A DNA stretch of 54,678 nt from positions 1 to 54,678 of the forward strand of contig JACQWO010000042.1 of NCBI GenBank assembly GCA_016209225.1, in the 5' to 3' direction. The position numbers and the translations under genes are program-made. The DNA is from Desulfobacterales bacterium. GTDB lineage: Bacteria; Desulfobacterota; UBA8473. Shown here one piece after another: positions 1 to 54,678 of the stretch; position 1 is the stretch's first letter; every line of letters begins with the position of its first letter. Below the pieces are notes generated by a model. The model searched no databases, was not told where the DNA came from, and saw only the letters and a program-made list of their open reading frames with translations.

Positions 1-370
1 ATTCTGAAGGTATTATTGGTTTTTCTATATAAGAGTGAGGGCTAAGAAGGACTTTTTCTGCCTTTAATTTCATAAAATCTTCTCTGCCAAGTTCATCATG
101 GGCATGAGCAGTAACAACAATAAAGGGGATCTTTGCCCATTCTGGATTTTTTTGGAGATATGAGAGAAGTTTCACCCCTCCCATCTTGGGCATTACAAGG
201 TCGAGAGAGATTAAATCAGGTTTGCATTCCTTAATCCTCTCTAAAGCATGTTTACCATTGTTTGCGGTTATTATATTGAACCCTGCATCCTCAAGTATAG
301 TTTTTAAGAATAGCTGGATGTCGGGTTCATCATCCACAACGAGAATTGTTTTGTTTTTTATATCAACCAT
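1..370 (-). CDS. Single-domain response regulator (partial, C-terminus cut by window edge)
   Basis: This is a CheY/Spo0F-like receiver read from 370 leftwards; the window ends before its stop. Visible are the acidic pair after the first strand (LVVDDEPD), the phospho-acceptor Asp in LISLDLVMP, the strand-4 Thr in FIVVTAH and the strand-5 Lys in YIEKP. GGAGGG lies five bases before the ATG, which settles the start. About 123 residues are present with no output domain. It lies 93 bp downstream of the histidine kinase at 464-2749 on the same strand and is probably its phospho-partner. The segment between the conserved Thr and Lys is about 30 residues, against 22 in CheY, a feature shared with the receivers at 11971 and 23303. 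Confidence in the family is high; the partner is inferred. Confidence 0.93.
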   Translation of the reverse strand, partial: MVDIKNKTILVVDDEPDIQLFLKTILEDAGFNIITANNGKHALERIKECKPDLISLDLVMPKMGGVKLLSYLQKNPEWAKIPFIVVTAHAHDELGREDFMKLKAEKVLLSPHSYIEKPIIPSE

Positions 371-379
371 TTGACCCTC

Positions 380-485
380 CATAAAGTGGTAGAGGCACAA
401 AGTGACAAAGGCTTGAGAGGCACAAAGAAAAAAGAAGAAAAATATCGCTTTGTGCCTTTGCAACTATGTGCCTTTGTGCCTCAAG
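380..485. repeat. Degenerate AGGCACAAAG hairpin repeat
   Basis: The unit GAGGCACAAAG occurs twice on the left side. Its reverse complement CTTTGTGCCT occurs twice or more on the right, so the stretch can fold into a long imperfect hairpin. It lies between the kinase and its receiver gene and runs into the kinase 3' end. It may attenuate or terminate transcription, but no clear T-run follows. It resembles other low-complexity hairpin repeats in this window, with a different unit. Confidence 0.6.
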
Positions 486-2749
486 CTATCGGTTTTAGCC
501 GATAGCAGTTGACTTTTCTCCTCAGGAGGAATAGGCAAACGGTTTCTCGGAAATTCAAGCCTGAAAACCGATCCCTTCCCCAATCCGGATTCGAAGAATA
601 CCTTTCCCCCGTGTTCATGAACGATTTTCCTCGTCGTAAGGAGACCCAAGCCTGTCCCTTCTCCAGACCCCTTGGTCGTAAAAAAACTGGTAAATATCTT
701 TTTTTTCACCTCGTAGTCCATACCGCATCCATTGTCCCTTACTTCATAACAAATGTTACCATTTTTTTCAAACAAAGAAAATGTTATTGTAGTTTTTTTT
801 CGATCACTCATAAGACAGGCGTCGATAGCATTAGAGATCAGGTTGGCAATACACGTATGTACCCCCTGGGCATCCATGGGAGCCTTGTCAATATTCTCTT
901 CCAGTTTTGGCAGGAATTCTATTCCAGATTGTATCATAGTGTCTTTATAGAGATCTACAATATCAGTTGCTATAATGTATGGATCTGTTAATTCTGCCTT
1001 TAGGGTGGTCCCCCTGGCAAAATTCAGGAATTCTTTTACGAAAAAAGAAATCTTTTCAATATTATTCTGGAGCATACCCCAACCTTGTTCTACCAATCCA
1101 TTGTCACTTCTCTTAATGCCGGAGTTGACAACGTACATGCCACCCTCTAGCCCCATTAGAACATTTTTTATCCCGTGAGCAAGGCCAGCTACCGTCTGTC
1201 CCACAGCGGCCAAGCGTTCGGCTTCAATTATTTCACTTTCCAATTGTTTAATTTTGCTGATATCCTGAAAAAACATTACTTTCCCAATATACTCATTGTC
1301 CTTTTTTAACCTAACACCTGAGAAAGCTATAGGAACTTTATTTCCCTTATAACCAGTCAGTTCGCCTTCTCTAAAACTTACGGTGTCATCACCTTCTTCG
1401 ATTGCACTCAAAAAATTTCTTGGATATAACCTCTCTCCTGGGATTTTGCCGACAACTTTATTCGTTGGGTAATTGAGCATCTTTTTTGCCGAGGGGTTAT
1501 ATATATTTATTATTCCATCTTTATTATCAGCAATAATCCCAGTCAGTGTACTTTGAATCATAATTTGATGAAATTCCCTGGCTTCTTTTAAATGTCTTTC
1601 CAACAGAAAAGTTTGTGTTACATCAAGGGCCATCTCGATTACATACTTTAACTGCCCATCCTCTTTCGAATATGGGGTTGCGGTTACCATATATACAACT
1701 TTATTCCCTTTTTTGTCATAACCCTCCTGCAGAGAGTTGTGGGTTTTCCCATCTCGGAAAACCACCATAGCCGGACATTCTTCACAAATATCCTTCTGTT
1801 TCTTGTAAGATTCATAACAATGTGTTCCCTGATATTTTCCAAAGGTCTTTTGAAACTGCCTATTGCTTTTTACTACCTTAAAATCTCTATCAATGACAGT
1901 TATATAACATGGGACATTGTTAAAGATTGTCATGTATTCATTTTGGACCCGAACCTTTTCCGTAATGTCTGTTGACATTTCAATTATGTGAGTGATATTC
2001 CCTTCCAAATCTCGATAAGGAGATGTATGAACCAGATAATGGTTAAGGTTGCCTTTTATATCTCGCCCTTGCTCCTGAGAAACCCTGGTTACACCGTCCA
2101 TAAATGTTTCAGTTGCAACACAGTGGCGGCATCTTCTTTTCCTGCCCTTATATACCTCAAAACACTTCTTGCCATTACATGCTCCAAATGTATCTTCAAA
2201 TCTCTTGTTAGCGTCCACTATTCTGTACTTTCTGTCAATTATAGCAATACTGGTGGGAACCTGATCGAATAAATCGAAACTTCTCCATTTTTCGGATTTG
2301 CCTTCCTTTTTTCCCCCTCCCTCATATAATAATGAAGTCCCTTCCTGATCACTTCTTATTGCTTTATCATATAATTGTTTAATGGGCTGGAAAACCCGAC
2401 ACTCTTGACAGAATTCCATTTTTTCGCTCCAATCACCATAGGCTCTCCCTTTGCAAATCGTTCCATTTATAAACCAGCAAAGATGCCCTGAATCGAGTTC
2501 CCATGCGGGGCAATGCTCTTTCTTGTCCTGAGGGCAGCTCTCCAATTCCCAGCATGGTTTTAACGACTGTTCTTTTGTGCTTCTCATAACGAGTACATAC
2601 AAAATCTGTCGCTCTATTTCGTTAGGAATTTTTCGCCATCCCTGTTCAAAACTCTGGATTGACCGCAGGGATGTCCCCAAAAGCTCAGCCATCTCTTTTT
2701 GTGTCTTCCCCATATTCAGGCGTATGGATAAAAATTCTTTACTGTTCAT
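464..2749 (-). CDS. DNA-binding PAS sensor histidine kinase (XRE-type HTH + Cys-rich domain + PAS x3 + kinase core)
   Basis: A 761-residue soluble histidine kinase with an unusual front end. Residues about 5-45 form an XRE/Cro-type helix-turn-helix (TQKEMAELLGTSLRSIQSFEQG). Residues about 64-125 are Cys-rich, with the spacing of the two-CW domain (CWELESCP, CPAW, LCW, then CQECRVF). Three PAS-like domains follow at roughly 165-275, 280-385 and 395-500; the first two carry a C...C..C cluster (for example CYESYKKQKDICEECP). The H-box is GLAHGIKN with the phospho-His, then the N-box (NLISNAID), DNGCGM and a complete GTGLGLL end. No membrane segment is seen, so it should sense a cytoplasmic signal, perhaps redox. 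The receiver at 1-370 follows it. It is transcribed divergently from the tmcD-hmc-like operon, and two palindromes between them are plausible targets of its own HTH. Family assignment is firm; direct DNA binding is inferred. Confidence 0.93.
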   Translation of the reverse strand: MNSKEFLSIRLNMGKTQKEMAELLGTSLRSIQSFEQGWRKIPNEIERQILYVLVMRSTKEQSLKPCWELESCPQDKKEHCPAWELDSGHLCWFINGTICKGRAYGDWSEKMEFCQECRVFQPIKQLYDKAIRSDQEGTSLLYEGGGKKEGKSEKWRSFDLFDQVPTSIAIIDRKYRIVDANKRFEDTFGACNGKKCFEVYKGRKRRCRHCVATETFMDGVTRVSQEQGRDIKGNLNHYLVHTSPYRDLEGNITHIIEMSTDITEKVRVQNEYMTIFNNVPCYITVIDRDFKVVKSNRQFQKTFGKYQGTHCYESYKKQKDICEECPAMVVFRDGKTHNSLQEGYDKKGNKVVYMVTATPYSKEDGQLKYVIEMALDVTQTFLLERHLKEAREFHQIMIQSTLTGIIADNKDGIINIYNPSAKKMLNYPTNKVVGKIPGERLYPRNFLSAIEEGDDTVSFREGELTGYKGNKVPIAFSGVRLKKDNEYIGKVMFFQDISKIKQLESEIIEAERLAAVGQTVAGLAHGIKNVLMGLEGGMYVVNSGIKRSDNGLVEQGWGMLQNNIEKISFFVKEFLNFARGTTLKAELTDPYIIATDIVDLYKDTMIQSGIEFLPKLEENIDKAPMDAQGVHTCIANLISNAIDACLMSDRKKTTITFSLFEKNGNICYEVRDNGCGMDYEVKKKIFTSFFTTKGSGEGTGLGLLTTRKIVHEHGGKVFFESGLGKGSVFRLEFPRNRLPIPPEEKSQLLSAKTDSLRHKGT

Positions 2750-2835
2750 AATTTATAAGGTGAATTGCAGATATACCTTCTCCCTTCTTCGATAACAATT
2801 TGGCACCCCTTTTCAATACACGGTTAATGTTTAAA

Positions 2836-2850
2836 TATCACATTGTGATA
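2836..2850. promoter_or_regulatory. Palindromic operator 1 (TATCAC-N3-GTGATA)
   Basis: TATCAC ATT GTGATA is a perfect inverted repeat that extends to 17 bp (2835-2851). It lies about 90 bp before the start of the kinase at 464-2749, just downstream of a possible kinase promoter, where a bound protein would block transcription. The same arms recur at 3069-3083. The kinase's own XRE-type HTH is the natural candidate ligand; this is inference. Confidence 0.7.
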
Positions 2851-2870
2851 TATTTGGCAAGATTTATTTT

Positions 2871-2900
2871 TATAAAAATTGAATAATTATATCTTGACAA
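2871..2900 (-). promoter_or_regulatory. Candidate sigma-70 promoter of the HTH-kinase gene
   Basis: On the minus strand TTGTCA (2895-2900) is followed after 18 bases by TTTATA (2871-2876). The match is moderate and the region is AT-rich, so this is only a candidate. If real, palindrome 1 lies at about +12 to +26, a repression position. Confidence 0.35.
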
Positions 2901-3068
2901 CTCACCGCAGATATGGTAGCTACTAAATAAATTCTCATTTATTAAGAAAAAGAAATTTACAGCTTTTTTGGTTAATAATATGTGTCACTGGTAAGCTACA
3001 ATAGACTGTAACTGTTGGATTTTATTATTCAAAAGTGTAATTTGAATTGGAACATAGCATATCTGACA

Positions 3069-3083
3069 TATCACACAGTGATA
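3069..3083. promoter_or_regulatory. Palindromic operator 2 (TATCAC-N3-GTGATA)
   Basis: TATCAC ACA GTGATA has the same six-base arms and the same three-base spacer as the site at 2836. It ends about 43 bp before the -35 hexamer of a candidate promoter for the tmcD-hmc-like operon, a position typical of an activator or of a looping partner. Two identical-arm sites in one 470-bp divergent region are unlikely to be chance. Confidence 0.7.
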
Positions 3084-3125
3084 CATATATGTGAAAAATA
3101 ATTTGATAAAACATTACGAAAATTC

Positions 3126-3154
3126 TTGACAATATCCAGTACACATGTTAGGTT
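3126..3154 (+). promoter_or_regulatory. Candidate sigma-70 promoter of the tmcD-hmc-like operon
   Basis: A consensus TTGACA (3126-3131), a 17-base spacer and TAGGTT (3149-3154; 3 of 6 to TATAAT) precede the GTG start of the TmcD-like gene by about 67 bp. No GG-N10-GC sigma-54 signature was found in this region. Confidence 0.5.
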
Positions 3155-3220
3155 TTCGTCAACTTTTAATGAATACTCATTCAAAATCCTTTTTTATATA
3201 CAGTCAGCGGGAGGTTTAGG

Positions 3221-4489
3221 GTGCAATCAATGACTGAACTGGAGAGTTGGGACTGGGAGACTAAAGAAAGGTTGGTTGCAGACATAAACGGATGGAGAAG
3301 TAAATTCCCGGTCATCCATGAATGTGTTGCCAGTAATGATGGCGAGAAGATTTCGGCGCCTGTAAGGACAGAAGATGGCAGATTTACAGCCTGTGTAAAC
3401 GGTGAGAGTTGGGAGAACACCTTTGAGAAATTGTGGTCACTAAGATTCGGCCCTGATGACCGATTAACATGTCTGGTGAGGGAAGACGACCAATGGACTG
3501 TGGCTGTGGATGATGAAACATGGGGAGAAGGCTTCGAATATGCTTGGAATATCCAATTTACTCCCGATGGGAAAAGCATTGCAGTAAACGTAAAAGGCGA
3601 GAATGGGTATGGAATAGCCTTAAACAACAGGACATGGGAGAATGGATTTGCTGAAGCGAGGGATTTTGCCATAAGCCCCAATGGGGAGTTCACTGCTGCC
3701 GGTGTACAGACCAAACGTCTCGGAGAGGGGGATATCTTTGGATTTGCCGAAGGCATATGGACAGTGGCGGTGAATGGTAAGCCGTGGGGAAAGAATTTCT
3801 TGAATGTATGGGGTATTGCCTTCAGTTCTGATAGCAGCAAGGTGGCGGCGGAAGTCAGGGTTGGCGAATATGAGTATGCCATTGCAGTAAATGGGACCCC
3901 CTGGAATAAGATATTCAAGTGCGTCTGGGAGCCGATCTTTTACCCACAGGGGGATGATGTTCTGGCGCCTGTTCAGGTTGATGAGGGTTGGACCCTGGCA
4001 AAGAATGGCGAATTGATATGGGATAGGAAGTTTGTCCAGGCATGGCACCAGAAATTCAGCCCGGATGGGCAGAGAATCGCTGCCGTGGTGGCGCCGGAGT
4101 TTGGCAAATGGACGATTGCAGTAGACGGTTCTTCCTGGAATAGAACGTTTAGGGATGCGGTCTTACCGCCTGTTTTCAGCCCCGATAGCAAAAGAGTAGC
4201 GGCCATCGTTAAGGAGAATAACCGCTGGACAGTTGCGGTAGAAGGGTCCCCATGGGTAGAGGGCTTTGATATGATATGGGACCCCGTTTTCAGCCCGAGT
4301 GGTGATAGAGTTGCTGCCAAGGCTGAAAAAGAGGGCAAATTCTACATTGTCTTGGATGGTAAAATAGGAAAACAAGAATTCGAAGCCCTCTGGAGCCCTA
4401 TCTTCAGCCCTGATGGAAAGAAGCTTCTGGTAAGAAGTATAGAGGACGGGAAATATTACCGTCGGGTAATCCCGGTGGAAGAGATATAA
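3221..4489 (+). CDS. TmcD-like tryptophan-rich WD40-type propeller protein
   Basis: A 422-residue soluble protein made of about nine repeats of roughly 43 residues. Each carries a pattern like W-T-V-A-V-(D/N)-G...W, then F-S-P-D-G...V-A-A, the signature of PD40/WD40-like beta-propeller blades. It has no signal peptide or membrane segment, so it is cytoplasmic. TmcD of the Desulfovibrio transmembrane complex Tmc is a Trp-rich cytoplasmic protein of this kind, and here the gene heads an operon with the matching cytochrome b and HdrD-like genes. The GTG at 3221 is chosen because GGAGG lies six bases upstream; an ATG at 3230 is the alternative. Its role in Tmc is not known; scaffolding is inferred. 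Naming rests on composition, repeats and context. Confidence 0.78.
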   Translation: MQSMTELESWDWETKERLVADINGWRSKFPVIHECVASNDGEKISAPVRTEDGRFTACVNGESWENTFEKLWSLRFGPDDRLTCLVREDDQWTVAVDDETWGEGFEYAWNIQFTPDGKSIAVNVKGENGYGIALNNRTWENGFAEARDFAISPNGEFTAAGVQTKRLGEGDIFGFAEGIWTVAVNGKPWGKNFLNVWGIAFSSDSSKVAAEVRVGEYEYAIAVNGTPWNKIFKCVWEPIFYPQGDDVLAPVQVDEGWTLAKNGELIWDRKFVQAWHQKFSPDGQRIAAVVAPEFGKWTIAVDGSSWNRTFRDAVLPPVFSPDSKRVAAIVKENNRWTVAVEGSPWVEGFDMIWDPVFSPSGDRVAAKAEKEGKFYIVLDGKIGKQEFEALWSPIFSPDGKKLLVRSIEDGKYYRRVIPVEEI

Positions 4490-4492
4490 AAA

Positions 4493-4613
4493 TTCAGACA
4501 TTAGACTATAGACTTCGGACATTAGACTTTTCAATATAACTAATCAATCTTCGTAGAACCTTGTATAGTCCCATGCTAGTCTATGGTCTGATGTCTAAAG
4601 TCTTATGTCTGAG
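4493..4613. repeat. Imperfect inverted repeat of CAGACATTAGAC units
   Basis: Tandem degenerate units of the type AGACATTAGACT lie on the left (4495-4530). Their reverse complements (GTCTGATGTCTAAAGTC) lie on the right (4578-4613), forming a long hairpin in the 145-bp gap between the TmcD-like gene and the NarI-like gene. It may separate expression of the first gene from the rest of the operon. No gene is seen in it. Confidence 0.6.
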
Positions 4614-4633
4614 GGAGTGGGGAGTAAAGAGAA

Positions 4634-5281
4634 ATGTATGAGTTTGTGAGCGGACCATTGGTATGGATATCATTCATAGTCTTCATTGGGGGTAGTCTTT
4701 ATCGGCTGGGTTCCATGCATAAACTGGCAAAAAAGGAAAAAGTCATCTACCCATATATGAGTCTAAAGTATGGTCTGCGATCCATTATTCACTGGGTCAT
4801 CCCCTTTGCCAGTACCAATATGAGAAGACGGCCTTTGATGACTATAATAACCTTCGCTTTTCATATCTGTCTGGTTTTAACGCCCATTTTTCTCCTGTCT
4901 CATAACCTTCTCTGGTACCAGTCCTGGAAAATTAGCTGGTGGACATTGCCGGAAGGGACATCTGATATAATGACTGTAATCGTCATTCTTGCCGCGATCT
5001 TTTTCCTTGCCAGAAGATTAGTACTACCTGAGGTGAGGTTCGTTACCTTTGCATCTGATTATATTTTGCTGGCAATAGCTCTGGCGCCCTTTCTGACCGG
5101 CTTTCTGGCATATCACCAATGGCTCCCCTATAAAACGATATTGATTCTTCACATTCTATCTGGTGAGCTTATGTTGATCGCTATCCCTTTTACAAGGTTG
5201 AGCCATATGCTGTATTTTGTCTTTACCCGAGCATATATGGGCAGTGAATTTGGTGCGGTGCGTAACTCTAAAGATTGGTAA
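4634..5281 (+). CDS. NarI-like membrane cytochrome b subunit (HmcE/TmcC/DsrM type)
   Basis: A 215-residue integral membrane protein with about five to six hydrophobic segments (residues about 5-25, 70-95, 110-130, 145-165, 170-195). His residues in the helices (FHICLVLTP, ILHILSGELM, RLSHMLY) are candidates for the two b-haems of the NarI family. Such subunits exchange electrons with menaquinone and pass them to an HdrD-like partner, which is the next gene. Length matches HmcE/TmcC (about 220) rather than long DsrM. GGGGAGTAAAGAGAA precedes the ATG. It is one of three NarI-like genes in the first 21 kb (also 14129 and 19903). The subunit type is clear; the exact orthologue is not, because Hmc, Tmc and Dsr versions are close relatives. 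Confidence 0.85.
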   Translation: MYEFVSGPLVWISFIVFIGGSLYRLGSMHKLAKKEKVIYPYMSLKYGLRSIIHWVIPFASTNMRRRPLMTIITFAFHICLVLTPIFLLSHNLLWYQSWKISWWTLPEGTSDIMTVIVILAAIFFLARRLVLPEVRFVTFASDYILLAIALAPFLTGFLAYHQWLPYKTILILHILSGELMLIAIPFTRLSHMLYFVFTRAYMGSEFGAVRNSKDW

Positions 5282-5294
5282 GTGGTAACTACCC

Positions 5295-5390
5295 AAGTTC
5301 AAAGTTCCGGGGTTCACGGTTCAACGGTTTAAGATAATTATTAAGCATTTCACTCGAACCCCTGAACCCTGAATAGTTACGGTAAGTGTA
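5295..5390. repeat. GTTCAAAGTTC/GGGGTTC inverted repeat
   Basis: The 130-bp gap between the NarI-like and HdrD-like genes holds repeated GTTC units (AGTTCAAAGTTCCGGGGTTC) on the left and GAACCCCTGAACCC on the right, giving an imperfect hairpin. It is the same style of low-complexity repeat as at 4493 but with a different unit. Nothing else is seen in the gap. Confidence 0.5.
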
Positions 5391-5412
5391 AATATTTTTA
5401 GGAGGATTGCTT

Positions 5413-6741
5413 ATGGCTGAGCCTGCAAAGGAAATTGTCGTTGATCCGGGCTTAGACGAAACGATAAAGAAACTTACCCCGAAGAAGATAGAAGACACGA
5501 TAAATAGAGCCTTAACTAAAGGGGCTGCTGCCCGCTTAAAGGTCTACATGCAGACCTGTGTTCACTGTGGCTTATGTGCAGAGGCTTGTCATTTTTACCT
5601 CTCCCATGACAAGGATCCCCGTTTTTCGCCTGTTGGCAAAGTGAAGCAGACCCTCTGGGAGATAATAAAGAGAAAGGGCAGGGTGGATGGGGAGTTTATT
5701 AAAAACTGTTCGAGGATAGCCCACACAGAGTGCAATGTCTGCCGGCGTTGCAGCATGTACTGTCCATTCGGCATCGACATGGCATATCTTCTTCTTCTGG
5801 TGCGCAGGATATGCGCCTTATTAGGTGTAGTACCCCAGTATCTTCAAGACACGGTCAACAGCCATGCGGTTACTATGAACCAGATGTGGGTCAAGCAGGA
5901 TGAATGGATCGATACCCTCCAGTGGCAGGAGGAAGATGCTCAGGATGAGGTAAAGAATGCGCGTATCCCCCTCGATAAAGAGGGGGCAGAGATCATGTAT
6001 TCGGTTATAGGCCCGGAACCGAAATTCCTTGCCCAGCTTTTGGGCAATATCGCGATAATTATGACTGTGGCGGGCATGGATTGGACAATGCCTTCCTTTG
6101 ACGGCTGGGATAATAGCAATATGCCCATGTATTCAGGCGATTTTGAGACCATGGCCCGAGTTGAGAGAAAACATTTTGAGGCGGCATTCAAGCTTAAGGC
6201 AAAAAAGATCGTGATGGGGGAATGCGGGCACGCATTTCGGGGTGCTGTATATGATGGTCCCAAATGGCTGGCATGGAAGGAGCCGCCTGTACCCGTGATT
6301 CATGCTGTCCAATTTTACTATGAGCTGATCAGGGATGGAAAGATAAGAATAGCCAGAAAATTCGAACAGCCCGTTACAATTCAGGAACCGTGTAATATTG
6401 TGAGGGGCAGGGGGCTGGGGGATATGCTCCGTTATATCATGCGGGCTACCTGTGAGGATTTTAGGGATGTTTCTCCCCGGTATGAACACAACTACTGCTG
6501 CTGTGCAGGCGGAGGCGTCATCAATTGCGGGCCACCCTGGAAGAAGAGTCGGGTAGAGGGCAACAAAGTCAAGGCAGAACAACTCAAGGCCACAGGCGCC
6601 GAGGTAGTCGTCACCCCCTGCCACAACTGCCATAGCGGTATTGAAGATATAGTCAACTATTATAAGCTTGGGATGCATGTTAAATTCTTTAGTGAGATAC
6701 TGGTGGATGTTATGGAGGTTCCTGAGGATCTGAAAGTTTGA
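5413..6741 (+). CDS. HdrD-like Fe-S protein (HmcF/TmcB/DsrK type)
   Basis: A 442-residue cytoplasmic-side subunit. Two [4Fe-4S] motifs lie near residues 43-55 (CVHCGLCAEACH) and 100-115 (CNVCRRCSMYCPFG). The C-terminal half has a complete CCG domain (EPCN, NYCCC, TPCHNC), which in the HdrD family binds the noncubane [4Fe-4S] cluster for disulfide chemistry; the first CCG half is reduced to GECGHAF, as in DsrK. It should pass electrons between the membrane cytochrome b upstream and a thiol or Fe-S partner. AGGAGG seven bases before ATG 5413 fixes the start; an in-frame TTG six bases earlier lacks this spacing. The third Cys in NYCCC is a small oddity. The physiological partner is unknown. Confidence 0.88.
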   Translation: MAEPAKEIVVDPGLDETIKKLTPKKIEDTINRALTKGAAARLKVYMQTCVHCGLCAEACHFYLSHDKDPRFSPVGKVKQTLWEIIKRKGRVDGEFIKNCSRIAHTECNVCRRCSMYCPFGIDMAYLLLLVRRICALLGVVPQYLQDTVNSHAVTMNQMWVKQDEWIDTLQWQEEDAQDEVKNARIPLDKEGAEIMYSVIGPEPKFLAQLLGNIAIIMTVAGMDWTMPSFDGWDNSNMPMYSGDFETMARVERKHFEAAFKLKAKKIVMGECGHAFRGAVYDGPKWLAWKEPPVPVIHAVQFYYELIRDGKIRIARKFEQPVTIQEPCNIVRGRGLGDMLRYIMRATCEDFRDVSPRYEHNYCCCAGGGVINCGPPWKKSRVEGNKVKAEQLKATGAEVVVTPCHNCHSGIEDIVNYYKLGMHVKFFSEILVDVMEVPEDLKV

Positions 6742-6762
6742 TGTAAGAAGAAGGAAGTGGAA

Positions 6763-8448
6763 ATGAACAAGAAATTCCTTGCTTTTGTTGCAATGATGGT
6801 AATGTCTGCTGGTATTTTCTTCTTGTTAGGGGATACCGGGGGGTCTCGTTCCAGAGAAACGGAGAAGACAAAGCCTTCTGGTTTACCAATTTTTCTGTCA
6901 GTTTCGAACCAATTCCAAGAGATGGAACGTCCGCCTGTTGAGTTTTATCACGATAAACATACGGTTGCCCTGGAAAAAGAAGGCTGTGGTGTCTGTCACC
7001 CTCAAGATGATAAAGGGATGCTTATATTTAAATATCCCAGGTTGAGAGATGATAGCACCAAACAAAGCCTCACGAATTCGTATCATGATAGCTGTATAGG
7101 CTGCCACAGGGAAAGGGCAAATGCCGGCAAAAAGGCTGGTGCAGTAACCTGTGGGGAATGCCACGTTGTGAAAGAAAAGTCTCAAGCGATGGAGCATCTA
7201 TCAATTGATTCCGATTACTACCATACCCTCAAAGATACCTATCATAGAGACTGTATTGATTGTCATAAAGAAGAAAAAAAGCTGACTAAAAAAGCCAAGG
7301 TCTTAAGCTGGAAGGAATTCTACATAAAGAAAAAGGAGATCGAAAAAGCAACGTGGCCGAAGATGGATTTTGATTATTATCTGCATTATCAGCACGAAAA
7401 AGGCCTGGAGAAGAACTGTAAGCTCTGTCATCATATATATGACGAAAAAGAGAAGAAGCTGGTTTATAAGAAGGGAACAGAGTCTTCCTGTCGGGATTGC
7501 CACCGGAAAAAAGACGAGGAGAACAGGCGTTCCTTTCAAAAGGTGGCCCATGCAGATTGCATAAATTGCCATATGGAACGTAGCAAAGAAGGTAAAAAAA
7601 CAGGTCCTTATGACTGTAAAGGGTGTCATATTGAACAGCAGCAACGTACAGCCAAGGAAGTGGCGGTTATGCCCAGACCGGAAAGAGGTCAACCAGATAG
7701 TGTCCTTATTGGCATTAAAGATTCCAGAATGAAAGGAGTCCCTTTTGACCACAAAGGTCATGAGGCACAGAGCCTTACATGCCGAAACTGTCACCACGAG
7801 AAATTAATTGCCTGTAAAGAATGTCATACAAAGAATGGCAGTCCTGAAGGCGGCATGGTCAATCTGGCCAAGGCATATCATGAGCCGTTATCTGAAAGAA
7901 GCTGTGTTGGTTGTCATACGTCTTATAAATCAAAACCGTCCTGTGCCGGATGTCATCACCAACTGAAAAGTGGTTTATCGGAAGCGTCTTGTCTCTCTTG
8001 TCATAGTGGATCATTTAAGGAGGTTGGGGTTGCTTCAAAGTTAGGCAATCCTAAGGAGCTTCTTCCTGCAAATTTATCCGGGGATATGACCATTAAAACA
8101 ATAGAAAAGGATTATATGCCGGCCAAATTTCCCCATCTCCGTATAATCAGAAAATTGACCGAAATATCGAATGCAAGTAAGTTAGCCAAACAGTTCCATT
8201 CTAACCGGAAAACCATCTGTTCTTCGTGCCATCACAACAGCCCGTTAGAAGCGAAGAAAGAAATACCCCCTTGCAGCACCTGTCATAGTGTAAATATGGA
8301 ATCTCAAAAAACAGATACTCCAGGTCTCCTTGGGGCCTACCATCGTCTATGCCTTGGTTGTCATAAGGAGATGGGAATCAAGCCTATAAATTGCACCGGA
8401 TGCCATGAAGAAAAGGCAGGGCTAAAGACTGGGATGCGCAAGCAATAG
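6763..8448 (+). CDS. 17-haem periplasmic cytochrome c (HmcA-like)
   Basis: A 561-residue protein with an N-terminal hydrophobic segment (residues about 3-24; signal peptide or uncleaved anchor) and 17 CxxCH haem-binding motifs counted by eye from residue about 75 to the C-terminus. Four are CxxCHH, the vicinal-His arrangement common in class III cytochromes c3. Known HmcA proteins have 16 haems and similar length, while DsrJ in the corresponding dsrMKJOP position has three. It should accept electrons from periplasmic hydrogenases or formate dehydrogenases through c3 and pass them to the membrane complex. ATG 6763 follows AAGGAAG; a GTG six bases earlier is possible. Tight spacing after the HdrD-like gene (21 bp) and before the ferredoxin gene supports one operon. 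Confidence 0.9.
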   Translation: MNKKFLAFVAMMVMSAGIFFLLGDTGGSRSRETEKTKPSGLPIFLSVSNQFQEMERPPVEFYHDKHTVALEKEGCGVCHPQDDKGMLIFKYPRLRDDSTKQSLTNSYHDSCIGCHRERANAGKKAGAVTCGECHVVKEKSQAMEHLSIDSDYYHTLKDTYHRDCIDCHKEEKKLTKKAKVLSWKEFYIKKKEIEKATWPKMDFDYYLHYQHEKGLEKNCKLCHHIYDEKEKKLVYKKGTESSCRDCHRKKDEENRRSFQKVAHADCINCHMERSKEGKKTGPYDCKGCHIEQQQRTAKEVAVMPRPERGQPDSVLIGIKDSRMKGVPFDHKGHEAQSLTCRNCHHEKLIACKECHTKNGSPEGGMVNLAKAYHEPLSERSCVGCHTSYKSKPSCAGCHHQLKSGLSEASCLSCHSGSFKEVGVASKLGNPKELLPANLSGDMTIKTIEKDYMPAKFPHLRIIRKLTEISNASKLAKQFHSNRKTICSSCHHNSPLEAKKEIPPCSTCHSVNMESQKTDTPGLLGAYHRLCLGCHKEMGIKPINCTGCHEEKAGLKTGMRKQ

Positions 8449-8480
8449 CCTTCTCTTTAGAAATATGGAAATATGACAAT

Positions 8481-9410
8481 ATGGGAATCAACCGGCGAGA
8501 CTTTATAAAACAACTGGCAGGAATTGGAGGCGTTGCATTATTAGGGAAAGATGTGAATGTCTGGGCGGGTGAGCCTGCTACCAGTCTCCATGACTCCTTT
8601 GGGGTCATTGTTGACACAACCTTATGTGTTGGCTGTCGAAGTTGTGAAAAGGCTTGTAATCAGATAAACCAGGATCTGCCACGGAAAGCTCCTCAATCCT
8701 ACAAGGACAATTCGGTATTCGAGAAGAGAAGAAGAATGGCTGCCGATTCTTACACCGTGGTGAATCGCTACAACAATCCAGAGGATTCAGACAAACCAGT
8801 TTACGTAAAATTCCAGTGCATGCACTGTACTGACCCCGCTTGTGTGTCTGCTTGTATCGTTGGTGCCCTGACAAAAGAGTCGAATGGTGCAATACGGTAC
8901 GACCCTTGGAAATGTATCGGATGCCGTTATTGCATGGCCGCATGTCCTTTTCAGGTTCCTGCCTATGAATACAACAATGCCATGACACCTCAGGTCAGAA
9001 AATGCACTTTCTGTTTTGAACAGAGGACATCAAAGGGTAAAGCACCTGCATGTGTTCAGGCCTGCCCTATGGAGGTTATGACTTTCGGGAAGAGAAGAGA
9101 ATTGATCAAAATCGCTAAGAGGCGAATTGAAAAACATCCTGATCGATATATTCCTCATTTATATGGGGAACACGAATTGGGAGGAACTTCATGGATGTAT
9201 CTGTCAAGCCTTCCCTTTGAGAAAATTGATTTTCCAAAGTTAGGGTATGTATCACCTCCCAGTTATACTGAGCCTATACAACACACCATTTTTAAGCATT
9301 TCATCCCCCCATTGACTCTATTTGCTGTACTCGGTGGCCTCATGTGGTTCTTAAAACCCAAAGGGGTAAAATCAGAATCGGTTTTGGAGGAGGAAAATTC
9401 AGAGAAATGA
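8481..9410 (+). CDS. Tat-exported four-cluster ferredoxin subunit (HmcB/DsrO-like)
   Basis: A 309-residue periplasmic Fe-S subunit. The N-terminus has a twin-Arg signal (NRRDFIKQLAGIGGVALLG). Four cluster-binding blocks follow: CVGCRSCEKACN, CMHCTDPACVSAC, CIGCRYCMAACPF and CTFC...CVQACP, the arrangement of DmsB/DsrO/HmcB proteins. Residues about 270-292 form a C-terminal hydrophobic segment, so it is probably membrane-anchored as HmcB is thought to be. It should relay electrons between the multihaem cytochrome upstream and the NrfD-like quinone-site subunit downstream. Its stop overlaps the ATG of the next gene (ATGA), a sign of translational coupling. The start is the first ATG of the Tat signal; its ribosome site is weak. 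Confidence 0.9.
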   Translation: MGINRRDFIKQLAGIGGVALLGKDVNVWAGEPATSLHDSFGVIVDTTLCVGCRSCEKACNQINQDLPRKAPQSYKDNSVFEKRRRMAADSYTVVNRYNNPEDSDKPVYVKFQCMHCTDPACVSACIVGALTKESNGAIRYDPWKCIGCRYCMAACPFQVPAYEYNNAMTPQVRKCTFCFEQRTSKGKAPACVQACPMEVMTFGKRRELIKIAKRRIEKHPDRYIPHLYGEHELGGTSWMYLSSLPFEKIDFPKLGYVSPPSYTEPIQHTIFKHFIPPLTLFAVLGGLMWFLKPKGVKSESVLEEENSEK

Positions 9411-10627
9411 GTTCCCATGAAAATGCTGCTCCTGTAAAAATACGATTTTTTACTACCGGCGTAAAGGTTCTTATTGCCTTTATGATTACCGGCTTGAGTT
9501 TTGGCCTGTACAGAATGGTATTTGGTTTGGGGTCTGCTACAAATTTAACGGATCAGTATCCATGGGGGCTGTGGATTGGAGTGGACGTAGCAAGCGGGGT
9601 GGCCCTGGCAGCAGGAGGTTTCACAACCGCTTTCTTGGCCCATATCTTCCACAGGGAACATTTCCACGCTATTGTCAGACCAGCCCTCCTCACAGCGATG
9701 TTGGGGTATACTTTTGTCGGGATTGGGTTAATGTTTGACCTTGGAAGGTGGTATAATATATGGCATCCTATGCTTCCTATGATGTGGCAAGGGAATTCAG
9801 TTTTGTTCGAAGTCGGTATGTGTGTAATGGTATACCTGACCGTGTTGTATATCGAATTTCTACCCGTTGTGACCGAGCGCTTTATCGGGCAAGTAAACCT
9901 TCCTGGGATGCTCTCTTTCTTTAATGAACCTATAGACAGGCTTCTCAGCTTCTTAGATAACATCCTGGGGAAAGTCATGTTTGTTTTTGTGATTGCGGGT
10001 GTGGTTCTCTCCTGTCTCCATCAGTCGTCTTTGGGAACATTGATGGTAATTAGTCCTTACAAGATGCATCCATTGTATTGGTCTCTTCTGTCTCCATTGT
10101 TTTTTCTTGCCTCCGCGATTGCTGTTGGATATCCCATGGTGATATTTGAGTCTATGATTGCATCGAAGTCGTTTGGACATAAATCAGAAATGCATATTTT
10201 GACCCCGCTGGCTAAGTTCATCCCCTATTTATTGGGCATCTATATTGTGTTGAAAATTGGAGATATGATTTACAGAGGCACCTACGTGTACCTCTTCGAA
10301 GGGTCGATACAGTCCCGGATGTTCTGGCTTGAATTCGGTATTCTAACGGTGCTTCCTTTCCTCATGCTACTGTCCTCGCGAGTTCGAAGTTCTGCTGGCT
10401 GGTTGTTTTCTGCTGCCACTATGTATATTTTGGGAGTCTTGTTGAATCGATGTGCGGTCTTTTTTGTCGCATATCAACCCCCTTTTGCTGAAAAGGCCTA
10501 CTTCCCTACTATAGGCGAGCTTGCCCTCACTATAGGACTCATTGCAACACTTATGCTTGTGTATCGGGCCATTGTCTCCATCCTTCCAGTCATACCTGCC
10601 CCTGAAAAAGAGGCTGTTCGGGAGTAA
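9407..10627 (+). CDS. NrfD/PsrC-family membrane subunit (HmcC/DsrP-like)
   Basis: A 406-residue polytopic membrane protein with about ten hydrophobic helices, typical of NrfD-like quinol-interacting subunits (YPWGLWIGVDVASGVALAAGG is the family's front signature). HmcC and DsrP are the equivalents in related complexes. It should handle menaquinone on the periplasmic-facing side together with the ferredoxin before it. The ATG at 9407 overlaps the preceding stop and sits behind a GGAGGAGG stretch at 9386; the open frame continues upstream inside the ferredoxin gene, but that part has no family similarity. Last of the core redox subunits in the operon. Confidence 0.9.
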   Translation: MSSHENAAPVKIRFFTTGVKVLIAFMITGLSFGLYRMVFGLGSATNLTDQYPWGLWIGVDVASGVALAAGGFTTAFLAHIFHREHFHAIVRPALLTAMLGYTFVGIGLMFDLGRWYNIWHPMLPMMWQGNSVLFEVGMCVMVYLTVLYIEFLPVVTERFIGQVNLPGMLSFFNEPIDRLLSFLDNILGKVMFVFVIAGVVLSCLHQSSLGTLMVISPYKMHPLYWSLLSPLFFLASAIAVGYPMVIFESMIASKSFGHKSEMHILTPLAKFIPYLLGIYIVLKIGDMIYRGTYVYLFEGSIQSRMFWLEFGILTVLPFLMLLSSRVRSSAGWLFSAATMYILGVLLNRCAVFFVAYQPPFAEKAYFPTIGELALTIGLIATLMLVYRAIVSILPVIPAPEKEAVRE

Positions 10628-10703
10628 TCATTTCTGGGCATAAGGATAAAACAGTAGATGCGGTAAGGTAATTAGAAGATTCGAGGAATGGAGGAAAAAG
10701 AAG

Positions 10704-11060
10704 ATGACAAAGATCGCCATTATTGGGTGCAAGCGGATTCAAGATCAGTTATGTGTAGCGTGCGAGAAATGTCTCAAAGCTATCAGCAAAAAGGAAGGAG
10801 AGTTTTCCAGGTATGCGGATGGTATCGAGCTGGTAGCCCTTGGAAACTGTGGAGACTGTCCTGGGCTTATTATTCCAAAAATAAAATTGATGAAGGAAAT
10901 CGGTGATAGCCTGGAGCGAGATTTTGATGTCATTCATCTGGGGACCTGTATAGTGAAGGCAGTGAAGACGGCCCACTGTCCTCTTGATTTTGAGCAGGTT
11001 GCCATGCTGGTGAAGGAGAATTTCGGAAAAGACGTTGTAGTGGGAACCCACCCCTATTAA
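10704..11060 (+). CDS. CGGC-domain putative metal-binding protein
   Basis: A 118-residue soluble protein that looks like the CGGC-domain family (PF08821), small Cys-rich proteins of unknown function thought to bind metal. Visible Cys are in IGCKRIQD, CVACEKC, GNCGDCPG (the family motif in the variant CGDC), LGTCIVKA and AHCP. It starts at an ATG behind AGGAAAAAGAAG, 77 bp after the NrfD-like gene and on the same strand, so it is probably the last gene of the redox operon. It could assist cluster assembly or act as a redox sensor for the complex; that is only inference from context. Confidence 0.75.
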   Translation: MTKIAIIGCKRIQDQLCVACEKCLKAISKKEGEFSRYADGIELVALGNCGDCPGLIIPKIKLMKEIGDSLERDFDVIHLGTCIVKAVKTAHCPLDFEQVAMLVKENFGKDVVVGTHPY

Positions 11061-11204
11061 ACTGTCTTCGGCATTCTCTCTCCTTCATTCACATAGCAGC
11101 GAAGCGGAGCTAAGTTCTATATTCAAGGGATTACTTGTTTTTAGTCTTGACATCTCAAAATGAAGTGTTTATTATGTTGTTAAAGTAGTTACTTGGGGGA
11201 TCAT

Positions 11205-11468
11205 ATGGGTATAATAACTGCCAAGGAGTTGAAGCAAAAGACTGGAGAGGTTATAAAGAAGGTCAGATCAGGTGAACAATTGACTATTACATACAGGGGA
11301 AGACCTGTGGCTATCATTGCTCCACCAGAGGTGGAAGAGAGGAAAGCCTTAGAGAAATTGAGGCCATTTAAGGAGGCATGGAAGGATATTGAGGAAACTC
11401 TCCAGAAGACAAGACCTAAATTTAAAGGATGGCAGGAGGCCATTGAGTGGGTACGAGACAAAACTTAG
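11205..11468 (+). CDS. Phd/YefM-family antitoxin
   Basis: An 87-residue protein with the Phd/YefM-type N-terminus (GIITAKELKQKTGEVIKKVRSGE, then ITYRGRPVAIIAPP), which forms the DNA-binding dimer, and a charged C-terminal tail that would wrap the toxin. GGGGGA four bases before ATG 11205 sets the start; the open frame runs 12 bp further to a TTG. It overlaps the PIN toxin gene by 22 bp, the usual coupled arrangement. It is expected to repress its own promoter just upstream. It stands between the redox operon and the receiver gene and appears functionally unrelated to both. Confidence 0.88.
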   Translation: MGIITAKELKQKTGEVIKKVRSGEQLTITYRGRPVAIIAPPEVEERKALEKLRPFKEAWKDIEETLQKTRPKFKGWQEAIEWVRDKT

Positions 11469-11920
11469 TTTTGATTGATACAAACATCTTTGTGATCGAC
11501 CTCCGTTACAAAAGAGATATTTATTACCAGAATAATCTTACATTTCTCGCTTACATAGCAAAAAAGAGAGTCGGCTTTACCACTATTGTCAATCTATTAG
11601 AGCTTTGCGGAATTCTCTCATTTAATCTCAGCGAAAAACAATTGACCGAGTTATGGTTCTACTTTCAAGATAGATACCAGGTTACCGTTCTACCTGTCCC
11701 CAATCTTGAGACTCACTTTCCAAAGGTAAGCATTAAGGTGATCTTTGATTTACTTAAAAAAAGAACCTCCCTGGGTGATGCCTTGATGATGTCAGTTGCA
11801 CAAGAACATCTATCCTTCGTTTCAACAATGGTTACCTGGGATAAGGCCCACTTTAAGGATATTTTCCCTGGTAGTATCATGACCCCTGAGGGATTTTTAC
11901 GATGTTTCAATAGTGGATAA
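11447..11920 (+). CDS. VapC-type PIN-domain toxin
   Basis: A 157-residue PIN-domain ribonuclease. The acidic active-site set is visible: Asp in LVLIDTNIFV, Glu in NLLELCG, Asp in SLGDALMMS and Asp in TWDKAHF. The GTG start at 11447 lies inside the antitoxin gene behind an AGGAGG at seven bases; a TTG at 11471 is the alternative. VapC toxins cleave tRNA or rRNA; the target here cannot be told. It pairs with the antitoxin at 11205 and looks intact. Confidence 0.87.
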   Translation: MGTRQNLVLIDTNIFVIDLRYKRDIYYQNNLTFLAYIAKKRVGFTTIVNLLELCGILSFNLSEKQLTELWFYFQDRYQVTVLPVPNLETHFPKVSIKVIFDLLKKRTSLGDALMMSVAQEHLSFVSTMVTWDKAHFKDIFPGSIMTPEGFLRCFNSG

Positions 11921-11970
11921 CGATTCTACTAAAAATTGCGAATCGGAAAAATAATTAGAAGGAGGACACA

Positions 11971-12360
11971 ATGGGCAAGAAGATAATGGTTATAGATGAT
12001 GAGCCTGATGTAATTACCTATCTGACTACTCTCTTGGAAGAAAATGGTTATCAGACTGATTCTGCTAAGGATGGAGTAGACGGGCTAAAGAAAATAAAAG
12101 AGAATAGACCAGATCTCGTCTGTCTGGACATATTGATGCCTGAAAAATCCGGCATAGGTCTGTACAGAGAGCTCAGGAAGGATGAGGGATTGAAGGGGAT
12201 CCCCGTGATCATTGTAACAGGCTTTAGAGGGGATGAGCATCCTCTTATGGACTTCAAGGAATTCCTTTACAAACGCTCTGTGCCAGGGCCTGAGGGCTAC
12301 CTGGAAAAACCAATCGACAGACAGAAATTTCTCGATATCATTGAGAAGAACTTGGGCTGA
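11971..12360 (+). CDS. Single-domain response regulator
   Basis: A 129-residue CheY/Spo0F-like receiver: VIDDEPD acidic pair, phospho-Asp in LVCLDILMP, Thr in IIVTGF and Lys in YLEKP. AAGGAGG precedes the ATG. There is no output domain, so it must work in a phosphorelay or by protein contact. The Thr-to-Lys stretch is 30 residues, about eight longer than CheY, as in the receivers at 1-370 and (less so) 23303. No kinase is adjacent; the nearest candidates are the kinases at 464 and 23888, so it may be shared. It ends just before a terminator facing the second HdrD-like module. Confidence 0.92.
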   Translation: MGKKIMVIDDEPDVITYLTTLLEENGYQTDSAKDGVDGLKKIKENRPDLVCLDILMPEKSGIGLYRELRKDEGLKGIPVIIVTGFRGDEHPLMDFKEFLYKRSVPGPEGYLEKPIDRQKFLDIIEKNLG

Positions 12361-12406
12361 GGAGCAGGCGTAGTTCCCAGGATGGCAGTAGACCCGCAAA
12401 CATCAT

Positions 12407-12460
12407 ACAGGCTGTTGTCCAAACAAGAAAGGAAAGTTTGGAGCAACAGCCTGTTCTTTT
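12407..12460. terminator. Strong hairpin terminator between convergent genes
   Basis: ACAGGCTGTTGTCCAAAC pairs with GTTTGGAGCAACAGCCTGT across an 11-base loop, followed by TTCTTTT. It lies between the receiver (plus) and the DsrK-like gene (minus), which converge, so it may serve both. The sequence is related to hairpins at 37121 and 52706. Confidence 0.8.
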
Positions 12461-12517
12461 ATTCAGCCCCCCGTCCTTTTCGTTGAAGAGAAACGATCTG
12501 GAGGGTAACGGTCCCGG

Positions 12518-14128
12518 CTACATTTCAGGCCATTCGATGTAAGGTTCTTTTATGTCAACCATGGCATTGACTATAAATTCAACTAACCCCGTGTATGATA
12601 TGCCGCATTTTTCCCATGCATTATAATGGTTTAATATCTCCCTGATAGCGCCCTTGCAGTTGGAGCATGGTGCACAGACCATCTTATTGATACTTGGGTC
12701 TATGACATCCTGAAAGGCATCAAGAATCTGTTTAAATTTCATCCTTCCTGATATTCTTGTTCTCCAGTCGGGGAAGTTCATGGAAGGCATAATGGCAAAG
12801 CCACTCCCCCCTCCGCAGCAGTAATTCTTAACACCATGGGGCTCCATCTCCCTGAACTGTGGGCAGATCTTACGGATAACTCTTCTCTGAGGTTCCACTA
12901 CACCCATAAGTCGGGTCACATTACATGGGTCATGCAGTGTAACAGGAAAATCGTTTTTCTTTGGGTCGAGATTTAGTTTTCCATTGCAAACAATATCTTC
13001 CAGTAGCGTGTAAGAGCTCTCTCGCGGTATATTAATTTCACCAGTTATGATACGGTCTGCGATAACAGAAATAGCCTTATGGGCATGACCGCATTCTCCT
13101 ATAACTATCTTCTTTACCCCCAGTTTCTTGGCAATCTGGGCATGTCTTACCGCCACTCTGGCAAACTGGACATCATCATACCATAAGCCGTAATTGACGG
13201 CATCATACCCTAACAGATCGCTGGAGAGTGTCCAGTTTAGTCCTGCCGCCTCGAATATAATGGCAAAAGCCATTGGGTTTTCCGGCCACGACAGGAATTC
13301 ACCGGCATTATGGATAAGGAGTATATCCGCCCCTTCCTTATCCATGGGGAACTTTATGTCCAGTCCCGTTCTATCCTTGATGTCATCTTCCAGAAACTCT
13401 ATGGTGTCTTTTAATGCCACCGGCATCAAACCCGTACTTGATCCAGCCTTCAAATGCTTCATTGATCCTAATGTATGAATTTCGACAGGGGCAATACCCA
13501 TTTCCTGGCTAAAAAGCTTTCGGAGTTCATGGGTTATCAAACCGTTGTCAACACCAATGGGGCAAGTCTGGGCACATCTCCTGCAAAGAGTACACCTGTA
13601 CGCCAATTCAGCTAACCTTGCAACTGTCGTCCAGTTGAGATCTATGTCGTTGCCGCTGAATTTTGCAAAGGTCTTTCCACCTTTTTTGATATATTTATTA
13701 ACGATCGCCCGAAGGACCTCAGATCGATAGGTGGGCCTGTATATCTCTTGCTTCCCGCTTCCTGTGTAGATAGGACATGCCTCGTTGCAGGTCTGACATT
13801 TGGCACAGTACTCAAGAGATAGGGATAGGGGCTGTAAAAACGTCCAGTTATTTTCCTTTGTGAGCAGCTTTTCAAGGCCTGACAAAAACTTCCTGACGAG
13901 TTCATCCTCTTCTCCTTTTGTTTCGGGTTTGGGTATACTAATGGCCAATACCCCGTCAAGGGATGCCTCATATCTCTTCTTCTGATCTTCCGTAAGTTGC
14001 TTAAAATCAGGATCAGAATCTGCCTTATCATAAGGGTATGGCAGCCTCATAAAGTCTGCCGGGTTGAGTTTAACCATCTGATCCGATGGTTTGCCAATAT
14101 CTTTGAGCCTTATTTTTCCTGCCTTCAT
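12518..14128 (-). CDS. DsrK-like HdrD-family Fe-S protein
   Basis: A 536-residue cytoplasmic protein of DsrK size. It has two [4Fe-4S] motifs (CAKCQTCNEACPI near residue 110; CTLCRRCAQTCPIG near 180) and one complete CCG domain (DPCN, NYCCGGGSG, APCSNC) for a noncubane cluster; GECGHAH marks the degenerate first CCG half. The ATG follows directly on the stop of the NarI-like gene at 14129, so the two are translationally coupled and form a DsrMK-like pair without the periplasmic subunits J, O and P. It probably passes electrons between menaquinone and a cytoplasmic disulfide or Fe-S carrier. Sequence features put it closest to DsrK of the three HdrD-like proteins here, but no dsrAB or dsrC is in the window to confirm this. 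Confidence 0.85.
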   Translation of the reverse strand: MKAGKIRLKDIGKPSDQMVKLNPADFMRLPYPYDKADSDPDFKQLTEDQKKRYEASLDGVLAISIPKPETKGEEDELVRKFLSGLEKLLTKENNWTFLQPLSLSLEYCAKCQTCNEACPIYTGSGKQEIYRPTYRSEVLRAIVNKYIKKGGKTFAKFSGNDIDLNWTTVARLAELAYRCTLCRRCAQTCPIGVDNGLITHELRKLFSQEMGIAPVEIHTLGSMKHLKAGSSTGLMPVALKDTIEFLEDDIKDRTGLDIKFPMDKEGADILLIHNAGEFLSWPENPMAFAIIFEAAGLNWTLSSDLLGYDAVNYGLWYDDVQFARVAVRHAQIAKKLGVKKIVIGECGHAHKAISVIADRIITGEINIPRESSYTLLEDIVCNGKLNLDPKKNDFPVTLHDPCNVTRLMGVVEPQRRVIRKICPQFREMEPHGVKNYCCGGGSGFAIMPSMNFPDWRTRISGRMKFKQILDAFQDVIDPSINKMVCAPCSNCKGAIREILNHYNAWEKCGISYTGLVEFIVNAMVDIKEPYIEWPEM

Positions 14129-15028
14129 CTATTCAACCTCCTCTGTAGCGGTCTCAGCCCATGTTTTTCCTGGCTTCATATGAGGTGCTGACCAGCTTTG
14201 CTTGACGTTCAAGAGTTTGTTCACTTTTGCCTCAATGGCGCTTCCCCTTGTATTTATCCTGTCATCCCAACGCACTTCGTGCCACGTAAAGTACTTGCCA
14301 ATGAAGTGAGTCATGTGGGTGAAGGGCAGATACATGATAAAAAGGGAGAGGAGTATTATATGCGCTACCAGACTTGAGCCACCAACAACCACAGGGCTGA
14401 ATGTTATCAAACCTCTCATGTAATCCCTGGAGACGGTTAACGCTGAGTCATACGAAAACCATGCTATCAGCCCGGTTAGGAAAATGGCCAGAATGAACAC
14501 CAGATTGAAGTAATCTATTGGTGCTGCAAAGGCTCTAAGGTCTTTATCGAAGGTTCTTCTTAGGAGTAAGCCAATGGCACCTATTGTACCCAGTATAAGG
14601 CCAATGGCACCAAAAATAATTGCCAGGGACTGGAGTAAGACAGGTATGGCACTTTGGGGCGATAAACCCGCAATGTTCACTATAGCACCAATAAAGAGCA
14701 ATCCGAGACAACCGATTACCATGTAAATCCCAAAATGAAAGGGGAATGATGCATACCAGAGCTTTCTGTTATCATGATACAGCGCCCGCACAAAAAGAAT
14801 CTCCGGTATCATGAATTTAACTTGACTTAAACTTGATCTTTTAATGGGTTTTTCCCACCAGTTCAATTCTTCGAAATAAGAGCCCCCATATTCACGCCCC
14901 TTTTCATGGGGGACAGGATAAAGCTCCCATCTCACATGCAACGGCATCCTTAAGTACTTTATGATCTTTCCCAAAACAACCACGATGAAAACAGCTAAAC
15001 CCAAATAAGACAGCATCAGTAACAACAT
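14129..15028 (-). CDS. DsrM-like NarI-family membrane cytochrome b
   Basis: A 299-residue membrane protein with about six hydrophobic segments: one at the N-terminus (residues 1-22) and five between about 90 and 245. It has candidate haem-ligand His in FPFHFGIYM, VAHIILL and FTHMTHFIG. The extra N-terminal loop (WELYPVPHEKG...) is typical of long DsrM/HdrE-type versions and absent from the two shorter NarI-like proteins at 4634 and 19903. AGGAGG stands before the ATG. It should oxidise or reduce menaquinone and exchange electrons with the coupled DsrK-like partner. Upstream (15029-15187) no GG-N10-GC promoter was found on this strand. Confidence 0.85.
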   Translation of the reverse strand: MLLLMLSYLGLAVFIVVVLGKIIKYLRMPLHVRWELYPVPHEKGREYGGSYFEELNWWEKPIKRSSLSQVKFMIPEILFVRALYHDNRKLWYASFPFHFGIYMVIGCLGLLFIGAIVNIAGLSPQSAIPVLLQSLAIIFGAIGLILGTIGAIGLLLRRTFDKDLRAFAAPIDYFNLVFILAIFLTGLIAWFSYDSALTVSRDYMRGLITFSPVVVGGSSLVAHIILLSLFIMYLPFTHMTHFIGKYFTWHEVRWDDRINTRGSAIEAKVNKLLNVKQSWSAPHMKPGKTWAETATEEVE

Positions 15029-15187
15029 TCTTTTACCTCCTATTATTAAATAAAGTATTTAGTTTGTCTTGAAAAATTCCCTTTTCCGCTCTCTGGTGCA
15101 GATTTTTTGACCCATCCAGGACTTGCTCCAGGCATTTTCAGGATGAACTATTTTCCCTGGACATGCCAAGAACAGATCAGGGTTTAG

Positions 15188-16261
15188 TCATTTTTTTTCT
15201 ATCTTCGGAGGAGGGAGAGATGCTGAGGCAGAACGAATGGCTGAGTCCCATCCCATCCGCTTCATCTTCCTCCATAATGTGGTGCGATTGATTCCCAATT
15301 CCTCTGCCGCTTTTTTGCGATTCCAGTCATTACGGCGGAGGGCTTCAAGAATAACATCTTTCTCAACCTCTCCCATAGTCCTCCCATTAATTTGGGGGGT
15401 GACCACCTTGGAGCCCGCTCTTTGAACAACTCTGGCAGGAAAATCACCGAGACAAATCCTTTTTCCTTTAGCAAGAATATGGGCATGTTGAATGATATTC
15501 TCAAGTTCCTTTATGTTCCCCGGGTATAAATACATTTGAAGAACCTGAAGGGCATCTAAATCAATATCGTTAATTACTTTTTCACCTTTCTGATTCAAAC
15601 GTTGTATATTTTGATAAGCCAAAAAAAGTATATCTTCTTTCCTTTCCCTGAGGGGAGGAAGTCGAATCTGAAAGACATTTAGCCAGTAATACAAGTTCTC
15701 CTTGAACATTCCCTCCCTGACACGATTTTCTAAATCTATTCCCGTAGTCGTGATGAGTCGGATATCTAGGAGTTCGGGTATCTCAGCACCCAAAGGTTCA
15801 TACTCCCCGTCTTCAAAAGCCCTAAAAAGCATAATCTGAAGGCTCTGAGGAAGGCAATCTATCTCGTCCAAAAAAAGAGAGCCTCCATTTGCCTTTTCAA
15901 TCCACCCGATACTATCTTCTTTAATATTATGATGGCTATTAACACGGCAACCAAATAGCTCGAATGCCAACGCCTCTTCTGAAAATGCGCTACAACTGAT
16001 CTTGGCCATAGGATATCTATGCCGTTTGCTCAGTTTATGAATAGTTACAGCGATAAGTTCCTTTCCTACGCCACTCTCTCCCTGGATGAGAACAGGTGCA
16101 TCGCTCTCGGCAAGATCAGGAAGGATGGATAATATCTTCTTTATTCTCTTGTCCTTACCCAGTCTTTTTGCCAACTCAAAAGAAACTGAAGATTCGGGTA
16201 GGTCCTCCAGCATATTCTCAGGACTAACCTGGCTTTTGATTTTAGAATTCCGGGATGACAT
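15188..16261 (-). CDS. Sigma-54-type AAA+ regulator lacking the GAFTGA loop
   Basis: A 357-residue protein with an AAA+ domain at about 25-265 and a C-terminal Fis-type HTH (RKKAAEELGINRTTLWRKMKRMG). Walker A (GESGVGKE) and Walker B (GGSLFLDEID) are intact. Where paralogues have FGYxKGAFTDA, this protein has FGCRVNSHHNIKEDS, so the loop that contacts sigma-54 is lost. It has no PAS or other sensor domain, unlike its two neighbours. Family members without GAFTGA (such as TyrR and Rhodobacter NtrC) act on sigma-70 promoters; this one may do that or modulate the neighbouring activators by mixed oligomers. A good sigma-54 promoter lies at 16335-16350. It is next to the DsrMK-like pair, the likely target. 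Frame and domains are clear; function is inferred. Confidence 0.87.
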   Translation of the reverse strand: MSSRNSKIKSQVSPENMLEDLPESSVSFELAKRLGKDKRIKKILSILPDLAESDAPVLIQGESGVGKELIAVTIHKLSKRHRYPMAKISCSAFSEEALAFELFGCRVNSHHNIKEDSIGWIEKANGGSLFLDEIDCLPQSLQIMLFRAFEDGEYEPLGAEIPELLDIRLITTTGIDLENRVREGMFKENLYYWLNVFQIRLPPLRERKEDILFLAYQNIQRLNQKGEKVINDIDLDALQVLQMYLYPGNIKELENIIQHAHILAKGKRICLGDFPARVVQRAGSKVVTPQINGRTMGEVEKDVILEALRRNDWNRKKAAEELGINRTTLWRKMKRMGWDSAIRSASASLPPPKIEKK

Positions 16262-16334
16262 GAGGATTACACCTTAAATAAAACCTTCAATAAATACGCT
16301 ACAAAACGGAATATAACAGAGTTATTGTATAATT

Positions 16335-16350
16335 AGCAAGTAATATACCA
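16335..16350 (-). promoter_or_regulatory. Sigma-54 (-24/-12) promoter of the AAA+ regulator gene
   Basis: On the minus strand the sequence reads TGGTATATTACTTGCT: GG and GC are ten bases apart, with TTGCT at -12 and TGGTAT at -24, a good match to TGGCAC-N5-TTGCW. Transcription would begin about 60 bp before the ATG at 16261. A GTTGCAAC palindrome lies about 100 bp upstream. Confidence 0.65.
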
Positions 16351-16437
16351 ATTATGGAATTAAACCTTAACTACTTAATTTTATTGGAGATTAATAAATG
16401 TAAGTGATTATAATGGGGAGACTGCGAGGGAATAAAT

Positions 16438-16447
16438 GTTGCAACAA
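16438..16447. promoter_or_regulatory. Possible upstream activator site (TGTTGCAACA)
   Basis: A perfect ten-base palindrome about 90-100 bp upstream of the sigma-54 promoter at 16335. Its GTTGCA core is shared with the paired sites at 19611 and 19721 before the other sigma-54 promoter. It is a candidate binding site for one of the Fis-type HTH activators encoded alongside. Confidence 0.45.
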
Positions 16448-16543
16448 ATATAAACTATTTATTGTATCATGTTGAATTAACTAGGCATACTTAATTAGCA
16501 ACTATATGAAACAAAAAGGTTCATCCTGTTCAACAATTCTGGA

Positions 16544-17932
16544 TCATGATATAAGTTCTAACTTCTTTAATTTCCTCCAAAGGGTTGTCCTACTCAAACC
16601 CAGTGCATCGGCAGCCTTTTGTCGATTCCATTGGCATCTGCGGAGGGCATCAAGGATGGATTCTTTTTCCATCATTTCCAGCTCGGATATAGACGTCTTT
16701 GATAGTGAGGTCTTAACTTTAGGCTTGTTCTTGTCGAGCAGATAGGAAGGTAGATGTTCCACATCTATTGTATTCTTCTTGCAAAGTATAAATCCATGTT
16801 CTATGGTATTCTCGAGCTCTCGGATATTACCTGGAAAATTATAATTAAAAAGGATTTCGTGTGCCCGGTTGGAGAGCTGTTTGATGTTTTTTTGCATCTT
16901 CTTGTTGAATTTTTCAATGAAATGTTCCACCAGTAAGGGGATATCCTCTTTCCGTTCTCGGAGGCCCGGCACATTGATCTGAATGACATTGATCCGATAG
17001 TAAAGGTCATCTCGAAAGCGCCCCTCTTGAACCCGTTGGAGCAGGTCCTTGTTAGTGGCTGTGATTACCCGTACATCTGCCTTGAGGGGTTCATTACTTC
17101 CCAGGGGGTAGTACTCACCGTCCTGAAGGACTCTCAGGAGCTTGACCTGAAGTTCATAGGATAGATCACCTATCTCATCCAGAAATATAGTCCCACCTTC
17201 TGCCATGGCAAATCGGCCAGGCTTATGTTGTCTGGCATCTGTGAAGGCGCCCTTCCTATACCCAAAGAGTTCTGACTCCATAAGGGTATCAGGAATGGCT
17301 CCACAATTGACAGTAACATAAGACTTATCTTTCCTTTTGCTAAGGTCGTGGATTGCCCTGGCTATTAATTCTTTTCCTGTGCCACTTTCCCCATATATAA
17401 GAACCGTAGAATCACTTATAGCAATATCCTTAAGGTGATTAAAAATTTTCATCATTTTAGCATCTTTACTGATGATATTCTTAAAGGAATAGAGCCCATT
17501 AACCTCCATTTTGTATGCCCTGATCTCGGAGAGGTCGCGAAAGGTCTCCACTGCGCCTATAATTTTACCGTCCTTATCCTCCATGGGAGCAGTGCTGATA
17601 CTTACAGGAATCTCGTGTCCTTTCCGGGTAGCGATATTAACTTCAAAATCTATGATACTCTCCCCTGAAGCCATAGTTTTGGTTAGGGGGCAATTCTCCC
17701 CTTGGCAGAGTTCCGTCTTAAATATTTCATAACAGGGTCGGCCAAGGGCATTTTCTTTCGTAAAGCCTGTAATCCTTTCAGCTGCCCGGTTAAACCAGAG
17801 AATCTTCTTTTGTTTATCCACTGTAAATACACCATCAGCTATATTATCTAGAATTGTCCTACAGGGGGCCGGACAGTCCTTTCCCATACATTCCAACGCA
17901 TTTTGAAAACAATACTCAAATTCCTTTATCAT
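16544..17932 (-). CDS. PAS-domain sigma-54-dependent activator
   Basis: A 462-residue enhancer-binding protein. The N-terminal PAS domain (about 25-135) carries a Cys group CYEIFKTELCQGENCP that resembles those in the PAS kinases here. The AAA+ domain (about 150-390) has Walker A GESGTGKE, the sigma-54-contact loop GAFTDA (a common variant of GAFTGA), Walker B GGTIFLDEIG and the R-finger region. The C-terminus has a Fis-type HTH (RQKAADALGLSRTTLWRKLKK). It is encoded next to the GAFTGA-less paralogue and divergent from another activator at 18224. It probably drives one or both of the sigma-54 promoters found here in response to a cytoplasmic, perhaps redox, signal. Confidence 0.93.
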   Translation of the reverse strand: MIKEFEYCFQNALECMGKDCPAPCRTILDNIADGVFTVDKQKKILWFNRAAERITGFTKENALGRPCYEIFKTELCQGENCPLTKTMASGESIIDFEVNIATRKGHEIPVSISTAPMEDKDGKIIGAVETFRDLSEIRAYKMEVNGLYSFKNIISKDAKMMKIFNHLKDIAISDSTVLIYGESGTGKELIARAIHDLSKRKDKSYVTVNCGAIPDTLMESELFGYRKGAFTDARQHKPGRFAMAEGGTIFLDEIGDLSYELQVKLLRVLQDGEYYPLGSNEPLKADVRVITATNKDLLQRVQEGRFRDDLYYRINVIQINVPGLRERKEDIPLLVEHFIEKFNKKMQKNIKQLSNRAHEILFNYNFPGNIRELENTIEHGFILCKKNTIDVEHLPSYLLDKNKPKVKTSLSKTSISELEMMEKESILDALRRCQWNRQKAADALGLSRTTLWRKLKKLELIS

Positions 17933-18223
17933 TGCTCATTCCTCTTATTCAACGTTAATCGTCTTCACTGGTAAATACAGAAATAGCACCTGTAGTAGAA
18001 CCTGAAACTCACCACTATCTATCTGTATTCTAGCAAATTTTTGAGAATATCACCATCTTAAACAATGTCAATACCTTTTCTCTCTTTTAAACTGGAAAAG
18101 AAAACAAATCTTCTTGAAATATTTTTCTTTAAATGCTATTTTGTTTTTGTTTAAGCGTTTTCAGTTGTTCGATCGATGAAGTTGATAAATAGCTTCCCCA
18201 AGATTAGATAGCAGGGATGTATT

Positions 18224-19594
18224 ATGGATAGAATCGGAGACAACGATAGTCTTAACGATAACATTCTTGATGGAATATCTGGAGATTCTGTTCTCGAGAA
18301 CATGGGTGAGGCTATCCTTATTATTGACCCGAAATTCCGAATTGTTTACTTCAATAAAAGGGCTGAAGACATTACAGGATTCAACAAGGAAGAAGCGTTG
18401 GGAAAGCACTGTTACGAAATCCTTCGACTTTACAACTGCAATGATGGATGCCCTGTCCAAAATATGATCAATACTGGAGAGAGCTTTGTTGATTACTGCT
18501 CGGAGTTGATCAGTAAGGATGAGTTGCCTATTCCTATTGCAATACGCTTTTCAATACTTAAAAACCCTGGAAGATCCCTCTCCGGTGGAATTATAGCTAT
18601 CAGGGATATGCCTACCAAATACCGGTTTTCTGACTCCCTAAAATCGGCATACTCATTTCAGGGGATTATTTCCAAGAACAAGAGGATCCTGGAAATTTTC
18701 GAAATACTCCCCGATATAAGCCGAACTGATGCCTCTCTTTTGATTCAAGGAGAAAGCGGCACTGGAAAAGAGCTTTTTGCTAACGCGGTCCATAATTTAA
18801 GCCTTCGCCAGAAAAACCCCCTTATAAAGGTGAATTGTGCCGCCCTTCCTGAAACCCTCCTGGAGTCCGAATTTTTCGGTTATGTGAAAGGGGCATTTAC
18901 GGACGCTAAGAAGGACAAATTGGGACGATTTCAATTGGCTGATGGAGGGACCATCTTTCTTGATGAAATCGGTGATATCTCTCCTTCCCTTCAAGTAAAG
19001 CTTCTAAGAGCAGTCCAAGATAAAGAGTTTGTGCCGTTAGGTGGCACTAAAACCGTTAAAGTAGATGTGAGAGTGATATCAGCCACCAACCGTAATCTGG
19101 AACAGTTGGTCAAGGAAGGACAATTCCGTCAGGATTTGTACTACAGGTTGAACGTTATTAAACTGGAACTCCCAAACCTCCGGGAAAGACCAGAGGACAT
19201 ACCCCTCCTTGTGGATCATTTCATCACCAAGTTTAATCAAAGGGACCAGCGAAACATTGAGAGAATCTCACCTTATGCCATGGAGATTCTATTACAGTAT
19301 GAATATCCCGGTAATGTCCGGGAATTGGAAAATATTCTAGAGCATGCCTTCATACTGTGCAAAGGAAATATCATATCGAAAGAACACCTGCCTTCTTACA
19401 CAATAGGGATTGCCGGCGAACTGGAGAAGATCGAAACCAGTTCGGATCTGATGAATCAAGTTGAAACCGATACCATCCTCTCTACCCTAAAAAAACATAA
19501 TTGGAATAAGATCAAGGCTTCTGAAGAGCTAGGTATCCATAGAAGTACCTTGTGGAGAAAACTCAAAAGAATGGGCACTTGCAACTTAGCATGA
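18224..19594 (+). CDS. PAS-domain sigma-54-dependent activator
   Basis: A 456-residue paralogue of the product at 16544, encoded divergently from it across 291 bp. The PAS domain (about 20-130) contains CYEILRLYNCNDGCP, and the AAA+ domain has GESGTGKE, GAFTDA and GGTIFLDEIG. The Fis-type HTH ends the protein (KIKASEELGIHRSTLWRKLKRMG). AGGG lies shortly before the ATG. The gene directly precedes, on the same strand, the sigma-54 promoter and operon of the third NarI/HdrD module, so it is the most likely activator of that operon. Confidence 0.93.
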   Translation: MDRIGDNDSLNDNILDGISGDSVLENMGEAILIIDPKFRIVYFNKRAEDITGFNKEEALGKHCYEILRLYNCNDGCPVQNMINTGESFVDYCSELISKDELPIPIAIRFSILKNPGRSLSGGIIAIRDMPTKYRFSDSLKSAYSFQGIISKNKRILEIFEILPDISRTDASLLIQGESGTGKELFANAVHNLSLRQKNPLIKVNCAALPETLLESEFFGYVKGAFTDAKKDKLGRFQLADGGTIFLDEIGDISPSLQVKLLRAVQDKEFVPLGGTKTVKVDVRVISATNRNLEQLVKEGQFRQDLYYRLNVIKLELPNLRERPEDIPLLVDHFITKFNQRDQRNIERISPYAMEILLQYEYPGNVRELENILEHAFILCKGNIISKEHLPSYTIGIAGELEKIETSSDLMNQVETDTILSTLKKHNWNKIKASEELGIHRSTLWRKLKRMGTCNLA

Positions 19595-19610
19595 GATGTT
19601 GCATAGGACA

Positions 19611-19625
19611 GTTGCAATATGCTAC
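19611..19625. promoter_or_regulatory. Upstream activator site, copy 1 (GTTGCA-N3-TGCTAC)
   Basis: A near-palindrome GTTGCA ATA TGCTAC about 200 bp upstream of the sigma-54 promoter at 19824. An almost identical copy lies exactly 110 bp downstream at 19721. Pairs of such sites are the usual binding places of Fis-type enhancer-binding proteins. Confidence 0.6.
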
Positions 19626-19720
19626 ATTAATTAATTTTTAACTAAACTTGTTTAACATAGCGGTATCCTTATATTTCCAGGCTTATTTTCTAGGAAGTCG
19701 TTATCTCCATCCATTTAAAA

Positions 19721-19735
19721 GTTGCATTATGCTAC
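19721..19735. promoter_or_regulatory. Upstream activator site, copy 2 (GTTGCA-N3-TGCTAC)
   Basis: GTTGCA TTA TGCTAC differs from the copy at 19611 by one base and lies about 90 bp upstream of the -24 element at 19824, the common enhancer distance. Confidence 0.62.
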
Positions 19736-19823
19736 TTTTCTTCCATTGTCCACCCCTTCCTTCCAAAATCAAAACCGGCAATTTCTTGCATGAAAACAGT
19801 ATGTTCCATACTTTGGATGTTTC

Positions 19824-19839
19824 TGGCGCGTAAATTGCG
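19824..19839 (+). promoter_or_regulatory. Sigma-54 (-24/-12) promoter of the third redox operon
   Basis: TGGCGCGTAAATTGCG matches TGGCAC-N5-TTGCW closely, with GG and GC exactly ten bases apart. Transcription would begin near 19850, some 50 bp before the ATG at 19903. Two enhancer-like repeats lie upstream and a PAS/AAA+ activator gene ends at 19594. Confidence 0.78.
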
Positions 19840-19902
19840 TCTCTATGCATCATTAAGAAACTAATCTAAAACATTTCAAAAACTATTTTTACGGAGGAGT
19901 AG

Positions 19903-20583
19903 ATGAGCGAATTTCTGCGGATTTTAGAGGATGAGGTACAGATTGTGGCTCTGGCATTCATGGCCACGGTTTACACAATCCGGTTGATCTGGATGTTTCG
20001 ATTCAAGGCCGGCAAAGAGATTACTAAGCCTGTTGGCAGTCCGAGAGTAGGGGTAGCTTACTCTATGATGAATGTTGCTATGCCCTGGGCAATGGAAAGC
20101 GCGCGGAAGAATCTGAGTTTTTACGTACAGTTTGTGATCTTCCATCTTGGAGTGCTCATGGCAATCACCGCAACCCTTATTCTTCCCTACTGGCCGGAGT
20201 TCTTTGAGTCGGAACCTATTGTGCGTATTTTTCAGCTTTTTATGGGCGCTGCCTTTGCAGTGGGGTTGATAAGGCTCATCCGACGGATTACCAGTCCTGT
20301 GATGCGTCTTATCAGCACCCCGGATGATTATTTCTCAGTGGCGTTGTTGACAGCATGGTTTGCGGCGGGGGTTTTCGCCATGCCCAATCAGTATGAGGTG
20401 AGTGAGTGGCCTTTGATACTCTTTTTCGGCATGACGACTTTGTTCTTGATTTATGTGCCCTTTTCCAAGATTTCCCATTACCTCTATTATCCTTTCACCC
20501 GGTATTTCCTTGGTAAAACAATGGGGCATAGAGGTGTTTTCCCACGTAAAAAGGGCGGAGAAAAACCAGCCGGTCTGGAATAA
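19903..20583 (+). CDS. NarI-like membrane cytochrome b subunit (TmcC/HmcE type)
   Basis: A 226-residue membrane protein with about five hydrophobic segments (residues about 12-30, 73-97, 108-128, 147-165, 170-195). Candidate haem-ligand His lie in VIFHLGVLM and KISHYLYYPF. It is a shorter relative of DsrM like the one at 4634 and should be the menaquinone-linked subunit for the HdrD-like protein encoded next. GGAGGAG precedes the ATG. It is the first gene of a sigma-54-promoted operon that runs at least to the receiver at 23303. Confidence 0.86.
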   Translation: MSEFLRILEDEVQIVALAFMATVYTIRLIWMFRFKAGKEITKPVGSPRVGVAYSMMNVAMPWAMESARKNLSFYVQFVIFHLGVLMAITATLILPYWPEFFESEPIVRIFQLFMGAAFAVGLIRLIRRITSPVMRLISTPDDYFSVALLTAWFAAGVFAMPNQYEVSEWPLILFFGMTTLFLIYVPFSKISHYLYYPFTRYFLGKTMGHRGVFPRKKGGEKPAGLE

Positions 20584-20623
20584 TTATACCCAAATACAAT
20601 AAACCTACGAAAGGAGACTATAA

Positions 20624-22057
20624 TTGAGCGATAAAACCATAAACATTTCCGATGTAGTTAATTTGCCCCTGGATTTAAAAGAGCAGAAGAAGGCTTTAGA
20701 ACAAAAATCTCCCGCGGTGGTCGAAGGGAAAGTAAAGGTCTATGACCCTAACAAGGACAATGTAAAGAACCTGCTGGAGATGCTCAAGAACAAGCTGAGT
20801 CGGCAGACAGTAAGTTCATTGGTAGGTTGTGTCCATTGCGGCATGTGTTCCGAATCATGCCATTATGCGTTAGCCCGGCCTCACGATCCAACTATGACTC
20901 CAGCTTACAAGGCCGACCAGATCAGACAAATCTTTAAAAGGTATATTGACTGGACCGGCCGCATTTTCCCCTGGTGGGTACATGCGAAAACCCCAAAGAA
21001 TGATGAAGACCTAAACCGTCTCAAGAATATTGTCTTTGGAACCTGTAGCGGTTGCCGGCGCTGCACCCTCAACTGTCCTATGGGTGTGGATACAGCAGTT
21101 CTTGTTCGACTTACCAGGGGTCTTCTTACAGAACTGGGGATTGTGCCCGAGGGGGTCTTCGTAGTGGATAAGGACTCATGGGAAACGGGCAACCAGATGG
21201 GGGTTTCACAGGAGGACTACATTGAAACTCTGGAATGGCAGGAGGAGGAAGTTCAGGCTGAATTAGACGACCCCAGTTTCAAGATCCCCATAGATAAGGA
21301 AGATTGTGATTTTATGTACACCGTGAATCCTCGGGAGATCAAGTACGACCCACGCTCCATCGCCTACGCTTGCAAGGTATTCCATATGGCCGGAGAAAGT
21401 TGGACTATGCCAAGCTTCGGCTGGGATCAGACTAACTTTGGGCTTTTCTCCGGTGATGACAAGCTGGGTGGCTATATAGCCAAGAACCTTTACGAGGCAG
21501 CAAAGCGACTGAGGGCCAAACGGATCGTCATCTCTGAGTGCGGTCATGGATACCGATCCAGCCGTTGGGAAGGTTATAACTGGGCCAAATATAAGCAGGA
21601 TATTCCCAGTGAGTCCGTTTTAATTACTTTGATCCGTTACATAAATCAGGGACTAATAAAGGTGGACCCTTCACGAAACCCTCTATCCATCACCTATCAT
21701 GATTCGTGTAACCTGGCTCGTTCCGGCGACCTCACCGAGGAGCCTCGCTGGATACTGGAGCGGATATGTACTGATTTTCGGGAGATGTATCCCAACAGGT
21801 CAGACAACTTTTGCTGCACAGGTGGTGGAGGAGCCCTGTCCATGGTTGAGTATAAACCTCTCAGGATAGAAGTGGCAAAGGTTAAGGCGGATCAGCTAAA
21901 GGCCACTGGAGCCAAGCTTGTATGCACCAGTTGCCACAACTGTGTTGATGGCCTGAGTGACCTGATCAAACATTATAAACTTGACATGCAGGTAGTACAG
22001 ATATTAGACTTGGTGGCAGAGGCTTTAGTTATTCCGGAAAAGAACGAGAAAAAGTAA
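20624..22057 (+). CDS. HdrD-like Fe-S protein (TmcB/HmcF/DsrK type)
   Basis: A 477-residue protein with two [4Fe-4S] motifs (CVHCGMCSESCH near residue 67; CSGCRRCTLNCPMG near 142) and a complete CCG domain (DSCN, NFCCTGGGG, TSCHNC). SECGHGY is the degenerate first CCG half. It starts with TTG: AAGGAG is seven bases upstream and no ATG or GTG fits, so a reduced translation rate compared with its neighbours is possible. It pairs with the cytochrome b before it (40 bp gap) and should exchange electrons with a cytoplasmic thiol or Fe-S partner. It is most like the protein at 5413 in its cluster motifs, while no periplasmic cytochrome accompanies it here. Confidence 0.87.
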   Translation: MSDKTINISDVVNLPLDLKEQKKALEQKSPAVVEGKVKVYDPNKDNVKNLLEMLKNKLSRQTVSSLVGCVHCGMCSESCHYALARPHDPTMTPAYKADQIRQIFKRYIDWTGRIFPWWVHAKTPKNDEDLNRLKNIVFGTCSGCRRCTLNCPMGVDTAVLVRLTRGLLTELGIVPEGVFVVDKDSWETGNQMGVSQEDYIETLEWQEEEVQAELDDPSFKIPIDKEDCDFMYTVNPREIKYDPRSIAYACKVFHMAGESWTMPSFGWDQTNFGLFSGDDKLGGYIAKNLYEAAKRLRAKRIVISECGHGYRSSRWEGYNWAKYKQDIPSESVLITLIRYINQGLIKVDPSRNPLSITYHDSCNLARSGDLTEEPRWILERICTDFREMYPNRSDNFCCTGGGGALSMVEYKPLRIEVAKVKADQLKATGAKLVCTSCHNCVDGLSDLIKHYKLDMQVVQILDLVAEALVIPEKNEKK

Positions 22058-22079
22058 ATAATTTAGAGAGGTATAACAC

Positions 22080-22607
22080 ATGGAAGCAATTGGACTTTGT
22101 TCACACTATTCCCGTCAGGGTGACTGGGCGTTTGATTACGCTTTTGGTTTGTCCAGCAAGAAGGATATCCAACTCAACATATTCCACTGGCTGGAGTCAC
22201 CTTTCCGTTTCCGCAGGGAGATAGTTTACGCAGATAGCAAGAAGCAAGAAGTGGTTCGAGTAACAGATGAATTTCAGGTCAAAAAGGAGTTGGAACTCCG
22301 TGAGTACTATGAGGCAAAGCTAGGAGACTTTGTCAAGGTCGGCTTTCGACTCTGCGAGGGCAACGAAGGGGCTGAGCTGGCTCGCTGTTTACGCCGAAGA
22401 GAGTATGATCTCCTTGTAATGGGATACCTTGATCGGGGCGCAGACTTTGGCGGACAGGTTATCGAGCGATTCGCTTCTAATTTCAGGACCCCGGTTGTCA
22501 TGGTGGGCCCGGATAAGCCTAACTCCTTCCACCTCAACAGATTAGCAGCTGACATTGCGGATCAATTGGGTATTAAGGAAGGAGAATGGAGTCTCATAGA
22601 GGGTTAA
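22080..22607 (+). CDS. UspA-like nucleotide-binding domain protein
   Basis: A 175-residue protein that fits the universal stress protein fold by its end: YDLLVMGYLDRGADFGG followed by RFASNFRTPVVMVG corresponds to the G-x2-G-x9-G nucleotide loop and last strand of UspA, although the glycine pattern is loose. It is encoded 22 bp after the HdrD-like gene in a sigma-54-promoted operon. Usp-like proteins accompany several redox and transport systems as ATP or AMP sensors; its role here is unknown. No membrane segment or signal peptide. The start ATG at 22080 has GAGAGG seven to twelve bases upstream. Confidence 0.7.
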   Translation: MEAIGLCSHYSRQGDWAFDYAFGLSSKKDIQLNIFHWLESPFRFRREIVYADSKKQEVVRVTDEFQVKKELELREYYEAKLGDFVKVGFRLCEGNEGAELARCLRRREYDLLVMGYLDRGADFGGQVIERFASNFRTPVVMVGPDKPNSFHLNRLAADIADQLGIKEGEWSLIEG

Positions 22608-22643
22608 GTGCCATTTGGCAGCCGATGAAGGGCATTAATATTC

Positions 22644-23273
22644 ATGAAGAAGGCGATAGCCCAACTGATCCGCGACATGAAAGACGATGACTGTCATATA
22701 CGCTTTGCCGCTGCTCGTACCCTCAGAGATGTTGGAGCCGGCAACTCCGTGGCTCAGGATGCCCTGATTGATGCCCTGAAAGACAGCATTTGGTTTGTCC
22801 GACTGGCCGCACTGCAGAGCTTGCTGGATATTAGATTAGAATCGGATATAATTATAGAGAAGATTGTACCAATGTTTAAGGATGAACACGAGGATGTCAG
22901 AGAGTATGCAGCATTTGCCATTAGCGACATGGGGCCGAAGGCAGTACAGGCAGTAACAGCCCTTACGGCAGCCCTATCCGATTCGGTTTGGTATGTCCGA
23001 GCGACTGTGGCCTGGGTGCTGGGAAAAATCGGTGCCGGGGCAAGAGACGCATGCAGTCCGCTCATCACCTGTCTCACCGATAACGAGGTTGAGGTGCGTA
23101 TCTCGGCAGCAAGAGCTCTGGGAATGATAAGTAGTACAGGCAACAAGAATGTGATAACCGCTTTGAAGAAAGTGCTTACAGATGAAACCCAACCACAAGA
23201 AGCAAAAGAGAAGGCACGGGAGGCACTGGCAAGAATCAGGAGTTCTGATGTTCAAAGGAATTTTCCGCTATAA
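22644..23273 (+). CDS. HEAT-repeat (PBS-lyase-like) scaffold protein
   Basis: A 209-residue all-helical protein composed of about six HEAT-like repeats of 31 residues. The repeated phrases are of the type D-x2-W-x-V-R-x2-A-x3-L-x2-I (DSIWFVRLAALQSL, DSVWYVRATVAWVL, NEVEVRISAARALG). Such repeats mediate protein contacts. It lies between the Usp-like gene and the receiver in the third redox operon, so it may link the HdrD-like subunit, the Usp-like protein and the two-component proteins; that is inference. The ribosome site is weak, and no other start is better. Confidence 0.82.
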   Translation: MKKAIAQLIRDMKDDDCHIRFAAARTLRDVGAGNSVAQDALIDALKDSIWFVRLAALQSLLDIRLESDIIIEKIVPMFKDEHEDVREYAAFAISDMGPKAVQAVTALTAALSDSVWYVRATVAWVLGKIGAGARDACSPLITCLTDNEVEVRISAARALGMISSTGNKNVITALKKVLTDETQPQEAKEKAREALARIRSSDVQRNFPL

Positions 23274-23302
23274 ACCTTTCAGGGAAAAAAGGAGGGGGGG
23301 AA

Positions 23303-23677
23303 ATGGCTAAAAAAGTCTTGATCGTGGATGATGAGGAAGATGTACGAACATATCTAAATTCTCTGTTGAGCAATAACGGTTATGAAACAGAGATGGCGGA
23401 GGATGGAGAGGATGCGTTTCGCAAAGTCAAGAAATTTGGTCCCAACTTAGTCATCCTGGACATCATAATGCCAAATCAGAGCGGCGTGGGGTTCTATCGC
23501 AACCTGAAAAAGAGTGAAATATACAGCGATATTCCTGTGATTATTCTCTCCGGCGTTACTGCGTATAAAGATTTCTTCGCCCGCGAACGCGGCGGACTAC
23601 CCAAGCCCCAGGAGTTTGTCGAGAAACCATTCTCCACCAATGACCTACTGAGTAAGGTTGAAGTTTGCGTCAAATAA
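23303..23677 (+). CDS. Single-domain response regulator
   Basis: A 124-residue receiver, clearly paralogous to the one at 11971: IVDDEED, phospho-Asp in LVILDIIMP, Ser (in place of Thr) in IILSGV and Lys in FVEKP. A GGAGGGGGG run precedes the ATG. The next gene on the strand is a PAS histidine kinase at 23888, separated by a MITE-like insertion, so the pair was probably once tightly linked. No output domain is present. Confidence 0.92.
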   Translation: MAKKVLIVDDEEDVRTYLNSLLSNNGYETEMAEDGEDAFRKVKKFGPNLVILDIIMPNQSGVGFYRNLKKSEIYSDIPVIILSGVTAYKDFFARERGGLPKPQEFVEKPFSTNDLLSKVEVCVK

Positions 23678-23685
23678 AACTTCAA

Positions 23686-23873
23686 CAAATTTGATGGCAA
23701 AGTAAAAAGTCCATCTGCGTCGTTGCGTTGCATCCTGCCCCTGCTTTCGTAGGGGCAGGCTTGTTGCAGCGTACCCCTAAGTACTCTTAACTCATCAGGA
23801 TTTGCGCGCCTTGCATCTGAAGCTTTTTACCTTGCCATCCTAATTTTGACTTTTTACGAGTCCCTCAAATTTG
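23686..23873. mobile_element. MITE-like element, family 1 (copy A)
   Basis: The 188-bp stretch between receiver and kinase starts with CAAATTTGATGG...AAAAAGTCC and ends with GACTTTTTACGAGTCCCTCAAATTTG, so its ends are inverted repeats. The same end sequence (TTGATGGACTCGTAAAAAGTC) bounds elements at 50051 and 51309. It encodes no protein. An inner CCCCTGCTTTCGTAGGGG hairpin is also present. Its insertion may uncouple kinase from receiver. Confidence 0.75.
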
Positions 23874-23887
23874 GGTGAGGAGAGAAC

Positions 23888-24871
23888 GTGGACCGAATCA
23901 ACATCGACGGTTGGGAGCCGACCCAACACGATTATCGCCAGCTCTTCCAAAAAGTCCCCTGTTATATCTCAGTACAAAATTCTGAATTGCGCATTATCCA
24001 GACCAATGAGCTTTTTAGACAGGACTTTGGCGACCGTGTAGGGGAACTCTGCTACAGCGTCTATAAAAGAAAAACTGACCCTTGTCCCGAATGTCCTGTG
24101 GCTAAGACATTCGCCGACGGCCAGGTCCATTCCAGCGAAGAGCAGGTAATAACCCGTGATGGCAACGAGGCCTTTGTAATCGTTTACACCAGTCCTATAC
24201 GAAATGACCAGGGGGAAATTGTTGCGGTAATGGAGATGTCTACCAACATAACCCCTGTAAAACGTCTACAAACTGAGTTAACCATGATGGGGCACACGGT
24301 TGCAACAATGGCCCACGGCATCAAGAACATCCTGACCGGTCTGGATGGAGGAATTTATGTGGTAAATTCGGGGTTGAGTAATAGAGATCAGAAGGAAACC
24401 TTAAAAGGCTGGGACATCGTGCAGCGCAACGTAGCCCGAATTTCCAGCCTGGTGAAGGATATACTTTACTGCGCCAAAAAACGGGGGCATGAGATCAGTG
24501 TTATTGATCCAAATCATGTAGTTATGGAAGTTTTCGATCTCTTTCACGAAACCGCTGCGCTGGAAAAAATCCAACTGGATGTAGAAATTGATCCTAAGCT
24601 AGGTCCGGTACAGCTTAACTCTGAGGATCTTCACACGATTCTAAGTAATCTTGTCCACAATGCCCTGGAAGCCTGTAAGTTCGATCTGAACCGGCGAGAA
24701 CATCGGGTAGTGATCAGAACCGACCACAAGGGGCCGATAGCTATTTTCGAGGTTTCTGACAACGGCCCAGGTCTACCCGAGGAATGGAAAAGTTATGTAT
24801 TCACCGAGATATTATCCACCAAGGAACGCTATGGCACCGGTCTGGGACTGCTGGTAACTAAGAAAATATAA
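23888..24871 (+). CDS. PAS sensor histidine kinase, C-terminally truncated
   Basis: A 327-residue soluble kinase. PAS domain (about 12-125) with a Cys group CYSVYKRKTDPCPECP; H-box MAHGIKN with phospho-His; N-box NLVHNALEA; DNGPGL; and GTGLGLLVTKKI, after which a TAA stop follows at once. Related kinases, including the one at 464 in this window, continue for about 50 more residues, of which about 35 (HEHGGKVxxxS...GSVFRLxxP) complete the ATPase fold. The next gene ends only 11 bp beyond on the opposite strand, so the lost part is not in another frame. Start is GTG behind GAGGAGA. It shares the GG(I/M)YVVNSG phrase after the H-box with the kinase at 464 and probably served the receiver at 23303. 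It may be inactive as a kinase; a decayed gene is possible. Confidence 0.85.
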   Translation: MDRINIDGWEPTQHDYRQLFQKVPCYISVQNSELRIIQTNELFRQDFGDRVGELCYSVYKRKTDPCPECPVAKTFADGQVHSSEEQVITRDGNEAFVIVYTSPIRNDQGEIVAVMEMSTNITPVKRLQTELTMMGHTVATMAHGIKNILTGLDGGIYVVNSGLSNRDQKETLKGWDIVQRNVARISSLVKDILYCAKKRGHEISVIDPNHVVMEVFDLFHETAALEKIQLDVEIDPKLGPVQLNSEDLHTILSNLVHNALEACKFDLNRREHRVVIRTDHKGPIAIFEVSDNGPGLPEEWKSYVFTEILSTKERYGTGLGLLVTKKI

Positions 24872-24882
24872 AATAATATTTT

Positions 24883-26550
24883 TTAAGAAAAAAACGGGTG
24901 ACTTAGCACCTCAAACGGATCGTAGGTGTATCCAAAGCCCATGCGCATAGTTCCGAGTATCTCACCAGTAGTGGCATAGGCATTAACAGCCTCTATGATG
25001 AAAGGGAGCAGGTTTTCCCTCTGTTTCTTCTTAGCTGCCTCATTCAATTTTTTCAATGCCTTTCTAACCATATCGTTATCTCTGGTCTCTCTCAGTTCCT
25101 TAAGGGCAGCTTCCCGCTTTTCTGATACCTCAGACGGGGTCTTGTGATAGTCTCCCTGTTCATCCTCTTCAGGTGGGACAGTGAATTCATTCACACCAAC
25201 TATTATCCGCTCCTTGCTCTCTACCTCTTTTTGATACCGGTATGCAGCCTTTTCCATCTCCTGATCTATCCATCCCTTCTCAATGGCAACAATCATACCT
25301 CCCATACTATCGATCTTTTTCAGTAGGATGGTAGCCTCTTCTTCAATCCTGTTGGTCAAAGACTCCACATAGTAAGACCCGGCCAATGGGTCAGCTACGT
25401 TGGCAACCCCTGTTTCACAAGCCAGAATCTGCTGTGTCCTGAGTGCCAGCCTGTGAGACTCCTCTGTGGGTATGGCTATGGGTTCATCGTAAGAACAGCA
25501 GTGAAGGGATTGAACCCCTCCCAGGACTGCTGCAAGGGCCTCGTATGCAACCCTTATTACGTTATTCAAGGGTTGTTGGGGTACCAGAGAACACCCCGCA
25601 GTATGGACACCGAATTTAAAGGTAAACGACTTCGGCTTCTTTGCCCTGAATCTTTCTTTCATGATCTTAGCCCACATCCTCCTTGCCGCCCGGAGTTTTG
25701 CTATCTCTTCAAAAAAGTCTATATGGGCACTACAGTAAAAGGCAATCCTCGGCGCAAATTCATCAATATCCAATCCCCTTTTCAGGACGTTTTCTATATA
25801 GGCTATTGCCATTGCAAATCCAAAGGCTATTTCCTGAGCAGCATTTATACCGGTTTCTCTGAGGTCATATAGGTTAACGTTGGTAGTATACCAAAGGGGC
25901 ATATGCTTACTGCAAAATTCTATGATGTCAGCCGATGTCTGTAAACACAGGTCTACATGATTTGTACTTGGAGAGTAGCCGCAATACCTCCCTTTCAATG
26001 GCTCATTTTGTATGGTTCCCCTTAACTTAGCTAAGTCAATCCCCTTTTTTTGGGCAATAGCAAGGTACTGGGCTACCACTATGGGTGAAACCGTAGTCGA
26101 GACATTAAAGGACATACTGACCTTATCCAGAGGAATCCCTTCAACCATCTCCTCCATATCTTTGAGAGACGAAAAAGGCGCACCTACAGCGCCTGCCTCT
26201 TCTTTCGCCATAGGATGGTCAGAATCAACACCCATAGCAGTGGGAAGATCGTTGATGATATTTATACCACTCTGCCCCTGATCTATTAGATACTTCACCC
26301 GCTCATTGGTGTCCTTTGGGGTGCCAAAGCCCGCAACCTCCCTCTTAGTCCAAACCCTACCCCTGAACATTGTCGCGTGAATACCCCGGGTAAAAGGATA
26401 ATCACCTGGATCTCCTATCTCTCTCTTATAATCAATATCTTTTGTGTCATCAGGTGTGTATACCTCCTCTACCGGGAACCCTGACCATGTCTTCAGTCTG
26501 GAAGCCCCCTCAGAATAAGCTTTTGCTAGTTTTTCAAACTTATCCTCCAT
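24883..26550 (-). CDS. Acyl-CoA mutase large (substrate-binding) subunit, methylmalonyl-CoA mutase family
   Basis: A 555-residue catalytic-barrel subunit of the B12-dependent acyl-CoA mutase family without the C-terminal cobalamin domain, which must come from a separate small subunit not in this window. Family phrases are clear: RGIHATMF, AGFGTPKDTNE, GTIQNEPLK, APRIAFY, EIAKLRAARRMWA, QSLHCCSYDEPIA. By eye-alignment with methylmalonyl-CoA mutase, the Tyr that contacts the substrate (Tyr89) is Val72 and the carboxylate-binding Arg (Arg207) falls on Gly191. The substrate may therefore be a monocarboxylic acyl-CoA rather than methylmalonyl-CoA. It is followed upstream by efp with a 3-bp gap, on the same strand. 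The family is certain; the substrate is not. Confidence 0.9.
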   Translation of the reverse strand: MEDKFEKLAKAYSEGASRLKTWSGFPVEEVYTPDDTKDIDYKREIGDPGDYPFTRGIHATMFRGRVWTKREVAGFGTPKDTNERVKYLIDQGQSGINIINDLPTAMGVDSDHPMAKEEAGAVGAPFSSLKDMEEMVEGIPLDKVSMSFNVSTTVSPIVVAQYLAIAQKKGIDLAKLRGTIQNEPLKGRYCGYSPSTNHVDLCLQTSADIIEFCSKHMPLWYTTNVNLYDLRETGINAAQEIAFGFAMAIAYIENVLKRGLDIDEFAPRIAFYCSAHIDFFEEIAKLRAARRMWAKIMKERFRAKKPKSFTFKFGVHTAGCSLVPQQPLNNVIRVAYEALAAVLGGVQSLHCCSYDEPIAIPTEESHRLALRTQQILACETGVANVADPLAGSYYVESLTNRIEEEATILLKKIDSMGGMIVAIEKGWIDQEMEKAAYRYQKEVESKERIIVGVNEFTVPPEEDEQGDYHKTPSEVSEKREAALKELRETRDNDMVRKALKKLNEAAKKKQRENLLPFIIEAVNAYATTGEILGTMRMGFGYTYDPFEVLSHPFFS

Positions 26551-26553
26551 AGT

Positions 26554-27141
26554 TCATGCCCCCACTTTCCCCCCCCCTTTTTTGCTAACCCTTTCAATAT
26601 ATCCCCGTGTTCGGGTATCAATCTTTAGTACATCACCTTCTTCTATAAACAAAGGCACATTAATAACAGCCCCGGTTTTCAGGGTAGCTGGTTTACTCCC
26701 TCCGGATGCCGTATCACCCCTTACTCCTGGGTTTGCACTGGAAACAGGAATTTCGACGAAGATTGGGAGTTCAACAGTTATAGGCTGATCGTTGTGAAAT
26801 AGCATGTCTACAACAATGCCATCATGGAGGAAGCCTCTGTTATCCCCAAGCTGCTCCGCACCAAGAGAAATCTGTTCATATGTCTCCTGGTCCATAAAGT
26901 AAAACTTGTCTTCGGCACTATATAGATACTGCATTTTTCTCTGTTTAAGATCAGGTATGCCAACCTTCTCACTTGATCTAAAGGTTCTATCAATGACATT
27001 TCCAGTAATAAGGTTTTTTAATTTTGTCCTGACAAATGCACCACCCTTACCAGGTTTTACATGCAAAAAATCCACTACTTCATTAGGCTTACCGTCCAGT
27101 TCGATCTTTAAGCCCTTACGAAAATCTGATGTTGAATACAT
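26554..27141 (-). CDS. efp: Translation elongation factor P
   Basis: A 195-residue EF-P, which enters the ribosomal E site and relieves stalling at polyproline. The start MYSTSDFRKGLKIELDG and the loop KPGKGGAFVRTK are canonical; the Lys in PGKGG is the site that is beta-lysylated or otherwise modified in many bacteria, but no modification gene is present here. ATG 27141 is chosen because it gives the standard N-terminus and follows GAGGAAG; the open frame extends six codons further. It is encoded just upstream of the acyl-CoA mutase gene and downstream of a pepP-like gene, the latter a common neighbour of efp. Confidence 0.95.
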   Translation of the reverse strand: MYSTSDFRKGLKIELDGKPNEVVDFLHVKPGKGGAFVRTKLKNLITGNVIDRTFRSSEKVGIPDLKQRKMQYLYSAEDKFYFMDQETYEQISLGAEQLGDNRGFLHDGIVVDMLFHNDQPITVELPIFVEIPVSSANPGVRGDTASGGSKPATLKTGAVINVPLFIEEGDVLKIDTRTRGYIERVSKKGGGKVGA

Positions 27142-27188
27142 AGCTTCCTCTCTATCCAATACAGTTTACAGTCGCCAGGGATCAGTTG

Positions 27189-28259
27189 TCAGATTACCTG
27201 CAGCTCCTTTGGTAAAAATGTCAATCTTTCATATCCCTGGGAGGTAACTCTTACCATATCCTCTATCCTAACCCCCCCCCATTTCGGTATATAGATGCCA
27301 GGCTCTACAGTAAATACCATCCCCTCCTCTATTATCCCCTTTCCTGAAGGGGAAATGTGGGGCAGCTCATGGACTGCCAATCCTACTCCATGTCCTGTTC
27401 CATGCCCGAAGTACTTCCCAAAACCGGCATTGCCAATATAATCTCTTGCCGCAGAATCAACTTTTATAACATCTACTCCGGGCTTAATCGCTTCAAATGC
27501 CTTTTCCTGAGCATCTTTAACTATCTGATAAATCTTCTTTTGTTTGATTGTAGGTTTGCCAACAACCACAGTCTGTGTCTCGTCAGAGTAATAACCCTGG
27601 TATCTGGCTCCAAAATCTATTACAACAAACTCTCCCTTTTTTATCCTTTTACTGGTGGCAATACCGTGGGGCAAGGCTGCCCTTTTGCCAGAGGCAACTA
27701 TAGTATCGAAGGATACCTTTTCTGCCCCCTTTTTTCTCATGAGATATTCTGTTTCCAGTGCAATTTCTCTCTCTTCTATGCCAATCTTGATCCTGCCTAC
27801 AACATCAAGGTAGCTCTCTGACGCAATCCTTATTGCCTCTTTTATGAGCTTAATCTCGGACCCCTCTTTTTTATTCCTTACACTGTCTAATCCCTCAGCA
27901 ACGGGGATCAATTTAATGTCCTGTAGCCTTTCCACCAGCCTGTTGTAAGCCTCAAAGGTAACATACTGAGGTTCAAATCCCAGATTCTTAATATTAAGCT
28001 TAGATATCAAATCTGAGATTTCTTCTTCTCTATTGCTATATTCTCTGATAATAAAACCTTTGGTCTGCCCTGATGCCTGGGTTGTATACCTGGTACCTGT
28101 CAGGAAGTAGTTCCCGTTTTGGGAGACCAATATGGCTCCCTCACTTCCGGTAAAGCCGCTCAGGTATCTTACATTGTCCAGATTTGAAACAAGAATAGCA
28201 TCTAAACTATACTTTTCAAACCTTTCTCTTATCTTCTTAAGGGCGGGCTCCCTCAACAT
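27189..28259 (-). CDS. Xaa-Pro aminopeptidase (M24 family)
   Basis: A 356-residue cytoplasmic metallopeptidase that removes the N-terminal residue next to proline. The creatinase-like N-terminal domain (to about 125) precedes the pita-bread domain. Dinuclear metal ligands are visible as Asp in VVIDFGA, Asp in YSDETQT, His in [10 protein letters not shown], Glu in FTVEPGIY and Glu in VRIEDMV. Its start overlaps the 3' end of aroQ by 7 bp, so it is translationally coupled. The aroQ-pepP-efp order is conserved widely in bacteria. Confidence 0.93.
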
Positions 28260-28702
28260 CTCCCTCCCTTTTTCACAATACCAATAGCTGCTCTTAACCC
28301 CAGAAGATAGCTGTCCAATCCAAAACCGGCAATCTGCCCCACGACCACATCTGCTAACATGGATTTCTTGCGAAACTCTTCCCTCTGATATATGTTAGAC
28401 AGATGAACCTCCACTGTGGGTATACCCACCGCAGTAATAGCATCTCTGATGGCGACACTCGTATGAGTATAACCACCAGGGTTTATAACTATAGCATGAA
28501 ACTTTTCCATTGCCTCTTGCAGCCTGGTAACAAGCTCCCCCTCAGAATTTGATTGAAAGGTTTCAACAGATACCTTTTCTTTCTTTGCAAGTCTCTCTAT
28601 TTCCCTGTTGATTTCATCTAAACTGAGATTACCATATATCTGAGGTTCCCGTTTCCCCAGTAAGTTCAGATTGGGGCCATGCAATACAAGTATTTTTTTC
28701 AT
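28253..28702 (-). CDS. aroQ: 3-dehydroquinate dehydratase, type II
   Basis: A 149-residue dodecameric-type dehydroquinase, step three of the shikimate pathway. Motifs seen: [20 protein letters not shown] with the flexible-loop Arg and catalytic Tyr, [15 protein letters not shown], and [15 protein letters not shown] with the catalytic His. ATG 28702 gives the canonical [11 protein letters not shown] start and has GGGGG upstream; nine extra codons are open before it. The aroB gene for the previous pathway step lies at 29656 on the same strand. Confidence 0.96.
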
Positions 28703-28833
28703 TTGAAAATACCCCCACTTAATTACCACCTAATGTTGATCCCATTTTACATCGTTTCTCATTTGTATCAAGCCCAAATATCAAAATCCGAATGTCAATT
28801 GAAATCCAAATGCCTAAATGCCAAGGCATTAAA

Positions 28834-29481
28834 TCAGTGAGTAGTTTCGTCATTTGAACTTTGGGTTTGATTTGTCATTTGAGCTTTGGAATTTGTCATT
28901 TTTTGAAGGTTACTTAGCCATTTGTTAAGGGTATTTATAATCCTTCCAGTCTTAGAGGAATAAAGGGGGAGGTCCACCTCAGTTGAGTCAGACCCCTTTA
29001 TTCTCTCCATTAAATCCTGTATCTTGTTTTGAATTGCAGTATTTTCAGGGTCTGCAGCAAGAATATCCCGGTAGATCTCCAGTGCTCTCTTAAGGTGTCC
29101 CTGTTTTATGTAAATCTCTGCAATTGTATTTGTTGAAATCTTTATCTTATTATCAGACGTCTCTTCAATTTCTTTTGAGAAGGGTTTTTCTAAAGAATTC
29201 AATATCCCATTAACCTCTGAATCCTCTGAACCATACGCAGAGAATATACGATAAAACCTTGCCGCATCTTCTCTGTTTCCTTCCTTTTCATGGATATCTC
29301 CTAACATCTTATAAATAATTATATTATTAGAAATGAAGTTAGCAACCTTTTCCAGTTCTCTCTTGGCATCTTTCAGCATTCCTTTTTGAAAGTACAATCT
29401 ACCTAAACTCAATCTGGCATTCCAATCTCCTGGATTGACCTTGAGCCTATCGAGACATATCTGAATGACCTTGTCTACCAT
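28834..29481 (-). CDS. TPR-repeat protein of unknown function
   Basis: A 215-residue soluble protein with TPR-like helical repeats: residues about 15-45 (WNARLSLGRLYFQKGMLKDAKREL), 50-80 (KMLGDIHEKEGNREDAARFY) and about 120-150 (AEIYIKQGHLKRALEIYRDIL). No catalytic motif. The last 25 residues (NSKAQMTNQTQSSN) are read from low-complexity repeat DNA of the CAAATGAC type and may not be part of the original gene. It stands between aroB and aroQ but with more than 100 bp on each side. Its role cannot be told. Confidence 0.72.
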   Translation of the reverse strand: MVDKVIQICLDRLKVNPGDWNARLSLGRLYFQKGMLKDAKRELEKVANFISNNIIIYKMLGDIHEKEGNREDAARFYRIFSAYGSEDSEVNGILNSLEKPFSKEIEETSDNKIKISTNTIAEIYIKQGHLKRALEIYRDILAADPENTAIQNKIQDLMERIKGSDSTEVDLPLYSSKTGRIINTLNKWLSNLQKMTNSKAQMTNQTQSSNDETTH

Positions 29482-29500
29482 ACCATCCTTTAGAGTTCTA

Positions 29501-29661
29501 CTCAGGTTGTTTAGGCTGTAGGCTGAAGGCTGTTAGTCACGCATTGACCTAATTAGGTTGTTTAGGCTGTAGGCTGTTAGGCTACAGACTAACAGTCTAC
29601 AGCCTATCCGTTCAGGTCGCGCATGATTTCCTCCTACAGGCTAACTGCCTACAGCCTATCC
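29501..29661. mobile_element. MITE-like element, family 2 (copy A)
   Basis: A 160-bp stretch rich in GGCTGTAGGC and its complement, bounded by inverted ends. About 45 bp (29616-29661) are nearly identical, in reverse orientation, to 39661-39707, and the other end matches 39745-39778, so this is a dispersed element. It overlaps the 3' end of aroB: the aroB stop codon TAG lies in the terminal CCTATCC of the element. Confidence 0.7.
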
Positions 29662-30726
29662 TAGATACTTAGAGATATCTTCTGCCGCTAAATCAGCAAA
29701 TTTAACACAGCCAATATCCTCTGCCAAAACAAACTTGACCTTATCGCTTCTCATCTTTTTATCCAGTTCTATAGCACTAATGTATTCATCTTTGGGGAAT
29801 TCAGGTAAATCTGTTGGCAAGCCGGCTCTTTGAATCAATGTCTTAACCCTATGAAAAACATCTTCATTACAGACTCCCATTTTAAGCGATAAAAGGGCTG
29901 CGGTTACCATACCGATAGCCACTGCCTCACCGTGTTTATAGCTCTTATAATCCGTCAATGCCTCTATTGCGTGGCCTATTGTATGCCCAAAATTCAAGAT
30001 CGATCGCACTCCATTCTCTTTCTCGTCCTCCTCAACAATCTTTGCCTTAATAGAGCAGCACCTCTTTACGATCCTTAAGATGTATTTTCGATCCAGTCCT
30101 ATGATCCTTTCCAGATTATCCTCTAAGTCCTTGAAAAGATCGGAATCCCATATAATTCCATACTTTATTACCTCAGCCAAACCAGAGATAAACTCTGATT
30201 TAGGGAGGGTCTTAAGGGTATCCACATCTATAAAAACAAGACTTGGCTGATAAAAGGCGCCGATCAGGTTTTTACCCTTTGAATGGTTTACACCTGTTTT
30301 TCCACCGATACTGCTGTCTACCTGGGCAAGGAGGGTTGTAGGGACTTGGATATAAGGTATCCCCCTAAGGAAGGTCGCTGCAACAAAACCGGTAATATCT
30401 CCAATAACCCCTCCACCCAAAGCAATCAGCGCAGATTTGCGATCCATTTTGAGAGAAACAAGTTTGTCATAAAGTATGCTCGTCCATTCCAGTGATTTGC
30501 ATCCTTCTCCATCTGGGATTTCAATTGGAAAGACACTGAAGCCTGCATCTCGTAAGCTCCCCTCTACAGTATTTAAAAAAAGCCTTGCCACTTCAGGATT
30601 TGTGACAATGCCAATTCTATCACTGAAATCAAATCCCCTTATGATCTTACCTAATTCGGAAAGGTTGTTGTAACCAAAGCATATAGGGTAGCTTCTGTTA
30701 CCAAGATCTACGGTTATCTTGTCCAT
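29656..30726 (-). CDS. aroB: 3-dehydroquinate synthase
   Basis: A 356-residue NAD- and metal-dependent enzyme, step two of the shikimate pathway. Visible: the NAD-binding GGGVIGD, PTTLLAQVDSSIGGKTGVNH with the active-site Lys, and the metal ligands Glu in GLAEVIKYG, His in FGHTIGHAIE and His in KHGEAVAIGM. Length is standard. The ATG follows GGATTTTA. Its stop lies within the end of a MITE-like repeat, so the last one or two residues may have changed on insertion. Confidence 0.96.
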   Translation of the reverse strand: MDKITVDLGNRSYPICFGYNNLSELGKIIRGFDFSDRIGIVTNPEVARLFLNTVEGSLRDAGFSVFPIEIPDGEGCKSLEWTSILYDKLVSLKMDRKSALIALGGGVIGDITGFVAATFLRGIPYIQVPTTLLAQVDSSIGGKTGVNHSKGKNLIGAFYQPSLVFIDVDTLKTLPKSEFISGLAEVIKYGIIWDSDLFKDLEDNLERIIGLDRKYILRIVKRCCSIKAKIVEEDEKENGVRSILNFGHTIGHAIEALTDYKSYKHGEAVAIGMVTAALLSLKMGVCNEDVFHRVKTLIQRAGLPTDLPEFPKDEYISAIELDKKMRSDKVKFVLAEDIGCVKFADLAAEDISKYLG

Positions 30727-30852
30727 TAAAATCCTTCGCTAATACTTGTTTCCCCCTGAAAGGATGGTTTGGGTAGGAGACGGTCTATTAGAAGCAATAT
30801 TAAGAAATGTGATTAACCGGCTATCGGAAGCAACTCTGGATCGAAAGAAAGG

Positions 30853-31776
30853 TTAACGCCTTTTACCTTTCTTGCCTGGGAAAAATTTCTCCCATAAGAT
30901 CACTATGGGGCTGGCTACAAAAATAGATGAATAGGTACCGACAATGACCCCTACTATTAAGGCAAAGGCAAAGTCATGTATTACACTACCGCCTAGAATG
31001 AATAATGCAGCAACTACAAAAAGGACGGTACTAGAAGTGAGGATAGTCCTGCTGAGTGTCTCGTTAATGCTGGAATTTATGATCAGTTCCAGTTTTTTCC
31101 CGGCCATCTTTCTAAGGTTCTCTCTGATCCTGTCGTATACAACTATCGTGTCGTTTATGGAATAGCCAACAACCGTCAGGACGGCAGCCAAAACCGGCAG
31201 GGTAAACTCTCTATCTGTTATAGAAAAGGCACCTAAAGTAATTATTGTGTCATGAAACAGTGCCAGCACACCTCCCAGGGCAAACCTGAATTCAAATCTA
31301 AATGTGATATATACCAGAATCCCTATCATCGCATAGATAACAGCCAGAAGCGCTTTATAACGCAGTTCCTTCTCTACCTGAGGACCAACCACCTCTACTC
31401 GCCTTATCTCGAATCCATTCTGTCCATACCTTTTTTGAAACGTTTCTTGAATTTTGTCTGACAACCCCTCATTCTTAGAGGATATATTTTTAAACCTTAT
31501 TATATACTCATTGCCTCCCTTTTCACTGTATTGCTGAATAATGCTGTCCCTCAATCCGATCTCGTTTAAACCATTTCTTATTTCGCCCGGGGTTGTCTCC
31601 TTTGTAAACCTTACCTGAACTAATGTTCCTCCGGCAAAGTCTATACCAAAATTTAGTCCCCCTTTAAGTATTATCGATAAGATACTAGCTAAGATCAATA
31701 TGGAAGAGAGCAAAAAAGCAATCCATCTCTTCCCGATAAAATCTATGTTTATTCCAGGCTTAACAATGTTTATCAT
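30853..31776 (-). CDS. secF: Preprotein translocase subunit SecF
   Basis: A 307-residue RND-type membrane protein with six membrane segments and a periplasmic domain after the first (FGIDFAGGTLVQVRF). VVGYSINDTIVVYDRIREN is the hallmark SecF segment. It works with SecD to pull secreted proteins through SecYEG using the proton motive force. The ATG overlaps the secD stop (ATGA). Length matches the family. Confidence 0.96.
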   Translation of the reverse strand: MINIVKPGINIDFIGKRWIAFLLSSILILASILSIILKGGLNFGIDFAGGTLVQVRFTKETTPGEIRNGLNEIGLRDSIIQQYSEKGGNEYIIRFKNISSKNEGLSDKIQETFQKRYGQNGFEIRRVEVVGPQVEKELRYKALLAVIYAMIGILVYITFRFEFRFALGGVLALFHDTIITLGAFSITDREFTLPVLAAVLTVVGYSINDTIVVYDRIRENLRKMAGKKLELIINSSINETLSRTILTSSTVLFVVAALFILGGSVIHDFAFALIVGVIVGTYSSIFVASPIVILWEKFFPGKKGKRR

Positions 31777-33362
31777 ATGCTAAGGGTCCTCACTCTCCTC
31801 TTTGTCAGGACCAGATCGTATATGAACCTGGTTACAAAGACTGCGGTAAAGAAACTTATTATAATACCGATGGTTAAAGTAACTGCAAACCCTTTGACAG
31901 GCCCTGTACCAAATTGAAATAAGAGGGCAGCAGTAACCAGTGTAGTAACATGGGTATCGATTATCGTCAGGAATGCCCTCTCATATCCAACATCAATAGC
32001 GGATCTCGGTGTTTTACCAAGCAAAAGTTCCTCTCTTATACGCTCAAGTATCAGAATGTTGGCATCCACAGCCATACCTATAGTCAAAACAATCCCTGCT
32101 ATTCCAGGCAGAGTGAGGGTTGCCTGGAAGGCAGCCATTGCTGCCATTATCAATATGATATTAAGGACCAATGCCATATTTGCAACAACACCAGAGAGCT
32201 TATAGTAGAACATCATAAATAAAATAACAACTGTCCCGCCAATAATTATGGACACAATGCCGCTATGGATAGAATCCCTGCCCAGAGATGGGCCAACAGT
32301 CCTCTCTTCAATGTACTTCACAGGGGCAGGAAGAGAGCCTGCCCTAAGAACAATGGCAAGATCATGTGCCTCCTCAGCGGTAAACGATCCTGTAATTTGA
32401 GCGCTACCGCCTGATATTCTCTCCTGGATAACCGGGGCAGAATAGACATTTTTGTCCAGAACTATGGCAAGTCGCTTATTTACATTTGCAGCGGTAATCC
32501 TGTCAAACAATCGTTTACCTCTGTTATCAAACTCCATAGTCACATACGGCGTCTGATACTGGCTGTCAATACGCACTTTTGCATTGGTTATAACATCACC
32601 GGTCATTAAGGTCTTCTCTTTTAATAGATACGGTTTATTTACAACCCTCTCAGCCTCTCTGCTCACAATCTTTTGGTATAGAACCTCGTCTCCTGGAGGT
32701 ATCCTCCCCCCTGATGCATCCTCAATACTGTGCTCCTCATCGACTAACTTGAATTCCAGAAGGGCAGTCTTCCCTATAAGGGCCTTGGCCCGCTTTATAT
32801 CTTTTATACCGGGAAGCTGAACAAGGATATTTTTTTCACCTTCCCTCTGGATAATCGGCTCGCTGACACCAAATTGGTCAATCCTGTTTCTGATGGTCTC
32901 CAGACCCTGGTCAATTGCAAACTTCTCTATATGTTCGACCTCCTTACCAGAAAGCCCTAATCTAACTGAGGATATTCCATTATAATCTTTTGTAGCCAGC
33001 TCCTTTAGATTGAAGAATTCAGAATCAAGAACCCCTTTAAATTTATCCATATACGCTGAGTTTTGAAACTCAACCAGTATCTCCTTGCCATTGACCCTTT
33101 CCAGCTTACTGTATCTGATCCCTTTCTTCAAAAGGCTATCCTTTAAATCCCCTGAAACTCTCTCAACCGCATTTTCTACTGCCTTAGAAGTCTCTACCTC
33201 TAAAAGCAGATGAGTGCCACCCTGAAGATCTAACCCCAATTTTATCTTTTTCTTTGGCCACCATCCAGGCAATTGATCAGAAATCGAAGCAGATAGATAA
33301 ACCAAAGAAACTATGGTAAATATCACAATCAGCAAGGCTTTCCATTTTAAATTACCGGGCAT
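31773..33362 (-). CDS. secD: Preprotein translocase subunit SecD
   Basis: A 529-residue protein with one N-terminal membrane segment, a large periplasmic P1 domain (starting GLDLQGGTHLLLEV) and five C-terminal membrane segments with the GMAVDANILILERIREE motif. Together with SecF (overlapping gene) and YajC (upstream on the same strand) it forms the SecDF-YajC accessory complex. The order yajC - methyltransferase - secD - secF has an unusual methyltransferase insertion. Confidence 0.96.
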   Translation of the reverse strand: MPGNLKWKALLIVIFTIVSLVYLSASISDQLPGWWPKKKIKLGLDLQGGTHLLLEVETSKAVENAVERVSGDLKDSLLKKGIRYSKLERVNGKEILVEFQNSAYMDKFKGVLDSEFFNLKELATKDYNGISSVRLGLSGKEVEHIEKFAIDQGLETIRNRIDQFGVSEPIIQREGEKNILVQLPGIKDIKRAKALIGKTALLEFKLVDEEHSIEDASGGRIPPGDEVLYQKIVSREAERVVNKPYLLKEKTLMTGDVITNAKVRIDSQYQTPYVTMEFDNRGKRLFDRITAANVNKRLAIVLDKNVYSAPVIQERISGGSAQITGSFTAEEAHDLAIVLRAGSLPAPVKYIEERTVGPSLGRDSIHSGIVSIIIGGTVVILFMMFYYKLSGVVANMALVLNIILIMAAMAAFQATLTLPGIAGIVLTIGMAVDANILILERIREELLLGKTPRSAIDVGYERAFLTIIDTHVTTLVTAALLFQFGTGPVKGFAVTLTIGIIISFFTAVFVTRFIYDLVLTKRRVRTLSI

Positions 33363-33407
33363 ACCCGTTCTCCAATTGTATTTATGGTCTTATTGCTCCC
33401 CAATCCT

Positions 33408-34040
33408 TCAGTTTTCTACCTTTGTTCCTTGAATCACCTTGTACAATTTAAAAGGCTTTACAGGGATCACCTGATTAACATTAATCCCGCTTGACTCTAA
33501 TGGTTCCAAAACATTAAGATCTGTAGCAAACCCTACTTTCCAGCATAAAGGAGAAATTATATCTTCAAGTTTACCCAGAAATCCGTTTCCACTCCTTGAG
33601 TGATTCACAACAATTATCTGTCCCCCATCTTTACATACCCTTTTCATTTCGTTACATACTCTCAAGGGGTCACTAACTGTTGTAACTACATAGGAAGCAA
33701 CAACTGCATCAAAGGTATTATCCTCAAAGTCCAGATTAAGGGCATCCATAACACTAAAGGTGATATGATTATTGTTGCGAACCTTAGAAGCCCTCTTCCT
33801 GGCCTTTGTAAGCATCTTTTCCGATATATCTATCCCGACTATGCTACAATTTGACGGGTATAACCCAAGTGTTAACCCTGTTCCTACACCAATCTCTAAA
33901 ATTTTGTGTTCTTCACCCACATTTAACAGGCTGATTGCCTTCTTTCTCCCCTGTTCCATAATCTTGCCGAATATCAAATCATAAACCGGGGAATACAAAG
34001 AGTACACTTTCCCAATGTAATTCGAGTTTATCTTAACCAC
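33408..34040 (-). CDS. Class I SAM-dependent methyltransferase
   Basis: A 210-residue methyltransferase with motif I ILEIGVGTGLTLGLYP, the acidic end of strand two VGIDIS, and motif IV region FDAVVASYVV. It resembles UbiE/phosphatidylethanolamine methyltransferase-like enzymes (FGKIMEQGRKKAISLL at the front). The substrate is unknown. It lies between yajC and secD, 15 and 45 bp away, so is co-transcribed. The start is a GTG next to a G-run; the exact start is less sure. Confidence 0.85.
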   Translation of the reverse strand: MVKINSNYIGKVYSLYSPVYDLIFGKIMEQGRKKAISLLNVGEEHKILEIGVGTGLTLGLYPSNCSIVGIDISEKMLTKARKRASKVRNNNHITFSVMDALNLDFEDNTFDAVVASYVVTTVSDPLRVCNEMKRVCKDGGQIIVVNHSRSGNGFLGKLEDIISPLCWKVGFATDLNVLEPLESSGINVNQVIPVKPFKLYKVIQGTKVEN

Positions 34041-34054
34041 CCCCCTTTACCTGT

Positions 34055-34375
34055 TTATTCTTTATCATTTCCCCCACCCAATCCTGCAATTTGGCCTCTG
34101 GAAACCTTTATCCTAACCTTATCCGCTATCTCCAGGGTAGCTATTGTATCAGTCAATCCTGTAATTCTTCCGTGAATACCACCAGAGGTTACAACCGTGT
34201 CACCCTTTCTGAGATTTTTTAGAACCTCCTTGTGTTCTTTTGCCCTTTTCTGTTGTGGTCTTATCAATAAGAAGTAAAAAATCACAAACATCAAGATCAA
34301 TGGAATAAAGGCACCCATCCCCTTTGCTCCACCAGCAATAGCATCACCACCCATGGCATAAGCAATATCAATCAA
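34055..34375 (-). CDS. yajC: Preprotein translocase subunit YajC
   Basis: A 106-residue protein with one N-terminal membrane helix (FIPLILMFVIFYFLLIRPQQKR) and the family's cytoplasmic tail (LRKGDTVVTSGGIHGRITGL). TTG 34375 is preferred because AGGAGG lies eight bases upstream; a GTG at 34384 overlaps that ribosome site. It heads the yajC-methyltransferase-secD-secF cluster, downstream of tgt and queA, a widely conserved neighbourhood. Confidence 0.93.
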   Translation of the reverse strand: MIDIAYAMGGDAIAGGAKGMGAFIPLILMFVIFYFLLIRPQQKRAKEHKEVLKNLRKGDTVVTSGGIHGRITGLTDTIATLEIADKVRIKVSRGQIAGLGGGNDKE

Positions 34376-34625
34376 AAAAATCACCTCCTTGACAATGTTT
34401 ATTTAGGTTGAAGGCTATAAAAACCCCTAAAAGTCTTCCGCCTTCAGTCCATCTACCTATTTAAGTTAACCCTTATATCCTAATCCTCAGCGATAGTCAA
34501 ATATTATGTCTCAAATTTTCTACAACTTATTGAAATTATTTTCATTCTGACTCCTGATTTCTCAAGTTAAGTGCCTAAAGTGAGCTAAAGTTTAAAGTGC
34601 CTAAAGTTATTTAAAAAGGAAATTC

Positions 34626-36802
<2,177 letters not shown>

Positions 36803-36821
36803 TGTAACCTCGACTGATAAA

Positions 36822-36912
36822 CCGTGAATCGTAAGTCGTGAGTCGTGAGTTGGGAATGGAAATGGGGCTTTTATTTTTATTCGACTTACGACTTACGATT
36901 CACGACTTACGA
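36822..36912. repeat. TCGTAAGTCGTGAGTCGTGA hairpin repeat
   Basis: The left side repeats GTAAGTCGTGAGTCGTGAGT. The right side repeats its complement ACTTACGACTTACGATTCACG. The two sides can pair into a long hairpin between queA and the DUF2065 gene. It could act as a terminator or be a selfish repeat; it is one of several such families here. Confidence 0.6.
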
Positions 36913-37104
36913 TTATTCCCCTGCTCTTGAAATATAGATGAAGAGAAGGCCTACACCCATGGCGATAAATCCAAAGAGCCGCAGTACATTGTCTGAAACC
37001 TCTGGAAGCCTACTTATCATCTTCTTAAACTTATCAGGAAAGACAAAATACGGCAATCCCTCAATTATTAATACAAGACCCAAAACAGACAAAAAATACC
37101 TCAA
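36913..37104 (-). CDS. DUF2065-family small membrane protein
   Basis: A 63-residue protein with two membrane helices (residues about 3-20 and 42-59) separated by FPDKFKKMISRLPEVSDNVLR, the pattern of the YjeT/DUF2065 family. Function is unknown. It begins with TTG after a short G-run. It may continue the queA transcript or be separate from it, since a hairpin repeat lies between them. Confidence 0.8.
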   Translation of the reverse strand: MRYFLSVLGLVLIIEGLPYFVFPDKFKKMISRLPEVSDNVLRLFGFIAMGVGLLFIYISRAGE

Positions 37105-37120
37105 AACATTCCCCTATTTA

Positions 37121-37163
37121 GGGGCTGTTGCCCAAACGGAAATTCCCTTGAGCAACAGCCCCT
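37121..37163. terminator. GGGGCTGTTGC hairpin (terminator-like repeat)
   Basis: AGGGGCTGTTGC pairs with GCAACAGCCCCT across a loop with CCAAACGGAAATTCCCTTGA. It lies just upstream of the DUF2065 gene. The same core occurs in the terminator at 12407 and in a larger form at 52706, so it is a dispersed hairpin as well as a possible terminator. Confidence 0.55.
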
Positions 37164-37312
37164 TTATACAAAACTGTCGAGAAAATATCTTAATTTTTTC
37201 TTTGATTATTGTCAAGAAATTACAGAGAAGCTCTGAAAAACTAAATAATCAGGGTATGTATTATTGGAAAGATTTGGTTGAATTATTCCTTACCTTCTGA
37301 TAGGATATTTTT

Positions 37313-37458
37313 TTGAAAAAGTACCCTTGAGAGCGAATTCATGAGAGTAGAGGAGCAGAAAGGTGGTTACTACTCTTCTACTCTTCCAATTTTCAATGGA
37401 GCGAGCTTAGATGGGTCAAAAAAATTTATGCTGAAGCGAAAAGGGATACTTTTTCAAG
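37313..37458. repeat. Inverted-repeat element TTGAAAAAGTACCCTT
   Basis: TTGAAAAAGTACCCTT (37313-37328) is repeated inverted as AAGGGATACTTTTTCAA (37441-37457), one base longer. Inside is a second inverted pair (AGAGTAGAGGAGCAG and CTACTCTTCTACTCT). No gene is seen. It may be a small mobile repeat or the regulatory leader of the permease gene at 37532. The sequence does not show the features of a cyclic-di-AMP riboswitch that I can recognise. Confidence 0.45.
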
Positions 37459-37531
37459 GCTCTCGATAGTTGTTGCTTATCCATCAAAAGAAACCAAAAA
37501 AGCACTTAAGCAAAGCAGAAGCAAGTTTTCT

Positions 37532-39532
37532 ATGCCTACAAACTCCCTTTACGCACGTATTAAACATGCCCTCCTGGGAGAGACCCGTAATCCTTTAGAT
37601 CCTAATATCTTTCATACCCTGGCTTTGACTGCCTTCCTTGCCTGGGTTGGGCTTGGTGCCGATGGGCTGTCATCCTCCTGCTATGGCCCGGAAGAGGCCT
37701 TCCATGCCCTGGGTGCCCACCGCTATCTGGCATTATATCTAAGCGCAGCCACGGCAATAACCATCTTTGTTATCTCTGCCAGCTATTCCCAGTTAATCGA
37801 ACTCTTCCCTTCCGGAGGCGGGGGATATTTAGTAGCCTCCAAGTTGCTGGGAAGTAAAATCGGCCTGGTTTCAGGTACCGCCCTTGTAGTGGACTACGTT
37901 CTGACCATCGCCGTTTCTATGGCCAGCGGAACAGATGCTATCTTCAGTTTTCTTCCCATTGACTTTCAACCCTATAAATTGATTGTCACCATATTCTTTA
38001 CCTTGTTTTTAATTACGATCAACCTGAAAGGGCTTAAGGAATCAATCAAGTTCTTGCTCCCCATCTTTATGGTCTTTCTCCTGACCCATATGGTGGTGGT
38101 CTTTTACGGGGTCTTTCGCCATGTGGGGGACTTGCCCAACTTGATAGTCACAACAAAGGATAGCACCCTCACCGACATCCAAACCCTGGGTTTTTTCCCT
38201 GTCCTCTATATCTTTATGAGGGCATTTTCTCTGGGCGGCGGCACATTCACCGGGATAGAAGCGGTCAGTAACGGGATGCAGGCATTGAAAGAACCTCGCG
38301 TTCATACAGGGCGTCGTACCATGCTTTACATGTCCATCTCCCTGGCTTTCATGGCCGGTGGGATTATCCTCTCCTACCTCTTAAACCAAACCTATCATAA
38401 AGCCGGACAGACCCTCAATGCCACTCTGGTTCAGGACCTGATCAATTCATGGAACTTAGGTTCTAACCATCTCGGATATGGCTTCTGGCTTATAACCTTA
38501 CTTTCTGAAGGGGCATTGCTTTTTGTGGCTGCCCAGAGTGGGTTTGTTGCTGGTCCACGTGTATTGGCCAATATGGCTGTGGATAACTGGGTACCCAGGC
38601 AGTTCTCTCATCTTTCTGAAAGACTGGTCATTAAAAATGGCATTTATATTATGGGACTTTCTTCTATCGCCATTCTTCTGATTGCCAGGGGTAAGGTCAG
38701 TTTTCTGATCGTCCTCTATAGCATTAACGTCTTTATTACTTTTTCGCTGGCTCAGTTGGGGATGTGTATCCACTGGTGGCGAGCCCGCCGGCAGGATCAG
38801 CGCTGGTCAAAAAAAATAGGTATTAACTTCATAGGCCTCATAGTAACTGCATCTATCCTGATAGTAACCCTCTCTATAAAATTCTTTGAAGGAGGCTGGC
38901 TGACCATCCTGATTACCGGCTCCTTTGTCATAGGTTGTTTGATGACCCGTAAACATTATGATGGGGTGGAATGCTGTTTAAGAAGCCTGGATGACATCTT
39001 ATTAAGCCTGCCCGCCCCGGAAATGCCTGCGGAAAGGCCATTCCGTAACCCTCAGTCACCCACAGCGGTATTGCTTGTTTCAGCCTACAGCGGCTTGGGG
39101 GTTCATTCCTTTCTCTCTATTCAAAAACTATTCCCTAATTATTATAAGAATTTTATCTTTATATCAGCCGGGGTAGTAGATTCCAGCCGCTTTAAAGGGG
39201 TGGAAGAGTTGGCTCAGTTGCAAAAATCCGTGGAGATGATGCTGCTCCAATACGTAGACCTGGCTACCCGCTTCGGGTTCCATGCCGAATTCCGGTGCCG
39301 TTTCGGGACTGACCGGCTGGATGAAATCGAGGCATTATGTCAGGATGTGATCAAGGAGTTCCCTCGTACCGTCTTTTTTGCAGGCAAATTGATCTTCCAG
39401 CAAGAAAACTCGCTAAACCGATTTCTACATAATCAGGCTGCCTTAGCCACACAACGAAGGTTACAGTACCAGGGTTTGCAGATGGTCGTCCTACCCATTC
39501 GGGCCATGCCGAGAGAAACCTCTCCTATGTGA
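37532..39532 (+). CDS. APC-superfamily permease, KimA-like (probable K+ or amino-acid importer)
   Basis: A 666-residue membrane transporter with about 12 hydrophobic segments up to residue about 485 and a cytoplasmic C-terminal domain of about 180 residues. The phrase LGADGLSSSCYGPEEAF in the first helix region and the overall length match KimA/YdaO-type potassium importers of the APC superfamily more than plain amino-acid permeases. The tail (ending VVLPIRAMPRETSPM) resembles a Usp-like domain. It is a single-gene unit in the opposite direction to its neighbours, with inverted repeats upstream and a MITE-like element downstream. The start ATG has only a weak ribosome site (AGAAGCAAG). The substrate is inferred. 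Confidence 0.78.
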   Translation: MPTNSLYARIKHALLGETRNPLDPNIFHTLALTAFLAWVGLGADGLSSSCYGPEEAFHALGAHRYLALYLSAATAITIFVISASYSQLIELFPSGGGGYLVASKLLGSKIGLVSGTALVVDYVLTIAVSMASGTDAIFSFLPIDFQPYKLIVTIFFTLFLITINLKGLKESIKFLLPIFMVFLLTHMVVVFYGVFRHVGDLPNLIVTTKDSTLTDIQTLGFFPVLYIFMRAFSLGGGTFTGIEAVSNGMQALKEPRVHTGRRTMLYMSISLAFMAGGIILSYLLNQTYHKAGQTLNATLVQDLINSWNLGSNHLGYGFWLITLLSEGALLFVAAQSGFVAGPRVLANMAVDNWVPRQFSHLSERLVIKNGIYIMGLSSIAILLIARGKVSFLIVLYSINVFITFSLAQLGMCIHWWRARRQDQRWSKKIGINFIGLIVTASILIVTLSIKFFEGGWLTILITGSFVIGCLMTRKHYDGVECCLRSLDDILLSLPAPEMPAERPFRNPQSPTAVLLVSAYSGLGVHSFLSIQKLFPNYYKNFIFISAGVVDSSRFKGVEELAQLQKSVEMMLLQYVDLATRFGFHAEFRCRFGTDRLDEIEALCQDVIKEFPRTVFFAGKLIFQQENSLNRFLHNQAALATQRRLQYQGLQMVVLPIRAMPRETSPM

Positions 39533-39656
39533 AGCAGTTTTGACCAATACTGACGGCACAGGATTCTTCTTGACATACCATATGTTGTAGTATAGATTAG
39601 CCGCTATACAATATAGCAGTAACTAACTCGTTGTTACCAAAAACACATGTAACTGC

Positions 39657-39778
39657 TCAGGTGGATAGGCTGTAGGCAGTTAGCCTGTAGGAGGAAATCA
39701 TGCTCAACCATACTAAGCTCAGAGCACCTTGATTCGGTCAATGCGCAGTGACTAACAGCCTTCAGCCTATCTACCTGA
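39657..39778. mobile_element. MITE-like element, family 2 (copy B)
   Basis: A 122-bp element with 16-bp terminal inverted repeats (TCAGGTGGATAGGCTG and CAGCCTATCTACCTGA, 15 of 16 matching). The interior shares a stretch of over 40 bp with the element at 29501 in reverse orientation. It carries no gene. It ends 38 bp before the first conserved codon of the metallo-beta-lactamase-fold gene and may have displaced that gene's leader. Confidence 0.75.
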
Positions 39779-39815
39779 ATTAGTTACGAACACATTAAAA
39801 CAGGGGAACACTAAA

Positions 39816-40613
39816 ATCAACTTAAACCTCTGTACCCTCGCCAGTGGAAGTAAAGGAAATGCAATCTATGTTGAAGCCGGTAAAACAAAGGTTCTTATCG
39901 ATGCCGGTTTAAGTGGTAGAGAAACCCGCAGGAGACTCCAGAGTATAGATGTTCATGTAGAAGACCTGGACGCCATAATCGTTTCTCATGAGCATACCGA
40001 CCATATTCAGGGACTTAAAGCATTGTCCAATCAACTGAACCTGCCTGTATACATAAACCATTCTACTCTTTCCAATATGAAAGGACCGGGGATCAAAGGA
40101 GATGTAAGGGAATTTAATACAGGGGGGGCATTCTTACTTCAAGATATGTTCTTCCAGTCATTTTCAGTTCCCCATGATGCTGCTGACCCCGTTGGGTTTA
40201 CAATAGAATACAAAGAAGTAAAAATAGGCATCGCTACAGACCTGGGGTTTCCAACAAGGCTTGTAACAGAGAGGTTAAAAAAATGCGACCTTCTTATCCT
40301 GGAGTCTAATCACGATGAAGAGATGCTAAAGTTGGGACCGTATCCCTGGGAAGTAAAACAGAGGATTAAAAGCCGCCTCGGACATCTCTCTAATCATCAG
40401 GCAGAAACCCTCATCAAAGAGGTATATCATGCAGGTCTTAGGCATGTCATTTTATTCCATCTTAGTGAGATAAATAATAGTCCCCAAAAGGCCGGCGAAG
40501 GGATCAGTCTTCTCCTAAAAAACCCCAGGTATCATCCAATCAGTCTCTCTCTTGCAGTCCAGCACACAGTTGGCAAAATGGTCTCCCTCGCTCCTGAAAA
40601 CAAGTGGATATGA
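39816..40613 (+). CDS. Metallo-beta-lactamase-fold hydrolase (YycJ/WalJ-like), no standard start codon
   Basis: The reading frame encodes a MBL-fold protein of about 265 residues beginning INLNLCTLASGSKGNAIYVE and continuing VLIDAGLSG, VSHEHTDH (metal ligands), then LGFPTRLV, LILESNHDEEML, LGHLSNHQ and VILFHLSEINN. This is the layout of YycJ-like nucleases or phosphodiesterases. No ATG, GTG or TTG is in frame between the last upstream stop (near 39751) and codon 70 (TTG at 40023); using that TTG would delete the HxHxDH ligands. I therefore place the start at or near 39810-39816 (ACT AAA ATC), behind GGGG at 39802, as a noncanonical or damaged start. Family assignment is firm; whether the gene is translated is open. 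Confidence 0.75.
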   Translation: MNLNLCTLASGSKGNAIYVEAGKTKVLIDAGLSGRETRRRLQSIDVHVEDLDAIIVSHEHTDHIQGLKALSNQLNLPVYINHSTLSNMKGPGIKGDVREFNTGGAFLLQDMFFQSFSVPHDAADPVGFTIEYKEVKIGIATDLGFPTRLVTERLKKCDLLILESNHDEEMLKLGPYPWEVKQRIKSRLGHLSNHQAETLIKEVYHAGLRHVILFHLSEINNSPQKAGEGISLLLKNPRYHPISLSLAVQHTVGKMVSLAPENKWI

Positions 40614-40636
40614 AAAAAATACCTCTGAAAACAAAT

Positions 40637-41743
40637 TCATAACTTCACCAGATCATATTCTCTTGTTCCCAATCCGATTTCCTCTCCATACTCCAATTGG
40701 GTTCTCCAATCCAGGTGCGGATAGACGCCTTTGAATTTATCCTCTCCCGGATTGAAGTTATCCTTCAAGGCTGAATTTTGATTGCCTATCTGTTGATTAA
40801 CCAGGTCTACGGAGGCCTGATCAATGGCCACAGGATCAGTGGAAGCAACGATACCCACATCAGGAACAATAGGCACATCAGAACATGGATAACAGTCACA
40901 TGCAGGGCTAACATGGGTAATAAAATTTATAAATATCGCCCTCTTTTCCTTGCCCTTAAGCACACCAAGGGTATACTCTGCCATCTTCTTCTGGAAAACG
41001 CTGCTCGTCTCATTCCATTTGACCTGAATAGCCCCTTCTTTACAGATCAAAAAACACTCTCCGCATCCTATGCATCTTTCAGGGTCAATCCTTGACTTCT
41101 TATCCACGATTGATAGAGCCTCCTGAGCACACCAATTGAGGCACTCACCGCAGCCAACACAGATTTTTGTGTTAACCTCTGGATTGACATTTGAATGCTG
41201 TTGGAGCTTCCCTGCCCGGGAGGCGCAACCCATCCCCACGTTCTTTATGGTTCCCCCAAAGCCGGAAAGCTCATGGCCCTTAAAATGTGCTACACTGATT
41301 ATGCTGTCACTATGAAAGATATCATGTCCGATACTTACCTCTTTAAATATCCCTTTGTTAATCTTGACCTTAACAGCGCTGCCCCCCTTGAGCCCGTCAC
41401 CGATTATCAAAGGTGCGCCGACTACAGCATAGTCAAAACCGTTTTCAATAGCCGTTATTATGTGGGAGACAGCATCACCCCTGCCCAGGCTGTAAAGGGT
41501 ACCGCAGTCAGTGAGAAACGGTTTGCCCCCATGTTTCTTCACAATGTCTACGATCTGCCTAATCAAAACAGGACTTATATAACTCGTATTGCCCCGTTCA
41601 CCAAAATGCACCTTTATGGCAACCAAACTCCCTTTCTTGATTTTAGAATCTAAACCTGTACGATCCAAGAGAGAAGCCAATTTAACAAAGATATTTTTCT
41701 TGGGAGTAACCCGTAAGTCCGAGTAAAATACCTGGCTAGCCAT
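40637..41743 (-). CDS. DUF362-domain protein with two [4Fe-4S] clusters
   Basis: A 368-residue protein: DUF362 domain split around a ferredoxin insert (CVGCGECLNWCAQEA and CIGCGECFLICKEGA, residues about 195-240), plus further Cys in HVSPACDCYPCSD. ATG 41743 lies seven bases after AGGAGGG; two codons earlier is a TTG. Proteins of this sort are common in anaerobes and have no settled function. It is an orphan between a MBL-fold gene (convergent) and lptD (same strand, 92 bp upstream). Confidence 0.88.
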   Translation of the reverse strand: MASQVFYSDLRVTPKKNIFVKLASLLDRTGLDSKIKKGSLVAIKVHFGERGNTSYISPVLIRQIVDIVKKHGGKPFLTDCGTLYSLGRGDAVSHIITAIENGFDYAVVGAPLIIGDGLKGGSAVKVKINKGIFKEVSIGHDIFHSDSIISVAHFKGHELSGFGGTIKNVGMGCASRAGKLQQHSNVNPEVNTKICVGCGECLNWCAQEALSIVDKKSRIDPERCIGCGECFLICKEGAIQVKWNETSSVFQKKMAEYTLGVLKGKEKRAIFINFITHVSPACDCYPCSDVPIVPDVGIVASTDPVAIDQASVDLVNQQIGNQNSALKDNFNPGEDKFKGVYPHLDWRTQLEYGEEIGLGTREYDLVKL

Positions 41744-41834
41744 AAACAATCCCTCCTATAACTTTCCTCTACCTTCTGTTTTTTTCAACCGTGAACCGAT
41801 AACCGTAAACCGTGAACGGTTACTTTTTGGTTAA

Positions 41835-43982
41835 TTATTCCTCAGTCTCGCTAAGACCGGTAAGGGAAAAGAAAATCATGAACCTTTGTTCTCTTCTGCC
41901 CTCGTCCTCGATGACCCTGTCTGAATAGTCTCCCCTTACCCCCCAACATTGGGCTTTATAGTTAAGCCCAAAAATCGTCTCTAAAGATAATTTTTCCAGC
42001 GTTGAGTACCTATTTTCTATATTCAAGCCTACGGAATCCGAAAGCTTAATTTTTAACTTCGTATTAAGATTCCCAATCTGGGGGACCGTATTAAGATTCC
42101 CAATCTGGTCCTTCGTATTCCTGTATTCGAAATCAAGTAAATCTCCCCGTTCATCCTTTAAGCCGATCAAAACATTATATGTGGAAAATTCACTATCGTA
42201 AGTATTATACTCCCCATCCAATCTTAAGGAAGTGTTTTTAGTTGGATATATGTCCAGTTCGCCCGATACTGGAGAGAAGATACGGCGAGAATCATCGGTG
42301 GATGTTCTTGGGTCAGAGAAATTGTAGCTCTGGCTGAGTTTTAGTCTGACAAGCTTGTGGTAATACTGGTCATCTGTTCCTTCATATATTTTCCCTGTGA
42401 GATCACTGATAAGGGAATAGGTAATGGAGTTTTTTTTGTCAATCCTATCAACAGGATCAAAGTTTGGAAGGCTTCCCTGGTCAACATCCGGGATAAACGT
42501 ATACTTTAACTCCGGTTTAACGGAGTGTTTTAATTTTTTAAGGCTTTCTCCACCAACATCAAATATCCTTTGAAATGCCGTGGTTAATCCCAGATTAAGA
42601 TCGTAGATTCCCCTGGTATAACTCTTATCCTCTCCTTCATCGAGCCTGTATATTGTCTCCCTACCCCCGATCTCCGGCTTTAACTCAAAATAGTCCGTAT
42701 GAAAAGTATACAGTAACTTTGGATAAATATCTACCCTCTGGCCTGTTTCTCCTTCCTCCCGCCAAAAATTATCTAAAGCAGATGTAAGGCTATAAAATAG
42801 AGGGGATCCCATGATACTCTGTTTTGAACCGGCAAACTCCACCTTTGGAAGACTCTGGAGGGTAGTTTTATCCTCTTTTTCCAGGTCTTCGGTATACCTA
42901 AGCTCGGAATTTAGACTGAATTTCTGCCAGAGTTTAGTCGCAAAAACAGTTGATTCCAGTTTTTCTTTGGACCTATCATCAACAATCTTGCCAAAATCTT
43001 TGAAAAAGTCTCTATCGCTCACATGGGTGACATCAGCCTTTGCAGAGAAGGAAGGATCGAGATACTCTTCATGCCGGTACCTGAGCATCGTTCTATCAAG
43101 GCCACTGATGAGATATTCTCCCTTTCTTTCTTCCTTCAAATCTCTATAACTTTCCATCTCTCTCATATTATAGAGATAAAGGTTCCCAAAACTATTCCTG
43201 GTAAATATATAACGGTACTCCAGCGCCTCTCCTACCCCTCTTTTGCTTCGGTAGTCCAGGGAAAAAGTGGCATCCATGTTTTCTGAGATGGCCCAAAAGA
43301 AAGGAAGGGTTATCTCTTCCCCCCCTTCATTGGAATATCCAACAGAGGGAATCAAAAGACCTGTCTGTCTCTTGATCTTAGCAGGGTAAATTATGTAGGG
43401 AAGATATAGAACAGGTATATCCTTTATGTAGAAAGTGGCATGTTTAACCGTGGCATAACCCTCTATGGTTACGTTTACCTCTTTAGCGGTAAATTTCCAT
43501 GGAGGAGAAGGACTATCGCATGTGGTAAACGCCCCATCAATTATCCGATACCTATCTTTATCCCATTTCTCAATCTTTTTACCGGTCAGGTGCAAATTCT
43601 CTCTCTTAAAGAATAGCCTTCCATCATAGACAGTGCCCCTTTGGGTATCCAGATTGATCTCCATCCTATCGCTCTTCAAAGTATCCTCTTCAGTGGTCAA
43701 GGTAATATTACCAGTTGCTTCCGCCTCCTTAGTCTCTTGATTTACCTTTATCATGTCTGCCTTTAATACCCTGTTGTCCTGGACAATTTCCACATTCCCC
43801 TGGGTTGTATAGGTATTCTTTTTGCTATCAAACTCTAACTTATCCGCCTTTATATTTATAGGTTCTTTACCGATCTTTTGATCCCCCTTTATCATGTCTT
43901 CAGAGAACGAATATCCAGGATAACAGAGGAAAATAATCATGAATAAAATGGGGGAAATGACAATAGAAAATCTTCTCATCAA
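41835..43982 (-). CDS. lptD: LPS-assembly outer-membrane protein LptD
   Basis: A 715-residue protein with a signal peptide (residues about 1-27), an OstA/LptA-like N-terminal domain (IKADKLEFDSKKNTYTTQGNVEIVQ, then repeated beta phrases) and a long C-terminal beta-barrel ending GVRGDYSDRVIEDEGRREQRFMIFFSLTGL. It inserts lipopolysaccharide in the outer leaflet with LptE. Two ATGs are adjacent at the start; GGAG suits the first. A hairpin of AACCGTGAAC repeats follows the stop. Near residues 630-645 a small direct duplication (PQIGNLNT twice) is seen. Confidence 0.9.
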   Translation of the reverse strand: MMRRFSIVISPILFMIIFLCYPGYSFSEDMIKGDQKIGKEPINIKADKLEFDSKKNTYTTQGNVEIVQDNRVLKADMIKVNQETKEAEATGNITLTTEEDTLKSDRMEINLDTQRGTVYDGRLFFKRENLHLTGKKIEKWDKDRYRIIDGAFTTCDSPSPPWKFTAKEVNVTIEGYATVKHATFYIKDIPVLYLPYIIYPAKIKRQTGLLIPSVGYSNEGGEEITLPFFWAISENMDATFSLDYRSKRGVGEALEYRYIFTRNSFGNLYLYNMREMESYRDLKEERKGEYLISGLDRTMLRYRHEEYLDPSFSAKADVTHVSDRDFFKDFGKIVDDRSKEKLESTVFATKLWQKFSLNSELRYTEDLEKEDKTTLQSLPKVEFAGSKQSIMGSPLFYSLTSALDNFWREEGETGQRVDIYPKLLYTFHTDYFELKPEIGGRETIYRLDEGEDKSYTRGIYDLNLGLTTAFQRIFDVGGESLKKLKHSVKPELKYTFIPDVDQGSLPNFDPVDRIDKKNSITYSLISDLTGKIYEGTDDQYYHKLVRLKLSQSYNFSDPRTSTDDSRRIFSPVSGELDIYPTKNTSLRLDGEYNTYDSEFSTYNVLIGLKDERGDLLDFEYRNTKDQIGNLNTVPQIGNLNTKLKIKLSDSVGLNIENRYSTLEKLSLETIFGLNYKAQCWGVRGDYSDRVIEDEGRREQRFMIFFSLTGLSETEE

Positions 43983-44636
43983 TTCTCCAGTATCTCATTA
44001 AATAAATACAGATGATCCGACAAGATCCTATTCATAATACTTGCATCTTCCTTTGGCTTTTATCAATTGTCCCAGGAGGTATGCTAAGATCAATCGAAAT
44101 TTAAAGTAATGGCTGCTAAAATGACTGTAATTTCAGGTTGGTATAGAGCATTTTAAGGAAAGGACTGTTTATAAAAAGAGTATTACGAGTGGGGAAGGAT
44201 GTCAAGGTAAAAAAGGTGAGGGGTCAATAGCTTTAACCTTCTAACAATATTACTTTGGCCAAACGGTGAATGCTTTTTCCCCGTGGATACGGTAAGCTGC
44301 AAATCCCGACATACAAATTATAATGCAATGCGTCAAGAGTTTTTTATAAAACATTTGGTATCAACTTTGATGGACTCGTAAAAAGCTGGTTTATGCCGCA
44401 AGCGGCAACCTATGAGCAACGAACTTGAGTTCGTTGGAAGTCAGGCCTTTTAACTAGTTGAAATAATTATAAAAAGGTGCGTTTTTTACTTGTTTTTCGC
44501 TTTAAATTTTGCTATAAAATAGGACAAATCTATTTGTTGACAACAGGGGTAATTTGTTTACTAAGCAGAAACTACTCGGCAGCCAAAGAGAATTGTTGCT
44601 GAAAGATTTCATGGCTTAAGAAAGGGTTTTTACAAG
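43983..44636. other. Gene-free interval before radC with a MITE fragment
   Basis: No protein gene or RNA gene is recognised. From 44367 to about 44463 the sequence starts with the end of MITE family 1 (TTTGATGGACTCGTAAAAAG) followed by two hairpins (GCCGCAAGCGGC and CAACGAACTTGAGTTCGTTG), without a matching right end; it is probably a degraded or divergent copy. The lptD promoter must lie at the left side and the radC promoter at the right. Confidence 0.5.
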
Positions 44637-45338
44637 ATGGATGAGCCTAAGAAAACTGATGGAATAAAGAATTGGCCAAGGTCGGAGAGACCTCGAGAGC
44701 TATTATTGGAGAAAGGCCCTGAATATGTATCCGATGCCGGATTGGTGGCTATACTACTCCGTACAGGCATGAAGGGAAAGGATGCGGTCTCGTTAGGAAG
44801 AGAACTTCTTGAACAGTTTGGTGGACTTGGGGGATTACTGCATGCCAATAGAAACACCCTGGAAGAAATTAAAGGTTTAGGGACTGCTAAGATTGCACAA
44901 TTGCTCGCAGCTACTGAGATTGCAAAGCGGCAATTGAAAGAAGAGATCATTGGTAAGGCTATTATTAACGGACCTGAGGATGTGCTCGAATACCTTTCTT
45001 TATCAATGTCAAATCTAAAAGAAGAGGTTTTCAAGGTTATTTATCTGAATAGTGCCAATATGGTCCTGGCTGCTGAGGATTTATTTAAGGGCACTGTCGA
45101 TCAATCCGCTGTCTACCCCAGGGAGGTAATCAAAAAGGCCTTTGAATTGAATGCCTCTGGGCTCATTTTCGTTCACAATCATCCTTCAGGTAGTTTAAAG
45201 CCTAGCAAGCACGACTTATTATTAAACGAAAGATTGGTTAAAGCCTGCCATGCTGTTGATCTGACACCACTCGATCACCTGATAATAGGCACTGCCGGAC
45301 ACATCTCATTTAAAGAGAAAGGCCTGTTTCTGAAATAA
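44637..45338 (+). CDS. radC: RadC/JAB-domain DNA-repair-type protein
   Basis: A 233-residue RadC protein: N-terminal helix-hairpin-helix region (GLGTAKIAQLLAATE) and a C-terminal JAB/MPN domain with FVHNHPSGSLKPSKHD, whose His-x-His and Asp bind zinc. Despite the name, the repair role is doubtful for the family. It is complete and encoded alone, convergent with mnmE. Confidence 0.94.
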   Translation: MDEPKKTDGIKNWPRSERPRELLLEKGPEYVSDAGLVAILLRTGMKGKDAVSLGRELLEQFGGLGGLLHANRNTLEEIKGLGTAKIAQLLAATEIAKRQLKEEIIGKAIINGPEDVLEYLSLSMSNLKEEVFKVIYLNSANMVLAAEDLFKGTVDQSAVYPREVIKKAFELNASGLIFVHNHPSGSLKPSKHDLLLNERLVKACHAVDLTPLDHLIIGTAGHISFKEKGLFLK

Positions 45339-45361
45339 GAGAAATAGGTAGGTTTAATAGT

Positions 45362-46741
45362 CTATTTACCAATGCAGAATCCTGAGAAGATTCTATCCAG
45401 GATGTCATCTGAGGTAGTTTCACCAACGATTTCGCCCAAACATTTTAGTGAAAGCTGTATGTCTAATGCGGTAAATTCCTGGGACATTTCTTTAATTAGG
45501 CTTTCTTCGGCATGTGCTAGATTATCCAGAGTCTTTTCCAGAGCTATTTTATGCCTTATGTTAGTGATAAATACCGATGGGGGGGATTCTAATTTATGCT
45601 GGATAATAGCAGAAAATACCGCCTCTTTTAATTCTTCTATTCCTTGAGAATATAAAGCAGAGATGGGTACTATGGGATAATTCTTTAACTTATCCTTAGC
45701 CTTGCTAATGGAGCTCTCCTGTACTAAATCAATCTTATTCAATGCAATTACGACTTTCTTGTCAATCAGTCCCGCGACTATGTCAAAATCTCCTTGGTCC
45801 AACTCCTGACTGCTGTCTATCACCAGTATCACCAGGTCAGCGGAGGCCAACTTTTCTTTGGCTAACCTGATCCCTTCTTTTTCGATAACATCTTTAGCAT
45901 CTCCCATCCCTGCTGTATCTATGATCTTCAATGGGAATCCCTTAACGCTGATTGCTTCTTCGATAATATCCCTGGTTGTTCCAGGTATGGAGGTCACGAT
46001 AGCCCGCTTTTCTTTGAGCAGGGCATTAAGCAAACTAGACTTTCCTACATTAGGCTTTCCAATAATAATGGCTGAGATACCATCCCTGTAAAACCTTCCT
46101 TCTTCATAGCTGTCTATTAATGTCCTGATGTTATCCATCAATGCTTTGATCCTGGTCAGCAGTTCATGAGGGGGGATTATGTTGATATCTTCTTCTGGGA
46201 AGTCAATAGAGGCTTCAAGATAAGTTAACACGTTTGTTAAGCCTTCTTTTAGCTTCATTACCTCTTTTGACAAAACACCTTTTAGTTGTTGGGTGGCTAC
46301 CCTAAGGCTGGCATTTGTTTGGGAATTGACTATGTCAACTACTGCCTCAGCTTGTGATAAGTCAATTCTCCCGTTAATAAAGGCTCTTTTTGTGAATTCT
46401 CCGGGCTCGGCTAGTCTGGCCCCTTCTTTTAATACGATTTCAAGGATTTTTTGTAAGACAAGAAAACCACTATGGCAGTTTATCTCAACCACATCCTCCT
46501 TAGTATACGATGTGGGTTTTCGCATGAAAGACAACAAGACTTCATCTATTACTGAGCCATCCTGAGTATCTATTACCTCGCCATAGTGTAAGTGGTAGGG
46601 TTTTAGTTCGGAAGGTTGAGCCTTTCTCCTGAAAATTTTTTTTGCAATCTCAAAAGACTTAGGCCCGCTAATCTTAATGATTCCAATCCCACCTGTACCA
46701 AATGGGGTGGCTATGGCTGCTATTGTATCCTCATCAATCAT
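45362..46741 (-). CDS. mnmE: tRNA uridine-5-carboxymethylaminomethyl modification GTPase
   Basis: A 459-residue GTPase that with MnmG modifies U34 of certain tRNAs. N-terminal folate-binding domain (DTIAAIATPFGTGGIGIIKISG), G1 GKPNVGKSSLLN, G2/G3 TTRD and DTAGM, G4 NKID, and the C-terminal Cys motif CIGK are all present. Last gene of the conserved rpmH-rnpA-yidD-yidC-jag-mnmE cluster; mnmG is not in the window. Confidence 0.96.
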   Translation of the reverse strand: MIDEDTIAAIATPFGTGGIGIIKISGPKSFEIAKKIFRRKAQPSELKPYHLHYGEVIDTQDGSVIDEVLLSFMRKPTSYTKEDVVEINCHSGFLVLQKILEIVLKEGARLAEPGEFTKRAFINGRIDLSQAEAVVDIVNSQTNASLRVATQQLKGVLSKEVMKLKEGLTNVLTYLEASIDFPEEDINIIPPHELLTRIKALMDNIRTLIDSYEEGRFYRDGISAIIIGKPNVGKSSLLNALLKEKRAIVTSIPGTTRDIIEEAISVKGFPLKIIDTAGMGDAKDVIEKEGIRLAKEKLASADLVILVIDSSQELDQGDFDIVAGLIDKKVVIALNKIDLVQESSISKAKDKLKNYPIVPISALYSQGIEELKEAVFSAIIQHKLESPPSVFITNIRHKIALEKTLDNLAHAEESLIKEMSQEFTALDIQLSLKCLGEIVGETTSDDILDRIFSGFCIGK

Positions 46742-46754
46742 TATTTGCTTAAAG

Positions 46755-47393
46755 CTATAAACCTTTTTTGGTGGAGATAACTACCTTTCTTAGGTGCCCA
46801 TCACCCTTGCTCTTTGTTATAAGTTTGGCGTCGCCCTGGAGTGCCATGTGGATGACCCTGCGGTCGTGAGCATTTAATGGGGTTATATAAACAGGCTTTC
46901 CAAGCCTTTTGACCTTTTCGCCCAATTTTAGGGCTAAGTTTTTTAAGGATTCTGTCCTTCTTTCCCTATAGCCTTCAGTATCAATAATAATCCACTTTCT
47001 ATCTCCTGAGGAGCGATTGACTATCTTGTCAACAATGTACTGTAAAGCATCTAACGTCTGACCCCTCCTGCCAATGAGCAGACCGCTGCCATCTCCGTTG
47101 ATATTGAGAAGTATTTTATCACCAAGGTCTTCGGCATTAACATTAGCATCTACCTTTAATCTGGCGAGGATATCCTCAAGTGTCTTCTTTGCATTCTCAA
47201 GTTTGTCTTTGCATTCAACCTTTTTTAAACTGGCCTTAATTCTTGCTTTTTTTATTCCCACAAGGCCAAATAAACCACTGATACCACTCGAAATAATTTC
47301 TATATTCAATCTCTCTTCAGGGAGATTAAATTCCTGGCAAGCCTTTTCAATTGCCTTTTCAACTGTTTTACCATCTGTTTCAATAAAAACCAT
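46755..47393 (-). CDS. jag: Jag/KhpB RNA-binding protein
   Basis: A 212-residue protein with N-terminal Jag domain (residues 1-50), a KH domain (ILLNINGDGSGLLIGRRGQTLDALQYIVD with the GxxG loop GRRG) and an R3H domain (NLALKLGEKVKRLGKPVYITPLNAHDRRVIHMAL). It is the usual companion of yidC. ATG 47393 has AGGAGG upstream and the typical start; the open frame runs 22 codons further into the yidC gene. Confidence 0.94.
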   Translation of the reverse strand: MVFIETDGKTVEKAIEKACQEFNLPEERLNIEIISSGISGLFGLVGIKKARIKASLKKVECKDKLENAKKTLEDILARLKVDANVNAEDLGDKILLNINGDGSGLLIGRRGQTLDALQYIVDKIVNRSSGDRKWIIIDTEGYRERRTESLKNLALKLGEKVKRLGKPVYITPLNAHDRRVIHMALQGDAKLITKSKGDGHLRKVVISTKKGL

Positions 47394-47409
47394 GGAGTAC
47401 CTCCTTGGA

Positions 47410-49035
47410 TTATGCCGTATACTTGTTAATATAGAACTGTTGGCCAATAGATAACACATTATTGACTAGCCAGTAAATGACGAGCCCAGATGGAAAATTG
47501 AGGAACATAATGGTGAATACAATAGGCATCAGTAACATTATTTTTGCTTGAGTTGGGTCTCCAACTGTAGGCGTCATCTTTTGCTGTATAAACATTGATG
47601 CCCCCATTATAATAGGGGTAATGTAGTAAGGGTCCTTTGCAGACAAATCATTAATCCAGAAGATAAAAGGGGCATGTCTCAGCTCAATAGACCCCAATAA
47701 TGCTTTGTATAAAGCAAAAAAGACAGGGATCTGCAAAATCATAGGGAGACATCCACCCAATGGGTTGACCTTATGGGATCTATATAGTGCCATTATCTCT
47801 TTGTTTAATCTTTCTTTGTCGTCTTTGTACTTCTTCTTTAGTTTAAGCATCAAGGGTTGAACTTTCTGCATATTTTTCATAGACTTATAACTGGTATGAG
47901 TCAGAGGAAAGAAAAGGATTTTTATAACTACGGTTAAAACAATAATCGCCAGCCCAAAGTTATGGGTGCCTTTATTTATATATTTTAAAAAGATCAATAG
48001 AGGTTTTGCAATAACGTCGAACCATCCAAAGTTAAGGACTTTTTGTAAATCAGCCCCAACGGATTTTAGCACATCAAGGTCCTTAGGCCCTAGATACAAA
48101 GAGTAGCTATGCGACATCTTCCCTCCTGGGTACGGTTCTATTGGTTGAATAATATCAACGGATACAACATCTTCGGAGGATTTAGACATCCTTAATTTTA
48201 CATTCCGGGATTCTTTAGGAATTATTGAAGATATAAAGTACTTATCTTCGTAACCAGCCCATTTAACTGTCCCAGAGTATGTCCTATCTTTATCCAATTT
48301 CTTAATCTTTACTTCTTCCAAATTCCCATCTATCAAAGCTACCGGACCTGAGAAACTATAACTGTCTACTTCTTTTGAGGGATCGAGTTTGGTCTTCCAG
48401 CTTAGAGCAACACCTTCTTTAGTGTATTTATCAGAGAGGTTAGAAATGTTTACGTCTAACCCAACCAGATACTTGCCTGCAGAAAAGGTAAACTTTTTAA
48501 TAAGTTCTATACCATTAGGAGAAGTCCAGGAGAAAGAAATGGAACCCTGTTCCCCTCTTTCCTTCAATGATAGAGACTCCTTATTCACTTCGAATGAAGC
48601 CTCTCTGATATCATGCAAATCGGTTTTGGAGAACTCTAAGCCCAGTGGATAAGCCTCTGATTTCCCGCCTGCTACCAGGTCTATATTTTGAGCGTCTTTC
48701 CCAATCTTATCTTTATATTTTTGTAGTTTCCAACTCTTCAGTTTAGCACCACGAGTAGTAAAGACAGCAGTATATAAGTCTGTTGTTACTGTTATCTCTT
48801 TTTCCCCTTTTTGTGCAATCTTCTGAACTTTAACAAGGGGCATTTTACTCATTGTCTCAGGGAGAATCTTTTCTTCCCTGGCCATACCTTCCAATCCTTC
48901 TTTTTTCGGTTCCGTAACCTTGGCTTGTGGGACATCCTTGTTTGCCGGCATTTTTTTGTTTTTATCTACAAGATACTGGTATAAAAAAAGGACCACTAAA
49001 GATAAAATTACAGCTATGAAGGCTCTCTTTTCCAT
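47410..49035 (-). CDS. yidC: Membrane protein insertase YidC
   Basis: A 541-residue Gram-negative-type YidC: N-terminal membrane helix (FIAVILSLVVLFLYQYL), large periplasmic beta domain (about 60-330) and five C-terminal membrane segments including FFPLTHTSYKSMKNMQKVQP. It inserts proteins in the inner membrane alone or with Sec. ATG 49035 follows GGAG at seven bases; TTG 49041 is possible. It is 17 bp upstream of jag. Confidence 0.95.
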   Translation of the reverse strand: MEKRAFIAVILSLVVLFLYQYLVDKNKKMPANKDVPQAKVTEPKKEGLEGMAREEKILPETMSKMPLVKVQKIAQKGEKEITVTTDLYTAVFTTRGAKLKSWKLQKYKDKIGKDAQNIDLVAGGKSEAYPLGLEFSKTDLHDIREASFEVNKESLSLKERGEQGSISFSWTSPNGIELIKKFTFSAGKYLVGLDVNISNLSDKYTKEGVALSWKTKLDPSKEVDSYSFSGPVALIDGNLEEVKIKKLDKDRTYSGTVKWAGYEDKYFISSIIPKESRNVKLRMSKSSEDVVSVDIIQPIEPYPGGKMSHSYSLYLGPKDLDVLKSVGADLQKVLNFGWFDVIAKPLLIFLKYINKGTHNFGLAIIVLTVVIKILFFPLTHTSYKSMKNMQKVQPLMLKLKKKYKDDKERLNKEIMALYRSHKVNPLGGCLPMILQIPVFFALYKALLGSIELRHAPFIFWINDLSAKDPYYITPIIMGASMFIQQKMTPTVGDPTQAKIMLLMPIVFTIMFLNFPSGLVIYWLVNNVLSIGQQFYINKYTA

Positions 49036-49056
49036 TAACAAACTCCAGACAAAATT

Positions 49057-49284
49057 TTATTTCCCATCGCTTTTAGCCACAGGATCGTAGCCTCCAGGAT
49101 GAAAGGGATGGCATTTCAGCATCCTCAGAATAGACAATCCTAAACCCTTGAATAACCCATGGATTTCTAAGGCCTGAATTGCATAAGAAGAGCAGGTTGG
49201 ACTAAATCGACAAGAGGGAAATTTTAGTGGAGATAAGAATTTCTGATAATACCTGATGACTGCTAGTATGGTTTTTTTTATCAT
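49057..49284 (-). CDS. yidD: Membrane protein insertion efficiency factor YidD
   Basis: A 75-residue protein with the three-Cys family signature: [45 protein letters not shown]. It starts with an amphipathic helix ([19 protein letters not shown]). It assists YidC, encoded next. Confidence 0.95.
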
Positions 49285-49368
49285 TACAAAGGTTTCAAAA
49301 AGTATTTAGGGCAAAACCTATAATCTCAGTGAATCGTAATTCTTAATTAGTACCCCAACTACTTGACT

Positions 49369-49701
49369 TTATTCCAGAAATCCTTTCAATTCCTCATATA
49401 GTGTAAAATAATTCAGGGAAGCCGCCCCTTTCTTCGCAATAAATACTATATCGTGACAACACGGGATTTGGGTTTTGTTGAGTCTAAAAAATTCCCTGAC
49501 CAAACGTTTGACCCTGTTTCTTTTAACCGCATTCCCCACCTTTTTGCTAACTGTAATACCCAAACGGTTTTTATCCGCATCATTGGGGTTAAATATTACG
49601 GTAAAGTTGCCAGTTTGAAATTTTTCCCCCTTTGTCAGCACTTCTTTAAAATGAGGCCCTTTAAAAATCCTTTCGTCTTTCCGTAAGGAAAATTCTGACA
49701 T
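49369..49701 (-). CDS. rnpA: Ribonuclease P protein component
   Basis: A 110-residue protein with the RnpA signature KVGNAVKRNRVKRLVREFFR and the N-terminal SLRKDERIFKGPHFKEVL. It binds the RNase P RNA and helps process tRNA 5' ends. ATG 49701 gives the family's normal N-terminus, but its ribosome site is poor; a TTG at 49752 adds 17 residues and lies 8 bp after rpmH. Such overlap and start ambiguity are common at rpmH-rnpA. Confidence 0.93.
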   Translation of the reverse strand: MSEFSLRKDERIFKGPHFKEVLTKGEKFQTGNFTVIFNPNDADKNRLGITVSKKVGNAVKRNRVKRLVREFFRLNKTQIPCCHDIVFIAKKGAASLNYFTLYEELKGFLE

Positions 49702-49760
49702 TTTACTAACAATGAGCACTCTTTTATTTAAAGAAGATGGTTTATCTGGCAAGCCTTTGG

Positions 49761-49895
49761 TTAAACTGATAATCTTTGTCTTCCCTTTGCCCTTCTACGT
49801 TTTATTACTGCCCTTCCTGACTTAGTTCTCATCCTACACAAAAAACCATGGGTTCTTTTTCTCTTTAGATTACTAGGTTGAAATGTCCTCTTCAT
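49761..49895 (-). CDS. rpmH: 50S ribosomal protein L34
   Basis: A 44-residue L34, beginning [18 protein letters not shown] and ending [13 protein letters not shown], complete and unmistakable. It starts the cluster with rnpA, yidD, yidC, jag and mnmE. The usual dnaA neighbour is not found upstream. Confidence 0.97.
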
Positions 49896-50003
49896 TTGAG
49901 CCGATTCCCTCTCTAAAATTCCCTATTTATTGACCCGTATTCAACTTTTTTATGAATGATCCAAAAATATAATTCCTAGAACGCAGAGAAATTAAGCATT
50001 CAT

Positions 50004-50032
50004 TTTAAACCATAATTACTATTATTTGTCAA
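50004..50032 (-). promoter_or_regulatory. Candidate sigma-70 promoter of rpmH
   Basis: On the minus strand TTGACA (50027-50032) is followed after 17 bases by TTTAAA (50004-50009), about 110 bp before the rpmH start. A MITE-like element begins 19 bp upstream of the -35 box, so the promoter seems just spared. Confidence 0.5.
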
Positions 50033-50050
50033 GTTTTTTGTCTGTTGAAA

Positions 50051-50212
50051 TTGGATGGACTCGTAAAAAGTCAAGATTGGGATGGCAAAGTAAAAAGCTC
50101 CAGATGCAAGGCGCGCAAATCCTGAGGAGTGAGGCGTACTTTGGGGTACGCCGCAACGACGAAGGATGCAGGGTAACGCAGCAGATGGACTTTTTACGAA
50201 GCCATCAAATTG
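50051..50212. mobile_element. MITE-like element, family 1 (copy B)
   Basis: A 162-bp noncoding element from TTGGATGGACTCGTAAAAAGTC to GACTTTTTACGAAGCCATCAAATTGG, with inverted ends. The interior has GGCGTACTTTGGGGTACGCC, a second hairpin. It lies in the 530-bp gap between rpmH and the PAC2 gene, the rest of which (to 50427) shows nothing recognisable apart from a GGGGGGG run at 50379. Confidence 0.78.
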
Positions 50213-50427
50213 GAAAAGGGAAGGCACATGGTATCCTGGTTTGGATGGGAAAATATCCTTTGATAGGACAGAAAGGAGAAGTAGGTGCTATAATGCCCAT
50301 AGAATATATACCAGATAATATGGGGTCTTAATCTGCTTGGCAGGAACATACCTTATAGGACTACTATGTATAAAAAAGGGGGGGGTGAGGTAACTGAAAA
50401 ATAGGGTAGAGTATCCTTTTGGACTAT

Positions 50428-51243
50428 TTAATGGATATAACCTGGGCATTTATTTCCCCCTTTCTCTAGCATCTGGTCTAACTTAAGATCTTCTATTTTA
50501 AGGAAGAACTTTTCTATTTCACTCTCTGTGTATCTAGCCAAAACTTCAAGCTCGGTCATATCGATTTTGATGCCTATAATTTTTGTAAAAACCTCAAGTA
50601 TAACCTGGGACGATCTTGGATTTTCTATCTGAGTCGCATAGTAGGGCATTTCGCCAAGCAGGCAAATACCTTCTATCCCCTTTTCCTTAGCTACCCCCAG
50701 TATTACTCCGTTCATACCACCGACATGACCGTCATTCATAGATAATACATTATTGTTTTCTAACTTCTCGATGAGTTCTTTGCTGGTGGCTACTCCCCAG
50801 ACCCTTGGTTTTTCCTTATAGTGGGTATCTATAGCAAATGCTGCAAAAGAGTATACCATTTTGACCTTAAACCTTTCTGCAACATCCAAAACCATATCAG
50901 CAAACTCATATTCCCTGCCGGAAAGAGGTTGAGCATCCCCTATAAAGAATATAATGTCATTCTCCGCACCCTCGTTTTTCTTATAGTAAAATTTATTCTC
51001 CGGTAATTTTATTGGCTCTATCAGGTTGTTTCTAATGTAGACTATATTAGATTGAAAAAACCCGGCAGGATTTATTATGCCGAATTCTTCAGCTCTCAGT
51101 TTTTCTCTCATATAGGTTGCTGCTTTTAAAGCAACGTTTCCCATGCCAGGCCACGCTGTAATCATGCAAGGATTCCTTAATTCTGGTTCTTTGTAGAGCG
51201 TTATGGGTGAAACGATTTCTCTTTGATCTTTATTTTTCGTCAT
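50428..51243 (-). CDS. PAC2-family protein
   Basis: A 271-residue soluble protein that looks like the PAC2 (proteasome assembly chaperone-like) family: ITAWPGMGNVALKAATYM near the front, FFIGDAQPLSG, MVYSFAAFAIDTHYKEKPRVWGVAT and GVAKEKGIEGICLLGEMPYYATQIENPRSS. Bacterial members have no settled function; no proteasome genes are near. Start ATG is clear. The C-terminal 35 residues are charged and helical. Confidence 0.85.
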   Translation of the reverse strand: MTKNKDQREIVSPITLYKEPELRNPCMITAWPGMGNVALKAATYMREKLRAEEFGIINPAGFFQSNIVYIRNNLIEPIKLPENKFYYKKNEGAENDIIFFIGDAQPLSGREYEFADMVLDVAERFKVKMVYSFAAFAIDTHYKEKPRVWGVATSKELIEKLENNNVLSMNDGHVGGMNGVILGVAKEKGIEGICLLGEMPYYATQIENPRSSQVILEVFTKIIGIKIDMTELEVLARYTESEIEKFFLKIEDLKLDQMLEKGGNKCPGYIH

Positions 51244-51308
51244 TATTTAGCCTCATAGAATAGACAGTTTTCCCTACTTCAAAATCATTATGTTTTTAGA
51301 CTCAAGGA

Positions 51309-51403
51309 TTGATGGACTCGTAAAAAGTCAAAATTAGGATGGCAAAGTAAAAAACTCCAGACGCAGCGCAACGCCGCAGATGGACTTTTTACGAAGCTAT
51401 CAA
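51309..51403. mobile_element. MITE-like element, family 1 (copy C, short)
   Basis: A 95-bp copy from TTGATGGACTCGTAAAAAGTC to GACTTTTTACGAAGCTATCAA. TCAAGGAT occurs directly repeated at both borders (51302-51309 and 51400-51407), a possible 8-bp target-site duplication that overlaps the element ends. It ends right at the 3' end of the small gene at 51408. Confidence 0.75.
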
Positions 51404-51407
51404 GGAT

Positions 51408-51683
51408 TTAGTTGACTCTTTTTCCATACATAACACTTCCATGCTTTACGGTTATAATGTACTCAATTTCCTCTCCTATCTCAGGTTTTGTCTCAAATTC
51501 CTTTAATATTACTGCCTTCCCATCCTTTGTTTCAATTAATGGCAGCCCATCCAGTCTGCGAAATGAACTTACAACGCCCTTATGAATGCTTTCCTCTTCT
51601 TCCTGACGTTTGACATTATGGACTTTACAGGTAAGGCTTTTTGCAGAAGAATCTTTGTCATTTGAATTGTCTTTTATGGACAT
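51408..51683 (-). CDS. Hypothetical small protein, probable integron cassette gene
   Basis: A 91-residue acidic-basic protein without membrane segments. The C-terminal half (GLPLIETKDGKAVILKEFETKPEIGEEIEYIITVKHGSVMYGKRV) looks like a small beta barrel, perhaps OB-like, but I do not recognise a family. AGGAG lies before ATG, and the leader starts at the attC-like site at 51718, 35 bp upstream, as expected for a cassette. Its own attC, if it had one, would lie where MITE copy C now begins. Confidence 0.6.
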   Translation of the reverse strand: MSIKDNSNDKDSSAKSLTCKVHNVKRQEEEESIHKGVVSSFRRLDGLPLIETKDGKAVILKEFETKPEIGEEIEYIITVKHGSVMYGKRVN

Positions 51684-51717
51684 ATTTACTCCTCATCTTT
51701 AAAATAGTTGGCTGTTT

Positions 51718-51812
51718 GGATAACGCAGAGTTAAGCTGAATGGTGCAGCCTTGCCGGACCCGAAGGGCCGAACAGCAGGGCTGTGACATGTCAGCTTGAC
51801 GACTTGTTAGAT
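51718..51812 (-). other. Probable integron attC recombination site
   Basis: A 95-bp imperfect palindrome. On the minus strand it begins ATCTAACAAGTCGTCAAGCTGA and ends TCAGCTTAACTCTGCGTTATCC: outer core ATCTAAC (fits RYYYAAC) and GTTATCC (near GTTRRRY), inner arms TCAAGCTGA and TCAGCTTAA that pair, and a GC-rich middle with its own hairpin (GGCCCTTCGGGTCC). The stop codon of the gene at 51807 is the TAA of the outer core, a typical cassette arrangement. No integrase gene is in the window. Confidence 0.7.
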
Positions 51813-52253
51813 GCCTCGTTTCAATTGATCATCAACAGCTTGATTTAATGTCTTTTGTGTTTCGATGAGTTTTTTGTATTTGGACTGAATTTTTTCAATG
51901 TTTTTTGATAGGATTGCTTTGAGCAGGTCGCCTTCTGTTTCTGCAACATTGATTCTTTTGTAATAATCCATTGTCTCTTTAAGGTGAGCCAAAACAATCT
52001 TACCTGTCAAAATGGGGTGATTATTTGTTATATTTGCATCTTCATATCTTGTGCCATGTTCAAGTTCAACTTCCATGCCTTGCTGAAAATCATCGAGGGG
52101 GATATTCATTTTTTGAGTATTCACTATATTTAGGATTGTAGAAGCTTCATCCATTGATACAGTTGGGTCTGTTAATTCTGCCCAGTCTCTAAAGTTAAGT
52201 TCTCGGCATACCCTTTTGACTTCCTCCGACGAAACATATTCAGGCAATCTCAC
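51807..52253 (-). CDS. DUF5661-family protein, probable cassette gene
   Basis: A 148-residue soluble helical protein with the phrase MEVELEHGTRYEDANITNNHP followed by LTGKIVLAHLKETMDYYKRI, which I recognise as the DUF5661 family; function unknown. The start is GTG with AAAGGAGC at six bases. Its stop lies within the attC-like site, and so it looks like an integron cassette gene. Upstream (52260-52308) lies the end of the probable selenoprotein gene. Confidence 0.75.
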   Translation of the reverse strand: MRLPEYVSSEEVKRVCRELNFRDWAELTDPTVSMDEASTILNIVNTQKMNIPLDDFQQGMEVELEHGTRYEDANITNNHPILTGKIVLAHLKETMDYYKRINVAETEGDLLKAILSKNIEKIQSKYKKLIETQKTLNQAVDDQLKRGI

Positions 52254-52308
52254 AATTTGCTCCTTTCATAAGGTCTCTAACAGCCCGTTTACCCTCAATC
52301 ATTATTAA

Positions 52309-52458
52309 TCAATCTTTAACTTTGGTGTCTTTTACGGGTTGATCCTCAACCGTACACGATTTTTTCATTCATGTGTTAATGCCGAGCTTTGGTAAAACCC
52401 ACATATTCAATATAAAATATACAGCCACGATCGATATAACAATCAGGATTTCTTTCAT
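52309..52458 (-). CDS. Probable 49-residue membrane selenoprotein with in-frame UGA
   Basis: From ATG 52458 (AGGGGAG upstream) a 29-residue protein is read: MKEILIVISIVAVYFILNMW then VLPKLGINT, one membrane helix. A TGA follows at 52369-52371, and the frame continues MKKSCTVEDQPVKDTKVKD to TGA at 52309. Small deltaproteobacterial proteins of the form helix-WVLPKLGVxT-(C/U)-M-x2-S-C are known to me, so the TGA stands where homologues have Cys or selenocysteine, giving U-x4-C. A hairpin (52333-52354) has its loop 23 bases after the TGA, as bacterial SECIS elements require. Known: the SECIS geometry. Inferred: recoding. A plain 29-residue protein is the alternative. Confidence 0.62.
52333..52354 (-). 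promoter_or_regulatory. Candidate bacterial SECIS hairpin
   Basis: On the minus strand TACG-GTTGA, loop GGA, TCAAC-C-CGTA: nine base pairs with one bulged C. The first loop base is G, 23 bases after the in-frame TGA. These features fit the bSECIS rule (16-37 bases, G among the first loop bases). Confidence 0.55.
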
Positions 52459-52705
52459 TACTCTCCCCTTTTAAGGGTTCCTTAAAGGGGCCTGCCCCGA
52501 CATTTGGATTATATTGTTGCGAGTTTGCCCCCGAACCCACTAATCTTCAAACCTCTTCAACAAAAAGGAACCCTTTTTAAAGAAAATATATGACTTCTCT
52601 TTAATTTGTCAAGGAAAATCTAACCATTATGTGCTTTGATATCTGAGCTACAGGCATCAATTCATCGATAATCCGAATTAGAAAATATCTTCTTCCATCC
52701 TTGAC

Positions 52706-52795
52706 AGGCGGTTGTCCAAACAGAAATTCCTTTGAGCGGTCATCAAAAAACATTTTGGACAAGCGAAAGGGGATTTGGGCAACAGCCCCTTGACA
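52706..52795. repeat. Hairpin repeat with CTGTTGCCCAAA-type ends
   Basis: The left part GGCGGTTGTCCAAACAGAAATTCC and right part GGATTTGGGCAACAGCCCC pair imperfectly around an inner inverted pair (TTTTGATGACC, TTTTGGACAAGC). The ends resemble the hairpins at 12407 and 37121. An 82-codon open frame on the minus strand crosses it but looks spurious. The remaining interval 52459-52915 shows a small hairpin (AAGGAACCCTTAAAAGGG) and no gene. Confidence 0.5.
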
Positions 52796-52915
52796 TTTGA
52801 ACCTTTCTTTGAAATACTTCAAAGTTAATGGAAATGGGGCGAAGTTCAACTAATCGATATTGAAAAGGGAAGTTATGGCAATTTGTAAGACATTTACTTT
52901 ATAAGAGGTAAAACT

Positions 52916-53713
52916 ATGGATGATAAAACCCTGAATAAAGGAATAGACAAGATTTCAGATTTGATCGTTAAATCTAAGAGGATCGTGGTCTTCACCGGGG
53001 CAGGCGTGAGTACTGAATCAGGTATCCCAGACTTTAGAAGCCCTGGAGGTCTTTGGGATAAGTATAACCCCGATGATTTCCTATACCAAAGATTTCTATC
53101 AAGTGAAGTGTCAAGGGAAAAGTATTGGAAGATGAATTCAGAACTGTACTATATACTTGTTGATGCCAGAATTAATAAAGCCCATTATGCGATTGTTGAA
53201 CTGGAAAGGATGGGGAAACTCGATTGTGTTATTACCCAAAATATAGACAATCTGCACCAGAAAGCAGGGCTTTCTGATGACAAAGTAATTGAGCTCCATG
53301 GAACCAACATGTGGGTTAACTGTTTAAATTGTAAAAAAAGATATTCAAGAGAAGATATTCAATTTAGATTGGAAAAGGGGATAAAGATACCCTACTGTGA
53401 CGATTGTGGGGGCATATTGAAACCGGCTACTATATCATTCGGTCAACCTATGCCCTTTGAGGAGACTAAAGAGGCTGAAAGAAGGTCAAGGTTAGCCAAC
53501 CTTTTTATTGTAATTGGTTCATCTCTGGTGGTTCAACCCGCCGCTCTGATGCCATTATATGCGAGAGAGGGAGGAGCTAAACTGGTTATAATTAATATGG
53601 AGAATACTCCCTACGACAGAAATGCTGATGTAGTTCTTTATGGGAAGGCAGGAGAAATAATGGAGAAATTAGTAGACAAAGTGAAAGATATGCTACAGTT
53701 TCAGAAAAAGTGA
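52916..53713 (+). CDS. Sir2-family NAD-dependent protein deacylase
   Basis: A 265-residue sirtuin that removes acyl groups from lysines using NAD. Motifs: VVFTGAGVSTESGIPDFRSPGGLW, TQNIDNLHQKAG, the catalytic His in ELHGTNM, zinc Cys pairs CLNCKK and CDDCGG, and IGSSLVVQPA. The ATG follows AGAGG. The enzyme looks complete. With acyl-CoA metabolism in the organism it may control metabolic enzymes; no operon partner is visible except rsmE 62 bp downstream. Confidence 0.94.
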   Translation: MDDKTLNKGIDKISDLIVKSKRIVVFTGAGVSTESGIPDFRSPGGLWDKYNPDDFLYQRFLSSEVSREKYWKMNSELYYILVDARINKAHYAIVELERMGKLDCVITQNIDNLHQKAGLSDDKVIELHGTNMWVNCLNCKKRYSREDIQFRLEKGIKIPYCDDCGGILKPATISFGQPMPFEETKEAERRSRLANLFIVIGSSLVVQPAALMPLYAREGGAKLVIINMENTPYDRNADVVLYGKAGEIMEKLVDKVKDMLQFQKK

Positions 53714-53775
53714 GTCTTTGAGTGATTTTCAGCGTGCAATTTTTACGAAGACATCAATTTTAATGGAGGGAGAAT

Positions 53776-54516
53776 GTGCCGAGGTTCTTCATTGAAAAGG
53801 GCAGGATAAGGGACAATATAGGGATAATAGTTGGAGAAGATGTTAAGCATATAAGCAGGGTTCTCAGGCTTGGTGTGGGAGACAGGGTAGTTCTGTTTGA
53901 TGAGGCCGGTTGGGAGTATCATGCTAAGATTAAAGAAGAGAGTTCCAGAGAACTTATGGTGGACATATTTAAAAAATTTCTTCCCCAGAGGGAATCTCCA
54001 ATAGAGATTATCTTGGGACAGGGGTTGCCTAAACTCCCCAAGATGGACCTTATTGTTCAAAAGGGAACAGAACTGGGGGTCTCTGAAATCCTCCCTTTTA
54101 ATTCAGATCGTTCTATCCCAAAGTTAATATATGATAAATCGTTTAAAAAGGTAGAGCGCTGGCGAAAAATAGCACTGGAAGCAACCAAACAATGCGGCAG
54201 AAACTTTCCCCCTCACATTGCCTCCCCTGTTGATTTTTCAGAAATTCTCACCAGGGATTTAAAAGATACCCTTAAACTTATCCTGTGGGAGGAAGAAGGG
54301 GCTACGGGTTTAAAGGAAGTCTTTGATCTGAATCCAAATCCAAATAAATTCTTTATCTTAGTTGGTCCAGAGGGAGGATTTAGCAGCAGTGAGATACGAA
54401 AAGCCCATGAAGCAGGTTTTAATGTGGCGAACATGGGTATCAGGATATTACGGAGTGAAACAGCGAGTATAAGTATATTGAGCGTAATCCAGCATAGATT
54501 TGGGGATTTGAATTGA
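53776..54516 (+). CDS. rsmE: 16S rRNA (uracil-1498-N3)-methyltransferase
   Basis: A 246-residue SPOUT methyltransferase. The N-terminal PUA-like part (MPRFFIEKGRI, HISRVLRLGVGDRVVLFD) and the C-terminal knot (LVGPEGGFSSSEI, MGIRILRSETASISILSVIQ) are diagnostic. It starts with GTG behind GGAGGGAGA. It shares strand and proximity with the sirtuin gene; a fragment of MITE family 1 (TTTTTACGAAGACATCAA) lies between them at 53737. Confidence 0.95.
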   Translation: MPRFFIEKGRIRDNIGIIVGEDVKHISRVLRLGVGDRVVLFDEAGWEYHAKIKEESSRELMVDIFKKFLPQRESPIEIILGQGLPKLPKMDLIVQKGTELGVSEILPFNSDRSIPKLIYDKSFKKVERWRKIALEATKQCGRNFPPHIASPVDFSEILTRDLKDTLKLILWEEEGATGLKEVFDLNPNPNKFFILVGPEGGFSSSEIRKAHEAGFNVANMGIRILRSETASISILSVIQHRFGDLN

Positions 54517-54678
54517 ATATACTGTCAAGAGTAAATAGAATTGTCCGCTTTTTCTGTCCTTCAAAGTTGCCTTTTTGGAACAGGAGGTGAGCGGCGGATG
54601 TTCGCTTCCCTCACCAGTTATTCTTGTGCAGGAGTTATCCATAGCCATTTTCCCGCAGCCCTTGCGGAGCATGGCGGG
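54517..54678. other. Unassigned right edge
   Basis: After rsmE the last 162 bases show AGGAGG at 54580-54585 followed by a GTG (54585) and an ATG (54598) that both open frames to the window edge. Neither frame resembles a family I recognise, so no gene is called. Confidence 0.3.

Follow-up and report, generated by a model that had tools for sequence, protein, structure and literature searches.

SELENOK and SELENOS are eukaryotic single-pass membrane selenoproteins that carry selenocysteine (Sec) close to the C-terminus of a flexible tail in the cytosol, and SELENOS forms a Cys-Sec bond. The small bacterial protein family described here resembles them in layout only, an analogy for which no sequence relation is claimed, and both eukaryotic proteins differ from it in being longer and in using a eukaryotic 3'-UTR SECIS. 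The known bacterial selenoprotein families share with it a recoded UGA, a downstream SECIS hairpin and, as proposed here, decoding by tRNA-Sec and SelB, and they often have U/C motifs (PMC13188914). A 2026 catalogue counts 119 families and subfamilies of prokaryotic selenoproteins (PMC13188914). No one-helix U-x4-C microprotein of about 50 residues appears in its table of 119 families; the closest listed spacing is the UxxxxU of TsoB, but TsoB is a rhodanese/DsbD-fusion-like protein (PMC13188914).

We also compared 28 members of the family with Pfam and NCBIfam (June 2026 release). No match exceeded the cut-off, and the weak ones seem to reflect chance similarity with transmembrane stretches. 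As regards Pfam, NCBIfam and PMC13188914, the family is uncatalogued; UGA recoding as such is a known mechanism, and the novelty lies in the family. According to the authors of deep-Sep, nearly every selenoprotein has many Cys homologues, and those that lack them may be misidentified by their method (PMC12013277). Being short, liable to be cut to about 29 residues by ordinary gene callers and with no Cys form found, this family is expected to escape both the callers and such predictors.

Gene layout in the window

The window is the whole stretch of DNA that was analysed, 54,678 nucleotides long. Direct translation of its minus strand from 52458 to 52309 gave MKEILIVISIVAVYFILNMWVLPKLGINT-U-MKKSC-TVEDQPVKDTKVKD. 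Together with the homologues, this translation defines a complete CDS of 49 residues (52309-52458, minus strand) with Sec at residue 30, MKEILIVISIVAVYFILNMWVLPKLGINT-U-MKKSCTVEDQPVKDTKVKD. Read directly, the gene consists of 29 codons, an in-frame TGA (52371-52369), MKKSC, 14 more residues and a final TGA stop (52311-52309). A Shine-Dalgarno-like AGGGGAG (52463-52469) lies 4 nt 5' of the ATG, and many homologues also carry purine-rich sites similar to it 5' of the start. The direct reading agrees with an earlier note on this DNA, which had described a 29-residue frame with its own ribosome site, the TGA, and a continuation of MKKSC plus 14 residues.

The same note had proposed a small one-helix membrane selenoprotein, a proposal supported by homologues that run past the UGA and by the presence of tRNA-Sec, selA and selD in the genome. 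We infer from conservation that 52309-52458 is very probably a genuine selenoprotein gene whose UGA is decoded as Sec, and this high degree of confidence covers the selenoprotein claim only. We also considered the final TGA as a second Sec codon in the window's genus; this candidate was dropped, as the extensions beyond the final TGA differ among close relatives.

Homologues and the in-frame UGA

To find homologues, we wrote Cys at the UGA and searched 99 genomes, namely the window's own and 98 relatives. Matches were obtained in 35 of the 99, each with one in-frame TGA, and one match also crosses a TAA. A profile (A1) was then built from 28 members and run against 395 genomes of the phylum. 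It matched in 168 of these 395 sampled genomes, representing 112 of 246 genera, which makes the family widespread, though missed by gene callers and by the catalogues examined. Among the matches listed (about 160), all contain an internal TGA, and in some the match extends over a second stop, usually the terminal one. The weaker matches, fetched separately, either contain the TGA or stop just short of it, and reading on shows the TGA.

We went through 95 distinct loci with scores above a fixed limit, base by base. All 95 have UGA at this position, although the query carried Cys, and no Cys codon was found at the Sec site among the 95 loci read. Because of the Cys in the query, any Cys homologue should have gained score rather than lost it; none turned up. 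The earlier note had supposed that homologous small proteins have Cys at the TGA position, which was not borne out. The family therefore looks Sec-only at the level of the loci read, and since no Cys homologue was found, the usual criterion of Cys/Sec pairing cannot be applied to it. If true, Sec-only conservation would mean a membrane chemistry that Cys cannot replace, and the family makes it testable when Cys cannot replace Sec.

Two homologues on contigs filed elsewhere also have UGA: L019, on a contig filed as Rhodopirellula (Planctomycetota), and L197, on a contig from a viral collection. The plasmid and phage collections searched gave no match. In L019 (around position 6001), the frame after Sec holds the hairpin region as a 27-nt tandem repeat and then continues into a longer protein.

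If the UGA were a true stop, the gene would encode a 29-residue membrane peptide, and the hairpin would be a terminator or a regulatory element. A hydrophobic peptide of 29 residues is plausible alone, and the conserved LPKLGxxT sits before the UGA. However, the internal codon is UGA in every locus and never UAA or UAG (0 of 95), whereas the final stops of the same 95 loci are mixed (40 UAA, 32 UGA and 23 UAG). The earlier note had named homologues ending at this position without a C-terminal extension as a result that would speak against a selenoprotein; instead, all 95 continue beyond the UGA. The frame 3' of it is free of stops for at least 13 codons in every one of the 95 loci, compared with 46 and 43 loci for the other two frames. 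Within this downstream part, the commonest codons are TGC (44) and TGT (25) at +5 and GAT (38) and GAC (13) at +9 in the 95 loci, so that Cys and Asp are kept while their codons vary synonymously. With a Sec marker in every carrier genome as well (see below), we consider a true stop very unlikely.

An AUG immediately follows the UGA in 55 of the 95 loci, the window included. This would suit stop-start coupling, in which the UGA closes a first peptide and the next AUG opens a second small in-frame peptide. Such coupling is extremely unlikely given that the AUG is missing in the remaining 40 loci, that the stop is never one of the other two, and that a covarying hairpin lies at SECIS spacing. 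Decoding of the UGA as Sec remains the preferred reading in what follows.

The downstream hairpin

The putative bacterial SECIS of the window (52333-52354) reads UACGG-UUGA / loop GGA / UCAA-(C)-CCGUA, with nine pairs, one bulged C and the loop GGA at 52345-52343; its assignment draws on folding, on shuffles over the 95 loci and on covariation. The stem begins 15 nt after the UGA and the loop 24 nt after. The earlier note had placed a nine-pair hairpin with a G-first loop 23 bases after the TGA. The hairpin is present and a distance of about 23 fits the loop, but not the stem. The SECIS geometry claimed there is right, since a GGA loop at +24 has G in its first two positions and lies within the range of 16-37 nt from the UGA given for bacterial SECIS loops (PMC13188914).

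By itself, the hairpin of the window is of modest stability (-8.7 kcal/mol, with 9 of 200 shuffles as good), and a longer stretch around it is unremarkable by folding (z -0.76). The case therefore rests on the relatives, with their invariant UGA, open frame and covarying stem. A bSECIS-like hairpin was found in 95 of 95 loci with its loop 16-25 nt from the UGA, a spacing that is partly built in, since to be accepted by the scan a loop had to lie at +16 to +37 and carry G in its first two positions. Across the 95 loci, the hairpins averaged -10.0 kcal/mol; when the codons of these proteins were shuffled synonymously, the mean was -5.5 kcal/mol. For 58 of the 95, at most one of 20 shuffles was as stable.

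Covariation was assessed on an unselected set of 68 distinct arm pairs in the +24 register, with no choice by pairing. In this set, 291 of 476 cells were paired and 119 two-sided changes were counted; the highest values reached by any of 1000 shuffles were 245 and 81. A subset of 22 hairpins was picked by a predicted loop near +24, a choice that favours pairing, and two of them are second hairpins of members with two UGAs; here, 90.8% of cells were paired and changes occurred on both sides at 7 of 8 pairs. The subset scored 0.794 versus 0.276 when shuffled, and sliding the partner by one column lowered pairing to 49% or less. The family thus supplies a set of SECIS elements with strong covariation.

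An in-frame UGA alone would not tell Sec apart from another amino acid read under a variant code, or from a decayed gene. Against both stands the covariation of the hairpin. In the window, ORFs encoding ordinary products terminate as expected for table 11, and decay would not give the same pattern across 168 genomes of many families. We regard the chance that either applies as close to negligible.

Selenocysteine machinery in the host and in carrier genomes

The window's genome contains tRNA-Sec (75.9 bits), SelA (633 bits) and SelD (390.6 bits). Its selD gene has an in-frame TGA at codon 18, the usual Sec position, and 18 nt beyond this UGA comes the GGG loop of a hairpin. SelD thus shares the decoding machinery with the small protein, but it is an enzyme of a known selenoprotein family and is unrelated in sequence. 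The earlier note had named selA, selB, selC and selD as genes to look for in the genome; tRNA-Sec, selA and selD were there, whereas selB was not found in the window's assembly. This absence is likely an assembly gap, because two genomes of the same genus have selB over the cut-off (G004, where it is full length, and G001) and the window's genome is in 95 contigs.

Two observations on these genes may be added. The window's genome (G000), in which selB was not found, is rated 98.5% complete, and its contig C32 carries tRNA-Sec 170 bases from the contig start. The selD gene at L060:172-1224 (minus strand), with an in-frame UGA at codon 18, shares a contig end with an ORF that, by reading, is YedE-type transporter-like.

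Every one of the 168 carriers has at least one of tRNA-Sec and SelB. tRNA-Sec was found in 151 of them, and the other 17 (G001 and sixteen more) all have SelB over the cut-off. Among the non-carriers, 35 gave no tRNA-Sec match; 16 of these have SelB and 19 have neither, so the gene occurs in 0 of 19 genomes lacking both markers. The resulting table of carriers against Sec markers (168/0 vs 208/19) gave a one-sided Fisher p of 2e-5, for genomes that are related rather than independent and some of which are incomplete. Co-occurrence with tRNA-Sec alone was not significant (151/17/192/35, p 0.13). A relaxed tRNA search added 7 more tRNA-Sec over the cut-off, and SelB accounted for the rest. In the proposed mechanism, the UGA at codon 30 would be decoded as Sec via tRNA-Sec and SelB, guided by the hairpin that overlaps the codons just downstream.

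Protein architecture and topology

A single transmembrane helix is predicted at about residues 3-22 (52393-52452), followed by a conserved P-K/R-x-G motif, from the average hydropathy of 94 members and from AlphaFold2. On average over the 94 members, the hydrophobic stretch extends from about position -26 to -8 relative to Sec. The helix is followed by P in 93 of 94 members, then K or R, then G in 93 of 94, and T precedes Sec in 80 of 94. The conserved turn reads WILP-K/R-LG-x-x-T, with Sec seven residues past the helix-ending Pro. AlphaFold2 predicted a helix over residues 2-24, with pLDDT values of about 85-90 over residues 1-20 and a low-confidence tail below 70 (mean pLDDT 69.6); the short, Lys-rich C-terminal tail is probably disordered. 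We found no solved structure of a relative. The N-terminal flank averages 0.49 K+R with a net charge of -0.32, and the C-terminal part averages a net charge of +2.7 (94 members). Under the positive-inside rule, this charge bias suggests an N-out, C-in topology with a cytoplasmic tail.

Cys35 (52354-52356) would be the partner of Sec in the U-x4-C motif. The first Cys after Sec is at +5 in 68 of 94 members and at +6 in 11, together 79 of 94. The U-x4-C pair pointed out in the earlier note is therefore usual without being universal. Seven of the 94 members have no Cys before the first stop after Sec, and three of the seven are members with two UGAs.

Genomic neighbourhood and possible role

On the same strand 3' of the gene, the window encodes a DUF5661 protein, an unnamed 91-residue protein and a PAC2 protein; on the other side, the next named gene encodes a divergent Sir2 protein. 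The 91-residue protein (51408-51683, minus strand) has no Pfam match and, in those relatives from the genus that we examined, is found downstream of the selenoprotein gene. ORF clustering in 62 loci (mostly about 7 kb) found no conserved gene partner, so the neighbours gave no clue to function. Named by reading the sequences, with no Pfam scan, the commonest neighbours in these loci were sigma-54-type response regulators (16) and an EngB-like GTPase (9). They were followed by a D-Ala-D-Ala-carboxypeptidase-like protein (8, on the opposite strand) and an FmdB-like zinc ribbon (8), with CcdA-like (6, with TlpA-like in 5) and MobB-like (4) proteins being rarer.

The product would be a bitopic membrane microprotein, anchored by its one N-terminal helix, with the selenol most likely held at the inner membrane face. 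There, Sec would react with an oxidant or electrophile, or hand electrons to a partner, and U-x4-C would close a reversible selenenylsulfide in most members. This specific redox role, with a selenol at the inner face and a U-x4-C selenenylsulfide in most members, is our preferred view but is proposed only tentatively, and members without Cys imply that selenenylsulfide cycling cannot be the whole story. The protein may instead be a selenoprotein in which Sec does not pair within U-x4-C but binds a metal or metalloid, or depends on a partner from outside. One subgroup (L155, L156, L159 and L170) keeps Sec with no Cys in the tail, so that Cys is dispensable there, and the FmdB-like zinc ribbons among the neighbours would also fit a metal ligand. 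Since Cys is nonetheless kept at +5 or +6 in most members, and no metal-binding motif is evident in the family, we hold this alternative to be possible but doubtful.

Members with two UGAs

Three members, L160, L166 and L167 (genomes G206, G269 and G289, of one genus), contain a second in-frame UGA. They read LGLPS-U-GAP...PIPT (PVPT in L166), then U-DGPSC or U-DGQSC-SIG. The first Sec unit is without Cys in all three. A separate hairpin with a G-rich loop comes after the second UGA, and the stretches concerned fold at -13.3, -13.2 and -12.5 kcal/mol. Judged from these sequences, the arrangement looks like a duplication of the whole unit of Sec, U-x4-C and hairpin. We think it reasonably probable that the loci together make up a widespread family of one-helix membrane microproteins in which the key residue is Sec only, and which includes a sublineage with a duplicated Sec, motif and SECIS unit.

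A similar-looking small membrane protein was also seen at L176 (G024:C11:91505), where the order is reversed to Cys-x2-U (SFGCPTUATKK).
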